Part shown: piece after piece, positions 1-64,000 of the stretch
Layout: each line of letters begins with the position of its first letter
How positions within the stretch are numbered: position 1 is the first letter of the stretch
Origin: an uncultured Chlorobiaceae bacterium
Lineage (GTDB): Bacteria; Bacteroidota; Chlorobiia; Chlorobiales; Chlorobiaceae
Direction: 5' to 3'
Assembly: GCA_903915955.1 (NCBI GenBank)
Contig: CAIWUU010000174.1
Span: 30,392 to 94,391 of the forward strand
Length of the DNA stretch: 64,000 nucleotides
Made by a program: the position numbers and the translations under genes
The notes under the pieces: model-generated
The model's input: the letters and a program-made list of their open reading frames with translations, nothing else
What the model was told of the DNA's origin: nothing
Database searches by the model: none

Positions 1-74
1 GGTCAACTGAACTTTTTTTCTCTTTTTGGAGCGTATCATCCTGTTGTGGCCTGAAGCTTTTTTTTGTCGAGTCG

Positions 75-1490
75 TTAGTCATGCTTTTTTATGCCCGAGC
101 CTCTTTTTTCGATTTCATGCTTCAGCTCACTTGCCAGCGCTTCAGCTTCTTCTTTAGAGGGGGCCTCGGCATAGATTCTCACAATAGGTTCGGTGTTTGA
201 TGGGCGCAGGTGAACCCAACTGTTGGAAAAATCAAGCTTCAGTCCATCAAGCCGGTTAGCTTCAGCGGTATGGTAAAGCCTTTCGATATCAGTAAATATG
301 GAATCAAGTGCTTCACGATCTGCATGGTTGAGTACAATTTTCTGCTTGGACATAAAATAATCAGGGAACTGACGCCTGAATTGTGACAGTGTTCCACGGT
401 TGTTTTCGCTACGCCAGAAGGTGAATGCTTGAACAATCAGCGCTATACCGACCAACGCATCACGCCCATAGTGTAACTCAGGCAGAATGACTCCACCGTT
501 TCCTTCACCACCAATGACAACATGTTTTTCTTTCATTACCTCACTGACGTTGGCTTCTCCAACTTTGGCGCTGTAACAAGCCACCCCATATCGGTGGGCA
601 ACATCACGAAGTGCTCGACTGCTCGAAAGATTATTTGCCACAGCTCCAAGTTTGTGCTTGAGGTAAAAATCCGCACAGGCAACCAGGGTATACTCCTCTC
701 CGAAGAGCGTGCCATCTTCGCAGAGAAGAGCAAGCCGGTCAACATCCGGATCGACAACAAGAGCAAAGTCGCATCCACTCTTCTGCAGTGCGGTGATGGT
801 TTCTGACAAATTTTCTTCAATTGGTTCAGGATTTCGGGGAAAGAGGCCAGTGCCACCACAAGCAACCTGCACAACGCTCTCAATTCCAAGTCTTTCACAA
901 AGCCTGGGAACAATCGAAAAACCAGCCCCTTCAACACAGTCAACCAGTACCTTGAACTTCTCTCTGGCTATTAAAGCTGGATCGATACAGGGTAACTGAA
1001 GGACTTTGTCAATATGATATTCGTCATACCCGTTCTTATGGCTGATTGCTCCGATGGCATCCCAGCGTGCCGGAAAAAATTGCTCTTTTTCCGCAATATC
1101 AAGAAGTTCAGACACCTCTTCGGCGTTTAAAAATTCCCCAAGGTGGTTGAGCATTTTCAGTGCATTCCATGGAACAGGGTTGTGAGAAGCTGTAATGATA
1201 AGTCCAGCATCAGCCTGTTCAGCGGCCACAGCAATTTCAACGGTTGGAGTGGTGGCGATACCCAGATCAATCACATCACACCCGCAGAGGAGCAGCGTAT
1301 TGCTGACCAGATCACTGATAGCTTTGCCTGTAGGCCTGGTATCCCTGCCGATAACAATACGAGCTTTTTTTTCAAGATTCCGCCGAAGCGTCCACGAAGC
1401 AAAAGCCATTGCAAATGCGGTCAGATTTTTTGGGGTCAGGCTTTCGCCAACAACACCCCTTATTCCGGAAACGCTGATCATCAAGCTCAT
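75..1490 (-). CDS. Phosphoglucosamine mutase / phosphohexomutase family protein
   Basis: [13 protein letters not shown] start, TASHNP phosphoserine loop, DPDVDRLAL metal loop, [16 protein letters not shown]-terminus. Confidence 0.92.
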
Positions 1491-1733
1491 AAACGGCTGG
1501 GTCTCATGATTAAAATTTTGCGTAATATAAAAAAAAATGGGTAGGGTGTGTATCGGTATGGCGTTGCAAGTAGGTGATAAGAGGAGAGGTAGGGCACTGA
1601 ATAGAGGGTATAGGCGAAATCTTTATTGAACTTTATCAATCTTTCTCGTTTGTCGTTTGTCGTTTTGATTCGTTTCTTCTATATTGTGAGTCCTTTATTA
1701 TTCTAATAATATTTTATCTAAGAGTAAGCGTAT

Positions 1734-2009
1734 ATGCCTTTACACAAATCGGCTGAAAAAAGACTGCGGCAGTCAGAGAGAAGAAATGCCAGGAACAGAG
1801 CACGGAAAAAAGAGCTGAAAGTTCTTGTTAAAACCATGCAGAAACTGATTGATACCAGCGCGGACAAGGCTGTAGTCGAGGTTGCTTACCGTTCGGCTGT
1901 TCAGAAACTTGACCGTCTTGGGGTAAAGAAATACATTCACGCCAATAAAGCGTCTCGCAAGAAATCACAGTTGACACGGCTTTTAAACAGCTATGTAAAA
2001 GCTGATTAA
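1734..2009 (+). CDS. rpsT: 30S ribosomal protein S20
   Basis: 91 aa basic protein, [29 protein letters not shown]...[17 protein letters not shown] typical of S20. Confidence 0.95.
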
Positions 2010-2108
2010 GATGTAGAAGAAAGTTATGGCGCTGCCATAACTGATTTTCGTTGTCTGACATCCGGGCTGGATGTTCTTTTCAGTCCGGGTTTCCATATCC
2101 TTCGATTC

Positions 2109-2711
2109 ATGTTTGCATATTTTCGTGGCAAGCTGGTTTCAGTTTTGCCTGAGGAGGCGGTTGTTGAAGTTGCTGGTATTGCTTACCAGTTTTTGATTTC
2201 TGCAACGACAAGCCGACGCTTGCCGGAACAGGGGTCCGATGTCCTTCTTTTTTCACATCTTTATGTCAGGGAAGATGCCCTCCAGCTCTATGGCTTTTCG
2301 GGGGAAGATGAGCGGCAACTCTTCCGCTTGCTTTTACTTGCCTCCGGGGTGGGGCCAAAACTTGCGCTTGCGGTTCTCTCTGGATTACAGGTACAGGAAG
2401 TGCATGAGGCTATTCTGGCCAATTCGCCTGAGCGGCTTTATGGTATTTCCGGTGTCGGCAAGAAAACCGCAGCAAGGATTATTCTCGAATTAAGGGATAA
2501 AATTCTGAAACTTGCTCCCGTTGGTACCATGGTTTCATCGGCTTCGCTTCAGCCCAGTCGGTTACGGGATGATGCCATCAATGCTCTGGTAACGCTTGGT
2601 TTTTCCAGGCCTGCTGTTCAAAAAGCTGTAGTTACTATTCTTGAACAAGGTACCTCCCTTACTGTTGAAGAGGTAGTTAAATCAGCACTTGTTTCCATCC
2701 ATAACAGTTAG
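2109..2711 (+). CDS. ruvA: Holliday junction branch migration protein RuvA
   Basis: [12 protein letters not shown] start, [17 protein letters not shown] and [20 protein letters not shown] helix-hairpin-helix motifs. Confidence 0.95.
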
Positions 2712-2720
2712 CAGCAAACG

Positions 2721-3983
2721 GTGACCTACCAGGACGCACTTGATTTTCTTTATCCACTACACCGCTTTGGTATAAAGCCTGGTCTGCACCGGGTACTGAG
2801 ACTGCTTGATCTTCTTGGTGCACCACATAAGCGTCTGGGGCAGGTTGTTCATATTGCAGGGACAAACGGCAAGGGAACTGTAGCGGCATCTCTCGCATCG
2901 ATTTTTCAGGCGAGTGGCAGGAAAACTGCGCTCTATACCTCACCTCATCTTGTTGATTTTACAGAACGAATTCGTATCAATGGCGGGCAGATTCCTCGTG
3001 AAAAGGTTGTTCACTACTGCTCATTGTTACAGAGTGCGGTTATTGATAATCATTCGACCTTTTTTGAAGCGACGACAGCGATAGCTTTTGCCTGGTTTGC
3101 GGATGAAGGGGTAGATGTCTCCATTATTGAGACAGGTATGGGGGGGCGGCTTGATGCGACCAATGTTGTTGATTCTGATTACGTCGTTATTCCAAGTATT
3201 GGATTCGATCATACCGAGTGGCTTGGTGGAACTCTTGCCCTCATTGCAGCGGAAAAAGCGGCTATCATCAATAACGGGTGCCAGGTATTCACCGCAGTCT
3301 CTGATCTGGAAGCGTTACAGTCTATAAAGAAGAGTGCCGAATTGTGCGACGCTCCTCTCTTTTCTGCAGAAAAAGATGTGGCGTGCCGCATAACTGCCCA
3401 GGAGCCGGGAATGATTGAATTAGACATCAGAACGGCATCGTGGCATTATTCAGCATTGAAAGTACCACTGACCGGCTCATTTCATGCAAAAAATCTCTCT
3501 CTCGCCGTTATGGTAGCCGAAGCTGCTGGTATCGCTCCAGAACATATCCGAGTGGGGTTAACCCGTTTATCAGAGGGTGGCTACAGGGCAAGGCTTGAAT
3601 TGATTGGCAACTCTCCGACCGTATTTCTTGATGTGTCACATAATCCTGATGGTATGAGGGAGACAGTTAATACGCTCTGTTTATTCCGCCATCGTTATAA
3701 TCGGGCCTATGTTGTGCTTGGTTTTGCTTCGGATAAAGATGTCAAGGCAATGATTCGTGAGCTTCTCCGTCTCAACATCTTTTTTGTTACCGTCGCTATT
3801 CCATCTGAACGCAGTGTGCCTGCCGAATTACTCTGCTCTTTGTGCAAACATGAGGGTGCTGAGGCAATGGTCTTAGGTAACGGGAGAGAGGCGCTTGCCT
3901 CTTTGAGGGCAATGGCAGGTGTAGATGACCTGATTCTTGTGACAGGCTCTTTTTATCTTGCCGGTGATATTCTTGCAGGATAG
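2721..3983 (+). CDS. folC: Bifunctional folylpolyglutamate synthase/dihydrofolate synthase (GTG start)
   Basis: HIAGTNGKGTVAASLASIFQASGRKTALYTSPHLVDFTERIRING, Mur-ligase fold; starts 9 bp after ruvA. Confidence 0.93.
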   Translation: MTYQDALDFLYPLHRFGIKPGLHRVLRLLDLLGAPHKRLGQVVHIAGTNGKGTVAASLASIFQASGRKTALYTSPHLVDFTERIRINGGQIPREKVVHYCSLLQSAVIDNHSTFFEATTAIAFAWFADEGVDVSIIETGMGGRLDATNVVDSDYVVIPSIGFDHTEWLGGTLALIAAEKAAIINNGCQVFTAVSDLEALQSIKKSAELCDAPLFSAEKDVACRITAQEPGMIELDIRTASWHYSALKVPLTGSFHAKNLSLAVMVAEAAGIAPEHIRVGLTRLSEGGYRARLELIGNSPTVFLDVSHNPDGMRETVNTLCLFRHRYNRAYVVLGFASDKDVKAMIRELLRLNIFFVTVAIPSERSVPAELLCSLCKHEGAEAMVLGNGREALASLRAMAGVDDLILVTGSFYLAGDILAG

Positions 3984-4265
3984 TATATGAACCACCTTTT
4001 TTATGGATTTTTTTATTTATATTTACGGAGCTACAAAAATTCTTCTCTGTAATTCCTTGTTGTTTTTATCCCTTTTCAATTATAGATATTCTTCCCCTTT
4101 TATATTCATTTCCTGCTTTTATGTCATACAGACAAAGCGCTAAAGGTAATTTCCGTTCATGATTCGTGTCATTGGACACCGTATTGATGCACATCGGAGG
4201 GGTGGCGTGTTTTTCGTCCTTTTTTCTATAGCTTTTTTACAAACAAGCGTTGAATACAACTTACA

Positions 4266-5555
4266 ATGTCGAACAATTCGAGTTTTAAAGGTCTGGACAT
4301 CAATATGCTCCAGAAAAAGAAGGTTTCTGAGTTGCATGTTTTAGCTAAAGAGCTTGGGGTAATGGCTGCTGGCTTGCGCAAGGAAGAGCTTATTTTCAAG
4401 ATTATTGAAGCCCAGTCACAGAAGAATACCGACTCTGAAAGCGGAAATGTCATGGTCAATACCGGTGTTCTGCAAGTTATCCCTGAAGGCTACGGTTTTT
4501 TACGATCTGCTAATTACAACTACCTCTCATCTCCGGACGATATCTATGTCTCTCCCTCACAGATCAAGCGCTTCAATATGCGCACAGGTGATACGGTTTC
4601 CGGGCAGGTAAGGGCACCAAAGGAGGGCGAGCGTTTTTTTGCTCTGCTGAAGATCAATACGATTGACGGCAACGATCCGGAAATTACAAGAGAGAGGCCC
4701 TATTTCGAAAATCTCACCCCGCTTTTTCCCCGTGAACGTCTCAAGCTTGAAACCAAGCAGACCGAAGCATGTGGTCGCATCATGGATATTTTCACACCGA
4801 TAGGCAAAGGGCAGAGAGGTTTGATTGTGGCACAGCCGAAGACCGGTAAAACCATGCTTCTCCAGATGATTGCCAATGCGATCATCAAAAATCACCCGGA
4901 GGTCTACCTTATAGTTCTTTTGATTGATGAACGACCTGAAGAGGTGACTGATATGGCCCGCAGTGTGCCAGCAGAGGTGGTTAGTTCAACCTTTGACGAG
5001 GATCCTGAGCGTCACGTCCTTGTGGCTGATATGGTGCTTGAAAAGGCGAAGCGGCTTGTAGAGGTTGGCAGGGATGTGGTCGTCCTGCTCGACTCTATTA
5101 CCCGCCTTGCAAGAGCCCATAACACCATTATTCCCCATTCCGGGAAGATTCTTTCGGGTGGTATTGATGCCAATGCGTTAACCAAGCCGAAACGTTTTTT
5201 TGGTGCAGCCCGTAATATTGAGGAAGGAGGTAGTCTTACCATTATTGCCACTGCGCTTATCGATACTGGATCACGTATGGATGACGTTATTTTTGAAGAG
5301 TTTAAGGGAACAGGCAATATGGAGCTTCTGCTTGATCGCAGGCTTTCCGAGCGTCGTGTGTTTCCCTCTATTGATATTCTTCGCTCCAGCACTCGTAAAG
5401 AGGAGCTACTGTTCTCACAGGAAGAGCTCTCAAGAACATGGCTTCTGAGAAAGTATCTTGCCGACAAGAACCCGATTGAATGTATGGAGTTCATGCGCGA
5501 GAAAATGGCTGATACGAAGGATAACAAGGAGTTTTTTAAATACATGAATGCCTGA
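4266..5555 (+). CDS. rho: Transcription termination factor Rho
   Basis: [16 protein letters not shown] Walker [24 protein letters not shown], long conserved ORF. Confidence 0.97.
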
Positions 5556-5634
5556 TCTACGATAGAAAGTTTGTATGTTTAAAAAAAATTCCTATATTAT
5601 CTGCCTTTAAAACAAGAGGAAAGACACTTACTAT

Positions 5635-5742
5635 ATGCCCTGCGGAAAAAAGAGAAAACGCCATAAAATGGCTGTACACAAGCGTAAGAAAATGCGTCGT
5701 AAGAACAGGCACAAGAAGCGCCAGAGATACCAGAATAAGTAA
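5635..5742 (+). CDS. 35-aa highly basic protein, AURKAIP1/COX24-domain-like
   Basis: ATG...TAA ORF absent from supplied track: MPCGKKRKRHKMAVHKRKKMRRKNRHKKRQRYQNK; KRKKMRRKNRHKKRQRYQ resembles the AURKAIP1/COX24 motif. Confidence 0.75.
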   Translation: MPCGKKRKRHKMAVHKRKKMRRKNRHKKRQRYQNK

Positions 5743-5773
5743 GTTCCGGTACTCCTGTACCTATTTTTAGGTT

Positions 5774-5846
5774 GAGAATATAGCTCAGTCGGTAGAGCAT
5801 CTGCCTTTTAAGCAGAGGGTCGAAGGTTCGAGTCCTTCTATTCTCA
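5774..5846 (+). tRNA. tRNA-Lys (anticodon TTT)
   Basis: Cloverleaf: acceptor GAGAATA/TATTCTC, anticodon arm TCTGC-CTTTTAA-GCAGA, T-loop GGTTCGAGTCC; CCA not encoded. Confidence 0.95.
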
Positions 5847-5879
5847 CTGAGTGTATTGAAGCATTCAGCAATTTGACAA

Positions 5880-5961
5880 GCCCGAGTGGTGAAATTGGTA
5901 GACACACTATCTTGAGGGGGTAGCGCCGAAAGGTGTAGGAGTTCGAATCTCCTCTCGGGCA
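5880..5961 (+). tRNA. tRNA-Leu (anticodon GAG)
   Basis: Acceptor GCCCGAG/CTCGGGC, anticodon arm CTATC-TTGAGGG-GGTAG, short variable arm, GTTCGAATC T-loop. Confidence 0.92.
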
Positions 5962-5974
5962 CTTGTTAACTCAT

Positions 5975-6003
5975 AAAAAAGCCGCTTTTTGCGGCTTTTT
6001 TAA
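5975..6003 (+). terminator. Rho-independent terminator after tRNA pair
   Basis: AAAAAAGCCGC-TTTTT-GCGGCTTTTTT hairpin with T-tract. Confidence 0.85.
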
Positions 6004-6038
6004 TTCTGCTTTGGCTATGGCACTAAGGAGAATCATCG

Positions 6039-6785
6039 ATGAATATTGCTGTATGTGTCTGCCAGGTACCCGATACCGCATCGGTTATCGGATTTGTTGA
6101 CGGCCTCATAGATCTTTCCAGAGTCAATGAGGTGATGAACCCTTATGATGAATATGCTCTGGAAGAGGCTGTACGTCTCAAAGAGCTTTTCACAGGCAGT
6201 GTCGTCACTGTTTTTAGTATTGCTCCAGCCTCAGCAAAAGAGATGCTTCGCAAAGCCCTTGCCATGGGGGCGGATCGTGCCATTCTTTTGAATGATGCCG
6301 TGCTCTCTGATCCATATCAAACTGCCGTTGCCTTGAGTCGTGCCCTTGTAGCTTTTTACGCGGATACCCTTCCTGATCTTGTTTTTTGTGGTAAGCAATC
6401 AACTGATTTTCAGAGTGCACAGGTACCAGCGATGCTTGCAGAGCTTCTTGGTATGGGAGCTGTTACTGGTATTTGCTCTCTGCACGCATCAAGCGAAGGC
6501 CTTCAGGTTGAACGTGAAACAGAAGGTGGTGTTGAGTCTTTTGATGTTCACTATCCAGCGCTCTTCAGCACTGAAAAAGGGTTGAATATACCCCGAAAAA
6601 CCAGTATCAAATCGGTTATGGAGGCGAGAAAAAAAACGATTGATTTATTCTCTCCCTCTCTTGATGAGGCATCTTATGTGGTCATGACAGGCATGAAGCC
6701 TCTTGACAGAAAAAAAAGATGCCAATTTCTCTCTGATGAAAAAGAGCTGATCAGGCTTCTCCGTGAGGAGCGCAACCTTTTCTGA
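6039..6785 (+). CDS. etfB: Electron transfer flavoprotein subunit beta
   Basis: MNIAVCVCQVPDTA, NPYDEYALEEAVRLKE, FCGKQSTDFQSAQVPAMLAELLG motifs. Confidence 0.9.
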   Translation: MNIAVCVCQVPDTASVIGFVDGLIDLSRVNEVMNPYDEYALEEAVRLKELFTGSVVTVFSIAPASAKEMLRKALAMGADRAILLNDAVLSDPYQTAVALSRALVAFYADTLPDLVFCGKQSTDFQSAQVPAMLAELLGMGAVTGICSLHASSEGLQVERETEGGVESFDVHYPALFSTEKGLNIPRKTSIKSVMEARKKTIDLFSPSLDEASYVVMTGMKPLDRKKRCQFLSDEKELIRLLREERNLF

Positions 6786-6813
6786 GCAGGTGGAAAAAAA
6801 GAAAAACGTCATT

Positions 6814-7806
6814 ATGGCGATGAACAAATATCTTGTATTTCTGGAACAGAGGGAAGGTATTGTAAAAAAGGCTTCCATTGAGCTCTGGAACACTCTTCAG
6901 AAGCTGGTCGCTGTACATGAAGATATTGCAGTGTGCGCTCTTCTTGCCGGAGCTGCTGATCTTCAACTGCTCCAAGCCACTCTTGTCGGCGAGGGCGCTG
7001 TCTATTGCGCTAGTGACCATGGGTTCAGTCTGTACAATCCGGAGTGCTATGCCAATCTTGTTGCTGATACATTCAAGCGGGAGGCCTGCAGTGCCCTTTT
7101 TTTTGCCGATACGATACTCAGCCGCGAGCTTGCCCCAAAACTTTCTGTACGTCTAAAGGCTGCATTGCTGTCTGGCTCTCCAGTGTTTGATGCTGCGGGG
7201 GTAGATAGTGGCTCTGTTCGGCCAGTCTATTCTGGTTCTGCCTTGGCATCGTTTCACTCCGACCGTTCACTCAGGATCTATACCATATCATCATTTCCGA
7301 TAATCACACCCACTCCTTCCAGAGTTCATATTGATTTTATTCCTCTTCAGCAGCGATGCTCCGTCAGTGGGGAGGAGCTTTTTCCGCTGATTCGCATGAT
7401 GACGATGCGTGACGGTATACAGGATGTTACCGAAGCAGGCATTATTATAGCTGGCGGGAGAGGTGTTGGTGGAGCCGATGGATTTGCATTGCTTGAGCAG
7501 CTTGCGTTGCTTCTTGGAGGAGTTGTTGGCGCGAGTCGACCAGCCGTGGATGAAGGGTGGCGGCCCCATAGCGAACAGATAGGGCAGACTGGCAGAACGG
7601 TGGCGCCAGCGCTCTACCTTGCCTGTGGGATATCCGGCTCGGTCCAGCATCTTGCGGGGATTGGTTCAGCCGGTCTGGTGGTTGCCATCAACAGTGATTG
7701 CCATGCCCCGATTTTTGATGTCGCTGATTATGGGATTGTTGGTGATGCCCCTCTTGTATTGCGCAAACTGATAGATGCCGTACAGGATTTTTTGAAGAAG
7801 AAATGA
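6814..7806 (+). CDS. etfA: Electron transfer flavoprotein subunit alpha (start adjusted from ORF start 6763)
   Basis: AGGRGVGGADGFALLEQLALLLGGVVGASRPAVDEGW and YLACGISGSVQHLAGI FAD-binding domain; adjacent to etfB. Confidence 0.9.
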   Translation: MAMNKYLVFLEQREGIVKKASIELWNTLQKLVAVHEDIAVCALLAGAADLQLLQATLVGEGAVYCASDHGFSLYNPECYANLVADTFKREACSALFFADTILSRELAPKLSVRLKAALLSGSPVFDAAGVDSGSVRPVYSGSALASFHSDRSLRIYTISSFPIITPTPSRVHIDFIPLQQRCSVSGEELFPLIRMMTMRDGIQDVTEAGIIIAGGRGVGGADGFALLEQLALLLGGVVGASRPAVDEGWRPHSEQIGQTGRTVAPALYLACGISGSVQHLAGIGSAGLVVAINSDCHAPIFDVADYGIVGDAPLVLRKLIDAVQDFLKKK

Positions 7807-7876
7807 TTAGTACTACTTTAGCGTTATGGTATACCATAGTTGGTTATTTTATGACCTTTGATGTAATGTTAATTTA

Positions 7877-8473
7877 TTGTTCATGCGTAAACTTCAGGTA
7901 GATATTCTCGGACTTTCAACAAGCCCGCATACCAACGGGGCTTATGCTCTTATCCTCTATGAGCTGGAGGGGAAGCGAAAACTTCCGATTATAATAGGCG
8001 GGTTTGAAGCCCAGGCAATTGCCCTTAAACTTGAAAATATAAAGCCGCCGCGTCCCTTCACCCACGACCTTTTCAAGAATATTGCCGATGCATTTCATCT
8101 GCAGGTCAATGAAATCATTATTGATGAGCTGCACAATGAGACTTTCTATGCCAAAGTGATCTGCGAAGTAAATGGTGAAGTGCATGAGATTGATGCGCGC
8201 CCCAGTGATGCTATTGCCATCGCAGTGCGTTTTAATGCCCCTCTTTTTGTGACCGAAGAGATTATGGACGAGGCCGGTATCAAGGAAGAGCAGAAGGAGG
8301 AGGGTGAGGAGGAGGCAGTTCCTGAACCTGATGAGATTGTGAGCACTGCTGTTACTCCTGATACTCTACTCAAAGAACTTCAGATATCTCTCAATGAGGC
8401 GGTGAACAATGAAAACTATGAAGAGGCTGCAAAGCTTCGTGATCAAATTTCGCGCATGAAAAAAGGAAGCTGA
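7877..8473 (+). CDS. Bifunctional nuclease (DUF151/BFN) domain protein with C-terminal UVR motif
   Basis: LPIIIGGFEAQAIAL...RPFTHDLF, DARPSDAIAIAVRF; C-term LNEAVNNENYEEAAKLRDQI UVR-like. Confidence 0.9.
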   Translation: MFMRKLQVDILGLSTSPHTNGAYALILYELEGKRKLPIIIGGFEAQAIALKLENIKPPRPFTHDLFKNIADAFHLQVNEIIIDELHNETFYAKVICEVNGEVHEIDARPSDAIAIAVRFNAPLFVTEEIMDEAGIKEEQKEEGEEEAVPEPDEIVSTAVTPDTLLKELQISLNEAVNNENYEEAAKLRDQISRMKKGS

Positions 8474-8508
8474 AGAGGTACTGCCATCAGATACCTCTTC
8501 GCTTTTTT
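8472..8508 (+). terminator. Intrinsic terminator downstream of the DUF151 gene
   Basis: GAAGAGGTA...TACCTCTTC stem followed by GCTTTTTT. Confidence 0.8.
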
Positions 8509-8512
8509 CACA

Positions 8513-11017
8513 CTACTCCGTTGTTGTGCCGAAACTGAATAAAAAGTTCCATCCCTGTTTTGACTGATCAGGAATACTCTCGACAGCATCAAACCCATAA
8601 CCGTAATCGAGACCAATTTGCCCTATAATCGGCAGATAGAGGCGAAGGCCAATGCCAGCCGATTTTTTAAGGTCTGAAAAATTGACTGCGCTGCTGTTTT
8701 CCCAGAGATTTGCAGCTTCAACAAATGTCAGGGCATAAATACTTACCGCCTGGGACATGGAGAGCGGATAGCGAACTTCAGAGGTGAACTTGGAGTAAAC
8801 CTTGCCAGCATACAGGGTGGAGGTACCTGAACTATCACCAAGCTTTCGACCGAGGCTGCGGTCATCATACCCTCGAAGAGGAATGGTTGGGAGACTCGAC
8901 ATCCCGCTGCCACCCATATAGAAGTACTCTGTGTAGGGGATATAATCACTATCATTGAAAGTGGCCAGATAGCCGTGTTGTGTCGAAAGGTTCCAGACGA
9001 CTTTTTTTGTTATCGGGAGGTAAAAGCTTGATGATCCGGTCAATTTATAAAAATCGACTGAACCTGGCAGTGGGCCACCAGCAAGTTGCCCTTTAATCGA
9101 GTTTTTGCTGCCCCGTCTTGGATAGATGGGGTTGTCGATGCTGTTCCGTGTTGTCGTGAGGGTAATGGAAAACTCTTCAGCGTTGTCAGGAGCATTGAGA
9201 TCACTATAGTTTATAAAACTCAGGAAGCCGCCAGAACTATGCAGGTATTTCAGCTTCAAGTTGATTGAGCTGTAATCGTCGGGCCAGGTGAGTCGTCTTC
9301 CGACGGACAGAGTTGTTCCATACTGGTCAATGACTGTAGGGTTGTCAGTGGTATCATTCGTATAGTCGTAAGCGCTATGGGTCTTGAACGCTGAAAAGCC
9401 TACTGCAGTTGGTGTGCCAAATGCCCATGGCTCAGTAAAGTTGAGGCTGAGTGTTCGGTAATTATAACTTCCAAATTGCCACTGGAAGCCAAGTTGCTGG
9501 CCGTCACCATGTGGTAATGGTCGGTAAGCCTCTGCATTGAAAATATCTTTCAGTGAAAAATTATTGAAGGTGACTCCAAACGCACCAGTAAATCCGCTGC
9601 CGCTGTAGCCGACAGATGCGTTAAAGGTATCAGTCTGTTTTTCAGTAACATTGTAGGTCAGGTCTACCGTATTGTTTTCGGGATGCGGATCTATATCCGG
9701 TGTAATTTGTTCGGGGTCAAAGTAGTTGAGCATACTGAGCTCCCTGATGCTGCGCACAACGTTTTTGCGGCTGAACATATCTCCAGGAACAGTGTACAGC
9801 TCACGTCGAATGACATGATCCTTTGTTTTGTTATTTCCACTGATATTAACCGTGTTAAGCTGGAACGGTTCCCCCTCCCTGAGAGTGATAACCAGATCGA
9901 CAATATCAGGTTTGATAACCTGTTCCTCAAGATTTGCCTTGAAGGAGAGGTAGCCACGATCGAGATAGAGTGAGCTGACATCTGAATTGTCTTGCGAATA
10001 GTTCAATCTTTCCTGGATCAATTTTGAATTGTAGGTATCACCTTTTTTTATCCGGAATGTTTTTTCAAGAATATCCGTTGTGGCAAATTCCATGGTGTTG
10101 CCTGACCATGTAATATTTCTTACATGATATTTGTTGCCTTCCTCAAGATAAATATCAAGAAAAAGTCCTTTGTTATTCTTGGCATAACTGATTGAGTCTT
10201 TTAAAACACGAGCATCGCGGTAGCCATTGCCTCGATAGAACTCAACCAGCAGGTTTTTGTCTTCGCTGAATTTATCGGTATCCAGTTTTGGCGACCCAAA
10301 GATTTTTCGCCACCAGGAATTTTGAGTCGTCTCTTTAAAAACCCCTCTGAGTTTTTTCTGATCAAAAGCAGTGTTGCCGTGAAACGTTATTTTTTCAATT
10401 GATACCTTTGAGCCTTCGATAATGTTGAAAAGAATTTTTGTATGATTTTTGGCAAGTCCCTGTTGCTGGAATTCGGCTTTAGCTGTCAAATAACCTTTTG
10501 ACGCATAAAGTTTTTCAATTTTATTGGCGGCTGTAAGTAACGATTGTTCCGAGATTTTTTTTCCAGTTACAAGTGCTGCTGTCTTTGTTAATTCATCACT
10601 GTCAATCTTTTTATTTCCACTAAAGACGACCTCATCAAGCATTGGTAATTCCGTAAGGACGAAGTGGAGCGCGATATTGTTCTGGCCAAGATCGTTTTTA
10701 CTCAAATTGATATCGCTGAAAAGCTGGAGTTTCCAAAGGTATTGCAGTGCTCCAGAGAGCTCTGTTCCCGGGATTGAAATCTTGTCCTTGACTTTAAGCG
10801 GAAGGCTGTATTTTAACTCTTCATCGTTGAGCGATTCAAGGCCGCTAAAGGATATCGAGGCTACAGTGTAGATATCTTTTTTCGCAACACTTACTTCCGG
10901 TTGCTCTGCAGCACTGGGCTGTTTGGTCAGTCGATTTTTTGCCTCTACGTCCTTTCCTGTCGCATTAAAGGCAAGAGCCAGCAAACTTATGGTTATCAGT
11001 TTTCGTGTTTGTTTCAT
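8513..11017 (-). CDS. bamA: Outer membrane protein assembly factor BamA (start adjusted to MKQTRKL)
   Basis: Signal peptide, repeated POTRA segments, C-terminal barrel with RGYDDRSLG; ORF N-term extension overlaps uppS and looks untranslated. Confidence 0.9.
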   Translation of the reverse strand: MKQTRKLITISLLALAFNATGKDVEAKNRLTKQPSAAEQPEVSVAKKDIYTVASISFSGLESLNDEELKYSLPLKVKDKISIPGTELSGALQYLWKLQLFSDINLSKNDLGQNNIALHFVLTELPMLDEVVFSGNKKIDSDELTKTAALVTGKKISEQSLLTAANKIEKLYASKGYLTAKAEFQQQGLAKNHTKILFNIIEGSKVSIEKITFHGNTAFDQKKLRGVFKETTQNSWWRKIFGSPKLDTDKFSEDKNLLVEFYRGNGYRDARVLKDSISYAKNNKGLFLDIYLEEGNKYHVRNITWSGNTMEFATTDILEKTFRIKKGDTYNSKLIQERLNYSQDNSDVSSLYLDRGYLSFKANLEEQVIKPDIVDLVITLREGEPFQLNTVNISGNNKTKDHVIRRELYTVPGDMFSRKNVVRSIRELSMLNYFDPEQITPDIDPHPENNTVDLTYNVTEKQTDTFNASVGYSGSGFTGAFGVTFNNFSLKDIFNAEAYRPLPHGDGQQLGFQWQFGSYNYRTLSLNFTEPWAFGTPTAVGFSAFKTHSAYDYTNDTTDNPTVIDQYGTTLSVGRRLTWPDDYSSINLKLKYLHSSGGFLSFINYSDLNAPDNAEEFSITLTTTRNSIDNPIYPRRGSKNSIKGQLAGGPLPGSVDFYKLTGSSSFYLPITKKVVWNLSTQHGYLATFNDSDYIPYTEYFYMGGSGMSSLPTIPLRGYDDRSLGRKLGDSSGTSTLYAGKVYSKFTSEVRYPLSMSQAVSIYALTFVEAANLWENSSAVNFSDLKKSAGIGLRLYLPIIGQIGLDYGYGFDAVESIPDQSKQGWNFLFSFGTTTE

Positions 11018-11039
11018 GAAATGTGGCGGGTCAATCTGG

Positions 11040-11888
11040 TTAAAGCTTGTTGGCAGGAATATTTTTTGTCTGAATTTGTTCACTGGTCTGTCCAAACCTT
11101 CGTTCCCTGCTCTGAAATTCACGAATGGCATCATACAGTTGTGAACGACGGAAGTCAGGCCAGTAGGTGTTTGTAAAATAGATTTCAGAGTAAGCGCTTT
11201 GCCAAAGCATAAAGTTGCTGATTCTGAATTCTCCGCTTGTACGGATAAGCAGTTCTGGATCTGGCAGCGAAGCTGTTGCAAGGTACGATGCGACTGTCTG
11301 CTCGGTAACCGTCTCAGGTTTGAGCAGCCCAGCCTTCACATCAAAGGCAATGGCTTTGCATGCTTGAGTAATATCCCATTGGCCACTGTAACTGAGTGCA
11401 ATGTTCAACACCAGTTTATTGTTGTTTTTGGTGAGCTCCATGGTATTTTCAAGGACGGAACGGACTTTTTTAGGCAAAAGCACCATCTCTCCAATCATAT
11501 TGAGCCGGATATTGCTGTCGTGCAGTTTACGACTTTCTCTGCCGATCACTCTTACAAGGAGTTGCATCAGCGCCGATACCTCTTTTTCCGGTCGCTTCCA
11601 GTTTTCAGTGGAAAAGGTGAACAGCGTAAGATATTTGATCCCAAGTTGGGTGCAGGCTTCAACGATATCCCGGACTGATTCCACACCAGCGACATGACCA
11701 TCAATTCTTGTTTTACCCTTCAATCTTGCCCAACGCCCATTCCCATCCATAATGATGGCAATATGACTGGGAAGTTCGCATGATGATTGAAGCTCAGCCT
11801 GTACCTGTTTGTCTTCATCGTCAGAGCCCGTAGACAACCAACGGGTTTTAAGTGCGGATGAAAAATCCTTTACATGTATGAGTTCCAT
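11040..11888 (-). CDS. uppS: Isoprenyl transferase / undecaprenyl diphosphate synthase
   Basis: HIAIIMDGNGRWA, LTLFTFSTENWKRP, LLIRTSGEFRISNFMLWQSAYSE. Confidence 0.95.
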   Translation of the reverse strand: MELIHVKDFSSALKTRWLSTGSDDEDKQVQAELQSSCELPSHIAIIMDGNGRWARLKGKTRIDGHVAGVESVRDIVEACTQLGIKYLTLFTFSTENWKRPEKEVSALMQLLVRVIGRESRKLHDSNIRLNMIGEMVLLPKKVRSVLENTMELTKNNNKLVLNIALSYSGQWDITQACKAIAFDVKAGLLKPETVTEQTVASYLATASLPDPELLIRTSGEFRISNFMLWQSAYSEIYFTNTYWPDFRRSQLYDAIREFQSRERRFGQTSEQIQTKNIPANKL

Positions 11889-12088
11889 ATATTCACGTTA
11901 CTACCTTATCGCAGGATCGGTATTCACGGTTAGAATCCATGAATAAACTTCTCTATAACTAAATCAACCCGAATTGAAAAATATGCAGTTATTTCTTATA
12001 ATGCAAACTATACAATAATTGGAAACTGTCGCAAGGTACGTAAAAATCAGTTACAGACTCTCTTCTCTTAAAATAATTCACAAAAGAC

Positions 12089-13516
12089 GTGCAATTAAGT
12101 AGTTACGAAGATCTTCGTTCAAAGATTGTCTCGCGTATGGTAACCTGTGAAGAGGTTGTGCGTTTTTATCTTGAACGTATTGACAGACATTGCAATGACA
12201 ACATCTACATAACAGTTTTTCATGAGCAGGCGCTTGAACGGGCAAGAACTCTTGATCGGAAACTCAGGGATGGAGGGGTTCCGGGCAAGTTGTTCGGTAT
12301 GCCGATGGCTATCAAAGACAATATTGCGATAAAAGGAAGTAGGCTTACCTGTGCATCCAAAATTCTTGAACAGTACAAAAGTGTCTATGATGCAACCTCA
12401 GTTCTTCGGCTTGAGGCAGAAGATGCAATATTTCTGGGGAAAACCAACATGGATGAGTTTGCCATGGGCAGCTCAAATGAAAATTCAGCGTTTGGCAATG
12501 TCCCCAATCCGTTTGATAAAAAAAGAGTACCTGGCGGCAGCTCTGGTGGTTCGGCGGCAGCAGTTGCCAATGGACTTGCCATGGTAGCACTCGGTTCTGA
12601 TACAGGCGGCTCTGTTCGTCAGCCAGCCGGTTTTTGTGATATTGTCGGGTTAAAACCAACTTACGGAAGGATCTCCCGCTATGGACTTGTGGCTTTTGCC
12701 TCTTCATTCGATCAGATAGGAGTATTAGCCAGGAACTGTGATGATGCAGCCCTTGTGCTTGAGGTTATGGCTGGAAGGGACGATCGGGATGCCACCTCTT
12801 CATCTCATGCTGTGCCGCCTTACTCTTCAGAGATGGCTGCTGTTTCGGTTGCAGGATTGAAGATTGGTGTTCCGAAAGAGTATTTCCCTGATAGCCTTAA
12901 TCCTGATGTTGCTCGTATGGTCAAAGGAAAGCTTTCTGAACTTCGTGATCAGGGAGCTGAACTTGTTGACATTACACTTCCGGATAGTGAGTATGCTATC
13001 GCGGCCTACTATATTCTTGTGACTGCCGAAGCCTCATCTAATCTTGCCCGTTTTGATGGTGCCCGGTATGGGTATCGTTCCGGGCATTCTACAGATCTTG
13101 CTGCCATGTATGTGAATTCGAGGACGGAAGCGTTCGGCAGGGAGGTCAAGCGCAGGATTATGCTTGGAACTTATGTGCTCTCTGCGGGTTATTATGATAC
13201 CTACTATAAAAAGGCGCAGCAGGTTCGTCGGGTGTTTCAGGAGCGATACCGCGAAGCACTTGAGAAGGTTGATGTTATTGCTGGTCCGACATCACCATTT
13301 CCCCCTTTTGGCATAGGAGATAAAACCGGTGATCCTCTTGAGATGTATCTTGCCGATGTTTTCACTGTTCCTGCAAGTATTGTTGGTATGCCGGCAGTCA
13401 GTGTTCCGCTTGGATTTGACAGTTTGAATCTTCCCGTGGGAATGCACCTTATCTGCAACTTTTTCGAGGAGGGAAAGCTGCTTGGTATTGCGAAACAGAT
13501 GCAGTGCTCTCTATAA
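12089..13516 (+). CDS. gatA: Asp/Glu-tRNA(Asn/Gln) amidotransferase subunit A (GTG start)
   Basis: Amidase signature [39 protein letters not shown]. Confidence 0.95.
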
Positions 13517-13562
13517 TCTCTGGTAACCTCCTAATAACTATTAATCTTAATAAATCTGTACT

Positions 13563-14462
13563 ATGAGCGTATTAGTGAACAAGGATACCCGCCTGCTCGT
13601 GCAGGGGATAACCGGTACGGAAGGTACTTTTCATACCTCCCAGATTCTTGAATATGGAACCAATGTGGTTGCCGGGGTTACTCCTGGAAAAGGTGATCTT
13701 CTCTATCATGGAAACGAAAAAGACAAGTTCTGTCGTCCAGTGCCGGTTTTCAATACAGTACGGGAAGCTGTAGAGAAAGCGGAAGCCAACGTAACAGTTA
13801 TTTTTGTACCTGCACCATTTGCTGCTGATGCAATCATGGAGGCTGCGGATGCCGGGTTGAAAGTGATCATCTGTATTACTGAAGGTATTCCAGTTAACGA
13901 CATGATGAAAGCCTTTGCATTCGTCAAGCAGAAGGGAGCTGTTCTTATTGGGCCAAATTGTCCAGGTGTTATTACTCCAGGAGAGGCTAAAGTTGGCATT
14001 ATGCCAGGCTTTATCCATAAAAAAGGGACGATTGGTGTTGTTTCCCGCAGTGGAACCCTGACTTATGAAGCGGTACATCAGCTTACCCAGGTAGGTCTGG
14101 GCCAGTCAACCTGTATTGGCATTGGTGGTGACCCGATTATTGGTACGCAGTTCATCGATGCAGTCAAGCTCTTTGCCGCTGATGATGAGACGGAAGGGCT
14201 GGTCATGATCGGTGAAATAGGTGGCAGTGCCGAAGAAGAGGCTGCCGCATATATTCAGAAGTATTTCAAAAAACCTGTGATAGGATTTATCGCTGGTCGA
14301 ACAGCGCCTCCAGGTCGCAGAATGGGGCATGCTGGCGCAATTGTATCAGGAGGCAAAGGGACAGCAGAAGACAAGATAAAAGCAATGGAAGCAGCTGGCA
14401 TTCACGTCGTTGACAGTCCGGCCGATATCGGCGAAGCCATGATTAAAGCTTTGGGTCGGTAA
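13563..14462 (+). CDS. sucD: Succinate-CoA ligase subunit alpha
   Basis: [70 protein letters not shown]. Confidence 0.95.
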
Positions 14463-14478
14463 GATGATATAAGGTTTT

Positions 14479-14509
14479 GAGTGGACTCATACCTTCTATG
14501 AGTCCACTC
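14479..14509. terminator. Perfect 13-bp inverted repeat between convergent sucD and kdsD, probable shared terminator
   Basis: GAGTGGACTCATA-CCTTC-TATGAGTCCACTC. Confidence 0.6.
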
Positions 14510-14523
14510 ACTCTTGTAACTCT

Positions 14524-15504
14524 TTAGAGCCCCAGCGTAATCAAATCATGGATATGCACCATTCCCACCGGTCGTTCTTCACGGTCACACACCAGCAACT
14601 GCGTTATACGCCAGGTTTCAAGAATATCAAGACACTCCTTGGCCATTGTTTCTGTAGAGACGGTTTTGGGATGAGGTGTCATAACCTCTCCGGCACTGAG
14701 GCTTAAAAACTCTTTGCCACTCTGAACCATGCGGCGAAGGTCACCATCAGTAAATATTCCACGGAGAACCCCTTCTGCATTTACAACAGCGCTGACACCG
14801 TATCGTTTTGAGGTCATTTCAAGGATAAGATCAGTCACGGAGGCTTGTTCAGCCACAACAGGCACAGCGTTACCCTTGGCCATGATATCACTGACTTTAA
14901 CTGTCAATCGTCGACCAAGGGAACCTTTAGGATGTGTCAGCGCAAAATCTCTCTGTGTGAACTTTTTCTGTTGCATCAAACAAACAGCAAGAGCATCCCC
15001 CATCGCCAACATTGCTGTCGTTGAGGTTGTCGGTGCCAGATCGTAAGGACAGGCCTCTTTTTCTATACCAGTATCCAGAGTGATATCCGCATTCAGAGCA
15101 AGAAATGAGCGAAGGTTGCCAGTCATGGCAATAATCCTGGCACCGATCTGCCTGAGCGCGGGGAGGATAAAATTCAGCTCCTCCGTTGTGCCACTTTTCG
15201 ACAGACAGACAACAACATCGTGTGGCCCAACAATGCCAAGATCGCCGTGCGCAGCATCTGCGGGGTGAAGGAAAAGGGCAGTTGAGCCCGTTGATGACAT
15301 CGTTGCCGCTATTTTCTGGCCAATAATACCCGATTTACCCATACCGGAGATAATAATTTTTCCTTTACAGGATACTAAAAGTTCTACAGCAGATGCAAAG
15401 TTTTCATCAAGCCGTTGTGCGATGAGGAGAATGGCTTGTGCCTCCTGTTCAAGGATTGTTTTTCCGCTTGCGGTAATAGTCATGGTTTGGAATGGTTCGC
15501 TCAT
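14524..15504 (-). CDS. kdsD: KpsF/GutQ-type sugar isomerase (arabinose-5-phosphate isomerase), SIS plus two CBS domains
   Basis: SGMGKSGIIGQKIAATMSSTGSTALFLHPADAAHGDLGIV, CBS pair at C-term. Confidence 0.92.
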   Translation of the reverse strand: MSEPFQTMTITASGKTILEQEAQAILLIAQRLDENFASAVELLVSCKGKIIISGMGKSGIIGQKIAATMSSTGSTALFLHPADAAHGDLGIVGPHDVVVCLSKSGTTEELNFILPALRQIGARIIAMTGNLRSFLALNADITLDTGIEKEACPYDLAPTTSTTAMLAMGDALAVCLMQQKKFTQRDFALTHPKGSLGRRLTVKVSDIMAKGNAVPVVAEQASVTDLILEMTSKRYGVSAVVNAEGVLRGIFTDGDLRRMVQSGKEFLSLSAGEVMTPHPKTVSTETMAKECLDILETWRITQLLVCDREERPVGMVHIHDLITLGL

Positions 15505-15625
15505 ACTCTTCTGGCAGAATAGATGCTTCAGTGAAGAAAAGATGGTTGGTTACTATTTTTATAAAAGGTAATATCGGCTAAATTGATGAAATACCATTTT
15601 CTTTGCTAATCATAACAATTTTCTC

Positions 15626-15973
15626 ATGAGTTGGCTCGTTCTTCTGGGTTTATCCCTGTTCGTATTTTTTATCTTTGTTATCTTGTTTCGCAAGTTTGTG
15701 GGCTATATGAAAAAAGAGCAGAATCTGGTCATTGAGTCATTCCATGACGCGCTTATCGACAAAGATAATCCTGTTGGCCTGAACAAGGAAGAGCTGGATA
15801 AACTCAAGCAGCAGCAAGAGGAGGCACAGCGCCACCTCCGCGATGTCATATCAAGAATCCCTGTGATTCAGAAAGATGGCAGATTTCAGATTGATGAAGA
15901 GGCCATCAGGCAGAGACGAGCTGAGGCTCAAAGCAACGGAACGTCCGAGACGGTAACGAATGATAATGTATAA
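15626..15973 (+). CDS. Small single-TM hypothetical protein
   Basis: N-terminal TM helix followed by charged region; positioned just before flippase gene. Confidence 0.6.
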   Translation: MSWLVLLGLSLFVFFIFVILFRKFVGYMKKEQNLVIESFHDALIDKDNPVGLNKEELDKLKQQQEEAQRHLRDVISRIPVIQKDGRFQIDEEAIRQRRAEAQSNGTSETVTNDNV

Positions 15974-15995
15974 GGCTCTCTGATTTTTCTTCTGC

Positions 15996-17516
15996 ATGCT
16001 CTCAAAATTAAAGCTTCTTTTCAAAGATACAGTTATCTACGGATCGAGTACTATTCTTGCCCGTAGCCTCAATTATCTGCTGGTTCCTCTCTATGCCAAC
16101 AAACTCTCCACGTTTGATAATGGCATACAGACTATCATCTACGCCAATATAGCTCTGGCAAATGTTCTTTTTTCTTATGGCCTTGAGACCTCCTACCTCA
16201 AAGTGGTATCAGACTCTGCACAGAAAGAGAGAGACGAAACGCAGCTTTTTTCCACGGCCTTTATCACGCTTTTTGTGACATCAACGCTTTTTGCGTTTCT
16301 GATTGCCATCTTTGCCCCGGATCTCGCCCAACTTATCGGGCTCTCTTCTGGAGACTACCTCTTTGTCCGGTTCGCAGCCCTGATTTTATGGCTTGATACT
16401 TTGCTGGTTATACCCTTTGCGGAATTGCGTCTTAAAAGAAAAGCCTTTCAGTTTGCGATTGCCAGAGTGGTTGGAGTGATTGCTGTGGTTGCATGCGCGA
16501 TTATTCTGATTGTTCCCTTCCATTTTGGATTGTCGGGTGTCTTTATTGCCGAGGCATTTGGCTCATTAGTGAGTCTTCTTCTGGTTATTCCTGTGTTCCG
16601 TCAGTTCAGGCTGTTCTATTCATCGATACAGTTGCGCGACATGTTGCGCATTGGCTTGCCCTATGTTCCAACCGGTATCGCCGGTCTGTTGATTCATCTT
16701 ATAGACCGGAACATATTAATTCGTATACCAGCCTCCGACATTGAGCGCATTTACGGCCCAGGCTATCAGGCATCTGACATTGTTGGGATTTATGGAAGGA
16801 TCGCTGCTTTCGGTGTTGTCCTGCAACTTGTTATCCAGGTCTTCCGCTTTGCATGGCAGCCTTTTTTTTTGCAACACTCCAAAGATCCCGATGCTAAAAG
16901 GCTTTTTCAGCACGTGCTCAGCATTTCAACTCTTGTTACCATGTTTCTTGCACTTGCAGCCACCTTTTTTATTCCGGATCTTGTTCGCTACCACTATGCA
17001 GGAAGCTTTTACCTGCTTCCACCCCGTTACTGGATAGGGCTTTCAATTCTGCCATGGATTTTTCTGAGTTATGTCTTTGACATGATTTCAACCAACCTTT
17101 CTGCTGGACTTCTCATCACCGGCAATACCCGTTACCTGCCCATAGTCACCTTTTCGGGCGCCGCAGTGACCGCCATCTTCTGCTGGTGGTTTATTCCCTT
17201 GAGTGGTATGGATGGAGCGGCTTACGCCATTGTTGCTGGCACAGCCGTCATGTGCCTGGTGATGGCATGGTACTCTCTGAGATTTTTTCCGATTCCCCAC
17301 GACTGGCTCAAGCTTTTTCTCATTCTTGTTGCAGGCATTGCTTTGGCCTCAATTCAATTCTCCATTGGCGCAGAGCTTCCACGAACAGGAGCTGTGGTTA
17401 CTGTGAAAGTGGGGTTACTGTTGCTCTATTTCGGGATTGTGGTCGTGCTGTTTCATAAGGAGACCGCGCTTGTTGTTGTGAAAGTTGGCAAGAAATTCGG
17501 GAAGAGGATACCATAG
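15996..17516 (+). CDS. Polysaccharide/lipopolysaccharide flippase-like membrane protein (MOP superfamily)
   Basis: Multi-TM protein, [29 protein letters not shown]-term typical of Wzx/MviN-like flippases. Confidence 0.8.
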
Positions 17517-17531
17517 AGTGCGGAGTTTTTG

Positions 17532-18029
17532 TTACTGCCGCTGTTCAATCCATCTATTCATCCTCATGGCGTGTTTGTGTGCAGTAATCTGGTTGAGCAC
17601 CTGTTTGAGCGAATCACGTTGGGCAGGTGTGCATACCTTTGCCAGTGCATGAAAATGCAAAGCTAGTTCACGCTCTATGGTAACCTGATGATTGCCGATA
17701 CTTAAGGCTATAGTCCCAAGTATTTTATTATCAGGGTTTGCTTTGAGTGATTCTTCTACCAGTTGTTGTTTCAGCAGAGCGATGCTCTCCATCTCAGGTC
17801 TGACTTTGATAAAATGCTGTTGACGCAGTTGACGGAAAGAGAGAGCCTGGGACTTGCTGAGGGCCAGAGACTCAACAAATGCAGTATGTGATCCAAATCG
17901 ATCTCCTCCAGGTATCGTCCGTACTCTGCACGTGTTTTGCCAGAAAAGCACACCGAGCAGCGTCATGTTAAACACAGCGAGAAGAACAAGAGCTACTGTA
18001 ACAAGGCGCTTTGAAGCGAGAACATTCAT
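17532..18029 (-). CDS. Periplasmic heavy-metal-sensor (CnrX/CpxP-like) family protein
   Basis: N-term TM anchor, helical LSKSQALSFRQLRQQHF...LTPAQR-like TPAQRDSLKQ. Confidence 0.65.
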   Translation of the reverse strand: MNVLASKRLVTVALVLLAVFNMTLLGVLFWQNTCRVRTIPGGDRFGSHTAFVESLALSKSQALSFRQLRQQHFIKVRPEMESIALLKQQLVEESLKANPDNKILGTIALSIGNHQVTIERELALHFHALAKVCTPAQRDSLKQVLNQITAHKHAMRMNRWIEQRQ

Positions 18030-18063
18030 AGTATTTTATCAGGGTACGTGTTTTCCTCTGCAC

Positions 18064-18100
18064 AAAAAAGCAGGCTTCGAAGTTGTCAACCTGCTTTTTC
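18064..18100 (-). terminator. Intrinsic terminator (minus strand)
   Basis: AAAAAGCAGG...CCTGCTTTTT inverted repeat downstream of Spy/CpxP-like gene. Confidence 0.65.
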
Positions 18101-18120
18101 ATGCTTTCGGGGTTAATTAC

Positions 18121-18585
18121 TTATTTCAGCATCATCCCACCATAACCACCTGGCCTCGGCCATCCAGCCGTCATAGTGCGCATGGAATCGAGTTGAGCAG
18201 GGGTCAATATTGCAGCAACTTCGGCCATTTGAGTACTACTCAGGCGGGCTAGCGCAGTATGCTGTTTTCCAATCTGTTCTGAGAGCTGATAAATTTTTTT
18301 GTTATCCGGTTTAGCTTTCAAAGACTCTGTTTGCAACTCACGCTCCATTGCTGCAAGCTTTCTTCTTTCGGATGATACCTTACGGAAATGAATTGACCGG
18401 AGCTCATCCATCTTCTCACTTTGTTTCTCGTTCAGTCCCAGACGCTCCTCCATCATGGTTACCCCGCATCCTGCCCCTCTGCCACCGAACCCCCCCATAG
18501 ATGTGCAGCCTGGTGCTGCTGAAGCGCTGTTGAATCCAAGCAGCAATGCCGACGCTGCCAATACCACCAATGTTTTTTTCATCAT
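18121..18585 (-). CDS. Spy/CpxP family periplasmic protein (start adjusted)
   Basis: Signal peptide MMKKTLVVLAASALLLGFNSASA, LGLNEKQSEKMDELR, LTPAQLDSMR; AAAGGAGAG RBS before ATG. Confidence 0.75.
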   Translation of the reverse strand: MMKKTLVVLAASALLLGFNSASAAPGCTSMGGFGGRGAGCGVTMMEERLGLNEKQSEKMDELRSIHFRKVSSERRKLAAMERELQTESLKAKPDNKKIYQLSEQIGKQHTALARLSSTQMAEVAAILTPAQLDSMRTMTAGWPRPGGYGGMMLK

Positions 18586-18642
18586 CTCTCCTTTTTGTCG
18601 TGTGTGTTGTCGTCTCATGGTTTTTAGATAATAAAACAGGAG

Positions 18643-19002
18643 TCAAGGTGTCGTGCGTTCATAAGAGGTAGTCCGGTCATAGTAGGCAAACTCCTGACTC
18701 GAATAATCATCACTCTGACTCTCTGCAAGTTGACCAGCTTCCACCATTGCCTGGTCTTTATCAGGTTTTACAAGAAGAAGTGCGGACGCAAGATTGACGA
18801 CAAGAAGCATGACAAGAAACGCCAGCTTATACTCGCTACGCGTGTTGCCCCGGCCCTTCACCCTCCTCTCCAGCTCATCTTCTATTCTCCGCATAAGCCG
18901 CACCCTGAAAAGATGATGAACCTCAAGAGGCTTTACCTCATCAAGCAACTGCATAGTTCGCCTCACTTCAGCCGCTATGTTTTCATTATACTTTTTCATC
19001 AT
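18643..19002 (-). CDS. Small inner-membrane protein, putative anti-sigma factor
   Basis: Cytosolic helical N-term plus one TM; immediately downstream of ECF sigma gene; AGGAG RBS. Confidence 0.55.
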   Translation of the reverse strand: MMKKYNENIAAEVRRTMQLLDEVKPLEVHHLFRVRLMRRIEDELERRVKGRGNTRSEYKLAFLVMLLVVNLASALLLVKPDKDQAMVEAGQLAESQSDDYSSQEFAYYDRTTSYERTTP

Positions 19003-19064
19003 TTTCTCCTGTTTCATTACATGGGACGACAGGTTTCTTAAAAACTTGCGGGTGCTGAAAAAAA

Positions 19065-19607
19065 TCAATGTCCAGCATAATAAGCATAGAGCTTGTCATG
19101 AAGCTTTTTTTTTGCCCTGTGGACCAGAGACTCGACGGCTGGAATTGATGTTTTGAGGATATCAGCAATTTCCTTATTACTGTATCCCTCCTGTTTGCTG
19201 AGGATGAATGCTGCTTTCTGGCTTTCAGGGAGGGAATCAAGAGCATCCTGCAATATTCTGGCTCGCTCATTACCTGCGAATGCTTCAGCGGGATTATCAC
19301 GAGAGGGAGCGGCAATATCATCGGCTGGATCAGTGAGGCCAATCATCCTTTTCAGCGAACTGAACCTTTTTTTTCGGTTCAGTCGCCGCAGATGATCAAG
19401 GGATTTCGTGACAGCAATCCGGTATATCCATGTTGAAAGTTTTGACTCTTCACGGAACTGTTCAAGAGAACGGAAAACCTCGACAAATACATCCTGCGCA
19501 AGATCCTCGGCATCTTCACGGTTGAAGACGAATCGATAGCATGTATTGATCACCATCTCCTGATGTTCAGTAACAAGGGCTTTGAACAACTCATCTCTGG
19601 AGGTCAT
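19065..19607 (-). CDS. ECF-type sigma-70 family RNA polymerase sigma factor (start adjusted)
   Basis: [47 protein letters not shown] region 2; [38 protein letters not shown] region 4. Confidence 0.92.
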
Positions 19608-19632
19608 ACTTGTCTTAAGCCCCACACTCTCA

Positions 19633-21015
19633 TCAGGCAAGCTTTGCAGCAAAAGCAAGTACTTTGTCAACTTTCTCTTGAGAGTCCGCTTCGCAATAGA
19701 TGCGTAATATCGGTTCAGTACCTGATGGCCGTATCAGCATCCATCCACCCTCGAAATGATATTTATAGCCATCAAGATTACTGAACTTCAGTACTTTGTA
19801 GCCAGCAATCGAATCCAGATTTCCGCCTGCTGCACGGTCGATAATTGCCTGTTTTTTTGCATCACTTACATGCAGATCGAGGCGATTATAACAGAAAAAG
19901 CCATACTCATCATAAAGCTCTTCAACAAGCTGTGAAAGGGTTTTATCCCGGCGAGTCATCATTTCAAGAATCAACAGTCCGGTATAAACTCCGTCGCGTT
20001 CAGGCAGAAAGGCTGTAATGCCAATGCCGCCAGACTCTTCACCACCCATAAGAATATCGTTGGTGGTCATGAGTTTGCTCACATACTTGAAGCCGACTTG
20101 CAGCTCATGCATGACAAGATTATGCTTGTGGCATATTTTGTCGATCACGTCGGTCAGGGCAAACGTCTTTGCAACCTCACCAGTTTTGTGTTTTTCCTCA
20201 ACGAGATCTTTGAGAATAATGGCAAAAAGTTTGTGTGAATCAACAAATGCACCATTTTCATCGAGCATACCGATCCTGTCGGCGTCACCATCATTGATAA
20301 TGGCAACATCAGGTTCAACCTCCTTGAAGAATTCGATAAACTCTCCAATATACTGAGGCATCGGCTCTGGATTGATTCCTCCAAAACCGGGATTAACACT
20401 ACAGTGATAACAACTGAGCATCGACTCATCAAACAGGCTGGTTAGCAGATCTTGCCCGGCGCCATACATGGCATTGTGTGCTATCTTTATTCTTGATTCG
20501 CGGATCAACGGCAGATCAATGCAGCTTTTCAGATAGGTGAGATAGAAACCCTTCATATCGACCAGCTCAACCAGCTTTTTGTCACCCTTGATTTCTGTTT
20601 CAGTATCAATCAGGCCAAGGTTTTTTTCTATTTCAGCAATCACCTCTGGATGTGCGGGGCCGCCATACGATGCCTTGACCTTGAATCCATTATAGATTGA
20701 AGGGTTATGGGAAGCGGTAATGACAATACCTCCCGCAAGCTGCTTCGCTTTTGTGAAAAGAGAGACGGCAGGAGTTGATGCAAAGCTGTTCGACAGAAAA
20801 ACCTTCAGCCCTTGTGAAGAGAAGACCTCAGCGGTATATTCAGCAAAATCCTTTGACATGAAGCGTGTATCGTATCCGACGCATACTCCTTTCGCCCGGT
20901 TTGGGTGACCAAGAAAGTAGCGTGCAGATGCCAGCGCAGCAAGCTTCAGATTATCAAAGGTGTAGTCCTTTGCGATAATTGCGCGCCATCCGTCAGTACC
21001 GAATTTAACTTGCAT
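19633..21015 (-). CDS. Phosphoglucomutase/phosphomannomutase family protein
   Basis: [60 protein letters not shown]. Confidence 0.93.
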
Positions 21016-21129
21016 TCTTTATTGATTTTGATATAATTAAGCGAGGGAACAACTCTGGCATAGCAATAAAAGATAAATAAACCAAACAAAGATACAGATT
21101 TTCGGTCGTTCATCCAATTATCATCTTTT

Positions 21130-22275
21130 TTGATGGCAAAGAAGCTTTTTGTTTTAGCCGGTGAAGTTTCCGGAGACATGCATGCCGCCGGAGCCATTGC
21201 TGAACTGTTGCAAGCACGCCCTGATGTTAAGGTATTTGGTGTTGGTGGTCCTAAAATAAGGGCACTTGGTGCGGAACTTCTCTATGATACCGCGCAGATG
21301 AGCATTATGGGCATGGTCGAAGTGATAAAACATGCCAGCTTTCTTCGGCGGGTTATTCGTGAGCTAAAGGCGGCCGTGCTTCGAGAAAAACCTTCAGTCG
21401 CGCTTCTTGTGGATTATCCGGGAATGAACCTTATTATGGCTCGTTTTTTGCGCGAGCTTGGTATTCCCGTTATCTACTATATCTCTCCCCAGGTTTGGGC
21501 CTGGAAAGAGGGGAGGGTAAAGGCGATCAAGCGTGATGTTGACCGGTTACTGGTGATTTTCGATTTTGAAGTTGAATTTTTTCAGCGTCATGGCATCCAT
21601 GCGGAATTTGTCGGTCATCCCGTTATTGAAGAGCTTGCCGAACTCAGCTTTCCGCCTCAGGAGTTGTTCCTGAAGAAACATACTCTTGCTTCTGAAACTC
21701 ACCTTCTCGGTCTGCTTCCAGGAAGTCGCAAGCAGGAGATTGCGCACATTCTGCCAGATATGTTGCAAGCGGCACGTCTGCTGAGCAAGGAGTATCGTGT
21801 AGTTGTTCTTTTAGGACGAGCAGCACATCTTGACAAAGAGCTATTCCAGATTTTGTCGGACTATCAAGAGCTCTCCATTATTGAGTGTTCAGCCTATGAG
21901 GTGATGCAGTACAGTGAGCTTGTTTTGGTCACCTCCGGAACCGCCACATTCGAATCACTATGTTTTGGTGTGCCGATGATTGTTGTGTACAGGACAGGGC
22001 AGCTCAATTACCTGATTGCCCGTCAGTTGGTCAAGCTGAAAAGTATCTCATTGGCTAATATTGTGGCGAAAGGACTCCTGAGCAGTGACAGGGCAGTGCC
22101 CGAGCTGATTCAGCAGGAGGCGAATGGTGCAGAGATATTCCGGCAGGCACGGATGATTCTTGATGATCCCTCCGTTGCCAGTGCCATGCGCAGCGAACTG
22201 CTTGCAGCACGGGCTAAACTTGCCGAAATTTCCCCTTCGCCAAGAGTTGCTGCTATTTTGCAGGAATATCTTTAA
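21130..22275 (+). CDS. lpxB: Lipid-A-disaccharide synthase
   Basis: LFVLAGEVSGDMHAAG, YYISPQVWAWKEGRVKAIK, LLPGSRKQEI, SGTATFES. Confidence 0.95.
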   Translation: MMAKKLFVLAGEVSGDMHAAGAIAELLQARPDVKVFGVGGPKIRALGAELLYDTAQMSIMGMVEVIKHASFLRRVIRELKAAVLREKPSVALLVDYPGMNLIMARFLRELGIPVIYYISPQVWAWKEGRVKAIKRDVDRLLVIFDFEVEFFQRHGIHAEFVGHPVIEELAELSFPPQELFLKKHTLASETHLLGLLPGSRKQEIAHILPDMLQAARLLSKEYRVVVLLGRAAHLDKELFQILSDYQELSIIECSAYEVMQYSELVLVTSGTATFESLCFGVPMIVVYRTGQLNYLIARQLVKLKSISLANIVAKGLLSSDRAVPELIQQEANGAEIFRQARMILDDPSVASAMRSELLAARAKLAEISPSPRVAAILQEYL

Positions 22276-22292
22276 CAGAACAAGAGGCGCTT

Positions 22293-22580
22293 ATGGAAAA
22301 AACGGTAGAATATCTCACCAGTCATCCGGTGTTTTTTGTTATCGCCGTGATCATTTCTGTCATGATTCTCTTCTCTTCGCTCAAAAAAATTGTGGAGCTT
22401 CTGCTTATGGTTGCAGCTCTTGTTGTGCTCTATGCTGCGTATCTCTACCTCAGCGGGGGCCATGTTCCTGAACTCTTTCGGAGTATTGAGCAGTTTTTCA
22501 GTCACTGGTTCCATCTTCTGGGCGATGCCATAACCTGGCTCTTCAATCTTTTGAAGTCCCCGAAGAGAGAGCTGCTGTAA
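22293..22580 (+). CDS. Small hypothetical membrane protein
   Basis: Two hydrophobic segments; closely follows lpxB. Confidence 0.6.
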   Translation: MEKTVEYLTSHPVFFVIAVIISVMILFSSLKKIVELLLMVAALVVLYAAYLYLSGGHVPELFRSIEQFFSHWFHLLGDAITWLFNLLKSPKRELL

Positions 22581-22588
22581 ATGGAGAC

Positions 22589-22624
22589 GGGGTAACAGTG
22601 ATTTGAATCTGTTACCCCTTTTCC
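22589..22624. terminator. Intrinsic terminator between convergent genes
   Basis: GGGGTAACAG-TGATTTGAAT-CTGTTACCCC then TTTT. Confidence 0.8.
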
Positions 22625-25600
22625 TTACGCTTTTTCCCTGAGCAACTCCACCATCTCATACCCGGCAAGGAAGGTGTGCATGTCAAGCTGTTCTGATGCT
22701 TCCAGCCATTCGTCCAGTGTGGTTGCCTGATCTCTCAGCAACTCCTGCATGATAAACCAAGCCACGAGCACGCTGAAGCGTTGTTCGCGGAACCAGGTTT
22801 TATAGTGACGTTCGTCAAATTGCAGCAGACGGCCAAGATGGGGGCGACTGACGCTATTCAGCCTTTTGATAAAAGCCAGCAGACGCTCTTCCGGAGTTTC
22901 ATCAGCCTCTGTTTCCGGTTGTGGAGTGAGCAGGCAGGCGAGCAGGTCTGGCAGGTTTTCGCCTGGAATGCCTATCATGCCTGATTCTGGATAGATTGTC
23001 CGCAGTGCGTCGCTCATAAGCCAGTCGTCGATGACGTTCTGATGCAGCGAGTCAGTTGCGGTCAACATCTGTTGCAACGCATTGAGGGTAACCCAATGCC
23101 GTGCAAGAGTCTCGTACTCCGCCCCCCCCTGGCTGCTCAAACCGAGAGCAGTTTGAAGCTTGCGAGCCTCTTTGTTTTTTTTCAGCAACTCAGGAAGCTG
23201 GAGCGCCTGGCTGTAGAGTTCCGTTGCCTCGGCCGCAAGCTCTTCTGGTACCTCGAGCGGTTTTTCCATGAGCTCGCTGAATTGCAGCGCAACTTCGTGG
23301 AGCAGTGTGGCCAAGGTTGTTTCAAACATCTCTTCCACAAGTACAGGCTCTGTTGGAGCAAGTGCAGTGGTAATAATACGGTGGAGTGGCGAGAGGCTCA
23401 TGGTGAGGGCTGCCAGCTCGATTGACGGTACGCCGCGCCCGTTGAGTTCCGCAGCAAGCCGGTAATATGGTCTTAGTTTTGAGGGGTAAACCTCCCTGAA
23501 ATCAAGGAAAACATTGTATTTGTAGCCATCAATTGCAACATGCATCCCATTGTAGCCGATATCCTGGCAGGAGCGGATAAACTCCAGGCCACTGGCGTGA
23601 TCCCTGAAGACGACATAGCTGTTCTGATTGTGGCTCAGGTTCAGCCCTTCAGAGAGCGAGCTCTGACGGATTTCGCCGTTCTGACGATAGCCGACGGATA
23701 TTTTAATCCAGCCAGTCGCCTGCTCAAAGCAGTTGTTGAAGATAACAAGAGCGGTTTCGTTGCCAAGTCGATTGGAATAGGCGAAGATATTCTCATTAAC
23801 CGTTCCCGATGGCGAATAGACATCATAGAGGAAAAAGTTGCGCACCTCTGCAAAGAGTGGACGCCTCTTCATGATCGGGAATATTTCGTGATAGTGCCGC
23901 CAGACGAGGTGCTCGTCCGGTTGCTCATCATAATAGGCTTTCGCGTACTCCATGCCATATTTTTCAGTAAATCCCTCAACCTGTCCATGGCCAAACATCG
24001 GCAGGCCCGGCATGGTGAGCATCATCATGCAGACACCAAAATATTTGTCGCCCCGACCAAACTGGGCAATGGCGGTATCTTCATCAGGGTTGTTCATGAA
24101 GTTGACGTACCGCTTGAGAATTTCAGCGTCAAACTCCAGCGTGTTCTTGATCAGGTATCGATAATTGGCATTATCCTCTTTTTTGAGCATGTGCATGAAG
24201 GCGCTGTTATAGACCCGGTGCATCCCAAGGGTGCGGACAAAGTAGCCTTCGAGCATCCAGAATGCTTCGGCAAGCAACAGGGTGTCGGGAACCTCCTGGT
24301 GAATGCGGTCAACTACTTCGCGCCAGAACTCTTCAGGAATGGCCGCATCAAATTCCGCCATACTCATTGAGTGGGAGGATCGTGACGGCACTGCGGCGCT
24401 GTGGCCATGCAGCGGGAACCAGAGGCGCTGGATGTGTCGTTTTGCGAGAACCATGGCCGCATCAAAACGGATAATAGGGAACATTCTGGCGACGTGCAGC
24501 ACTTGCTGAATTACCCCTTCGCGCACCTCGGCACTGAGAAAGTTGAGCTGCGCAGTATCGTTCCACGGCATGTTGGTACCATCATTGCCGTGATAGATGT
24601 AGCGCGTGTCGCCATTCATATAATCAACCCGCTTGAAGGTAACTGCTGCATCGGAGCGGTTCCAGTAGCCATCTTCAAGATAGATGCCATAACGAGGGTC
24701 GCTGCTGAGGTTCGGGCCGTTATAGGAGTAGTTATAGTAAGGCGGAGTGTATGTTGAGAGAAACCAGTCAGGATTGTTTCGTACCAGCTCGGAATCCATT
24801 GCAGTATGGTTCGGTACCATGTCGCTTGCAAGACGAATACCGCGTTGTTTTGCTCTGTGCATCAGGTTCAGATAGCCGTCATAGCCACCGATATCGTCAG
24901 AAATATCATATTTCTCAAGAGCATAAGCTGAAGCTTTGGCTTCAGGATTACCATGCAACTGTTTGATTTTCTGTGATGCAAAGCTGCGCTGCCAGAGTCC
25001 TATCAGCCACAATGCGGTGAACCCCCTATCGGCGATTGTATCAAGCTCCTCATCGGGAATATCCTGCAGGCGATGGACCGGGCGTTGGTAGAGTTTGCTG
25101 AGCTGGTCGAGCCAGACGTAGGTACTTTTTGCGAGCATGACCACTTCCGGCATCCACGATGAGTCAACAGAGTAGTTGGCCGGTGCATTGGCATCATCAA
25201 AGGTGTAATCGGGGACATGTGCCTCTTTTTCAAACTCATGGCCATCATTGCGGAGCGCCTTTTCTAAAGCGATTTTCTCGAAGAAGAGATATTTGTCTTC
25301 ATCCTCAATAAAATCGATGGCACCGGCAAGCAATCCCCAGAAGGCGGAGTCTTCAAGCAGTTCAGCCCAGTTCAGACGGATATAGCGAAGCTGGTCAAGG
25401 ATGGAGGTTGGTGCATGTTTTATTGGACTGATGAGAAGTTCAGCAAGATCAAGATTATCCGGTCCGACAGGCCCCATCTCCTGCATGGAGTTGCGCATGG
25501 TCATAATCAGTTTCCGGTATGCTGTCCCTTTGGTCAGAGGATCAGTCAAAAGATCAGAAAACTGCTGAAGCGCCGGATTCTGATTATTAAGCCAGACAAG

Positions 25601-26071
25601 AAAAGACTCTTGAAGCACTTCCGTTTTATGGCGTTGCGGCTTCAGCCATTCGGTGTTAGCCACTTCTCCGGCATACAATTTTTGTGTTGGAAAAGAGGTA
25701 ATAAAGTGTTCCAGGTACTCTCCCGACAGCTCCGGCGAAAGCTGTTCCTGAAATGCGTCAAAGACGTTTTGAAGAAAGTTCGGTTGCCGTAATGTGATGG
25801 CTTTTACTATAATAGCGTGAAACAGCTCGTGTAGCAGTTTCATCCCGTGTAACTGAGCTGGAAGCACTGCTTTTGCTTCAGAGCCATGCCGTTGCTTCAG
25901 GAAATCGTTGATGACCACAGCCTGTTTTTCTGCTTTTTTCAGGCTTTCCATACCTGAACCGGATAACAGAAGAAATTCAGGATCAGCAAGATGAAAAAGC
26001 TCTCTGGCATTCCTGTTGACATAAAAGTGTTCTTTGTTCTGCAACACTGGCGGGTTTTGCTTGATGGTCAC
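22625..26071 (-). CDS. Large GH13 alpha-amylase family protein (1148 aa)
   Basis: GH13-like GIRLASDMVPNHTAMDSELV, IIRFDAAMVLAKRH, LLLAEAFWMLEG; long N- and C-terminal extensions. Confidence 0.85.
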   Translation of the reverse strand: MTIKQNPPVLQNKEHFYVNRNARELFHLADPEFLLLSGSGMESLKKAEKQAVVINDFLKQRHGSEAKAVLPAQLHGMKLLHELFHAIIVKAITLRQPNFLQNVFDAFQEQLSPELSGEYLEHFITSFPTQKLYAGEVANTEWLKPQRHKTEVLQESFLVWLNNQNPALQQFSDLLTDPLTKGTAYRKLIMTMRNSMQEMGPVGPDNLDLAELLISPIKHAPTSILDQLRYIRLNWAELLEDSAFWGLLAGAIDFIEDEDKYLFFEKIALEKALRNDGHEFEKEAHVPDYTFDDANAPANYSVDSSWMPEVVMLAKSTYVWLDQLSKLYQRPVHRLQDIPDEELDTIADRGFTALWLIGLWQRSFASQKIKQLHGNPEAKASAYALEKYDISDDIGGYDGYLNLMHRAKQRGIRLASDMVPNHTAMDSELVRNNPDWFLSTYTPPYYNYSYNGPNLSSDPRYGIYLEDGYWNRSDAAVTFKRVDYMNGDTRYIYHGNDGTNMPWNDTAQLNFLSAEVREGVIQQVLHVARMFPIIRFDAAMVLAKRHIQRLWFPLHGHSAAVPSRSSHSMSMAEFDAAIPEEFWREVVDRIHQEVPDTLLLAEAFWMLEGYFVRTLGMHRVYNSAFMHMLKKEDNANYRYLIKNTLEFDAEILKRYVNFMNNPDEDTAIAQFGRGDKYFGVCMMMLTMPGLPMFGHGQVEGFTEKYGMEYAKAYYDEQPDEHLVWRHYHEIFPIMKRRPLFAEVRNFFLYDVYSPSGTVNENIFAYSNRLGNETALVIFNNCFEQATGWIKISVGYRQNGEIRQSSLSEGLNLSHNQNSYVVFRDHASGLEFIRSCQDIGYNGMHVAIDGYKYNVFLDFREVYPSKLRPYYRLAAELNGRGVPSIELAALTMSLSPLHRIITTALAPTEPVLVEEMFETTLATLLHEVALQFSELMEKPLEVPEELAAEATELYSQALQLPELLKKNKEARKLQTALGLSSQGGAEYETLARHWVTLNALQQMLTATDSLHQNVIDDWLMSDALRTIYPESGMIGIPGENLPDLLACLLTPQPETEADETPEERLLAFIKRLNSVSRPHLGRLLQFDERHYKTWFREQRFSVLVAWFIMQELLRDQATTLDEWLEASEQLDMHTFLAGYEMVELLREKA

Positions 26072-26129
26072 TGCGAAAAAAGTTTGAATGTTGTCCAGCG
26101 GGTTTGAATGGACAGATCTGAAAGCTCAG

Positions 26130-26522
26130 CTATCTGATTTTCTTTTCGAGGTAGCGCTGAAGGTAAGTAAATCCAATATCCTTTACTGAGCGCAGCACTT
26201 CAAATCCAATGGTGGAAAGGGCGGTTTTACTCTGTGTTGAAAAGTTGTGCGATGGAGCGGGATGTTGTGTGTGCTCCACCCGAATGGAAGTGCTTCTATG
26301 GCCTCTCAATGTTCTCGTCAGAAGCAGACCGGCTAAAAAAGCTGCCCCCGCCGCTTTACCAGGGTGCGTTCTGATAATGTTTTCCGGAGAAATTTCCTCT
26401 TTCAGATTCACCGCAAGTTTTCTTGTTCTCATTTTGATCTGCTCCTCCTTTTCCGTAATGGTATTATGCAGCTCTTCTATGCGTGCCTGAATGCCGATTA
26501 ACGGCTCATTTGGTGTAGTCAT
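26130..26522 (-). CDS. Small hypothetical protein (YqjK/DUF-like)
   Basis: Third gene of minus-strand cluster, helical N-term then short TM. Confidence 0.5.
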   Translation of the reverse strand: MTTPNEPLIGIQARIEELHNTITEKEEQIKMRTRKLAVNLKEEISPENIIRTHPGKAAGAAFLAGLLLTRTLRGHRSTSIRVEHTQHPAPSHNFSTQSKTALSTIGFEVLRSVKDIGFTYLQRYLEKKIR

Positions 26523-26922
26523 GGACGGATAAGAGAATTTTCAGGATCAGGTTTTTAAGGAGTAATGGTCTGAATCTTGTGAAAAACAGAAAGCACAAAA
26601 GAAAGATAAAGCTTACCAGAAGATAACCAAGAAAAGGATATCCCAGCAGCTCACCTGCCAGCAGCGCCAGGGTTGTTATAAAGTAACCCGTGCCTATAAC
26701 CAAGATGACACCGAGTACAACGCTTGCACCAACAAGGGCAAGCGTTTCGGTCATCTCTATCTTGAGCAATTCTATTTTCGCCTCAATAATAGCCACAATA
26801 TCCTTATAGGTGGAGGTTGCCGACTCGTCAAGCATTTGCTGTATCCCGCTTTTTTTTTGCTGTACAGGTGTTTGGCCATCACCCTCTCTCTTCTGGCGAT
26901 TCATCATAGTCTCTGAAATCAA
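26506..26922 (-). CDS. Phage-holin superfamily III / YqjE-like membrane protein
   Basis: STYKDIVAIIEAKIELLKIEMTE followed by two TM helices. Confidence 0.65.
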   Translation of the reverse strand: MISETMMNRQKREGDGQTPVQQKKSGIQQMLDESATSTYKDIVAIIEAKIELLKIEMTETLALVGASVVLGVILVIGTGYFITTLALLAGELLGYPFLGYLLVSFIFLLCFLFFTRFRPLLLKNLILKILLSVHDYTK

Positions 26923-26931
26923 TGCCTGTTA

Positions 26932-27198
26932 TCACTTCTTTTTCAGCAAAAGACCGAAAAAAGCGCCAGCTCCCACCGAAAAGAGCATCGCTTGCCCGGG
27001 ATTTTTTTTGATATACTCTGTTGCCTTTTCAGCACCTTTCAGCATCAGGGTACCAAACTCACTCTGCTTGAAGCGCGACAACGCCTGATCAAGTGTTTCA
27101 CTGATCTCTGATTGTTGTTTTGGAGTTTCATACCGCGGTTCCTCTGTCAACTCCTTCGGCTTGCCGCTGTGTATAGTAACCGGGACTTCCTGTTCCAT
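26932..27198 (-). CDS. DUF883/YqjD-ElaB-like protein
   Basis: Helical body then YIKKNPGQAMLFSVGAGAFFGLLLKKK C-terminal TM, typical of YqjD family. Confidence 0.6.
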   Translation of the reverse strand: MEQEVPVTIHSGKPKELTEEPRYETPKQQSEISETLDQALSRFKQSEFGTLMLKGAEKATEYIKKNPGQAMLFSVGAGAFFGLLLKKK

Positions 27199-27280
27199 AA
27201 GCGTTCAAAAAAATTCACATGAGTTATTATAAGTCTGTGCTGCAAATATATGAAAACAATATGGTCTTTGCATGGTACAC

Positions 27281-28018
27281 TTACTGAAGAAGTCTTCCTC
27301 CGTCAACAGTAATGACCTGTCCGGTGATATAATCGCTCTCAAGGAGAAAAATAATGGTTCGGATAATATCAAGAGGATCACCAAGTCGTTTGAGCGGGAT
27401 TTTATTGATCATCTCTTCCAGCGGTTCAATCTCCTTGTCAGGATGTATGGTGATGGTGCCCGGTGCAATTGAGTTCACAAGAATGTGTGGTGCACAGGTT
27501 TTTGCGAAGACTCTCGTCAGGTGCTGGATGCCAGCTTTTGATACGGTGTAGGGGGCAAAGTTTCGCCACACAAGGTCAGCAGAGATATCGGTCATGGAGA
27601 TGATGCGTGAAACAAACGACTGTTGCTGCATGATGCGTACCGCCTCTTGCATGGTAAAAAAGGTGCCTTTCAGGTTTGTGTCTATCAGGCTGTCCCACTC
27701 CTGTTCGGTAACGTCCGGGAGTGGTGTGCTGAAAAAATTTGATGCACTGGCAATCAACAGGTCAAGCCGTTCAAATTGCTCCCGAAAAGCTGCAAAAGCG
27801 TTGCTGATGTCGGCGGGTTTTGTGACATCGCAGCGGATCATCTGTGATTCCGGGCTTATCCAGCGGATTTTTTCGAGGGTTTGAGCAGCCTTCTCTTCCG
27901 ACGAGTTCCAGGTAAAGAAGATGGTATATCCCTGTCCGGCCACTGAAAGCGCAATTTCACCACCGAGCAGGCCTGACGCGCCGGTCATAAAGCATACTTT
28001 TTTGCCTGAATGGCTCAT
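27281..28018 (-). CDS. SDR family oxidoreductase (pteridine-reductase-like)
   Basis: MTGASGLLGGEIALSVAGQGY, LIASASNFFSTPL, YTVSKAGIQHLTR, GQVITVDGGRLL. Confidence 0.85.
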   Translation of the reverse strand: MSHSGKKVCFMTGASGLLGGEIALSVAGQGYTIFFTWNSSEEKAAQTLEKIRWISPESQMIRCDVTKPADISNAFAAFREQFERLDLLIASASNFFSTPLPDVTEQEWDSLIDTNLKGTFFTMQEAVRIMQQQSFVSRIISMTDISADLVWRNFAPYTVSKAGIQHLTRVFAKTCAPHILVNSIAPGTITIHPDKEIEPLEEMINKIPLKRLGDPLDIIRTIIFLLESDYITGQVITVDGGRLLQ

Positions 28019-28191
28019 TGTCGTTGTATAATGGTTGATCCAGCAAACGAAGTTATTACTATTCGAATATGCGCATTGTGACGATCATTACGAATTTTTT
28101 CTGTGTTGTAATGATAGCTGTTTATTGATGGTAGCCCCATGTTTGTCTGCAATTTTTGTGATATTCCTCTTCAATGTCCTCCAATTTTGAA

Positions 28192-29040
28192 CTATGAGGG
28201 AGTTATTGAAACAGCAATATCTGATGGTTTACCGAAATAGAGTGATGACAACACAAGAATATCAACACCGGTTTCTGCATAAGCCGAGGCATTGTCGGCA
28301 TTGATGCCGCCTGATGACGAGATCGTGATGCCAGGAGCGTCGTGACGAAGTTGCCTGACGAGCGGGGAGAGCTCTTGAGGAGAGAGCTTGTCAAGCTGAA
28401 CCACATCAGCACCTGCAACCGCAATTTTCAGAGCCTCCTCTGCGGTGTCGGCTTCCACAATGATTTTGTGTTCTGGTGTTTTGGTTTTCAGTGTTGCCAC
28501 GGTTTGCAGAAAACGGTCGAGTCCACCGATGAATGTTGTATGCTGCCGGAAGACAAGCACAGACTCTGAAAGGCCGAGTCGGTGTGGGAGTGCCCCACCA
28601 GCCATGATGGCCTTGATCGCAACTTTTTTTGTACCGGGAAATGACTTGCGAGTTGAAACGACGTTGATACCAGGATTGATCTCTTTTGCTTGAATGACGA
28701 TGTTCCTTGTGCGGGTTGCAATGCCCGATGCATACTCAAGCAGATTCAACGCCACTTTCCACCCGGCATGGAGAGCATCTGCTGTTCCGCTCGCTTTAAG
28801 GATGGTGCTACCGGCATCAACTGTTGTGCCGCTTTGCAGGCAGAAGGTTACTGAGGCTCCACATTTTTCAAGCACCCGTGCCGCTTCTTCAGAGCAGCAG
28901 ATCGTTGTTCTTTCACGGCTGGTAAAGGTGATCATCCCTGATATATTGCCAATGCCGAGCAGGAGTGTTGTCAGATCGCCATAAGGCAGATCCTCTTCGA
29001 TAAACCGCTCGATATCGGCATCAGAGAGTTGATAGAGCAT
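28192..29040 (-). CDS. modD: ModD-type protein (nicotinate-nucleotide pyrophosphorylase family, molybdenum-associated)
   Basis: EEDLPYGDLTT, TSRERTTICCSEEAARV, STRKSFPGTKKVAIKAIMAGGALPHRLGLSESVLVFRQH characteristic of ModD rather than NadC. Confidence 0.8.
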   Translation of the reverse strand: MLYQLSDADIERFIEEDLPYGDLTTLLLGIGNISGMITFTSRERTTICCSEEAARVLEKCGASVTFCLQSGTTVDAGSTILKASGTADALHAGWKVALNLLEYASGIATRTRNIVIQAKEINPGINVVSTRKSFPGTKKVAIKAIMAGGALPHRLGLSESVLVFRQHTTFIGGLDRFLQTVATLKTKTPEHKIIVEADTAEEALKIAVAGADVVQLDKLSPQELSPLVRQLRHDAPGITISSSGGINADNASAYAETGVDILVLSSLYFGKPSDIAVSITPS

Positions 29041-29367
29041 AATAGTTTTTGTTTAAAAAGGTTTGCAGCGTTCTATGGTTCGAGTGTCACAAGTTGTAAA
29101 AGTATATCTCCCAGAAGAGAGTTTTAAGAATATGAAACATTTGTTCAGATGAAGGACATTCTGTTTATTCTTTTTGACATGGTCTCAAGGTATTGCTTGT
29201 TATCCCGGCTCTGGAATAACCAGGCCTGAACAATGAGTTGGAGCAGAGAGAGAACTCAAAAAGTGTTTGCCATCGGGTATTGTTACCTCCCAAATGGGGG
29301 CCGAGGAGCAGTGTCACGTCTTGAACATTTTTTTTATAAAAAGTAACTATAGCCCAGTCAATAAATT

Positions 29368-30183
29368 ATGAATGAACGTTTTTTTTTGAAACTCCTTTTC
29401 GCTCTTTTTTCAGGGCTTCTTGTTGCAGAGCTGCTTGTTGTGCTGCTGTTTGGCTTCAAGCTGGAGCTGATTGTTTTCTGTTTTGTTGTTGCTGTTGCCA
29501 TGACGGGCATGCTTGTGGTTATGCGGCTTTTGCTGCAACATCGAGCAGAGATTGACTCTGTTTCGTCGCGGCGTGCAAAAGCCAAACGCTCCGATGTGAT
29601 GCGTGATCGGCTCAGAGAGTACAGTGTTGATGAGGAGTTTCTTGGCGGTGAGAGTTACACACGGGAAAAAGGAGGCTCTCCGGCAACTTCTGCAGCAGAG
29701 TCGCGCAGCAGTCGCAATCCGTCGGCAAGCGAGTCTACGGTGACGATTGAAGAGGCTATCAAGGCTCACGCAGAGGTGTATGGCGGGCTTGGGGAGTTGC
29801 TCCAGATGATGGAGAAGATTGACGATGGTGCATTTGGTCATCTTCTGAAAAAAGTCGGATTGTATGAGATTTCTCGTGAAGAGGTGATACTCAAGATCAC
29901 TCTGATGATTGAGGCAGAATCTCCGGCATTGGGAAATGCCGCTGATTTTCAGGGGGAAGAGCCTTGTATTCTGGAGGGGCACACTCTCGATAAAGAGAGT
30001 TTTGATGACTACATTCGCCGTTGTATGACCGGCGCCGAGGATGATGAAAAATGTGGCGATGGTATTTCCGTTGATCTTGATGACGCGGCTCTTTCGCGAG
30101 GAACCGGGAGTCCGCCAGAGGATTTTGAGCACAACCCAAAATCGGTGATTGCAAGTCTGAAGAGGGCGGGGATGAAGCCATGA
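29368..30183 (+). CDS. Hypothetical membrane-anchored protein
   Basis: Two N-terminal TM segments then soluble acidic domain; overlaps start of SpoU methyltransferase gene by 4 nt. Confidence 0.65.
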   Translation: MNERFFLKLLFALFSGLLVAELLVVLLFGFKLELIVFCFVVAVAMTGMLVVMRLLLQHRAEIDSVSSRRAKAKRSDVMRDRLREYSVDEEFLGGESYTREKGGSPATSAAESRSSRNPSASESTVTIEEAIKAHAEVYGGLGELLQMMEKIDDGAFGHLLKKVGLYEISREEVILKITLMIEAESPALGNAADFQGEEPCILEGHTLDKESFDDYIRRCMTGAEDDEKCGDGISVDLDDAALSRGTGSPPEDFEHNPKSVIASLKRAGMKP

Positions 30184-30980
30184 AGCCGCTCAATAGAGTT
30201 GCATTAAGCAAGGCCAGGTTGCGGCATTTTGCCAAGCTTCACCAAAAAAAGTTCAGGGATTCTGAGGAGCTTTTTCTGGCGGAAGGGCTTCGCACGGTGA
30301 GAGAGATTTGCATGAATTTGCCTGATGAGGAGATGCTTGTTGCTTTGCTCGTCAGGGATGATGAAACAGAGGCTACCCGTTTTGCTGAAGCGTACAAGGG
30401 AAAGCTCTTTTCCGTCACGGAAAAAGAGTGTGCTCAGCTTTCTGGAACCTCAACCCCGCAGGGGATTTTCGGCGTTTTCCGACAGCAGCGGCAGGATGAG
30501 CCTGAGGCTGCGGAAAAGCCCGGGCGATCGCTCATCGTTGCCCTTGATGATCTTCAGGATCCAGGTAATGTCGGTACCATTCTCAGAACGGCGGTATGGT
30601 TTGGCGCTGATGCCATGATCTGCAGCGTTGGAACTGCCGACCGCTATAATCCCAAAGTGATACGTTCCTGCGCTGGAAGCATTTTTGCTCTCCGCCATTA
30701 CGGTGTTGGGCAGCTTCATCAGGAGCTTCGCCGTCTTCAAACGCTCGGCTATTCCATTGTCTGTTCGTCGCTTGAGGGCAAGGATTTCAGGGAATTCGCA
30801 GCATGGCCTGAAAAAGTTGTACTGGTGATAGGCAACGAAGCCAACGGTGTCAGCGAATTGGTAAAAGCACTGGCTGACCTCCTGGTGCGCATTCCTCATG
30901 CTGGCGCACAGGCGAAGGTCGATTCGCTTAATGCTTCAGTCTCTGCTGCGATTCTGATGGAACGGCTGGTGCTGGGCTGA
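30180..30980 (+). CDS. TrmH/SpoU family RNA 2'-O-methyltransferase
   Basis: ALDDLQDPGNVGTILRTAVWFGADA, LVIGNEANGVSELV, VDSLNASVSAAILM. Confidence 0.93.
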   Translation: MKPLNRVALSKARLRHFAKLHQKKFRDSEELFLAEGLRTVREICMNLPDEEMLVALLVRDDETEATRFAEAYKGKLFSVTEKECAQLSGTSTPQGIFGVFRQQRQDEPEAAEKPGRSLIVALDDLQDPGNVGTILRTAVWFGADAMICSVGTADRYNPKVIRSCAGSIFALRHYGVGQLHQELRRLQTLGYSIVCSSLEGKDFREFAAWPEKVVLVIGNEANGVSELVKALADLLVRIPHAGAQAKVDSLNASVSAAILMERLVLG

Positions 30981-31167
30981 AGGGGTATGTATTAACTACG
31001 GATCTTTATCGGCAATGATCTGGATAGGTTCGCTCATTATGGTCGAAAAATTGACGTTTGCGTCGAATTTTGTGCGTTGTAGCGAGACGTTTTCTTGCAA
31101 TGGCGGCTGCGTACAAATGAACATCCCCGCAACGTTGGCGGGGTTCGTTCAAAAATGGATTTTTTGT

Positions 31168-31926
31168 TTACCCGTTCTCCCCGTCGATATTCATGGTTGG
31201 ATGCAGATGCACCGGCTTCGCAGATTTTTTGCGCAGGCTGATATTCAGCATCTCGACAGCGACTGAGAAGGTCATGGCGAAGTAGATGTATCCTTTGGGA
31301 ATTTCAAATCCAACACCCTCGGCAAGCAAGGTGACGCCCACAAGAATCAGAAAGCTGAGCGCGAGCATCTTGATGGTCGGGTGAGCTTCAACATAATCAC
31401 TGATAGCCTTGGCACCCAGCATCATGATGCCAATCGAGATCATGATGGCGATGACCATCACCTGAACATCTTCGGCAAGGCCTACTGCGGTAATAACTGA
31501 GTCAAGCGAAAAGACAATATCAATGACCGCTATTTGCAGCATGGTGAGGATAAAGGCTTTTCCGGAAGCCGCTCCTGAGCCCTCTTCCTCTGCACCCTCA
31601 AGGCTCTGGTGAATTTCATGGGTACTTTTTGCCAGCAGAAAGAGTCCACCACCAAGCAGAATCAGGTCACGACCTGAAAAGGTGTGGCTGAGCAGGGTAA
31701 AAAGGCCGGTTGTCAAACTCATCACCCAGCTTATTGAGAGCAAGAGGGCAACTCTCGTGAACATGGCAAGTCCGAGGCCAATGACCCGTCCTTTGCTCTG
31801 CTGCTCTTTTGGCAGGCGCCCGACGATGATTGAGATGAAAATAATGTTGTCAATGCCGAGAACTATCTCCAGAGCCGTTAATGTTGCCAATGCAATCCAG
31901 GCTTCTGGCTGCGTGATCCATTCCAT
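31168..31926 (-). CDS. TerC family integral membrane protein
   Basis: ALEIVLGIDNIIFISIIVGRLP, DIVFSLDSVITAVG. Confidence 0.92.
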   Translation of the reverse strand: MEWITQPEAWIALATLTALEIVLGIDNIIFISIIVGRLPKEQQSKGRVIGLGLAMFTRVALLLSISWVMSLTTGLFTLLSHTFSGRDLILLGGGLFLLAKSTHEIHQSLEGAEEEGSGAASGKAFILTMLQIAVIDIVFSLDSVITAVGLAEDVQVMVIAIMISIGIMMLGAKAISDYVEAHPTIKMLALSFLILVGVTLLAEGVGFEIPKGYIYFAMTFSVAVEMLNISLRKKSAKPVHLHPTMNIDGENG

Positions 31927-32107
31927 AAAAAGTCAGATTAGAGTAACTGTTGCTGAAAAAGCTTATTCTTATATGTAATGTACGGAACGGATTGTGCTCT
32001 GCCAAAAAACACTCATCCGACGTACTCTTCTCTCCACGACATTGTAGTCGAAAGCCCTTGATATGGCAGGAGAGCAAGGATAATGCTGCACGATATACAT
32101 CCTTTCT

Positions 32108-33496
32108 ATGCAAAGAGATAAGTTTTTTTCTGAATTGGCAATGTTGAGAGCCACATTTCAACAAGGCACAACCAGAGATCTGAAGTGGAGGCGCACGCAG
32201 TTGCTTGCACTTGACACGTTTCTCGTTGAACGCGAAGCTGAAATTGCCAGGGCTTTACACGACGATTTGCGAAAATCCCCAGCCGAATCATTTTTAACCG
32301 AAACCAACTTTCTTCGTGGCGAAATCCGATTTGCTCTCAGGCATCTTAAATCATGGATGAAGCCTCATCGCGTTTTGGTTCCGCTTATCTATCAACCAGC
32401 AAAAGCCCATTATTCGCGTGAGCCTTATGGTGTTGTACTCATTATTGGCGCCTGGAATTATCCTCTGCAACTTTGTCTGGCACCGCTGATAAGCGCTCTT
32501 GCTGCTGGTAATTGTGCGGTGATAAAACCTTCGGAACAGGCTCCGCATACCTCCGCAGTTATTGCAACAAGGCTGAAAGATTATCTTGACCGGAGCGCAA
32601 TCTGTGTGATTGAAGGGGGTGTGGAGGAGGGTAAAGCTCTGCTTGAACAGAGATTTGACTACATCTTTTACACCGGCAGTCAGGAAATCGGGCAAAAGGT
32701 GATGCTTGCCGCAGCAAGGCATCTGACACCCTTGACGCTTGAACTGGGAGGAAAATGTCCCTGCATTGTTGAAAAAGATACCGATATCACGGTTGCGGGG
32801 CGACGGATTGTATGGGCGAAGTTTTTGAACGCCGGTCAAACCTGCCTCGCGCCAGATTATCTTCTCGTACACGAAAAGCGGGCGGATGAGCTGCTCCTGT
32901 CGATGCAGCAGGCCATCACCGACTTTTATGGAGCTGATCCCCGAGAGAGTTGCGATTATCCCCGCATTATTAATGAGTATCATCTCCAGCGGCTTGAGAG
33001 ACTGCTTGAAGGCACCACGCTGTTGTGTGGTGGCGATACTGACGCTGCTGACCGGTATCTGGCTCCAACCATTCTTTGTGGGGTTCGACCTGAGTCGCCT
33101 CTGATGCAATCGGAGATCTTTGGCCCACTGTTGCCGGTTATGGTCTATCGAGAACTTGATGAAGCGCTTGCTTTTATCCGTAAGGGAAAAGAGCCGTTAG
33201 CGATCTATCTTTTCTCCTCTGACCGACAGGTGCAGGAGCGAGTGTTGCGTCACTCCCGTTCAGGCGCTCTCTGCATGAATGATCTGCTTTTTCAGGCAGC
33301 GATTCATAGCCTTCCGTTTGGTGGGTTTGGCGGAAGCGGGTTTGGCGCTTATCATGGTCGCGCCGGATTTGAGACATTTTCCTTTCAGCGAAGCGTTTTG
33401 CACCGTGGGCTGCATCCCGATCCTGATCCCCGGTATCCTCCATACGGCAGTCGGAAAATCGGGTTTCTCCGGCGACTTGTCACTGGCAGAGGGTAG
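32108..33496 (+). CDS. Aldehyde dehydrogenase family protein
   Basis: GVVLIIGAWNYPLQLCLAPLISALAAGNCAVIKPSE, LELGGKCPCIVEKDTD, NAGQTCLAPDY. Confidence 0.95.
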   Translation: MQRDKFFSELAMLRATFQQGTTRDLKWRRTQLLALDTFLVEREAEIARALHDDLRKSPAESFLTETNFLRGEIRFALRHLKSWMKPHRVLVPLIYQPAKAHYSREPYGVVLIIGAWNYPLQLCLAPLISALAAGNCAVIKPSEQAPHTSAVIATRLKDYLDRSAICVIEGGVEEGKALLEQRFDYIFYTGSQEIGQKVMLAAARHLTPLTLELGGKCPCIVEKDTDITVAGRRIVWAKFLNAGQTCLAPDYLLVHEKRADELLLSMQQAITDFYGADPRESCDYPRIINEYHLQRLERLLEGTTLLCGGDTDAADRYLAPTILCGVRPESPLMQSEIFGPLLPVMVYRELDEALAFIRKGKEPLAIYLFSSDRQVQERVLRHSRSGALCMNDLLFQAAIHSLPFGGFGGSGFGAYHGRAGFETFSFQRSVLHRGLHPDPDPRYPPYGSRKIGFLRRLVTGRG

Positions 33497-33625
33497 GCTC
33501 TCATTCTTGTTCTATGAAGTCAGACCGAAACAAGGGGTATGCGGCTTGCTCTTATTACCGTAATATGTTACTTTGGAAGTAAGTTGTTGGGCTGTGCTCT
33601 CTTAATAAAGGTGAAAAAGTCAGTA

Positions 33626-34180
33626 ATGAAAAAAACAGTTACAGGGATTGTGCTTGGTTTTATGGCGTTAACATGTTTTGCACCATCAGCAAATGCAGCA
33701 ATGCCTTACGCACGCGGCTCGGTGGGCTTGGCCTCAATGGGTGATTCTGAGCATACTGCCAGGTCTTACGATACAGGCTATACTGTTACCGGAGCTGTTG
33801 GACTTGACCGTGGCCAATATCGTGTTGAAGCGGAACTCGGCCATCAGACAAGCGGAGTAAAAAATAGTGACTACGAGGTGTCGATGACGACCTGTATGGC
33901 CAATTTTTACTATGATATAGAGCTTCCTCTTGCGCCGGTCAAACCTTTTGTTACAGCCGGAGTTGGTTTTGCGAATGTTGTTGAAGATACCGGAGTTGAG
34001 GTCGATGACAGGGTTCTTGCCTGGCAGATCGGTGCCGGAGCAGGATTCAGTGTTGCCCCTTTTGTCACTTGTGATGTGCAGTATCGACATTTAACAACAA
34101 CTGATCCTGAGTTGGCAGGAGCCAAGAAATATAGTTTTGGATCGAATAATGTGACTATTGGTCTTAGAATCACACTGTAA
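33626..34180 (+). CDS. Outer membrane beta-barrel protein (start adjusted)
   Basis: Signal peptide MKKTVTGIVLGFMALTCFAPSANA, amphipathic strands, C-terminal ...VTIGLRITL. Confidence 0.75.
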   Translation: MKKTVTGIVLGFMALTCFAPSANAAMPYARGSVGLASMGDSEHTARSYDTGYTVTGAVGLDRGQYRVEAELGHQTSGVKNSDYEVSMTTCMANFYYDIELPLAPVKPFVTAGVGFANVVEDTGVEVDDRVLAWQIGAGAGFSVAPFVTCDVQYRHLTTTDPELAGAKKYSFGSNNVTIGLRITL

Positions 34181-34239
34181 AGCAATTATTCCAGGTTTTT
34201 TTACCTCTTGTCATTAACCGTTTAACAGGGGAGGTTGCC

Positions 34240-34710
34240 GTGCCTATTCGCAAATTGAGGGAGTTTCTTGATAGTCACGCTGTCAGGTATTTTGTGGTCA
34301 GCCATTCACCGGCCTATACGGCACAGGAGATTGCGGCATCTGCTCATGTCCCGGGAAAAGAGCTGGCCAAAACTGTTATGGTAACGATTGCCGGAAAAAT
34401 GGCGATGGTTGTTTTGCCAGCTTCCCGTCAGCTTGACTTTAACCTGCTTCGGGAGATATCTGGCACAGAAGATGTAGAGCTTGCCAGTGAGAAAGAGTTT
34501 GTTGATCTCTTTCCCGGATGTGAGATTGGTGCCATGCCTCCTTTTGGTAATCTTTATGGCATGGCGGTGTATGTCTCTGAAGAGCTTGAAGATGATGATG
34601 AGATCGCCTTTAATGCAGGGGCTCATAATGAACTCTTGCGCCTCTCCTACGACAGTTACAAGAGGCTGGTTCATCCAAAAGTTGCGAAGCTCTCTCTTCC
34701 AGTGAAGTGA
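34240..34710 (+). CDS. YbaK/EbsC-type aminoacyl-tRNA deacylase domain protein (GTG start)
   Basis: AYTAQEIAASAHVPGKELAKTVMV, PPFGNLYGMAVYVSE. Confidence 0.85.
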   Translation: MPIRKLREFLDSHAVRYFVVSHSPAYTAQEIAASAHVPGKELAKTVMVTIAGKMAMVVLPASRQLDFNLLREISGTEDVELASEKEFVDLFPGCEIGAMPPFGNLYGMAVYVSEELEDDDEIAFNAGAHNELLRLSYDSYKRLVHPKVAKLSLPVK

Positions 34711-34822
34711 GTAACGGCTGGCATGATGGATTTTTCAGGGGAAATGTTACCTTTGGTGCGTGACTTCCGACAGTAAAGAAGAAAAGGATTCATGAGATGG
34801 GTAGCATTGAAACTGAATTCTT

Positions 34823-35974
34823 ATGAAAATAGCTTTATACGCAGGGACCTATGTCAAGGATAAGGATGGTGCGGTTAAATCCATCTATCAACTGGTCTCC
34901 TCATTCAGGAACAACGATCATGAGGTAGTCGTCTGGTCTCCCGATGTCTCTCCGGGCAACGATCATAACGGCATGGCTGTCCATAAAATGCCCTCTGTTC
35001 CGATTCCGCTCTACCCTGATTATAAACTTGGCTTTTTTACCAATCAAACTCGTCGGCAGCTTGATGCGTTTGCGCCGGATATCGTGCATATTTCGACACC
35101 TGATATTATCGGCAGAGCGTTTCTTCTTTATGCTCGACAAAAAAATATGCCGGTTGCCTCTGCCTTTCACACCGACTTCCCCTCCTATCTCGCTTACTAT
35201 CGCCTCGGTTTTGCTGTGAAGTCTGCCTGGCGCTATCTGATGTGGTTTTACAATAACTGTAATGAAGTGCTCGCTCCAAATGAGTGCGTCCGGTTGAAGT
35301 TGGAGAGCTATCGTATTAACAATGTTGCTATTTGGTCGCGGGGCATTGATAAGGGGCTATTCGATCCATCCCGCCGCTCTCAACAACTTCGAACAGCCTG
35401 GAGTGCGGAGCAGAAGACGGTTTTTATCTATACCGGGCGATTTGTGCCCTATAAGGATACCGAAGTGGTTATGCAGGTATATGAACGGTTTATGCAGAGT
35501 GACTATGCTGATAAGGTACGGTTTGTGATGATTGGTTCCGGCCCAGAGGAGGATGTGATGAGGCGAAGAATGCCTGAAGCGATTTTTACCGGATATCTTA
35601 CAGGTGTGGAATTACCTGTTGCCTATGCTTGTGGAGATATTTTTCTCTTTCCTTCAACCACAGAAGCATTTTGCAATGTTGCACTCGAAGCCATCGCATC
35701 AGGACTGCCAGCGGTAGTCTCGGATGCTGGCGGCTGCCGTGATATTGTTGTGCGTTCCGCTGGTGGCCTGGTTGCACGCGCTGGAGATGTTGATGATTTT
35801 TACAGCAAATGTGTTGCATTGCTTGGTAATTCCATGCAGTATCGGCAGTTGAGGTCCAATGGTCTTGTTTTTGCAGAGGCGCAGTCATGGTCAGCAGTTA
35901 ATGGCGCTTTGATTGAGCGCTATCAGAAGATGGTTGAGCAGTCGAAAAAGCAACCTGCTCATGCAGCGAAGTAG
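34823..35974 (+). CDS. Glycosyltransferase family 4 protein
   Basis: HISTPDIIG, FIYTGRFVPYKDTEVVMQVYER, FLFPSTTEAFCNVALEAIASGLPAVVSDAGG. Confidence 0.92.
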   Translation: MKIALYAGTYVKDKDGAVKSIYQLVSSFRNNDHEVVVWSPDVSPGNDHNGMAVHKMPSVPIPLYPDYKLGFFTNQTRRQLDAFAPDIVHISTPDIIGRAFLLYARQKNMPVASAFHTDFPSYLAYYRLGFAVKSAWRYLMWFYNNCNEVLAPNECVRLKLESYRINNVAIWSRGIDKGLFDPSRRSQQLRTAWSAEQKTVFIYTGRFVPYKDTEVVMQVYERFMQSDYADKVRFVMIGSGPEEDVMRRRMPEAIFTGYLTGVELPVAYACGDIFLFPSTTEAFCNVALEAIASGLPAVVSDAGGCRDIVVRSAGGLVARAGDVDDFYSKCVALLGNSMQYRQLRSNGLVFAEAQSWSAVNGALIERYQKMVEQSKKQPAHAAK

Positions 35975-36147
35975 CGCAAAGCTTGATACGTTATAGTTGT
36001 ACAATCAGTTACCTTTCTCGGACATTGGGCATCTCCATACATCGGTCGCCGAGCAGGGCGAGGCGCGTATCGAGGCGCTCAGCGCCCTTAGCAGAGTGCA
36101 TCACGAAACCTGAAAAAATTTCTTGCCGCATAAAACCATATAGCATT

Positions 36148-37047
36148 ATGAACACAGGAGTGATTGGGCTGGGAAAAATGGGTTTCAATATAGCGCTGCA
36201 TCTTTTGGAGTGCGGTCATGAGCTGGTGGCGTTCGATCTCTCGGCAGAGGCAGTGGTCTCTATTGCGGCACATGGTGCCCGGTCGGCACGATCGTTGCCG
36301 GAGTTGGTGGGTATGCTCGATACTCCACGTCTCCTTTGGCTCATGGTGCCTGCTGGTGCTCCGGTTGACAGCACCATTGAGCAGCTTCTGCCGCTGCTTG
36401 ATAAAGGCGACATCATCGTTGATGGAGGAAATTCGCATTATAAGGATTCCGAACGGAGAGCAGCTTTTCTTGAAAAGCAGGGTATCCACTTTCTTGATGC
36501 CGGAACAAGTGGTGGCCTTGAGGGGGCGCGGCATGGTGCCTGCATCATGGTTGGTGGCGACAAAAGCGCTTACGATGTTATCGAGCCATTGCTGAGCGAT
36601 CTTTGTGTCGAAAACGGATACGGCTATATGGGGCGTTCCGGGTCAGGCCATTTTGCCAAAATGGTCCATAATGGTATTGAGTACGGTATGATGCAGGCTA
36701 TGGGCGAGGGGTTCAACCTGCTTGATGCCAGTGGTTATGATTTTGATCTTGAAGCGGTTTCCCGGGTCTGGGCAAATGGTTCGGTGATTCGTGGCTGGCT
36801 GATGGATCTCATGGTTCAGGCGCTGCAGAAAGATCCAAAGCTCGATTATCTCACCGGTGCTATTGCTGATTCAGGAGAGGGTCGCTGGACGGTGGAGGCG
36901 GCTCTTGACCATGAGGTGTCGATTCCTGTCATTGCAGCATCTCTGTTCACTCGCTACCGTTCACGTTCTGAAGGGAATTTATCGGACAAAGTTGTGGCAG
37001 CATTGCGTCATGAATTTGGCGGTCATTCTTTTGTTGAGAAACCATAA
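36148..37047 (+). CDS. gnd: 6-phosphogluconate dehydrogenase, decarboxylating, short form (start adjusted)
   Basis: MNTGVIGLGKMGFNIALHLLECGHE, VDGGNSHYKDSERR, FLDAGTSGGLEGARHGACIMVGG, GHFAKMVHNGIEYGMMQAMGEG. Confidence 0.92.
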   Translation: MNTGVIGLGKMGFNIALHLLECGHELVAFDLSAEAVVSIAAHGARSARSLPELVGMLDTPRLLWLMVPAGAPVDSTIEQLLPLLDKGDIIVDGGNSHYKDSERRAAFLEKQGIHFLDAGTSGGLEGARHGACIMVGGDKSAYDVIEPLLSDLCVENGYGYMGRSGSGHFAKMVHNGIEYGMMQAMGEGFNLLDASGYDFDLEAVSRVWANGSVIRGWLMDLMVQALQKDPKLDYLTGAIADSGEGRWTVEAALDHEVSIPVIAASLFTRYRSRSEGNLSDKVVAALRHEFGGHSFVEKP

Positions 37048-38496
37048 ATGGACTCTCTTATGCAGGTAAAACCTGACAATTGCACCATCATCATTTTTGG
37101 AGCCAGCAGTGATCTTGCAGCCCGCAAACTTTTTCCATCGCTCTACGAACTGGCCTTGTGGGGCAACCTTCCCGATGATTATCACATCATCGGTGTTGGT
37201 CGTGCTGCTCTCTCTCATGAGGAGTTTCGCTCTTTTATGCAGACCAAAATGGCTGGAATATTTCCTGACAGCGTGCGGGATGAGGCCGCTTATGCCGCGT
37301 TTATTGCCCGCATCGCTTACGTTCGTCTTGATCTTGAAGAGCCAGATGGTTATCACGCTCTTTATCATGAGATTATGACGACTGCCGCAGCGGTGTGCCG
37401 TTGTGCCAATTTGCTCTTTTATCTTGCGACACCACCAAGTTTTGCTCCGGTTATTGTCCGCAATCTGCAACGTGCCGATCTTGGCGAAAAAGATGGTTGC
37501 ATGGATGGGTGGCGGAAAATTATTGTCGAAAAACCTTATGGACGGGATTTGCAGACAGCGCGTGAACTGAACAGTGTCATCGGCGAGGTTTTCAGCGAAA
37601 ATCGTGTCTTCAGGATTGATCACTATCTGGGTAAGGAGACGGTGCAGAACATTATGGTATTCCGTTTTTCCAATGGAATTTTTGAGCCATTGTGGAATCG
37701 CCATCATATTGCAAACGTCACCATTACCATTGCGGAGGATTTTGGTATTCGCGACCGGGGAGCATTTTATGAAGAGGCAGGTCTGCTTCGTGATATTATG
37801 CAGAACCATGCGCTGCAGCTTCTTGCTGCGGTCGCCATGGAGCCGCCGGTTGATCTTTCTGCGGATGCCGTGCGCGACGAAAAAGCAAAAGTGCTTCGCT
37901 CAATTCGTCCATTTACAACGGAGAGTGTCGATCACTCAGTGGTGCTGGGTCAGTATGATGGCTACCGTTCTGAAAAAAACGTTGCCTCCGACTCAACGGT
38001 TGAGACCTTTGCAGCCATCAAGTTTTTTATTGATAACTGGCGCTGGAAGGATGTCCCTTTTTATGTGAAGGCTGGCAAAAATCTGGCTGCAACAGTGACG
38101 GAGATTGTCATTACCTTCCAGTGCCCTCCCCAGAACTATTTCTGCCCAGCCGAAAGTTGCAGCTATACCGCCAACCAGGTTATTCTGCGTATCCAGCCAG
38201 AGGAGACCATTGCCATAAAGTTTGGGGCCAAGCGCCCTGGGGAATCGGTGATTACCGATCCTGTTTTTATGAAGTTCGATTATAAAACCTCGTTTACTGA
38301 GGCAGGGCTGACTCCCTATCATCGGTTGCTGCTCGATGCTCTGGCAGGGGAGCAGATGAATTTTATCCGTCAGGACAGCGTCGAATACTCGTGGGCCATT
38401 ATTGATTCTATCCGTCAAGCCGTTGGCAGCAAGTTACCCGAGGGTTATCCTGCTCATTCGCATGGGCCAGAGTCGGTTGATAAAATCTATGGTTGA
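37048..38496 (+). CDS. zwf: Glucose-6-phosphate 1-dehydrogenase
   Basis: [55 protein letters not shown]. Confidence 0.96.
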
Positions 38497-39293
38497 GCGG
38501 TAAACCAGAAGAGTGTTCCGTTGACCGGTTTTACAAGACTTGCGGGTACGCTTTTTTCCTCTTCAAGAAATATCTGTTCAGCCAGTTCACTTTTTGCTTT
38601 TCCGGTGGCGAAGAAAAGAATATTTCGTGCATGGTTGATGACCGGCAGGGTCAGGCTGAGCCGTTTTCCCGGTGGTTTTCCGAACGGGGCGTTGAGCGCA
38701 ATGACCCATCGATTCTGTTCCTGAAGTGCCTCAGCATTGTCCGCAAAGAGCGAGGCAGTGTGGCCATCATCGCCGAGACCGAGCAGCATGAGGTCAAAAC
38801 GCGGAAATTTGTCTGATGTGCCACGCTCTTCAATCGGAAAAAATGAGCGGATGGCACCTTCATATTCCCTTGCAGCCTCTTCGGTATCAGCCATTTCTCC
38901 TGCCATTCGGACAAGATGATTTTCGCCAATACCAGAGTGGGGCAACAGCGTTTCCCGAATCATCCGCTCGTTGCTCTCAGGATGGTCGACGGGGAGGCAC
39001 CGCTCGTCACCCATGAAAAACCAACTCTTTTCGGGAAGCTGGTGAAGAGTCTCTCTGCTTTTCGACCAGCCATCAGGGAGCGGAAGTTTGTAGTGTTCCA
39101 GCAGTTCACCGCTCACTCCTTGCGCAAGCCGCTTGTAGAGAATCCGTGGCGAATTACCTCCAGCCAGTACCATCAAAAATCGTCCACGTTCAGCAACGGC
39201 ACGGTAAGCTTTTGCAACAATCAGCGCTGCGGCATGTTCTGTTGTTGCTGTTTCACTGTCATGGTAGAGGAACTTTTGTGAAGATCTGTTCAT
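38487..39293 (-). CDS. pgl: 6-phosphogluconolactonase (start adjusted to MNRSSQ)
   Basis: [54 protein letters not shown]. Confidence 0.93.
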
Positions 39294-39438
39294 AATGTGT
39301 TGCTTTACATGAATTGTCGTTGAACGGATGATGACGCAGATGGTATTGTGGAGTCGCAATGGATATGTTTTGTCTCCACCAACCTTGTTGTGTAAATTGT
39401 GCTTGTTGAACATAATCATAACAAGTGGAGAAGTAAAC

Positions 39439-40086
39439 ATGGCGGCTTTTGATTTTGGCGTGAAAGTTGATTCAAGGCTCTTCGACAGAGAGTGCTGCAC
39501 CATCAATATCCAGAGTTATCTCAGCCAGGCGTGGGAGATGTTCCGTGAGAATATCGGAGAGTTTATCGGGTTTACCCTTGTTATCTTTGCAGTTTGGCTT
39601 GTCAGTGCAATGTTTGATGCTGGCAGCTCTCTGCTTTTTTCCTCTGTGGCGGCGCCGTTTTATGCTGGTTACAGCATTGTGGCGTTCAAACTCATGTTGC
39701 GGCAACCATTTCAATTCAGCGATTTTTTCCGGGGCTTCAACTATTTTCTTCCCCTCTTTCTCGCCTCACTCGCCAGCACTCTTCTGGTCAGCATCGGTTT
39801 TGTACTGCTGCTGATTCCAGGGATTTACCTTGCCATCGGTTATATGTTTACCACTTTTCTTGTGATTGATTATCGTATGGAGTTCTGGCAGGCAATGGAG
39901 ATGAGTCGCAAAGTTATTTCGCGTAACTGGTTTGCATTTTTTCTTTTTGCGCTTGTGCTCTGTTTTATTAATCTGCTTGGTGCGCTCGCTTTCGGTATCG
40001 GGTTGCTCGTTACGTTGCCGGTTACATCCTGCGCGGTGGCAGTCGCCTACAGGGAGATTGTTGGTCTCAATGCATCAACATGGTAA
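39439..40086 (+). CDS. Hypothetical multi-TM membrane protein (start adjusted)
   Basis: Several TM helices; RBS-like GGAGAAG upstream of ATG. Confidence 0.65.
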   Translation: MAAFDFGVKVDSRLFDRECCTINIQSYLSQAWEMFRENIGEFIGFTLVIFAVWLVSAMFDAGSSLLFSSVAAPFYAGYSIVAFKLMLRQPFQFSDFFRGFNYFLPLFLASLASTLLVSIGFVLLLIPGIYLAIGYMFTTFLVIDYRMEFWQAMEMSRKVISRNWFAFFLFALVLCFINLLGALAFGIGLLVTLPVTSCAVAVAYREIVGLNASTW

Positions 40087-40194
40087 CATGCCGTGTTATT
40101 GATATTTTATGATTCTGTGAAAACATTATTGCCCTTGTGCGTATCGCGGATTGTCGCGGCAAGGAGCGCGAACATCCAAAAAGGAGAATATTCT

Positions 40195-40929
40195 ATGAAA
40201 AAGAGATTGATGGTTGCAGCTCTCTGCTGTTTTGCAACGTTTGCTTTCCCCCCTGCTGGATATGCCGCCGAGCCTCAGGTTGTGGTCTCGGCTTCGGGAA
40301 AGGTTTCGATAAAGCCCGATACGGCGGAGTTTGGGGTAGTGATTAAATCAGATGCAAAGACGGCAGACAAGGCGGCAGACAAGGCGGCAGCCGAAACGGC
40401 AGTACGGTATCGCGCGGTGCAGAGTGCGCTGAGAAAGGCAGGTATTCCAATTGAGGATGCCCCCACCAGTGCTTATACCGTCTCTCCCCGTTGGGAGTGG
40501 AATCCCTCTCTGGAGAGAAATATTTTGAAAGGCTACACGGCACTCCATACCATCAAGGTTAAGGTGCGTACTCTCGGAAAAACGGGACATGCCATTGATG
40601 CAGTTGTACAGGCGGGAGCAGATGAGGTGCAGAGCATCATTTTTTCATCAAGCAGTTATGAAGAGCTTCGTCAACAGGCACTTGCTGAGGCGGTTGGCAA
40701 TGCCCGAAGGGATGCTCTCGTTATGGCCAAAGCTGCTGGAGGCACTCTTGGTGAGTTGATTGAGGTCAGCGTCAGTCAGCCGGTGTATGGTGGCCGGCCT
40801 GTTTTTGAGGCTATGGCTTTGAGGGCAGCACCAGCACCGGTGCCGACCGAAATAGCACCAGCCGATCAGGAGATCAGTGTTACGGTTAATTCAACCTGGC
40901 GCTTTATCGGTTCACCTGTTGTCAAGTAA
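40195..40929 (+). CDS. SIMPL (DUF541) domain periplasmic protein (start adjusted)
   Basis: Signal peptide, VVVSASGKVSIKPDTAEFGVVIKSDAKTADKA, C-terminal ISVTVNSTWRF. Confidence 0.88.
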   Translation: MKKRLMVAALCCFATFAFPPAGYAAEPQVVVSASGKVSIKPDTAEFGVVIKSDAKTADKAADKAAAETAVRYRAVQSALRKAGIPIEDAPTSAYTVSPRWEWNPSLERNILKGYTALHTIKVKVRTLGKTGHAIDAVVQAGADEVQSIIFSSSSYEELRQQALAEAVGNARRDALVMAKAAGGTLGELIEVSVSQPVYGGRPVFEAMALRAAPAPVPTEIAPADQEISVTVNSTWRFIGSPVVK

Positions 40930-41006
40930 TTTCTGGATACGGGCAAATGCAAGCAAAAACCAGGCGTAGCCTGATATCAACAGGGGTGTGCATCAGATTT
41001 GACCGT

Positions 41007-41037
41007 AGCCCGAAAAAAGCTATCTTTTCGGGCTTTT
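41007..41037 (+). terminator. Intrinsic terminator after SIMPL gene
   Basis: AGCCCGAAAA...TTTTCGGGCTTTT. Confidence 0.75.
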
Positions 41038-41064
41038 GTTGTGATCGCAGAGTGCTGCTTCTGA

Positions 41065-42723
41065 TTGAATATGTTTGATGGATTGTTTATGTGCCGCTTG
41101 ATTTCCCTCTTTTTTTTGACGATGCTGATTGCCTTGCCTGCGCATGGAGAGCCCCAATTGGAGAGTGAGCGCCCCTCAATGGGTAATACCGTCGCGGAAC
41201 AGATTCACGAGCAGTGTAATCGTCAGCTTCAGCAGAAGAGTTCCACTGGCGGAACGGCAAGAGAGCTGATGAATATCCGGCTGGAGCGCCTCTACTCTGT
41301 GAGGGGGTTTCAGCCTCTCTGGACAAATGGGAAGATGATTGATGCACTGATTACTGCGGTTGAAGAGTCTGCTGCTGATGGTCTCAATCCTTCCGATTAT
41401 CATCTCACCCATATCAGGGAATTTGCAGCTCATCCATCACTATCTCCTGAACAGATGGCGCGATTCGATTTTCTTCTCACCAAATCGTTTTTGACTCTTG
41501 CAAGCCATCTTCGTTATGGCAAAGTTGACCCTGTGCGTCTTGATTCCAGTTGGAACATCAATGAAGTGAAAAACTTCAGCACTCTTGATGAGACTCTTCG
41601 ACGTGCCATAGATCAGGAATCAGTCACGCTTATTTTAAAGGATCTTCGTCCGCAAGATGCTAACTACGATCTTCTCAAAAAAGGGCTTGATCGCTATCGC
41701 TCTATTGCCCGTCATGGTGGCTGGCCAGTGTTGTCGGCAGGGCCGACGATGAAACCAGGGTTCAGAGATAGTCGAATCGCAGTGCTGAGGCAACGTCTCA
41801 AGGTTTCGGGTGATTTTTCTGGTCGGGTTGCGGACTCCTCCTCCATGTACAGCCAGGAGATTGTTGAGGCGGTCAAGCGCTTTCAAAAGCGGAGTGGTCT
41901 GGATGCTGATGGTTCGGTTGGAGTTGTCACGCTTCGCGTCTTGAATATTCCTGTTGAGTATAGGATCGAACAGATTTGTGTCAATCTGGAACGGTATCGA
42001 TGGTTTTTACATGACATCGAGCCGACCTGCATTCTGGTGAACATTGCCAGCTATTCTCTCCAATATCTTGAAAATGGAAGATATCGATGGGGGACAAGGG
42101 TTATTGTCGGGCAACCTCTCCGGGAAACACCCGTCTTCAAGGCAACTATGGGGTATATCGTTTTCAATCCTAAATGGGTTGTTCCTGCGACTATTCTTGC
42201 CAAGGATGTTCTTCCCGCACTTAATAAAGATCACGCATACCTCAAAAAAAAACAACTTCGGGTGGTTGGTGAAGATGGTACTACCGTTAATCCCGACTCA
42301 GTTAACTGGTCACAATATTCAGCTACAAACCTGCCTTACCGCCTGCAACAGCGATCAGGTGACAAAGGTTCACTCGGAAGGATCAAATTCCTTATGCCGA
42401 ACCGCCACACTGTTTATCTGCACGACACCCCCAGTAAAGAGCTGTTTGCAAAGAGCAGCAGAGCCTTCAGCTCAGGCTGCATTCGGGTACAAAACCCCGC
42501 AGAACTGGCCAGGCTGGTGCTGCAAGACAGCATCCGCTGGAGCAGCACAAAAATTCAGGAAGCCATCAACACGGGAAAAACCAAAACCGTCGTTATCCCA
42601 AAACAGATTCCTGTTTTTCTCCTCTACCTGACAACTGTTCCCAGTGGTGAAGAGCTTCAATTCCGTGACGACATCTATAATCGCGACAAAAAAGTGCTGA
42701 AACTCCTCAATAAACCCTTGTGA
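41065..42723 (+). CDS. YcbB/LdtD-like L,D-transpeptidase with peptidoglycan-binding domain
   Basis: PG-binding VKRFQKRSGLDADGSVGVVTL, YkuD active site HDTPSKELF...AFSSGCIRVQNPAELA. Confidence 0.92.
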   Translation: MNMFDGLFMCRLISLFFLTMLIALPAHGEPQLESERPSMGNTVAEQIHEQCNRQLQQKSSTGGTARELMNIRLERLYSVRGFQPLWTNGKMIDALITAVEESAADGLNPSDYHLTHIREFAAHPSLSPEQMARFDFLLTKSFLTLASHLRYGKVDPVRLDSSWNINEVKNFSTLDETLRRAIDQESVTLILKDLRPQDANYDLLKKGLDRYRSIARHGGWPVLSAGPTMKPGFRDSRIAVLRQRLKVSGDFSGRVADSSSMYSQEIVEAVKRFQKRSGLDADGSVGVVTLRVLNIPVEYRIEQICVNLERYRWFLHDIEPTCILVNIASYSLQYLENGRYRWGTRVIVGQPLRETPVFKATMGYIVFNPKWVVPATILAKDVLPALNKDHAYLKKKQLRVVGEDGTTVNPDSVNWSQYSATNLPYRLQQRSGDKGSLGRIKFLMPNRHTVYLHDTPSKELFAKSSRAFSSGCIRVQNPAELARLVLQDSIRWSSTKIQEAINTGKTKTVVIPKQIPVFLLYLTTVPSGEELQFRDDIYNRDKKVLKLLNKPL

Positions 42724-42826
42724 TACACCTATCCCTGTAGCGGTTGTTTATTCTGATGTTTCGTATTGCATCAACGTTTGTCGTAAAGATGATACCGGGT
42801 TACGTTGAGCGTTCTGGATGGAAAAT

Positions 42827-42865
42827 AAAAAGCACCCGCAGTTTGTGACTCTGTGGGTGCTTTTT
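42827..42865. terminator. Bidirectional terminator
   Basis: AAAAAGCACCCGCAG-TTTGTGACT-CTGTGGGTGCTTTTT, perfect apart from one pair. Confidence 0.85.
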
Positions 42866-42881
42866 GTGTAATAAGAGCTGC

Positions 42882-43109
42882 TTACTTCTGTGGAAAAATA
42901 GATGATGCAATGTTCTGGACAATCTGGCAGCAATTGCTGAAGAGGTTGCCAATAAGCTCAGAAGATGTTTTAACAAGAGGCTCGATAAGCTGTCCGGCTG
43001 TTTTGATTCCGATGTTTAACAAATCGACCTGCTGCTGGGCCATTGTCCCTGCTGTTGTCAAGAGGTTGTTCAGGGCTGCTGAGAAATCGTGGATTGCGTC
43101 GTTTGACAT
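42882..43109 (-). CDS. Chlorosome envelope protein-like (CsmB/CsmF family?)
   Basis: 75 aa, MSNDAIHDFSAALNNLLTTAGTMAQQQVDLLNIGIKTAGQLIEPLVKTSSELIGNLFSNCCQIVQNIASSIFPQK; layout resembles CsmB/F envelope proteins. Confidence 0.55.
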   Translation of the reverse strand: MSNDAIHDFSAALNNLLTTAGTMAQQQVDLLNIGIKTAGQLIEPLVKTSSELIGNLFSNCCQIVQNIASSIFPQK

Positions 43110-43258
43110 GGTTATTATTGTTTAGTGATTTTATGAATATATTTTTGAAAAAATGAACTAAGGAACAAGAGAACGATACCAATCAATTTAAAGGCCGCTA
43201 AACATAGCGTTTATAATAGAAAAATCCCCAAGTTATTCAAAAATTCTTTGCAAAACGA

Positions 43259-46200
43259 TTATGGCAGATCGTAGCTCAAAACCGGTGCAAGCCATTTTTC
43301 AGCCACTTTGACACTCATTCCTTTTCGAACGGCGTAATCCTCAACCTGATCTTTTCCGATTTTTCCGAGCATAAAGTACCTCGCATCAGGGTGGGCGAAG
43401 TAGAGGCCACTGACTGATGCTGCCGGTTTCATGGCAAAAGATTCTGTGAGCGTGATTCCAGTGTTGGTTTCGGCATTCAGCAGGGTGAAGAGTTCCGCTT
43501 TTTCGGTGTGATCCGGGGCTGCAGGGTAACCGGGCGCAGGTCGGATACCCTGATACTTCTCTGCCAGCAGATCATCAATGTTGACACTCTTGCATGGAGA
43601 GATGTCTGGATGGCAGGCACATGTTTTATGGATTTTCTCACTGGCTTCGTAACCCCACAACTCCTTGCGCACCCGCTCGTGCAGCATTTCAGCAAATGCC
43701 TCTGCAAGGCGATCGGCAAGAGCCTGCATCATAATGCGGTGGTAGTCGTCCTGCTCATCACTGAACTGTCTGAGCGCCTTTTCGATTCCCAGACCGGCGG
43801 TGACGGCAAAGGCACCAATGTAATCTTCCACTCCTGATTCGGCAGAGGCTACAAAGTCAGCCAGAGCCAGGTTCGGCTCACCGGCCTTTTTCTCCTGCTG
43901 CTGGCGGAGGGTGTGGAGGGTCATCAGCACAGCGCTGCGGCTCTCATCGGCGTAAACATCAATGTCGTCTCCGTTGCTGTTGGCCGGAAAAAGTCCCGCA
44001 ATACCTCTCAGTCCAAGGAGTTGCTCCTTTTCAATCCGGTCGAGCAGCCTGTTGGCATCATCCAGCAGCTTTTTTGCTTCTGTGCCGTATTTCCCGTCGT
44101 CGAGAATCTGCGGGTAGTGTCCGTGCAGCTCCCATGCCATGAAAAAGGGGGTCCAGTCGATATAGGGGCGCAGCTCTCCAACAGTCACATCTTCCAGTAG
44201 AGTAATGCCCGTTTTCAGCGGTTTGTATACCGTTGGTTGCAGCGAAGCGCGGTTCTTGCGGGCATCAACCAGTGAAAGGTATTTTTTTGAGGCGCTGTTC
44301 GCCGAGTGGCTCTCTCTCAATCCAGCCTGCTCCTTTTTGAGCGCTTCGATATACGATGGACTGAGGGCCGGATTGAGCAGGCTGTTGACCACCGGAACGC
44401 TCCGTGAGGCATCAAGTACCTGAACGACCGCGCCAGAATAGAGCGGCGCAATTTTTACAGCAGTGTGCATTCGTGATGTCGTGGCGCCTCCAATGAGCAA
44501 AGGTATCTTCATACCCAGTCGTTCCATTTCGCTGGCGACATGCACCATTTCATCAAGCGACGGGGTGATGAGGCCGCTCAGCCCAAGCAGGTCAGCCTTT
44601 TCGCGCTCGACCGCTTCAAGAATTTTTTCGCAGGGCATCATGACACCGATATCAACAACATCATAATTATTGCAGGCAAGCACGACGGCAACAATATTTT
44701 TGCCAATGTCGTGCACATCACCCTTGACCGTTGCAAGAAGTACCTTGGCGGCTGCGCGGGTATCCTTGTTCTTTGCTTTCTCTGCGGCGATGTAGGGCAG
44801 AAGGCAGGCGACCGATCGCTTCATGACGCGGGCGCTCTTGACAACCTGGGGGAGAAACATCTTGCCCACGGCAAAGAGGTCGCCGATGGCGTTCATGCCA
44901 TCCATCAGTGGCCCTTCGATGACCTGAAGCGGGCTTGGGTAGAGCTGGCGGGCCTCTTCGGTATCCTCTTCAATAAATTCAACAATTCCCTTGATCAATG
45001 CATGGCGTAACCGTTCTTCAACCGGAGCGCTCCGCCACTCAGCAGCTTTGGCTTCGATTTTTTCTCCGCCGGTAGCGATGGTCTCGGCAAAGCTGACCAG
45101 CCGTTCCGTTGCGTCAGGGCGACGGTTGAGCAGCACATCCTCAACCCGCACCAGCAGTTCAGGCTCAATATCCTGATAGATGGCGAGCTGTCCGGCATTG
45201 ACGATGCCCATGTCGAGCCCTGCATGGATGGCGTGGTAGAGGAAGGCGGCGTGCATCGCTTCCCGGACGGGTTCATTGCCACGGAAGGAGAAGGAGACAT
45301 TACTGATACCGCCGGAGACCTTGGCATACGGCAGGTTCTTCTTGATCCAGCGGACGGACTCAATGAAATCAACCGCGTAGTTGTTGTGCTCATCAATGCC
45401 GGTAGCAACCGTCAGGACGTTGGGATCGAAAATAATGTCTTCCGGAGGAAAGCCGACCTCTTGGGTCAGGATATCGTAGGCGCGTTTGCAGATTTCAATG
45501 CGGCGCTCGTAGTTGTCGGCCTGTCCCTGTTCATCAAAAGCCATCACCACGGTGGCTGCGCCGTACTGCAACACCTTGCGGGCTCTCTCCCTGAAAAGCT
45601 CCTCACCCTCCTTGAGGCTGATGGAGTTCACGATGCTTTTGCCCTGAACGCACTGCAGACCGCTCTCAATAACCGACCACTTTGAACTGTCGATCATCAC
45701 CGGTACACGGGAGATGTCGGGTTCGGAGGCGATCAGGTTGAGGAACTCTTTCATCACCTTCTCGGAGTCGAGCATCCCCTCATCGACATTGACATCAATC
45801 ACCTGTGCACCACTCTCCACCTGCTGGCGAGCAATGGAGAGCGCCTCGTCGTAATTGCCCTCCTTGATGAGACGGGCAAATTTTTTCGATCCGGTGACGT
45901 TGGTGCGCTCACCGATGTTGATAAAGCCTGTTGTATGATTGACAAAAAGTGGTTCAAGGCCGGAGAGTTGCAGCTCATGTTTTTTTGCAGGGCGTTTGCG
46001 TGGCTGAAGATTCTTGACCGCTTCCGCAATAGCCTTGATATGCTGGGGAGTGGTGCCGCAGCAGCCGCCGACGATATTGACAAATCCTGATGTTGCGAAA
46101 TCGGCAATCTGGGCTGCCATATACTCAGGGGAGTCATCATATTCGCCAAATTCGTTTGGCAGACCTGCATTCGGATAGACGCTTACATAACTTTCAGCAA

Positions 46201-46984
46201 TGCAAGCCATTGCCGCAATGAAGGGACGCATCTGCTTTGAGCCAAGTGCACAGTTCAGGCCTATCGAGAGAAGATCCGGCAGGTGGGCAATCGATGTCCA
46301 GAAGGCCTCGGTGGTCTGGCCGGAGAGGGTGCGCCCGCTTGCATCCACCACCGTGCCGGAGACCATCACCGGCACACGCCAGCCTGTGCGGTTGAAAAAC
46401 TCTTCAATGGCAAAAAGGGCGGCCTTGCAGTTCAGGGTGTCGAACACCGTTTCAACGAGCAGCAGATCAACTCCTCCTTCCATCAGACCTTCAAGCTGAA
46501 TGATGTAGTTATCGACCACCTCACGGAAGGTGACGGCCCGGTACCCGGGACGATTGACATCGGGGGAGAGTGAGAGCGTCTTGTTAGTAGGTCCGATGGA
46601 ACCAGCTACAAAGCGTGGTTTGTCGGGAGTTTTTGCGGTATAGTCGTTGGCCGCGCGTCGCGCAAGGCGAGTGGCTTCAATATTCAGCTCTTTTACCAGC
46701 TCTACGGCATTATAGTCTCCCTGGGAAATAGGGTTGGCGTTGAAGGTGTTGGTTTCAATAATATCCGAGCCAGCCTCAAGAAAGTCGCAATGGAGGCTGT
46801 AGATGATCTCCGGTTGCGTGAGAACAAGCATATCATTGTTGCCAATGAGCGGGTGGGAGTGCCCGGCAAACCGTGTGCCCCGGTAATCCTCCTCCTTCAA
46901 TTTATGGCGCTGGATCATGGTGCCCATCGCACCGTCGAGCACAAGGATGCGCTGTTCAAGCAGAGATAAAAGGGTCTCCTTCAT
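43259..46984 (-). CDS. metH: Cobalamin-dependent methionine synthase
   Basis: 1241 aa; [46 protein letters not shown]12 motif, SAM-reactivation domain. Confidence 0.97.
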
Positions 46985-47069
46985 TCGTCTTTAATTCCTC
47001 TTTAGTTTGCTAAGGCATGGCGTTGGTTAAAAAAAGGAGAATATACCGAAAAGAGGGTAATTACTATCT

Positions 47070-47732
47070 TTATAGAGCCTCCTGCACTCTTTTTTCAAGC
47101 CAGGTGTGGATCAGCTCAACACCCTCATCTGCAATCTGGTGCGCTATTGGATATTCACGATAGGTGAGATCATCCACCCGCTGTTGCAGGAATTCGTTTG
47201 CCGCTCTTCCTTTTGCAATCGGGAGTATATCGTCATACACACCATGCAGCACAAGAAAGGGAAGCTGGCGCAATGAGGGGGTTTCGTTCGGAAGCAGTTT
47301 TTGAGGCAACTGTCCAGAGCAGGCAATTACCCCATGGAGCAACTCTGGTTCACTGAAGGCCGTCATATAGCTCATTACCGATCCCTGGCTGAACCCCATC
47401 AGAAAAACCTTGTTGCCTGCCGGTTTGTATTCGGCAATAATCTCTTTCACAAAGCTGATGAATTGCAGGCGCGCCTCATCTGCCGCAGTATAATCGACTG
47501 TAATGCCTGTCGGGTTAAAGCTGATAGGGAACCAGCCGAACATCCCGACATCAAGCGTGTGCGGAGCGCGAACGCTGATGTAGCGCAACCCCTCATGAAG
47601 CATTGGTGCGAGTTGGATAAGATCTTTTTCATTGCTGCCATAGCCGTGCAGCAGAATCATGAGCGGAGCATGTTCAGGCGCGGCAGGGGCAAGATCAAGA
47701 AAGGTGAGTGAAAGATGTCTTCGTTGAAGCAT
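47070..47732 (-). CDS. Phospholipase/carboxylesterase family alpha/beta hydrolase
   Basis: ILLHGYGSNEKDLIQLAPML, FLMGFSQGSVMSY, LVLHGVYDDILPI. Confidence 0.9.
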   Translation of the reverse strand: MLQRRHLSLTFLDLAPAAPEHAPLMILLHGYGSNEKDLIQLAPMLHEGLRYISVRAPHTLDVGMFGWFPISFNPTGITVDYTAADEARLQFISFVKEIIAEYKPAGNKVFLMGFSQGSVMSYMTAFSEPELLHGVIACSGQLPQKLLPNETPSLRQLPFLVLHGVYDDILPIAKGRAANEFLQQRVDDLTYREYPIAHQIADEGVELIHTWLEKRVQEAL

Positions 47733-47747
47733 GATGTCAGAAGTGGT

Positions 47748-48833
47748 TTATGGTTGAGATTCGTGAATGACCTGATTAATAACGCCGCCGCCGAGCACTT
47801 CGGTGTCGCGGTAAAAGACCACCGCCTGCCCGGATGCAATGGCATTTTTTGGAGAATTGAACGATACAGTCACGCTCTTATGATCAAGAGGCTCAATGGT
47901 GCAGGGGCTCTCTTTGTCACGATACCTGATTTTTCCGAGAGCCTCCGTCGTGCGGCTCAGCGTTTCAATACTGATCCAGTTGAGTCCGGAGGCCACCAGG
48001 CTTCGGCTTTCAAGCGCAGATTTTTTACCGACATGGATGCGGTTATGCTCGGTGTCGAGCGCCGTGACGTAGAGCGGTACTTTTGCTGAAACACCAAGTC
48101 CGCGTCGCTGGCCGATAGTGTAGAAAGGGTAGCCACGATGCTTGCCGATGACCAGACCGCTTTCGTCAACAATATCACCATTTGCCACTTTTTCAGCAAG
48201 GCCGGGGATGGCTCCGGCAAGGTAGCTGCAATAGTCGTCCTGGGGCACAAAGCAGATCTCCTGACTCTCCTTTTTTTCTGCGGCTCGGACACCAAATGTG
48301 CGGGCCAGCGTACGCACCTCCGGTTTGGTGAGTTTGCCAAGCGGCAGGATGGTTTTTGCCAGATCGCTTTGCGAGAGCATCCAGAGGAAATAGCTCTGGT
48401 CTTTTTGCGGGTCAACCCCCTTGTAGAGGCGGTATCGTCCATCAGTGAATGATGTTGAGGCAAAGTGACCGGTGGCGATAAATTCTGCGTCAAGTATCTT
48501 CGCCCCTTCAAAAAGGCCAAACCACTTGATTTTTTTATTGCAGACCATGCAGGGGTTTGGTGTTCTTCCTCCAAGATAGTCATCATGAAAATAGTTGATG
48601 ACATCATCCCTGAACTTGCTTCTGAGGTTCAACGTAAAGACAGGGATCTGAAAATCGGGATGGTCGCTGATAACGAGTGGCGATGCCTGTATCGAAGGAG
48701 TATCATCAAGGGAGTCGAGCACTTTGATGTTCAGGCCTGTCACCTCATAGCCCTGCTTGACGAGCAGACAAGCCGTTACAGCGGAATCAACACCGCCAGA
48801 AATGCCGACAAGAATTTTTTTCTTTGCGCTCAT
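47748..48833 (-). CDS. mnmA: tRNA-specific 2-thiouridylase MnmA (start adjusted to MSAKKK)
   Basis: ILVGISGGVDSAVTACLLVKQGYEVTG, TPNPCMVCNKKIKW, ATGHFAS, DQSYFLWMLSQ. Confidence 0.95.
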   Translation of the reverse strand: MSAKKKILVGISGGVDSAVTACLLVKQGYEVTGLNIKVLDSLDDTPSIQASPLVISDHPDFQIPVFTLNLRSKFRDDVINYFHDDYLGGRTPNPCMVCNKKIKWFGLFEGAKILDAEFIATGHFASTSFTDGRYRLYKGVDPQKDQSYFLWMLSQSDLAKTILPLGKLTKPEVRTLARTFGVRAAEKKESQEICFVPQDDYCSYLAGAIPGLAEKVANGDIVDESGLVIGKHRGYPFYTIGQRRGLGVSAKVPLYVTALDTEHNRIHVGKKSALESRSLVASGLNWISIETLSRTTEALGKIRYRDKESPCTIEPLDHKSVTVSFNSPKNAIASGQAVVFYRDTEVLGGGVINQVIHESQP

Positions 48834-49075
48834 GGGGTGAGGTTCAGGAAAAAAGATTTGGTGTGAGATAATTGCATTGTTGAATATAAACAATCCAGAT
48901 TTGGAATCAGTTTATCACTGAATGGTTAACTCGATAACCCCACGTTGATTGCGTAGTAACCAGCTCAATTTTTTCACCTTCTAAAAGAACGTTATTAATA
49001 CTTCAAGGTTTTATTTGTATAACGCCCAGCTTGTCCCTATATTTTTACAGCTACTAAAAAACCATTTAACGGGGT

Positions 49076-49546
49076 ATGTTGATGCCTTTATCAGACGCTG
49101 ATTTTACATCAATTCTTGAAGACAAGTCTAAAAAAATTGTTGGTGATATTGAGTGGCTTGAAGATGAAGATCACTCTCCTGCCCTTGAGTTCCGAGCTGA
49201 AGTAAAATCAGAAAAAGGGTGGCCTCTTTTTATCAAAGGTAGCTATAATTCTTTGGCCATGGCGTTAACCTACGCCTTAATCTTGCAGACTGATGGCCGG
49301 ATTTATGGGTTGGACTTGGGAAAAGGACATATAAACCATAGTCCACAACGTCTCCAGGTCGGTGAAAAGCACAAGCACCGATGGACAGAACAGTATCGCG
49401 ACAAGAACGCCTATATTCCTGAAGATATCACTGCTCCGGTTTCCGACCCATTGGCAGTGTGGAGTCAGTTTTGCACAGAATCTAACATTGAGCATGATGG
49501 AGAGATGAAACCGTTACCATCAACGCAGCAGGAGCTCTTTTTATGA
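49076..49546 (+). CDS. Uncharacterised protein, partner of downstream DUF1828-like gene
   Basis: 156 aa ORF whose stop overlaps the next ATG (ATGA), operon-like. Confidence 0.7.
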   Translation: MLMPLSDADFTSILEDKSKKIVGDIEWLEDEDHSPALEFRAEVKSEKGWPLFIKGSYNSLAMALTYALILQTDGRIYGLDLGKGHINHSPQRLQVGEKHKHRWTEQYRDKNAYIPEDITAPVSDPLAVWSQFCTESNIEHDGEMKPLPSTQQELFL

Positions 49547-50328
49547 CCGATCTAACGATATGTGACAGCTTAAAATCCGGTATTAGTGAGTTATTTACCT
49601 GTACTGAACATGGAGATTTTCAGCGAATCCGGACTCCCTTTCTTTACCCGGATGGAGACAATATTGACCTTTTCTGCAAAACCGATGGGGATACAGTCAC
49701 GATAACTGATCTTGCGGAAACGGTGCGCTGGCTCCATGCACAGTCTGCATCATCTTCCAAGCGATCAACAAAGCAGCGACAGCTTATCGAAGACACTTGC
49801 CTTACTCACGGTGTTGAGCTCTATCGGGGGATGATTCTTGGACGTTGTCGCCCGGGCGATTCATTTGCCATGGTTGTTACACGGGTTGCTCAAGCAGCCG
49901 TCAGAGTTTCTGACCTCTGGTTTACCTTTAAAACACGGACGGTCGAGTCCATCACTGATGAGGTTGCAGATTGCCTCGCTGACAAAAAGCTGCCATTTAC
50001 CCGTTTTGAAAAACTTGCAGGAAGATCTGGCCGGGCATGGGCTATTGATTTTCACGTAAGATCTCCATTTCGCAGTTCCCTTGTTTCTGTCTTAAAAACA
50101 TCGAACCGTTCTTCAGCTCGACCAATTGTTGAGCATACCGTTGCTGCATGGTATGATCTGAATCATTTAGCCGCTGGGCCGGAAGGATTAAATTTTATAT
50201 CACTGTTTGACGACACATCTGATGTCTGGAGTGATGAAGACTTCAAGCTGGTAGAGCCATTGTCAATAATTTCGCGTTGGTCACGACCGGATGAGTTTGT
50301 CAATATTTTATCTGAGGTGGCGAGCTGA
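49543..50328 (+). CDS. DUF1828/DUF1829-like protein
   Basis: Segment DNIDLFCKTDGDTVTITDLAETVRWLHAQ typical of DUF1828; C-terminal half DUF1829-like. Confidence 0.7.
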   Translation: MTDLTICDSLKSGISELFTCTEHGDFQRIRTPFLYPDGDNIDLFCKTDGDTVTITDLAETVRWLHAQSASSSKRSTKQRQLIEDTCLTHGVELYRGMILGRCRPGDSFAMVVTRVAQAAVRVSDLWFTFKTRTVESITDEVADCLADKKLPFTRFEKLAGRSGRAWAIDFHVRSPFRSSLVSVLKTSNRSSARPIVEHTVAAWYDLNHLAAGPEGLNFISLFDDTSDVWSDEDFKLVEPLSIISRWSRPDEFVNILSEVAS

Positions 50329-50386
50329 GCGCACTATTCCGTCTTCATCCCTCGATTGATCAGATTGCTCATCTGAATACGTCGTA

Positions 50387-50643
50387 CTACGGGTAGAATT
50401 TTTGGAAAATGTCTTTGCGATGCCCAACCGTTAAAACTGAATAACCAGCCTGTCATCCTCTATGGAATATATAATCCTGTAGTCGCCCTTACGGATTCAA
50501 CAGGTTTGCAATGAGCCTCGAATCTTTTTACTGCCAAGTGGCAATGGATTAACTGCCAGAGCATTAACAGCCTTCAAAATTTCGGGAATAACCTGCTTGG
50601 CAAGTTTTTGCAACTCTTTAACAGCTTATTTTTCAACTGAATA
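50387..50643 (-). pseudogene. Decayed RelE/ParE-superfamily toxin
   Basis: Reading: YSVEK*AVKELQKLAKQVIPEILKAVNALAVNPLPLGSKKIRGSLQTC*IRKGDYRIIYSIEDDRLVIQ(fs)VLTVGHRKDIFQKFYP*; two stops, one frameshift, no start codon. Confidence 0.8.
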
Positions 50644-50844
50644 CTATAGCAAGCCATTTTTTTTCAGCTCTTCAACAACCTGTTCGTGAGAGATTGTCGG
50701 CTCATCCTTGCGTTCAGCAACAGAGGCCAAATCTTCAAGATCTTCAAGTAACTCATAAAAATCGTTTAACGGGAGAATCACCGATTTCTTGACCCCGTTT
50801 CTATCGGTCACATATTCCGCATGCATGTCCTCAACGTTTAACAT
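50644..50844 (-). CDS. Putative RelB/Phd-like antitoxin (orphan)
   Basis: 66 aa, MLNVEDMHAEYVTDRNGVKKSVILPLNDFYELLEDLEDLASVAERKDEP, immediately upstream of the RelE relic. Confidence 0.7.
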   Translation of the reverse strand: MLNVEDMHAEYVTDRNGVKKSVILPLNDFYELLEDLEDLASVAERKDEPTISHEQVVEELKKNGLL

Positions 50845-51230
50845 GGGTAAGCATTTGAAATGTTTGAAAATACGCTACCGCACCAGTGCCTGCCGTTAAT
50901 CATGGATCCATACCCCGCAATATAGAACAATTCAGAATCAGTTTATCACCGAACAATTACTACAGAATCGCACATTAATCAACATTTTATCAGATAGAGC
51001 CAGAGAAAGGCATTTGTCACCCCATATTTTCCCCTCGTTCAAGCGCTCGAAAAGCGGCTGAAGATCAATTCACGATCGGCATTGCTTTTTGCCAGAGTCC
51101 TGCGACTATGCAGCCATTGCCCAAAAGCACTCCAAAGCACCGCTTTTACAGTTGAATACCTGAGAGCCAAGAGGCCAAGCCCAAAGGGTATGAAGCGCAA
51201 GTGGGAAGCCAAATGACCTTGATTGTTCAT

Positions 51231-52016
51231 TTACAGAAGATTTGGTGCTACGTTTTTCACCCATGATTCATGTAAATCCGCCCACTTTGCAGAATGGGAA
51301 CCGAGTTTTGCCGCCTGACGAGGATGAACAAGTGGCAAAAGTTGCATATCACGGCCGGCAATTCGAATATCATGGAGCAGATCATACTGGTCAAATGAAT
51401 CACCGTAGTCACTGAGTTTTGACTTCGATCCGAAATACTTTGTGAACCATTGCAAAGGCTGATCACCAAGTGTGATAAATATATCTGGAGACGCTTCAGA
51501 TACTTCTCCAGCAATTTCTGCCCTGCGCTGCTCATTCGCAAGTGTTGGGGGAACCGGTGGCCAATAATAGTGCGGTAAATTCAGTTTTTCTTTTTGAACA
51601 TCGTATTTGGAAGCCAGCGCTGCTTTCTGCCGGTCATTCATGCAACTATAAGGCACCAGATCGCAAAGCCAGACATCAGAGCGCTTCAGTTGTAATGGGT
51701 CAAGAAACATCTTGTCGAGAGCTTTACCTGAAGGGCCATTTAAATTTTTTCCAGGCGGTAAAAGTTTTCCGGCACCAGGAGTCACTGGAATCTTTGCAAT
51801 GATATCACACTCTCCTTCACCGCGCCAAAATATTTCAGGTTCTGAGGCAACTGCAAGAGCTCTCACGATTGGCCGACCATCTTCACCAACCCAGCGAGCA
51901 TGAACAGCACTGGCATAAACGCCAAGAATAAAAACCCGCTTTGGATTGCGATCTGATTGTGCCAACGACACAATCGGTTGTCCAAATGGAAACGTCTTGA
52001 TTTGTTGCATAATCAC
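51231..52016 (-). CDS. Uracil-DNA glycosylase superfamily-like protein
   Basis: RVFILGVYASAVHARW (motif-1-like), SPDIFITLGDQPLQWFTKYFG, LLPLVHPRQAAKLGSHSAKWADLHESW (motif-2-like HP). Confidence 0.5.
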   Translation of the reverse strand: MIMQQIKTFPFGQPIVSLAQSDRNPKRVFILGVYASAVHARWVGEDGRPIVRALAVASEPEIFWRGEGECDIIAKIPVTPGAGKLLPPGKNLNGPSGKALDKMFLDPLQLKRSDVWLCDLVPYSCMNDRQKAALASKYDVQKEKLNLPHYYWPPVPPTLANEQRRAEIAGEVSEASPDIFITLGDQPLQWFTKYFGSKSKLSDYGDSFDQYDLLHDIRIAGRDMQLLPLVHPRQAAKLGSHSAKWADLHESWVKNVAPNLL

Positions 52017-52055
52017 CTTATAGCTTTTATGTTATTGTACTGATATCTGTTATAA

Positions 52056-52874
52056 TCAATAGTTGCGACCGCCAATGCGACCAATGAGAATGTTTCGATC
52101 AGCCTCATCATTGCGAATGTGCATCTTTCGATGACAGTTTGGACACAATGCAACAACATTATCAATCGAGTCAACTCCACCGTGTGACAACCACTCTACA
52201 TGATGTGATTCCAAATAAGGCTCATTATTTACCGAGAGAAACGGAGCTTCCTCTTTGCATAGATCGCACACTCCATTAGCAAGTTTTTTTGCTGATGCTG
52301 CAACGTAACTATTTCTTATAAATGCAGTTCCGGTTAACGTCACCTTACGAGCGACAGCATCTGACATTGCTGCCCGTCTAAAGAGTTCACTTTCCGGGAG
52401 GGTAGATGCTCGCCTTTCATTTTCAGCAAGCCATGATACTAAAGTTTCTCTATCAGCATTCTCAGGAGCCTCTGACATGGCTTGTGGCACAGGCGTTTCA
52501 ATTGCGAGTCTTGTCGTCCCGGGTTTTCTGGCATAGTGATAGACAGCCTTTTTAACTATTTCAAAATCATCAACTCGCCAAAATGGTTCAGGATGTGTTT
52601 TTCCTCGATGATTTTCACCGGCACACTCTGCTCCACATAAATCTCGCATGAAAGAATACATCTCAATAGCTGTTCCCGCCAGAGCGATCTCATACTTATT
52701 AAGTCTCGTAAAAGGCTTAACGTATATTCTACCACTACCACCGGTAAAAGACATATTTTTTGTAATTTCAGATTGCTGCTCAAATTCGATGCGCACAAAA
52801 CCTGAATCAGACTCAGAATTTACTTCTGCCTCAAGAGCTTTCAGTTGCTTTTTCACTTGATCTACTTGCATCAA
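52056..52874 (-). CDS. HNH endonuclease
   Basis: CDLCKEEAPF...YLESHHVEWLSHGGVDSIDNVVALCPNCHRKMH, canonical HNH with two CxxC pairs. Confidence 0.88.
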   Translation of the reverse strand: MMQVDQVKKQLKALEAEVNSESDSGFVRIEFEQQSEITKNMSFTGGSGRIYVKPFTRLNKYEIALAGTAIEMYSFMRDLCGAECAGENHRGKTHPEPFWRVDDFEIVKKAVYHYARKPGTTRLAIETPVPQAMSEAPENADRETLVSWLAENERRASTLPESELFRRAAMSDAVARKVTLTGTAFIRNSYVAASAKKLANGVCDLCKEEAPFLSVNNEPYLESHHVEWLSHGGVDSIDNVVALCPNCHRKMHIRNDEADRNILIGRIGGRNY

Positions 52875-52941
52875 TATCCTTTGTCAAATATTTCTGAAGC
52901 GTAACAGAATCCTCTTCAAGCAGCACCGCGCATAATAATAT

Positions 52942-55900
52942 TCACTCTCCAGTCACCCATTTGGAGCCTGTGCGTTTCATCTCCTGCCACGCCTCGATAT
53001 GACGTTTCAATTCAGGATGCTTGCATCCATCAGCAATCAGCGCTTCCCGTGCAGCGGGATCAAACGGAATTGCCCTCGCGCCGAGGCATTCGTGCCAGAC
53101 TTTGGCAATCAATGACTCTGGTTTACGCTCCACTTGTTTTGTATGAAATTCAGCTATAAAAATAAATGGAACATTCGCTATAGCATCACACTGTGCCTCA
53201 ATTTTTTCCAGTAAAGGCTGTAACGGAAAAGTTTGTTCAATATCACTTGTATTACCTTCAAATCGATAGCGACCAGTAACAGCGTCTTTTTTATTCCAAA
53301 AAACACCATTCTGTTTGCGTAAATCAAGTTCATAAGATGATGATAAAAGAACATTAGATGCTTGAACCTCATGCCCCAAAGCAGAAAATCCACAACGAGG
53401 AAAGTTATTAAACCAAGTTGGCACCAATTGTTCCGCCATATTCATATCCTCATCATCGAAAATCTTAATAAGACATGACCAATTAGTGCAAGCTGTTTTA
53501 GTAAAATCTCCTAACTCTTTGTTAATAAATACAGAATCAGCAGAAATATTTTTTAGCTCGTGAATACTTATAACACCATAAACTAAGCATTTCTCCGTTT
53601 TGAGAAGTGAGTATAACCACGGATCTGCAGGAACGAATACACATGATGTTGCACAACATCTCAACAATCCTTCTGAGAAGAAAAAAGAATCCAAATTCGA
53701 TGTATATGGAAAAGAAGGTTCAATCAATACATCAGGTATTTCCAATTTTTGACTAAGTGGATGTCTTTTAATATTTGAAATTGCATCGCCACAAGATGTT
53801 GGCCCACAAACAAGCGCGTGTGCGATGAAAGAGAGTATAACGTCGCGAGTTAACTTATCAATGAACGGAAGTGTTTGCTGTGATAGTTCATACCGCTGTA
53901 TGGTAAGCGGCAATTGAGCTGTCTTATCTTTTATAGCCACACAAGGTACTTTTAATGAGATATCTTTTTCAGGCCATTCAAAAAGAGGTTTTTGCCATGA
54001 TAAACCACCTCTATCTCTTATTGACCGAAATAATAATGATTGTGGCTCAAGTATCACTATTCCATTGCATGAAAGTGGGGGGGCAAATCCAAATGTCCAA
54101 TATACCTCATCGAATCCAGCAAGAGGAAGCACAAACCAATCTGCAGCATCTTGACTCTCAATTGGAAGAACATATCGTTGATTTAACCACATAGTCTTTG
54201 AATTCCTAACAACATGCCTTGCTACTTTAGGGCAATTCCAGCAAAACCAATCTGTAACATCTGCATTAACAGAAGTTTCTTTACACCCAAGATTTATAGC
54301 AGTTTCACTGCTTATCTCCACTTCCACCGTTGTCCCTATGAGCAAGTTATCAACTCGCTGTATTTCGATAAGCTGACTGTCAGCCGACGCAACAATCATA
54401 TATCCTTCGCTCTTGTCAACAGTGGCATGTCGCGTCCACAAGCGAAATGAATGACCGAGAAGAAAAACGGCAAAAGCCCCAATTCCGAATCGTCCGGCAC
54501 GCGCCACTCGCGGCTTACCATCGTCATCAACAAACTCTTTTATCCACTCCTCACTGTTGCGGAACGATGCACCAGCACGCAAAAAGTAGTTCTTGATCGT
54601 ATCACTTGTCATACCAATGCCTCTATCCCGAACACGGAGAAACCATGTGCCGTTTTCCCGTTCGATAAACTCAATCAGGACATCACTATCTTGTTCAGGA
54701 AGATCAAGCGATTCGAGAGCAACGTCATGAGCTTTAGACCAAGCATCCAATTCGCACACTGCATCAACGGCATTTTGCATCAACTCACGCACTCCCACAC
54801 TCGGATTTTTTCCATACAGTGGTTCAACCAACAAGGTGAGCAGGTTCGGGTCTACACGAAATCCCGTCCGCTCCGGTACGTATGGCAGATTTTCACGGAA
54901 AGCAGTGTCATGCAAATTCGAGTAAACCCGCCGAATGGCAAGGTTAAGCAGATCAAGTCCAAGGTCGCTCCTTGTGCCATAAACTTCATCCAAAACGGCG
55001 GTTGAATGATCCATCTCGGCTTGCATATCTTTCAAAAGCTCCTGAAGCTGGAGATATAACGACAGGCAGATATCTGCGCTGACCGTAACCATCTTGCCAC
55101 GAGGATCAGTCGCCGGACCAATGTGCAGCACGGCAAGGTGCTTCTGCCATTCCTGCACTGAAAAAGGACTCTGGGGATTCCTGAGTTGGAGAAGAACAGC
55201 CGGAGCACGCTGTCGGTCAATTTGAAAGTAATCGGCAACGCGCAGCAGTGCCATGGGATAGAGTACTGCGGTGCCCATTGGTCTCGGCGTTCCGGGATAT
55301 TTCCAGTCCAGACAGGATTTGCACGGTCGAAGATTCATGCCGTGCGATCGTGCCGTGAGGCCGATCAAATCCGCCAAACGACTCAAATGGTGTCCTTTTT
55401 CTATACCCATTGCCGGAAACTGATGCTCACCAGAGCCAACTGGCAACCCTGGAAAACCATAGATTGCTATTTCATGAGCAAGCCGCGCATGGTGGCGACG
55501 GATAAACTCACCAATGATCAGGTAATGGTTACCCACGATTTCATCTGGAAACTGATCGAATTTCCAGACACGCGCCTCCTTCTCACCAATAATTTTAGCT
55601 AAATCACGTTCGCTGAATCGCTTTGCCTCACGAACATACTCCTCCCACAACTCAGGCCAAAGGCGATCGGCAGCATGGTCTTCGTGAGCATCTTTGAACC
55701 ACGAGAGTGGCTGAAATCGAGAATCAGGGCTGACAAGTTCCCTGAATCCATCCTCACGCAAGTGCATTGCAATGTCATGCAAAAGGGTAGCACCGATAAT
55801 CACTGCGGCATCGGCATCGCAGAGCAAACGAGGAATGGTGTCATTTTTACTCTTTTCCAAAACCGCCTTGGGCACCAGCTCTCCTTCGAATTGCAACACA

Positions 55901-56064
55901 CGGTTGACGTGATCAATACCGTGATCAGTGTAATCGGGAAAGAACGGGAGTTTATTGTCCGAAAGTATATTTCCAATCTGGTCAGCAAGTGCATGTACAG
56001 GTGCCTGAAGATCGCTCCCTTCCAGTAACAGCTTCAGCAATTTTGGAAATTCAATTTTAGCCAT
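52942..56064 (-). CDS. HD-domain / HSP90-like (GHKL) ATPase fusion protein, 1040 aa
   Basis: HD: DHGIDHVNRV and ATLLHDIAMH; GHKL N-box GVRELMQNAVDAV, G1 VRDRGIGMTSDTIKNYF, G2 RAGRFGIGAFAVFLLG. Confidence 0.85.
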   Translation of the reverse strand: MAKIEFPKLLKLLLEGSDLQAPVHALADQIGNILSDNKLPFFPDYTDHGIDHVNRVLQFEGELVPKAVLEKSKNDTIPRLLCDADAAVIIGATLLHDIAMHLREDGFRELVSPDSRFQPLSWFKDAHEDHAADRLWPELWEEYVREAKRFSERDLAKIIGEKEARVWKFDQFPDEIVGNHYLIIGEFIRRHHARLAHEIAIYGFPGLPVGSGEHQFPAMGIEKGHHLSRLADLIGLTARSHGMNLRPCKSCLDWKYPGTPRPMGTAVLYPMALLRVADYFQIDRQRAPAVLLQLRNPQSPFSVQEWQKHLAVLHIGPATDPRGKMVTVSADICLSLYLQLQELLKDMQAEMDHSTAVLDEVYGTRSDLGLDLLNLAIRRVYSNLHDTAFRENLPYVPERTGFRVDPNLLTLLVEPLYGKNPSVGVRELMQNAVDAVCELDAWSKAHDVALESLDLPEQDSDVLIEFIERENGTWFLRVRDRGIGMTSDTIKNYFLRAGASFRNSEEWIKEFVDDDGKPRVARAGRFGIGAFAVFLLGHSFRLWTRHATVDKSEGYMIVASADSQLIEIQRVDNLLIGTTVEVEISSETAINLGCKETSVNADVTDWFCWNCPKVARHVVRNSKTMWLNQRYVLPIESQDAADWFVLPLAGFDEVYWTFGFAPPLSCNGIVILEPQSLLFRSIRDRGGLSWQKPLFEWPEKDISLKVPCVAIKDKTAQLPLTIQRYELSQQTLPFIDKLTRDVILSFIAHALVCGPTSCGDAISNIKRHPLSQKLEIPDVLIEPSFPYTSNLDSFFFSEGLLRCCATSCVFVPADPWLYSLLKTEKCLVYGVISIHELKNISADSVFINKELGDFTKTACTNWSCLIKIFDDEDMNMAEQLVPTWFNNFPRCGFSALGHEVQASNVLLSSSYELDLRKQNGVFWNKKDAVTGRYRFEGNTSDIEQTFPLQPLLEKIEAQCDAIANVPFIFIAEFHTKQVERKPESLIAKVWHECLGARAIPFDPAAREALIADGCKHPELKRHIEAWQEMKRTGSKWVTGE

Positions 56065-56076
56065 GATTTTCTTGAG

Positions 56077-56166
56077 CTAACATTTTAAATCTGAAGGAAG
56101 CAAGCGCCAACCAGCGGCTTCAAGCAGCTTGTTGATTTTGATGCGGGCAACGGTCTTTTTAGCCAT
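56077..56166 (-). pseudogene. N-terminal relic of a type I restriction enzyme R (HsdR-like) gene
   Basis: MAKKTVARIKINKLLEAAGWRLLPSDLKC*; RIKINKLLEEAGWR-type start is typical of DEAD-family HsdR proteins. Confidence 0.55.
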
Positions 56167-56241
56167 TCGTTCTGAGTTTAATCTTCTCGAACAATAACAA
56201 ATTCAGTATAAAATATTTCAGTGTTGGTGTGCAGGCTGATT

Positions 56242-56395
56242 TTAAGCTGCCTGACGCTTTTTGTCATTATACAGTTCAAGGCGGGCAGGGCGGATAGCCG
56301 CAGCAGGACGCATAAGGGCTGCCATTCCATGCAGCGACAAGCTCTTCCGTTGTTACATTCAGTTTAGGCTCAAGGGCAAGATGGTAGTGCATCAT
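56242..56395 (-). pseudogene. Unidentified gene fragment (frameshifted)
   Basis: MMHYHLALEPKLNVTTEELVAAWNG in one frame, MAALMRPAAAIRPARLELYNDKKRQAA* in another. Confidence 0.35.
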
Positions 56396-56406
56396 AAAAA
56401 AGCGTT

Positions 56407-56478
56407 TGTTTCTTTAGAAAGCATTTATAACCGATTGAGCACAGGTTTCGGCAAGCGAAGCAAAATAGTTTTCTTGAA
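56407..56478 (-). pseudogene. Degenerate RHH (BrnA-like) antitoxin copy
   Basis: KKTILLRLPKPVLNRL*MLSKETN versus KTISLRLPEPMLNRLKVLANERD encoded at 56520..56732. Confidence 0.7.
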
Positions 56479-56519
56479 AAATCCGCAGTATCGCAGGTTT
56501 TGCAGTGCAGACACTCAAT

Positions 56520-56732
56520 TTACTGCAACTCTCTGTCAATCCTCTCTTTGAGAAACATTTTTAGGAGCGATTGATACGGCACATCACGCTCGTTAGCAAG
56601 AACCTTTAAGCGGTTGAGCATAGGTTCAGGCAAACGAAGCGAAATGGTTTTCATGGTTGGCTTTAAATTGGGGAAAATTGCCGACGTGGCTTTATTCCAA
56701 TCAAGATAATCGGTTGAGTCATGCGTTGTCAT
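56520..56732 (-). CDS. Ribbon-helix-helix antitoxin (BrnA-like)
   Basis: LDWNKATSAIFPNLKPTMKTISLRLPEPMLNRLKVLANERDVPYQSLLKMFLKERIDREL. Confidence 0.8.
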   Translation of the reverse strand: MTTHDSTDYLDWNKATSAIFPNLKPTMKTISLRLPEPMLNRLKVLANERDVPYQSLLKMFLKERIDRELQ

Positions 56733-56838
56733 AAACAGCTTGCTCCTTATTATTCATACTCCGTGCTGATATCACTCGAATGGTTGCTGCACGTACAGTA
56801 AAAGCTACAAAAAGCCTACGCCCTGCATCAAACAAAAA
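56719..56838 (-). pseudogene. C-terminal remnant of a BrnT-like toxin
   Basis: LFDAGRRLFVAFTVRAATIRVISARSMNNKEQAVYDNA*, matches BrnT C-term pattern; overlaps antitoxin start as in brnTA operons; N-terminal half missing. Confidence 0.7.
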
Positions 56839-57150
56839 AATCAAAACAAAAATTTCCAGTTACCAGGCCACAGACCTCTGAGTGCCACCATCTTCAGGGG
56901 ATGTTCATGGTCATGATGCTTCACTGTCAGCCGCCCTTCCCATACTCATAGGCAAAGGCAGGATCGTTTCAATATGCGGCCATATTTCGCTTAACTCCAC
57001 AGTTAAGATTGGATTGCCTGATGCAATTCCATTGTCTTTTCCCTATCTTTTATACAAAAATGTCTAAAAAGATATTATATTAGTTCGTTATGCCCTTATT
57101 TATTCAGGCTTTTGTGATTATTTTCTTAAATAAAGTGAATTATTGACGAG

Positions 57151-58317
57151 GTGTCACGCATGATGCAAACAGATAGCCTGAAATCTTCCATGGTGCTCAA
57201 ACCGTGGATTATTGATACGACGCTGCGGGATGGAGAGCAGGCTCCTGGTGTTGTGTTCAGCGCGTTGGAAAAAACGGAAATTGCCTGCCTCCTTGCCAAT
57301 GCAGGGGTGAATGAACTTGAAATTGGTTATCCTGCCATCAGCAATGAGGAGCGGGATACCATCAAAAAAATTGTCACCCTTAATTTGCCTGTGCGCCTGA
57401 CGAGCTGGGCTCGCGCAAAATGGGAGGATATAGAGGCTGCCGCCGAGAGTGGTACCGAGGCTGTGCATATCAGCTTTCCTCTTTCAGCACTCTATCTGTC
57501 GCTTATGGAAAAAGATTACGCATGGGTACAAGAGCAGTTGCAGCAGCTTGTTCCCAGAGCTAAAAAATATTTCAATATTGTCAGTGTCGGGGCTCAGGAT
57601 GCGACCAGGGCTGATCCTGAACAATTAAAACGTTTTGTTCTTGATGCCACAGCCTGTGGCGCTGACCGGATAAGGATTGCCGATACCGTCGGCGTTGCCA
57701 CTCCCTCGTCAGTGCTGCAACTTGTCGGTAGTCTGAGGTCGATAACATCTGCCGCTCTTGAGTTTCATGCCCATAACGATCTCGGTATGGCAACGGCCAA
57801 TGCCTTTACTGCCCTTGAAGCAGGGTGCGAGGCGGTGAGTGTTTCAGTAACCGGCATTGGAGAACGTGCAGGAAATGCAGCGCTTGAAGAGCTCGCCATA
57901 GCGCTGAAGTTGTCGGGGACGTATCAAACACGCATTGATACCCGTCAGCTTTCGAAACTCTGCGCAGCCGTCAGCAAAGCTGCGGGAAGAGTGATAGAAG
58001 ACCAGAAGCCGGTTGTTGGTAAATCAGCATTCCAGCACGAGTCGGGTATTCACTGTGCGGCATTGCTCAAACACCCTCTCTCCTATCAGCCATTTCTGCC
58101 TGATCAGATTGGACACGCCAAGTCTGAAATGGTGATTGGAAAACATTCCGGGAGTGCATCGTTACAGCATTTTTATTCTGGCCGTGGAATTATGATCACC
58201 AAAAGAGAGGCTCATGATCTGCTTGCCATTGTTCGGATGACGGCCACTGAAAAGAAACGGGCGCTGCAGCCAGAGGAGCTCGACAGCATTTACAGTACAC
58301 TTTTCGTCAAAGAGTGA
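57151..58317 (+). CDS. nifV: Homocitrate synthase
   Basis: IIDTTLRDGEQAPGVVFSALEK, FHAHNDLGMATANAFTALEAGCEAVSVSVTGIGERAGNAALEE, GKSAFQHESGIH. Confidence 0.9.
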   Translation: MSRMMQTDSLKSSMVLKPWIIDTTLRDGEQAPGVVFSALEKTEIACLLANAGVNELEIGYPAISNEERDTIKKIVTLNLPVRLTSWARAKWEDIEAAAESGTEAVHISFPLSALYLSLMEKDYAWVQEQLQQLVPRAKKYFNIVSVGAQDATRADPEQLKRFVLDATACGADRIRIADTVGVATPSSVLQLVGSLRSITSAALEFHAHNDLGMATANAFTALEAGCEAVSVSVTGIGERAGNAALEELAIALKLSGTYQTRIDTRQLSKLCAAVSKAAGRVIEDQKPVVGKSAFQHESGIHCAALLKHPLSYQPFLPDQIGHAKSEMVIGKHSGSASLQHFYSGRGIMITKREAHDLLAIVRMTATEKKRALQPEELDSIYSTLFVKE

Positions 58318-58341
58318 TATAAAATTATACCGTAAAGTATC

Positions 58342-59967
58342 ATGCTCATTACACAGGATCAGGATCATAGCAGCATCAGTCTGCTTGCCGAAGTCAGCAG
58401 AACCATCACCAACGAAGACGATATCAACAAGGTATTACGGCTTGTGCTGTTCATCATGTCTGAAAATATGAACATGCTCAGGGGAATGATTACGATTCTT
58501 AACCGCGACACCGGTGAAATTGTGATCAACGAATCTTTTGGTCTGACAGAAAAGGAGAAGGGGAGAGGCCGCTATCAGATTGGGGAGGGAGTTATTGGCC
58601 ATGTGGTGAAAACCGGCAAAGCCGTCATTGTTCCATCAATCAATGATGAGCCACTTTTTCTCGACAAAACAAAATCAAGGTCGAAAAAGGAGGGGCTCTG
58701 TTTTATCTGCATTCCAATCAAGGCGGGAACAGAGATTATCGGCACTTTGAGCGCAGACCGTCAAGTTGAGCCCTCTGCCGCAGATCCAGCCATCAAAAAA
58801 AGCAGGGGGGGAGAGAGCCGCGTCGATATGATGCAGTATTATGTTGACCAACTCTCTATTATAGCCTCCATGATTTCGCAAGCGGTTCGGCTCAAGCAGC
58901 TTGCCCATGAAGAGAGCGTAAAAATACCGGAGCAGAGTACCGCTGGCGAAAGCTCTTCAAAGCAAAAGTCCGCCCCGGAAGACGAAAACAAAGCGGGTGC
59001 GCCACAGGCAGAGCGTCCATCCAACATTATCGGCAATACAAAACCGATGATTGCCCTTTATAATATGATCGACAAGATTGCAAACACCAATGCAACCACA
59101 CTTGTCCTTGGAGAGAGCGGCGTTGGAAAAGAGCTTGTGGCCAGCGCCATTCATTATAAAGGGCGCAGGGCAGAGAAGCCCTTCATCAAATTCAATTGCG
59201 CGGCGTTGCCCGAAAATATTGTCGAAAGTGAACTCTTTGGCCATGAAAAAGGGGCCTTTACCGGTGCACTGGCTACCCGTCACGGCAGATTTGAGCTTGC
59301 CCATAATGGCACTATTTTTCTTGATGAAGTGGGTGAACTCAGTCTGCCAATCCAGGCCAAACTGCTCAGAATCATACAGGAAAAGGAGTTTGAGCGGGTA
59401 GGAGGGTCAAAAACCATCAAGGTTGATGTACGGGTCATTGCCGCCACCAACCGAAATCTTGAAGAGTTGATCCGAAACGGGCTTTTCAGGGAAGATCTCT
59501 ACTATCGGCTCAATATTTTTCCTATCACCGTTCCACCGCTCCGTGAACGCAAGACAGATATTCTGCTGCTTGCCGACTATTTTGTGGAAAAATACAACAA
59601 GGCAAACCATAAAGGGGTGAGGCGCATTTCGACAACATCGATCGATATGCTCATGCGTTACCACTGGCCCGGTAACGTCCGCGAACTGCAAAACTGCATA
59701 GAGCGGGCTGTTATCCTGAGCGAAGACAATGTTATCCACGGCTACCACCTTCCTCCGACTCTTCAAACAGCCGAATCAAGTGGTACGCCCTATACCGGCT
59801 CACTGCAGCAGAAACTGGACTCTATAGAGCAAGAGATGATTATTGAGGCGCTCAAACGCACTCAGGGCAATATGACCAGAGCTGCTGTTCAATTGGGTCT
59901 TTCCGACAGAATTATGGGTCTCCGCATCAAAAAATTCAACATCGACTACCGCAAATTCCGCCCCTGA
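58342..59967 (+). CDS. nifA: Nif-specific sigma54-dependent activator NifA
   Basis: GAF domain, LGESGVGKELVASAIH, ESELFGHEKGAFTGAL, C-terminal Fis-type HTH; adjacent to nifV. Confidence 0.9.
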   Translation: MLITQDQDHSSISLLAEVSRTITNEDDINKVLRLVLFIMSENMNMLRGMITILNRDTGEIVINESFGLTEKEKGRGRYQIGEGVIGHVVKTGKAVIVPSINDEPLFLDKTKSRSKKEGLCFICIPIKAGTEIIGTLSADRQVEPSAADPAIKKSRGGESRVDMMQYYVDQLSIIASMISQAVRLKQLAHEESVKIPEQSTAGESSSKQKSAPEDENKAGAPQAERPSNIIGNTKPMIALYNMIDKIANTNATTLVLGESGVGKELVASAIHYKGRRAEKPFIKFNCAALPENIVESELFGHEKGAFTGALATRHGRFELAHNGTIFLDEVGELSLPIQAKLLRIIQEKEFERVGGSKTIKVDVRVIAATNRNLEELIRNGLFREDLYYRLNIFPITVPPLRERKTDILLLADYFVEKYNKANHKGVRRISTTSIDMLMRYHWPGNVRELQNCIERAVILSEDNVIHGYHLPPTLQTAESSGTPYTGSLQQKLDSIEQEMIIEALKRTQGNMTRAAVQLGLSDRIMGLRIKKFNIDYRKFRP

Positions 59968-59991
59968 GAGGAGGGAGCTTTTCCTCTCAGG
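59963..59991 (+). terminator. Hairpin immediately after nifA
   Basis: CCTGAGAGGA-GGGAGCTTT-TCCTCTCAGG; no strong T-tract. Confidence 0.5.
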
Positions 59992-60079
59992 CCACATTTA
60001 AAATCATGGCTCTCTTTGTATGAAAGGATGGCAGTTCTCCTGGTTATTGATTTTCGGCATTTCTTTCGAAATGGGCAAC

Positions 60080-60889
60080 TCAGTTTACGCCTATGATAAC
60101 GCTTGATGCCTTGAAGATGGCACAGGCATGGTCGCCCTCTTTCAACGCCATTTTTTCTGAACTGCCATGAGTAATAACTGCGGAGATGACATTTCCACCC
60201 CCTATCTCCACATCAACTTCAGTGCTGACTGGCCCTTCGATGAGCTTGCTGATAATACCGGGCATAATATTACGCGTACTTATTTTTGCCTCGTGCAACT
60301 CCTGGCCGATAATAATTGAGCTTGCCTTGATGATGGCATAAGCGTTCAATCCCTCTTTTAGTCCCAGATTCTCAACGGAGCCATTGGTGATAATTGCGAC
60401 AATACGGCTGCCACCATTGATCAGAAGAGTCACTTCAGCGTTGACCGCCCCCTTGATAATTTTCTCTACGGTACCCGAAAAAATGTTGCGTGCACTGATT
60501 TTCATAGCTATTCTTTTTAGAAATTGATAAAGATAAGTGTCGTCTCCGAGACGATCACCGAGATTCTGGAGAAACTTCCGGTGCTCTTCTTGAACAATCA
60601 GAAATTGTGCAATCACTTTTTTTCCCTCTTTGGTCAACATGGTGCCACCGCCACCTTTTCCGCCAGTTACGCGGTCAACCAGAGGTTTTTCGGAGAGGTT
60701 GTTCATCATATTGACCAGATGCCATGCTGTTTTGTAGCTGATGCCTACAGCTTTGGCTGCACTGGTGATTGAGCCAAGCTCATCAATTTTCTCCAGCAGT
60801 GCTATTCGATCACCCCCGAGAAACCTGTTCTCGGCCTTCTGAAACCAGATAGAGCCTTCAAGGCCGATCGCCTCTTTTTTGCATTTCAC
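60080..60889 (-). CDS. modE: Molybdate-responsive regulator ModE (HTH plus two TOBE/Mop domains)
   Basis: LLEKIDELGSITSAAKAVGISYKTAWHLVNMMNNL; two repeats ISARNIFSGTVEKIIKGAVNAEVTL / ISTRNIMPGIISKLIEGPVSTEVDV. Confidence 0.93.
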   Translation of the reverse strand: MKCKKEAIGLEGSIWFQKAENRFLGGDRIALLEKIDELGSITSAAKAVGISYKTAWHLVNMMNNLSEKPLVDRVTGGKGGGGTMLTKEGKKVIAQFLIVQEEHRKFLQNLGDRLGDDTYLYQFLKRIAMKISARNIFSGTVEKIIKGAVNAEVTLLINGGSRIVAIITNGSVENLGLKEGLNAYAIIKASSIIIGQELHEAKISTRNIMPGIISKLIEGPVSTEVDVEIGGGNVISAVITHGSSEKMALKEGDHACAIFKASSVIIGVN

Positions 60890-61137
60890 CCGGTTGCTCC
60901 AATTGTGGTTGTCAAAACTTTCTGCGTGAAAGATAACATGTTTTTTGCCGGATTTAAGCCCACCATATTCGCTTATACCACAAAAATTACTTCATACACA
61001 TTCTTCCCTGAATTCTCTGATCTCCTCGTAGTTCCATCTTTTCCCAAACTCGTATAAATGCCTATATTCGCTTTCACGCATATTTCTCTTATTACTTGAA
61101 TGCCATTTACTTCGCTGCTTCCGCTAAACAATATCTC

Positions 61138-63441
61138 ATGAACGAAGTCACTCATAATAAAATTGTATCATTTATCTGGGGCATAGCCGACGACGTTCTC
61201 CGCGACCTCTTCAAACGAGGCAAATACCCCGACGTCATTCTCCCAATGTGTGTCATCCGCCGCATGGACGCCGTGCTTGAACCGACCAAACAAGCCGTGC
61301 TCGACATAAAAAAGCTGCTCGACGATGCAGGAATCACCGAACAGCGTGCAGCACTTTGTAATGCTTCAGGGCAGGCATTCTACAACACTTCGCAGTTTAC
61401 CCTGCGCGACCTCAAATCACGCGGCAGTCAGCAACATCTCCTTGCAGATATCGAAGACTACCTCAACGGCTACTCATCAAACGTCCAGGACATTCTCGAA
61501 AACTTCAAGTTCCGCAACCAGCTCTCCACACTCTCCAAAGCCGATGCCCTCGGCACACTCATCAACAAGTTTCTCGATCCTGAAATCGACCTCACCCCCG
61601 CAGGTATCGACAACCACGCAATGGGCACCGTCTTCGAGGAACTCGTCCGTAAATTCAATGAGGATAACAACGAAGAGGCCGGTGAACACTGGACGCCCCG
61701 CGATGCCGTGCGCCTGATGGCCAACTTTGTCTTTTTGCCGATTGAGGAGAAACTCAAGTCGGGCACCTACCTGCTCTGCGACTGCACCTGCGGTACCGGC
61801 GGGATGCTCACCGTTGCCGAAGAGACCGTTTTATCCATAGCCGCAAAGTATCAGCAGGATATACAATGCCTCCTTTACGGGCAGGAAATCAACCCTGAAA
61901 CTTACGCCATCTGCAAGGCCGACATGCTGCTCAAAGGGGAGGGCGAAAACGCCGACCACATCGTCGGCGGCGCAGAATGGTCAACCCTCTCGCACGATGC
62001 CTTTCCCTCCCGTGTTTTCGACTTCATGCTCTCCAATCCCCCCTACGGCAAGAGCTGGAAAAAAGATCTCGAAGCGATGGGCGGCAAAGAGGGGATGCGC
62101 GACCCCCGCTTCAGGGTGATGCACCAGGGCGAAGAGCTCTCACTCGTCACCCGCTCCAGCGACGGGCAGTTGCTCTTTTTAGCCAATCTGGCCTCCAAAA
62201 TGAACCAGAGCTCCGCACTCGGCAGCCGCATCGCCGAAGTCCATAACGGCAGTTCGCTCTTTACTGGCGATGCCGGACAGGGCGAAAGCAACATCCGCCG
62301 CTGGCTCATCGAAAATGACTGGGTTGAAGCCATTGTTGCCCTCCCGCTCAACCTTTTTTACAACACAGGTATTGCCACCTACATATGGGTGCTCACCAAT
62401 CGCAAACCTGCACATCGCCAAGGATATCTTCAACTTATCGACGCTACCCAGTGGTTCAAACCGCTCCGCAAAAACCTCGGCAAAAAGAACTGTGAACTCT
62501 CTCAGGAAGATATTGACCGAATCATCCACACTTTTCTTGATTTCAAAGAGACACCCGAATCAAGAATTTTTCTCAATGAGGAGTTTGGCTACTGGAAAGT
62601 AACCGTTGAGCGTCCGCTCCGGCTCCACAGCCAGCTCTCCATCAAAGCCATAGAGAGCCTGCGCTTTGCCTCTGGTGATGAAGAGATTCGCACCTCGCTC
62701 TACGAAGAGTTTGGCGATGACCTCTTCACCAGCTTTCGCATCATTGCTCCAGCGATCGAAAAACGCCTTGCCGAGTGGGGAAGCGATGAAGAGGAGAGTG
62801 ACGATGAAGAGGGTGGCAGCAAAAAAGGGCTCCCCGAAAAAAAGAAAAAGAAGCTGCTCGACCCGAAGTGCTGGGAACGCGACGGCAGGCTTGTTGAATC
62901 CGCTTATGCCCTGCGTACCATACTCGGTGAACAGCTTTTCGAAGACCATAATATCTTCCGCCAAAACGTCAGCGCAGCACTTATGCAGGGAAGTATCAAG
63001 CTGCCCGCAGCCGACCTGAATAAAATACTGAAAGCAGTAAGCTGGAGGGTAGAAACCGCTTCCCCCGTCATTGCCAAAATGCACAAGCCCGGCAAGAACG
63101 AAGCTGAACCGCTCTACGGTCTTTACGATGCTGTGACCCCAACAGGAAAGCCCGTTATTGTCGAATACGAACCCGACCCCGATTTGCGCGACACTGAGCA
63201 GGTGCCACTTCTCGAAGAGGGAGGTATTGAAGCCTTCATCCGTCGCGAAGTGCTGCCCTATACCCCTGACGCATGGATAAAAGAGAGTGCCACCAAAATC
63301 GGCTACGAAGTCAGCTTCACCCGCCACTTCTACAAACCCCAGCCGCTCCGCACACTTGAAGAGATCACGGCTGACATCTTTGCTGTTGAGCAGGAGGCCG
63401 AAGGGCTGCTCGACGGCCTGCTGAAGGGAGGGGGGCGATGA
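61138..63441 (+). CDS. hsdM: Type I restriction-modification system DNA methyltransferase subunit M (start adjusted)
   Basis: GEHWTPRDAVRLMANFVF, DCTCGTGGML, FDFMLSNPPYGKSWKKD (NPPY). Confidence 0.94.
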   Translation: MNEVTHNKIVSFIWGIADDVLRDLFKRGKYPDVILPMCVIRRMDAVLEPTKQAVLDIKKLLDDAGITEQRAALCNASGQAFYNTSQFTLRDLKSRGSQQHLLADIEDYLNGYSSNVQDILENFKFRNQLSTLSKADALGTLINKFLDPEIDLTPAGIDNHAMGTVFEELVRKFNEDNNEEAGEHWTPRDAVRLMANFVFLPIEEKLKSGTYLLCDCTCGTGGMLTVAEETVLSIAAKYQQDIQCLLYGQEINPETYAICKADMLLKGEGENADHIVGGAEWSTLSHDAFPSRVFDFMLSNPPYGKSWKKDLEAMGGKEGMRDPRFRVMHQGEELSLVTRSSDGQLLFLANLASKMNQSSALGSRIAEVHNGSSLFTGDAGQGESNIRRWLIENDWVEAIVALPLNLFYNTGIATYIWVLTNRKPAHRQGYLQLIDATQWFKPLRKNLGKKNCELSQEDIDRIIHTFLDFKETPESRIFLNEEFGYWKVTVERPLRLHSQLSIKAIESLRFASGDEEIRTSLYEEFGDDLFTSFRIIAPAIEKRLAEWGSDEEESDDEEGGSKKGLPEKKKKKLLDPKCWERDGRLVESAYALRTILGEQLFEDHNIFRQNVSAALMQGSIKLPAADLNKILKAVSWRVETASPVIAKMHKPGKNEAEPLYGLYDAVTPTGKPVIVEYEPDPDLRDTEQVPLLEEGGIEAFIRREVLPYTPDAWIKESATKIGYEVSFTRHFYKPQPLRTLEEITADIFAVEQEAEGLLDGLLKGGGR

Positions 63442-64000
63442 ATAAGAAGATCGGACACTCAAGGCAGGAGCCGCAACTCCCCGCAACCGTAGCGGACAAC
63501 GAGGCAGCCCTTCTGTCGGATCTGCGCAACCTTATCCAATCCGCCCGCCAGCGGATTGCCACAGCTCTCTATTCTACCCAGACCATGCTCTCCTGGCATC
63601 TGGGGCAGCGAATGCTCAAGGAAAACCTCCATGGTGCTCGTGCGGCCTATGGCAAGCAGATTCTCGTAACCGTGTCACGAGAATTAACAGCCGAATATGG
63701 GCGCGGCTTCAGTTATGCCGAACTCGCCCGCATGGTACAGTTCGTCCAGCTCTTTCCGGAAGAGTCAATTGTCGTGACGCTGTCACAACAATTGAGCTGG
63801 TCCCACTTCCATGCCCTCCTACCCATCAAAGATTCCCTCGCCCGCGACTTCTACGCCGAAATGTGCCGAATCGAACGCTGGGATGTTCGCACCCTGCGCC
63901 GGAAGATTGGCGGTCTCCTGTACGAACGAACAGCCCTGTCGAAAAAGCCCGCAGCCGTCGTGGCCGCAGAAATTGGGAAGCTGCGCGAAGGTCAGTTGAC
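63438..64000 (+). CDS. DUF1016/YhcG-type PDDEXK nuclease N-terminal region, truncated by window end
   Basis: ATGA overlap with hsdM stop; LIQSARQRIATALYSTQTMLSWHLGQRM, YGKQILVTVSRELTAEYGRGFSYAELARMVQF, LSWSHFHALLPIKD. Confidence 0.9.
   Translation, partial: MNKKIGHSRQEPQLPATVADNEAALLSDLRNLIQSARQRIATALYSTQTMLSWHLGQRMLKENLHGARAAYGKQILVTVSRELTAEYGRGFSYAELARMVQFVQLFPEESIVVTLSQQLSWSHFHALLPIKDSLARDFYAEMCRIERWDVRTLRRKIGGLLYERTALSKKPAAVVAAEIGKLREGQL

Follow-up and report, generated by a model that had tools for sequence, protein, structure and literature searches.

A candidate horizontally exchanged defence cassette of an HD-CE/Hsp90-like ATPase and an accessory HNH–UDG pair in Chlorobiaceae

Introduction

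In the phage defence protein VcSduA, a GHKL ATPase has been proposed to gate the nuclease (PMC12137116), and Brig1 and Brig3 show that glycosylases of the UDG superfamily can serve as defence enzymes (PMC11078745, PMC13160076). A further relevant system is EcoKMcrA, a restriction enzyme for 5mC/5hmC DNA that carries a separate N-terminal specificity domain (PMC7145662). Here we describe a locus of an uncultured Chlorobiaceae bacterium, located in a 64,000-nucleotide stretch of DNA (the window), that encodes an HD-CE/GHKL ATPase (gene 1), an HNH nuclease and a UDG-fold protein. We read it as an anti-phage or anti-mobile-element cassette, exchanged horizontally and made of two modules, an ATPase core and an accessory HNH–UDG pair, a reading in which our confidence is evenly balanced.

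The locus shares with VcSduA and GHKL-Shedu a GHKL ATPase thought to gate a nuclease in phage defence (PMC12137116), whereas the nuclease of VcSduA is a fused PD-(D/E)xK (DUF4263) and here an HD domain is fused and the HNH protein is encoded by a separate gene. Shedu itself was rejected as an identity for the locus, as no DUF4263 nuclease domain is found in gene 1 by Pfam. As for Brig1 and Brig3, a UDG superfamily gene lies in a defence setting (PMC11078745, PMC13160076) and, as in Brig1, the base-reading position is occupied by a residue other than Asn (Glu147 in Brig1, PMC11078745; D119 here), but motif 1 is unusual here and the likeness is drawn without protein-to-protein sequence comparison. 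EcoKMcrA and other modification-dependent HNH endonucleases resemble the second protein in having a C-terminal HNH domain and a separate N-terminal domain (PMC7145662); unlike theirs, the N-terminal domain matches none of NEco, SRA and SBD by sequence, and no modified-base reader is recognisable from its sequence. The architecture of gene 1 is that of the HD-CE (PF24391)/HATPase_c_3 proteins, above both Pfam cut-offs, but these have a Pfam name only and are without a PADLOC model. In the literature searched on HD-CE, nothing on function and no description of a hypervariable region with a conserved tail was found. PADLOC 2023 returned no family at E<=1 for the ATPase or the UDG-fold protein and has no model for either, and no named-system match for the two was obtained with Pfam, NCBIfam, PADLOC or PHROGs, in agreement with an earlier sequence-only reading of this DNA, which had given the trio no system name.

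Organization of the locus

The three ORFs occupy positions 51231-56064 on the minus strand with intergenic gaps of 67 and 39 bp, exactly as the sequence-only reading had placed them, and its assignments of an HD domain joined to a Bergerat-fold ATPase, an HNH nuclease and a UDG-like protein hold for genes 1, 2 and 3, respectively (Table 1). As listed, the HNH ORF extends over 52056-52874 from a TTG start at 52874 (272 aa) and the UDG ORF over 51231-52016 from a GTG start at 52016 (261 aa), while homologues suggest ATG starts at 52871 and 52010, which would bring the gaps to 70 and 45 bp. The order ATPase, HNH, UDG is kept with near-identical spacing in two independent Chlorobiaceae loci that differ in their flanks, L033 and L002, the latter with an ATPase gene broken by a transposase-like insertion. 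Since order and spacing are kept in both loci and dN/dS is below 1 for each of the three genes, the layout is more than chance, and the operon-like arrangement proposed from the sequence stands. In a scan of the locus for terminators the signal was not above chance, and promoter-like sites were only about two standard deviations above shuffles; given these weak signals, co-transcription of the trio is argued from the spacing. A search of the locus for structured RNA found none. The sequence-only reading had not noted four features described below, namely the hypervariable region, the kinship of the HNH protein with McrA, the insertion into hsdR and the homologues carried by prophages.

Table 1. 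Features of the locus and its surroundings, in window coordinates.
Feature	Position	Strand	Basis
ATPase core gene: HD-CE phosphohydrolase / Hsp90-type GHKL ATPase	52942..56064	-	1040 aa; Pfam HD-CE and HATPase_c_3
HNH nuclease, McrA-type layout, separate N-terminal domain	52056..52871	-	PF01844 4e-9; EcoKMcrA 6ghc
UDG-fold protein, Brig-like candidate DNA glycosylase	51231..52010	-	PF03167 3e-5; Foldseek UdgX/family-4 UDG
HD-CE domain, aa 42-351	55012..55941	-	Pfam; invariant metal ligands
Hsp90-like GHKL ATPase domain, aa 398-588	54301..54873	-	phmmer to Hsp90/Grp94/TRAP1 N-domains; Foldseek
Hypervariable region, aa 561-960, candidate recognition region	53185..54384	-	identity and pN profile
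Conserved C-terminal tail, aa 967-1040	52942..53166	-	~90% identity at aa 1001-1040 in Chlorobiaceae
29-codon leader ORF, hsdR 5' remnant	56077..56166	-	ends 12 nt before ATPase start
Neighbouring candidate defence pair PDC-M24A/PDC-M24B	49076..50328	+	PADLOC 2e-68 and 9e-102; separate, opposite strand

The ATPase

Gene 1 matches PF24391 at 2e-36 and HATPase_c_3 at 2.7e-6 (aa 424-558), both above their cut-offs. In an alignment of 12 homologues, some of them only about 20% identical, the HD metal ligands H48, H52, H96, D97, H192, H241 and D278 are invariant, as they are again in a repeat alignment of 11 sequences, so that the H...HD...D pattern of the HD superfamily is intact. The same holds in the 12 homologues for the GHKL half, where the N-box (E427/N431/D434), G1 (D480/G482/G484), G2 (G527/G529) and G3 (G577/T578) supply all of the E-x3-N-x2-D, DxGxG, GxG and GT motifs of the GHKL/Hsp90-like ATPases. 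Because these active-site residues remain invariant down to ~20% identity, both the HD and the GHKL activities of gene 1 are likely to be real.

A relationship of the GHKL half to Hsp90 has support from sequence. Gene 1 is matched to Hsp90 N-domains in the PDB by phmmer at 5e-8 and by the NCBIfam HSP90 models at 1e-15, and the Foldseek matches shown for this domain are all Hsp90, taken from a low-confidence AlphaFold model (pLDDT 55) that is too poor except in the GHKL domain and parts of the HD domain. An Hsp90 chaperone (HtpG), whose full-length model also covers middle and C-terminal dimerisation domains, is ruled out as an identity for gene 1 since the scores of 52-57 bits, against cut-offs of 371-455, come from the N-domain only. 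For the HD part, profile matches in the PDB are weak (E 0.016–0.35), and HD hydrolases and cyclic-nucleotide phosphodiesterases account for most of them.

A different pattern is present in the rest of the protein. When the window copy is compared with those of L033, L034 and L002, aa 1–560 show 75–100% identity, whereas aa 561–960 mostly show 17–50%, with blocks 721–760 and 801–840 reaching 48–77% (55-77% for one 40-aa block). In parallel, pN rises from 0.02–0.10 in the core to 0.24–0.46 in the variable region, and synonymous difference is higher there as well. At the DNA level, the blocks conserved in L002, L033 and L034 stop at ~54.1–54.4 kb and restart at 53.13–53.165 kb; the right-hand block begins at 53163-53165 in both L002 and L036, of which L036 keeps the tail block only. 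The copy on phage contig L165 has the same profile, its core being 60–74% identical, its variable region 29–45% and its tail 60%. Such a pattern is that of a swappable recognition region, a role that aa 561–960 may have.

The HNH and UDG-fold proteins

The HNH protein has a C-terminal domain of the EcoKMcrA kind: EcoKMcrA (6ghc) is matched at E 4e-17 over aa 181-256 only, and the PADLOC family mREase_IV matches aa 182-255 at 3e-19, while aa 1-180 gave no Pfam or PDB match at useful E-values. The first 90 residues are more variable among homologues (46–68% identity vs 82–95% across the rest). Few full-length relatives of the HNH protein are encoded apart from the trio, L137 being one at 47–49%.

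The UDG-fold protein is barely over the PF03167 cut-off (3.1e-5), and a medium-confidence model (pLDDT 67) matches UdgX and family-4 UDG by Foldseek at E 4e-5. Both the fold and the motif 3 His-Pro of the UDG superfamily are found, and H231-P232 and D119 are invariant among its homologues. Membership of family 4 was rejected, as motif 1 reads GVYASAVH instead of the GEGPG type and the invariant columns contain no Cys that could stand for the Fe-S cysteines. Given this non-canonical motif 1, the protein is a putative enzyme only. D119 aligns with N82 of the S. tokodaii UDG, the base-reading position. Asp at this position turns human UNG into a cytosine glycosylase; D119 thus suggests a cytosine-type base as the target of the putative glycosylase.

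Modularity of the trio

The distribution of the genes in relatives changes how the trio is to be understood. Full-length ATPase genes without HNH or UDG genes are found in L034, L035, L133, L001 (a Verrucomicrobiaceae contig) and phage contig L165, and this is the case for most full-length ATPase homologues; in L136 the ATPase gene is truncated. In turn, UDG relatives are found without the ATPase in L062–L066, several of them near R-M, McrB-like AAA or Nmad3 genes, with one directly adjoining Nmad3. Thus, although conservation of the neighbourhood is confirmed in L002 and L033, it fails in the five ATPase-only loci, and the candidate new trio system of the sequence-only reading cannot be kept as stated. 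Since ATPase and UDG genes each occur without the others, the trio is not an obligate unit or a fixed operon: it is a recurrent assembly of an independent ATPase and an accessory HNH–UDG pair. The ATPase tree gives no clear support to a single origin of the trio.

Synonymous divergence tells the modules apart. In the same loci, dS is 0.25-0.31 for HNH/UDG vs 0.66-0.70 for the ATPase, and the parts therefore recombine separately; the intermediate value of the ATPase is due to its variable region, pS in its core being 0.17–0.52. This difference, together with the many ATPase homologues that stand alone (as in L035, L133, L001 and phage L165) and the UDG relatives that lack the ATPase, means that the locus may consist of two independent neighbouring systems that travel together uncoupled, namely a stand-alone HD-GHKL ATPase and an HNH–UDG pair restricting modified DNA. 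In that case the ATPase would be a single-gene defence, perhaps nucleotide-depleting or cell-arresting. However, HNH followed by UDG was found in the sampled genomes only downstream of this ATPase, at gaps of 67-70 and 39-45 bp, and a single DNA block of 88% identity covers the ATPase tail with HNH and UDG. On balance, two uncoupled systems are the main rival to the two-module cassette, a quite plausible explanation that falls short of even probability.

Insertion site and horizontal movement

In the window, L002, L033, L034 and L136, the 85 bp ahead of the ATPase start represent the beginning of hsdR, and the leader ORF of the window (MAKKTVARIKINKLLEAAGW..) matches the N terminus of the intact HsdR at L105:10005-12593. 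In L105, this HsdR with the same N terminus comes after PDC-M28ABC. The remnant before the ATPase and the intact gene in L105 together indicate that the cassette replaced or entered hsdR. In L033 and L034, M28A/B/C of the PADLOC candidate PDC-M28 immediately precede the ATPase gene, but M28ABC occur without the ATPase in L102, L105 and L106, and M28C has no match in the window genome. PDC-M28 was thus rejected as parent system and regarded as a common neighbour.

For mnmA and nifV, dS between the window genome and G048/G254 amounts to 1.05–1.25 and 1.6–2.24, respectively; the HNH/UDG values lie far below these in the same genomes, and the cassette has therefore moved horizontally. In the window, the locus is bordered by metH and mnmA at one end, while nifV (homocitrate synthase-like) lies at the opposite end with modE, hsdM and a gene for a NifA-like activator. 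In G261, mnmA and nifV lie near each other with modE- and mod-transporter-like genes between them and none of the trio. The R-M and toxin-antitoxin relics that had been taken as signs of a defence island are present as hsdM, a RelB-like antitoxin and a CopG antitoxin accompanied by part of BrnT. These genes and PDC-M24AB adjoining the cassette, together with the intact HsdR beside PDC-M28ABC at the same site in L105, count in favour of defence. No nucleotide relatives of the locus were found in plasmids.

Members of the wider families are also carried by phages and prophages. Single HD-CE/GHKL genes are present in viral contigs, near an integrase in L167 and L169 (the latter with an IrrE/ImmA-type peptidase), and near a YqaJ recombinase in L168, and the HD-CE gene of L170 follows a Mu-like tail gene; annotated plasmid and phage records contained no ATPase relatives. 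UDG relatives occur in six viral contigs of Bacteroidales-type prophages among neighbours that look phage-structural, PHROGs giving no names for the two tested. In addition, the RT_UG24 (DRT) model of defence reverse transcriptases is matched in its C-terminal part by the HD-CE regions of L041 and L045 (6e-8 and 8e-11, respectively). The viral-contig and RT_UG24 links associate the family with mobile elements and with defence but are not proof, and defence-island location and prophage carriage are likewise associations only. Carriage of both gene types within prophage contigs would fit a prophage cargo for counter-defence or superinfection exclusion that was left in the chromosome, yet the window shows no recognisable phage genes at 48.9-57.1 kb and the locus is bounded on its left by the hsdR remnant, making such an origin improbable.

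A DNA-repair or stress operon, in which an Hsp90-like chaperone/ATPase with an HD hydrolase would accompany a UDG/HNH pair repairing damaged bases, would account for the UDG fold and the Hsp90 similarity. We consider it very improbable in view of the patchy distribution (5/121 relatives), the horizontal transfer, the hypervariable region, the carriage by viral contigs and the loss of the canonical UDG motif 1.

Proposed mechanism and implications

For the two-module cassette, the defence activity, trigger, substrates and coupling that we infer would be as follows. In the first module, the fast-changing aa 561-960 would most likely recognise an invader-derived trigger, and ATP-driven clamping of an Hsp90-like dimer would then switch on the HD phosphohydrolase, whose substrate would be a nucleotide or a nucleic acid, and/or license the nuclease partner. 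In the second module, present in some loci only, the McrA-type HNH protein and the UDG-fold protein would together act on modified phage DNA, the modified base being removed or read by the UDG-fold protein and the DNA cut by the HNH protein.

The joint reading goes further. The trio would perform ATP-gated base-excision restriction, in which modified phage DNA is destroyed jointly by a Brig-like glycosylase and a McrA-like nuclease under the control of a GHKL/HD switch whose recognition region can be swapped; in addition, the widespread HD-CE-GHKL ATPase would make up a single-gene defence family of its own, not described before, in which exchange of aa 561-960 drives the evolution of specificity. 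As a whole, this reading is speculative and rather unlikely.

Should the ATPase act in defence, the HD-CE with GHKL family of bacteria and prophages, named in Pfam and functionally blank, would gain a role, and swapping the region between its natural alleles would directly probe what is sensed by an immune ATPase of the Hsp90 kind. Should modified DNA be the target of the HNH–UDG pair, the glycosylase defences recently known from Brig1 and Brig3 would be extended to pairing with a dedicated nuclease.

Genomic contexts of the trio components

The partner of the candidate defence genes PDC-M28A/B/C differs by genome, being the HD-ATPase in two loci and HsdR/HsdM in a third, and the chromosomal genes upstream are common to L033 and L105, which suggests that this site is a hotspot. 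At another locus, L046, GHKL and HNH are combined in a putative operon different from the trio (HD-ATPase, HNH and UDG-fold genes). Fragments of M24B are also present in L067.

Features in the window and in loci of other genomes (L-numbers)
Feature	Location	Partner, content or strand	Evidence
PDC-M28A/B/C	L033:6478-9628	HD-ATPase	
PDC-M28A/B/C	L034:5453-8618	HD-ATPase	
PDC-M28A/B/C	L105:6818-9980	HsdR/HsdM	
PDC-M24A/PDC-M24B candidate defence pair	window 49076-50328	strand opposite to trio	PADLOC 2e-68, 9e-102
TA relic	window 50644-50844	RelB-like antitoxin	PF18506
TA relic	window 56520-56844	CopG antitoxin, C-terminal BrnT fragment	PF12441, 2e-27
Putative operon	L046:9531-14855	double-GHKL-domain protein, unassigned 225-aa protein, PtuB-like HNH, methylase-like protein	
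ATPase-tail remnant and adjoining protein	L037:9414-10407		

Relatives of the UDG-fold protein (39-43%) occur in each of the viral contigs L138-L143, of Bacteroidales-type prophage, where their position varies while the surrounding phage-like genes are conserved.

In the ATPases of L041 and L045, the HD-CE region matches the RT_UG24 (DRT) model over the model's C-terminal part, and thus defence reverse transcriptases may repeatedly contain HD-CE-like domains. In L037, a remnant of the conserved C-terminal ATPase tail directly adjoins a putative Shedu-like protein (judged by eye), suggesting that the tail region is a recurring junction.

Follow-up and report, generated by a model that had tools for sequence, protein, structure and literature searches.

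Closest described systems

GHKL ATPases are emerging as switches in bacterial immunity, and the ligands that they sense are mostly unknown. In type I-D Shedu a single protein (VcSduA) combines a GHKL ATPase with a DUF4263 nuclease; substitutions in the ATPase (E27A) and in the nuclease (K557A) each abolish defence, both activities being needed, a clamp-like middle domain has been modelled, and the ATPase is proposed to control the nuclease (PMC12137116). Here we describe a 1040-residue protein encoded in a 64,000-nt stretch of a contig from an uncultured Chlorobiaceae bacterium (hereafter the window; features in Table 1), which resembles VcSduA (PMC12137116) in coupling, within a single chain, a catalytic domain to a GHKL ATPase and a putative clamp-like middle region, and differs from it in that the catalytic domain is an N-terminal HD domain instead of a C-terminal PD-(D/E)xK nuclease. 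Since a Pfam search of the fusion protein gave no SduA_C/DUF4263 match, we do not consider it a member of Shedu; VcSduA is the closest tested analogue, and by analogy the fusion protein may work in a similar manner.

A further point of comparison is the DRT class UG24 (PADLOC RT_UG24), of which model residues ~698-908 match the HD domain of one homologue (L026, 2e-22) and, in part, that of another (L028, 7e-8); RT_UG24 differs in being a reverse transcriptase fusion, and the GHKL domain is not matched. These matches suggest that the HD-CE domain may serve at least two defence architectures. With HSP90, HtpG and TRAP1 the fusion protein shares the N-terminal ATPase motifs, the fold and apparently part of the middle region, and it differs from them by its N-terminal HD domain, its hypervariable middle/C-terminal region and its sporadic, mobile occurrence. 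At its N-terminus it belongs fully to Pfam HD-CE, a family whose strong members examined all carry GHKL as well; our literature search on HD-CE found no paper naming or testing the domain. The passages on HD and HSP90 proteins in comparative papers of 2008, 2013 and 2024 do not describe the fusion, PADLOC 2.0.0 matched 0 families to the fusion protein, and relatives, where checked, bear no annotation beyond 'ATP-binding protein', 'HD domain-containing protein' or 'hypothetical protein'. The HATPase-SpoT fusions of Orientia are described in the literature as merged fragments of RAGE genes.

Table 1. Features of the fusion gene, its surroundings and related loci (window positions unless a locus is named).
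Feature	Position	Strand	Evidence
HD-CE / HSP90-like ATPase fusion gene, 1040 aa	52942..56064	-	ORF list, Pfam, NCBIfam
HD-CE domain, residues 42-351, ligands H48, H52, H96-D97, H192, H241, D278	55012..55941	-	PF24391, alignment, helical AF2 model
HSP90-type Bergerat ATPase domain, residues 401-589	54298..54864	-	Pfam, NCBIfam, alignment, PDB profile, Foldseek
GC-poor hypervariable cassette (residues ~584-974), for which a recognition role of an HSP90 middle/C-like region is proposed	53143..54315	-	breakpoints, dS/dN, blastn, GC
Conserved island in cassette, residues 721-760, incl. LPLTIQR(Y), putative HSP90 catalytic-Arg loop	53785..53904	-	identity 62-78%
Conserved C-terminal helical tail, residues 975-1040	52945..53142	-	identity 62-91%; also present where relatives lack HNH/UDG
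HNH endonuclease gene, 67 nt downstream of fusion gene, optional partner	52056..52874	-	PF01844 4e-9
UDG-superfamily protein gene, 39 nt beyond HNH gene, optional partner	51231..52016	-	PF03167 24.5 bits vs cut-off 24.3, marginal
Conserved 5' leader (85 bp); in L004, L021 and L022 it marks the border of the exchanged unit	56065..56149	-	blastn
35-bp element downstream of UDG gene, conserved 100% in L004, 97% in L021	51109..51143	-	blastn
Candidate defence pair PDC-M24A/B (DUF6978 + DUF1828), intact, separate system	49076..50328	+	PADLOC 1.9e-68, 8.9e-102
HD domains matching C-terminal part of RT_UG24	L026:8298-10568; L028:7116-10538		

Domain architecture of the fusion protein

The gene has exactly the limits that an earlier note on this DNA had assigned to a single-chain fusion of an HD hydrolase and an HSP90-like ATPase, with the strand corrected here to minus (the plus strand contains 36 stops across the interval). 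The motifs quoted in that note were recovered at residues 47-56 (DHGIDHVNRV) and 92-101 (ATLLHDIAMH) on the HD side and at residues 425-436 (VRELMQNAVDAV), 480-486 (DRGIGMT) and 524-537 (GRFGIGAFAVFLLG) on the ATPase side, and, going by profile scores above the cut-offs, they are beyond chance: Pfam HD-CE (PF24391) matches residues 42-351 with 126.5 bits (cut-off 27; 2e-36), and Pfam HATPase_c_3 matches residues 424-558 with 27.9 bits (cut-off 25). Residues 401-589 are also hit by the NCBIfam models for HSP90/HtpG, at 1e-15. These matches bear out the joining of HD and GHKL in one chain. The HD domain possesses the H...HD...D metal ligands of HD-superfamily metallo-phosphohydrolases (H52, H96-D97 and D278) in addition to H48, H192 and H241, and the ATPase contains all of the N, G1, G2 and G3 Bergerat-fold motifs of GHKL/HSP90 ATPases (N-box E427/N431/D434; G1 D480-G482-G484; G2 G524-G529; GT 577-578). 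No loss of catalytic residues was seen: the 16 aligned members (16/16) are invariant for H48, H52, H96, D97, H192, H241, D278, R275 and R286 in the HD domain and for E427, N431, D434, D480, G482, G484, M485, F526, G527, G529 and G577 in the ATPase, and a second alignment (17 sequences, prophage members included) retains nearly all catalytic residues of both domains.

The AlphaFold2 (AF2) model, built on the 17-sequence alignment and confident in the HD and GHKL regions, presents an HSP90 N-domain. Foldseek aligned ~410 columns of it to TRAP1 and HtpG (E 2.6e-9), and a profile search of the PDB matched the HSP90 N-domain together with part of the middle region (E 1e-35). Modelled alone, the HD domain was all-helical (pTM 0.81); Foldseek of this model gave no significant match, the best ones being to phosphodiesterases (E at least 0.3), and cyclic-nucleotide phosphodiesterases recur among the non-significant matches of the domain, both in sequence and in fold. 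In spite of its HSP90 N-domain the fusion protein is not HtpG, as it falls below the curated NCBIfam equivalog cut-off (52.3 vs 371 bits); a separate HtpG is encoded elsewhere in the source genome (G000:C75). Within the viral library BFVD, the best structural matches to the HSP90-like part of the AF2 model were mostly phage RIIA proteins, hinting at a common ancestry of phage exclusion and host defence ATPases.

A hypervariable cassette between conserved flanks

The C-terminal ~400 residues, in which the earlier note had seen no recognisable motif, are not featureless: a conserved island (residues 721-760) and the strongly conserved last 66 residues (975-1040) are set off by hypervariable sequence. 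When the window was compared by blastn to same-genus relatives, positions 54314-56149 aligned at 88% and positions 51226-53142 at 87%, with nothing between. Codon analysis against G048 gave 90% identity and dS 0.42-0.44 for the HD and GHKL regions, 37-51% identity and dS 1.3-2.2 for residues 584-974, and 91% identity and dS 0.50 for residues 975-1040; the same conserved-variable-conserved pattern was obtained against G185. A two-breakpoint likelihood scan of six pairs placed the limits at 571-981, 582-980, 587-975, 593-999, 592-1007 and 583-982 (in the numbering of each pair's first protein), with 2dlnL of 81-249 (200 permutations of each pair never gave more than 38), and in these pairs the flanks are 68-91% identical vs 39-53% in the block between breakpoints ~582 and ~980. 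The breakpoint scan of MetH, used as control, revealed no comparable block (its less conserved part is still 80-89% identical), and in HtpG of the same species the middle domain is as conserved as the N-domain. Furthermore, the GC content of the cassette lies below that of the N-terminal flank in 7/7 members, by 6-19 points (0.37 vs 0.49 in the fusion gene of the window), and in wider-family pairs the N-half is 40-46% identical vs 21-28% for the C-half.

We read this pattern as an apparent swapping of old, divergent alleles between conserved flanks, and the block has the look of a specificity cassette that is passed around. The housekeeping gene metH has a dS of 1.06 between the window and G048, and in close pairs the synonymous divergence of the cassette exceeds that of MetH; since the dS of the UDG gene is 0.25 (HNH 0.26-0.31) and that of the cassette 1.3-2.2, we conclude that the operon passed between the species after their split, and that the cassette exceeds the species in divergence. 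The dN/dS below 1 in the cassette points to old allele divergence, with positive selection not demonstrated, and decay is argued against by the islands inside the block (721-760, partly 801-840), which stay conserved. The novelty lies in the C-terminal cassette, with its sharp boundaries and its signs of exchange: the HD and GHKL fusion itself is a named and widespread domain family, the Pfam HD-CE entry names the domain only, and the variable cassette was not found described anywhere we searched. Of the two roles suggested in the earlier note for the C-terminal region, effector or recognition, the latter has gained evidence from the exchanged hypervariable block. The target-recognition domains of type I HsdS likewise form a variable recognition block between conserved segments that is altered by recombination; the likeness is one of analogy, with no sequence relation claimed, and the block of the fusion protein differs in being seated in an HSP90-like region.

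Region 598-964 is poorly modelled by AF2 (mean pLDDT 65.9), and that the cassette is an HSP90-like middle domain is proposed on the basis of weak profile and fold evidence and a low-confidence C-terminal model. The LPLTIQR island is conserved in close members; its likeness to the HSP90 LxLNxSRE motif was not significant in a pairwise shuffle test against HtpG, and a pairwise proof of the catalytic-Arg loop was dropped on that account. Two candidate roles of the C-terminal tail were also rejected. As a shared module (it stands alone in G201 and G098) it was found, in a search of the 297 genomes of the phylum, only within the fusion family or as short leftovers, and we thus treat these lone tails as gene remnants; as a docking site for HNH/UDG it is ruled out by its retention where both genes are absent.

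Distribution and mobility

Close full-length homologues were found in Chlorobiaceae and in one Verrucomicrobiaceae genome, and the full-length layout is kept across Chlorobiaceae, Verrucomicrobia and prophage contigs at 53-73% identity (53% for the homologue on the prophage-like contig L104). The fusion, called unusual in the earlier note, turned out to be the rule: an HD-CE profile search of the 297 genomes gave 15 strong matches, all 15 of which also carry GHKL (116/297 genomes were HD-CE-positive and only the strong matches were counted, the weak ones being left out because most lie in ~520-aa ORFs that appear to be RNase Y). Scans of IMG/VR recovered 14 homologues with both domains (L104-L115, L117, L123), most of them lone genes in prophage-like contigs, whose neighbours include integrases (L105, L113, L117), serine recombinases (L107), terminase and head-protease genes (L110) and replication initiators (L108, L123). 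The protein of the window gave no tblastn matches to plasmids and phages, and divergent family members used as queries against the same sets gave matches on plasmids; copies with both domains reside on plasmids of Zymomonas, Pseudoalteromonas and Lachnospira, and an Aliarcobacter plasmid copy (L138:3890-6711) consists of two adjacent ORFs split within the ATPase region, which may reflect either a frameshift or a true two-subunit form. As the strong HD-CE matches all carry both domains and copies with both occur in prophage-like contigs and on plasmids, we regard the HD-HSP90 fusion as the standard architecture of a widespread family (15/297 genomes of the phylum, plasmids from several phyla, and prophages).

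At the same time the gene is sporadic, with matches in 9/86 family genomes (the source genome included), several of which are fragments. In one Chlorobiaceae MAG a transposase ORF (L004:6997-8283, minus strand) breaks the fusion gene at about residue 880-900, intact copies being present in relatives. Other Chlorobiaceae contain C-terminal tails standing alone (80-93% identical) and, in one case, a lone N-terminal piece of ~198 aa (L009, L010 (L031, L032), L126 (L130:7307-8005)); these pieces would be remnants and suggest frequent gene loss.

Defence neighbourhood

In a plain list of neighbours, uncorrected for background frequency, fusion genes often lie close to defence genes. The window contains, besides the PDC-M24A/B pair, a type I RM methyltransferase (61096-63441, PADLOC), and the neighbours of relatives comprise Gabija, AbiEi/ii and AriA-like genes, HEC-02 and a Lamassu-B-like gene, and TIR-NLR and a PD-T4-6-like kinase; no defence neighbours were seen for L070, L073 and the tested gene of L026. 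PDC-M28A/B/C, made up of a MinD/ParA-like ATPase and two proteins without Pfam matches, lies directly upstream of the fusion gene in two genomes (L021:4478-7628, L022:4453-7618) and is absent from the window; a literature search on PDC-M28 found no relevant paper. The candidate role in conflict systems mentioned in the earlier note is supported by neighbourhood and mobility.

Proposed function and alternative explanations

Lying among phage-defence genes and inside prophages, the fusion gene is probably a single-protein immune system. We propose, at about even chances, that it encodes a single-chain receptor-effector directed against phages (or mobile elements); the steps that we infer are the sensing of a ligand, the dimer clamp, the switching on of HD and the effect on phages. 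An invader-derived ligand would be bound by the hypervariable C-terminal half, for which an HSP90-like middle region would provide the scaffold and the conserved helical tail the anchor. The HSP90-like domain could then take up ATP and shut as a dimer clamp, and this would activate the N-terminal HD metallo-phosphohydrolase, which would cleave a phosphoester (in nucleic acid or nucleotide) and so stop phage replication or abort the infection. Specificity would evolve as alleles trade C-terminal cassettes within flanks that stay conserved, much like the type I HsdS target-recognition domains, and the HNH and UDG-fold genes would represent accessory nucleases appended in some Chlorobiaceae. This reading is supported by the architecture, the intact catalytic residues, the hypervariable block, the mobility, the mostly lone occurrence of the gene and its defence neighbours. 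Taken more broadly, and only tentatively, the homologues may constitute a family of single-protein immune receptors, spread by prophages and plasmids across several phyla. Each would recognise invader ligands through an HSP90-like client-binding region that recombination exchanges as a specificity cassette, and would license an HD effector via the ATP clamp. The near-identical flanks and very different cassettes of close relatives amount to a natural experiment on recognition; if the reading is true, an HSP90-like client-binding region would have been turned into a pathogen receptor.

The downstream genes, which the earlier note does not mention, raise the question of whether the unit is instead a multi-protein restriction system, with the HD-HSP90 protein as ATP-driven sensor and the HNH and UDG-fold proteins as executing nucleases on modified or uracil-bearing phage DNA. 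The three genes follow one another in the same order and at short distances in the window, L004 and G048 (this order is also seen in L021), the low dS of the UDG and HNH genes between the window and G048 suggests that the unit moved together recently, and the HNH half of the HNH protein resembles type IV restriction enzymes (PADLOC mREase_IV, 3e-19). We nevertheless consider this explanation unlikely: HNH and UDG are missing beside 5/8 closest relatives (G185, G020, G298, L003, L104), which keep the C-terminal tail, their homologues occur without the fusion gene in other defence islands (HNH beside CRISPR I-E, UDG near type III RM or SIR2-pAgo), and the HD site is intact. We treat both genes as optional partners. 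Compatible with the receptor-effector reading is the possibility, on balance a doubtful one, that the HD domain is not a nuclease and, as a nucleotidase or cyclic-nucleotide phosphodiesterase, drains the pool of nucleotides or of a signal; the H...HD...H...H...D ligand set and the recurrent, non-significant phosphodiesterase matches by sequence and fold speak for it, and nothing decisive was found against it.

The lone position of many homologues in prophage-like contigs would also suit a factor for superinfection exclusion or prophage maintenance that protects or works for the element carrying it, as opposed to an immune receptor of the bacterium. Phage RIIA proteins, the best viral structural matches of the model, act in phage-phage exclusion; however, RIIA is not known to have an HD domain, chromosomal copies of the fusion gene sit among bacterial defence genes, and defence systems commonly have prophage copies, all of which makes a service to the prophage alone quite improbable. 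Least probable is a chaperone of HSP90 type, specialised for a cellular (stress) role, in which the HD domain would be regulatory and the variable half would track different clients: the strong similarity to the HSP90 N-domain is set against a score far below the HtpG cut-off (52 vs 371 bits), the genome's own HtpG, the sporadic (9/86) and mobile occurrence of the gene, and the lack of a variable block in HtpG between the same species.

Optional partners and the edge of the exchanged unit

The UDG-fold protein forms a family of its own; the members seen in other islands and on Variovorax plasmids (L096, L097, L098, L099, L103) share 47-61% identity and are often near RM or pAgo genes. Between close relatives the N-terminal half of the HNH protein (52530-52874, minus strand) looks more divergent than the C-terminal half, and it may perhaps also be a specificity region. 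Just upstream of the fusion gene lies a 29-codon ORF (MAKKTVARIKINKLLEAAGWRLLPSDLKC, 56077-56166, minus strand), which we take to resemble the first residues of the R subunit in type I restriction enzymes, and the exchanged unit starts inside this ORF.
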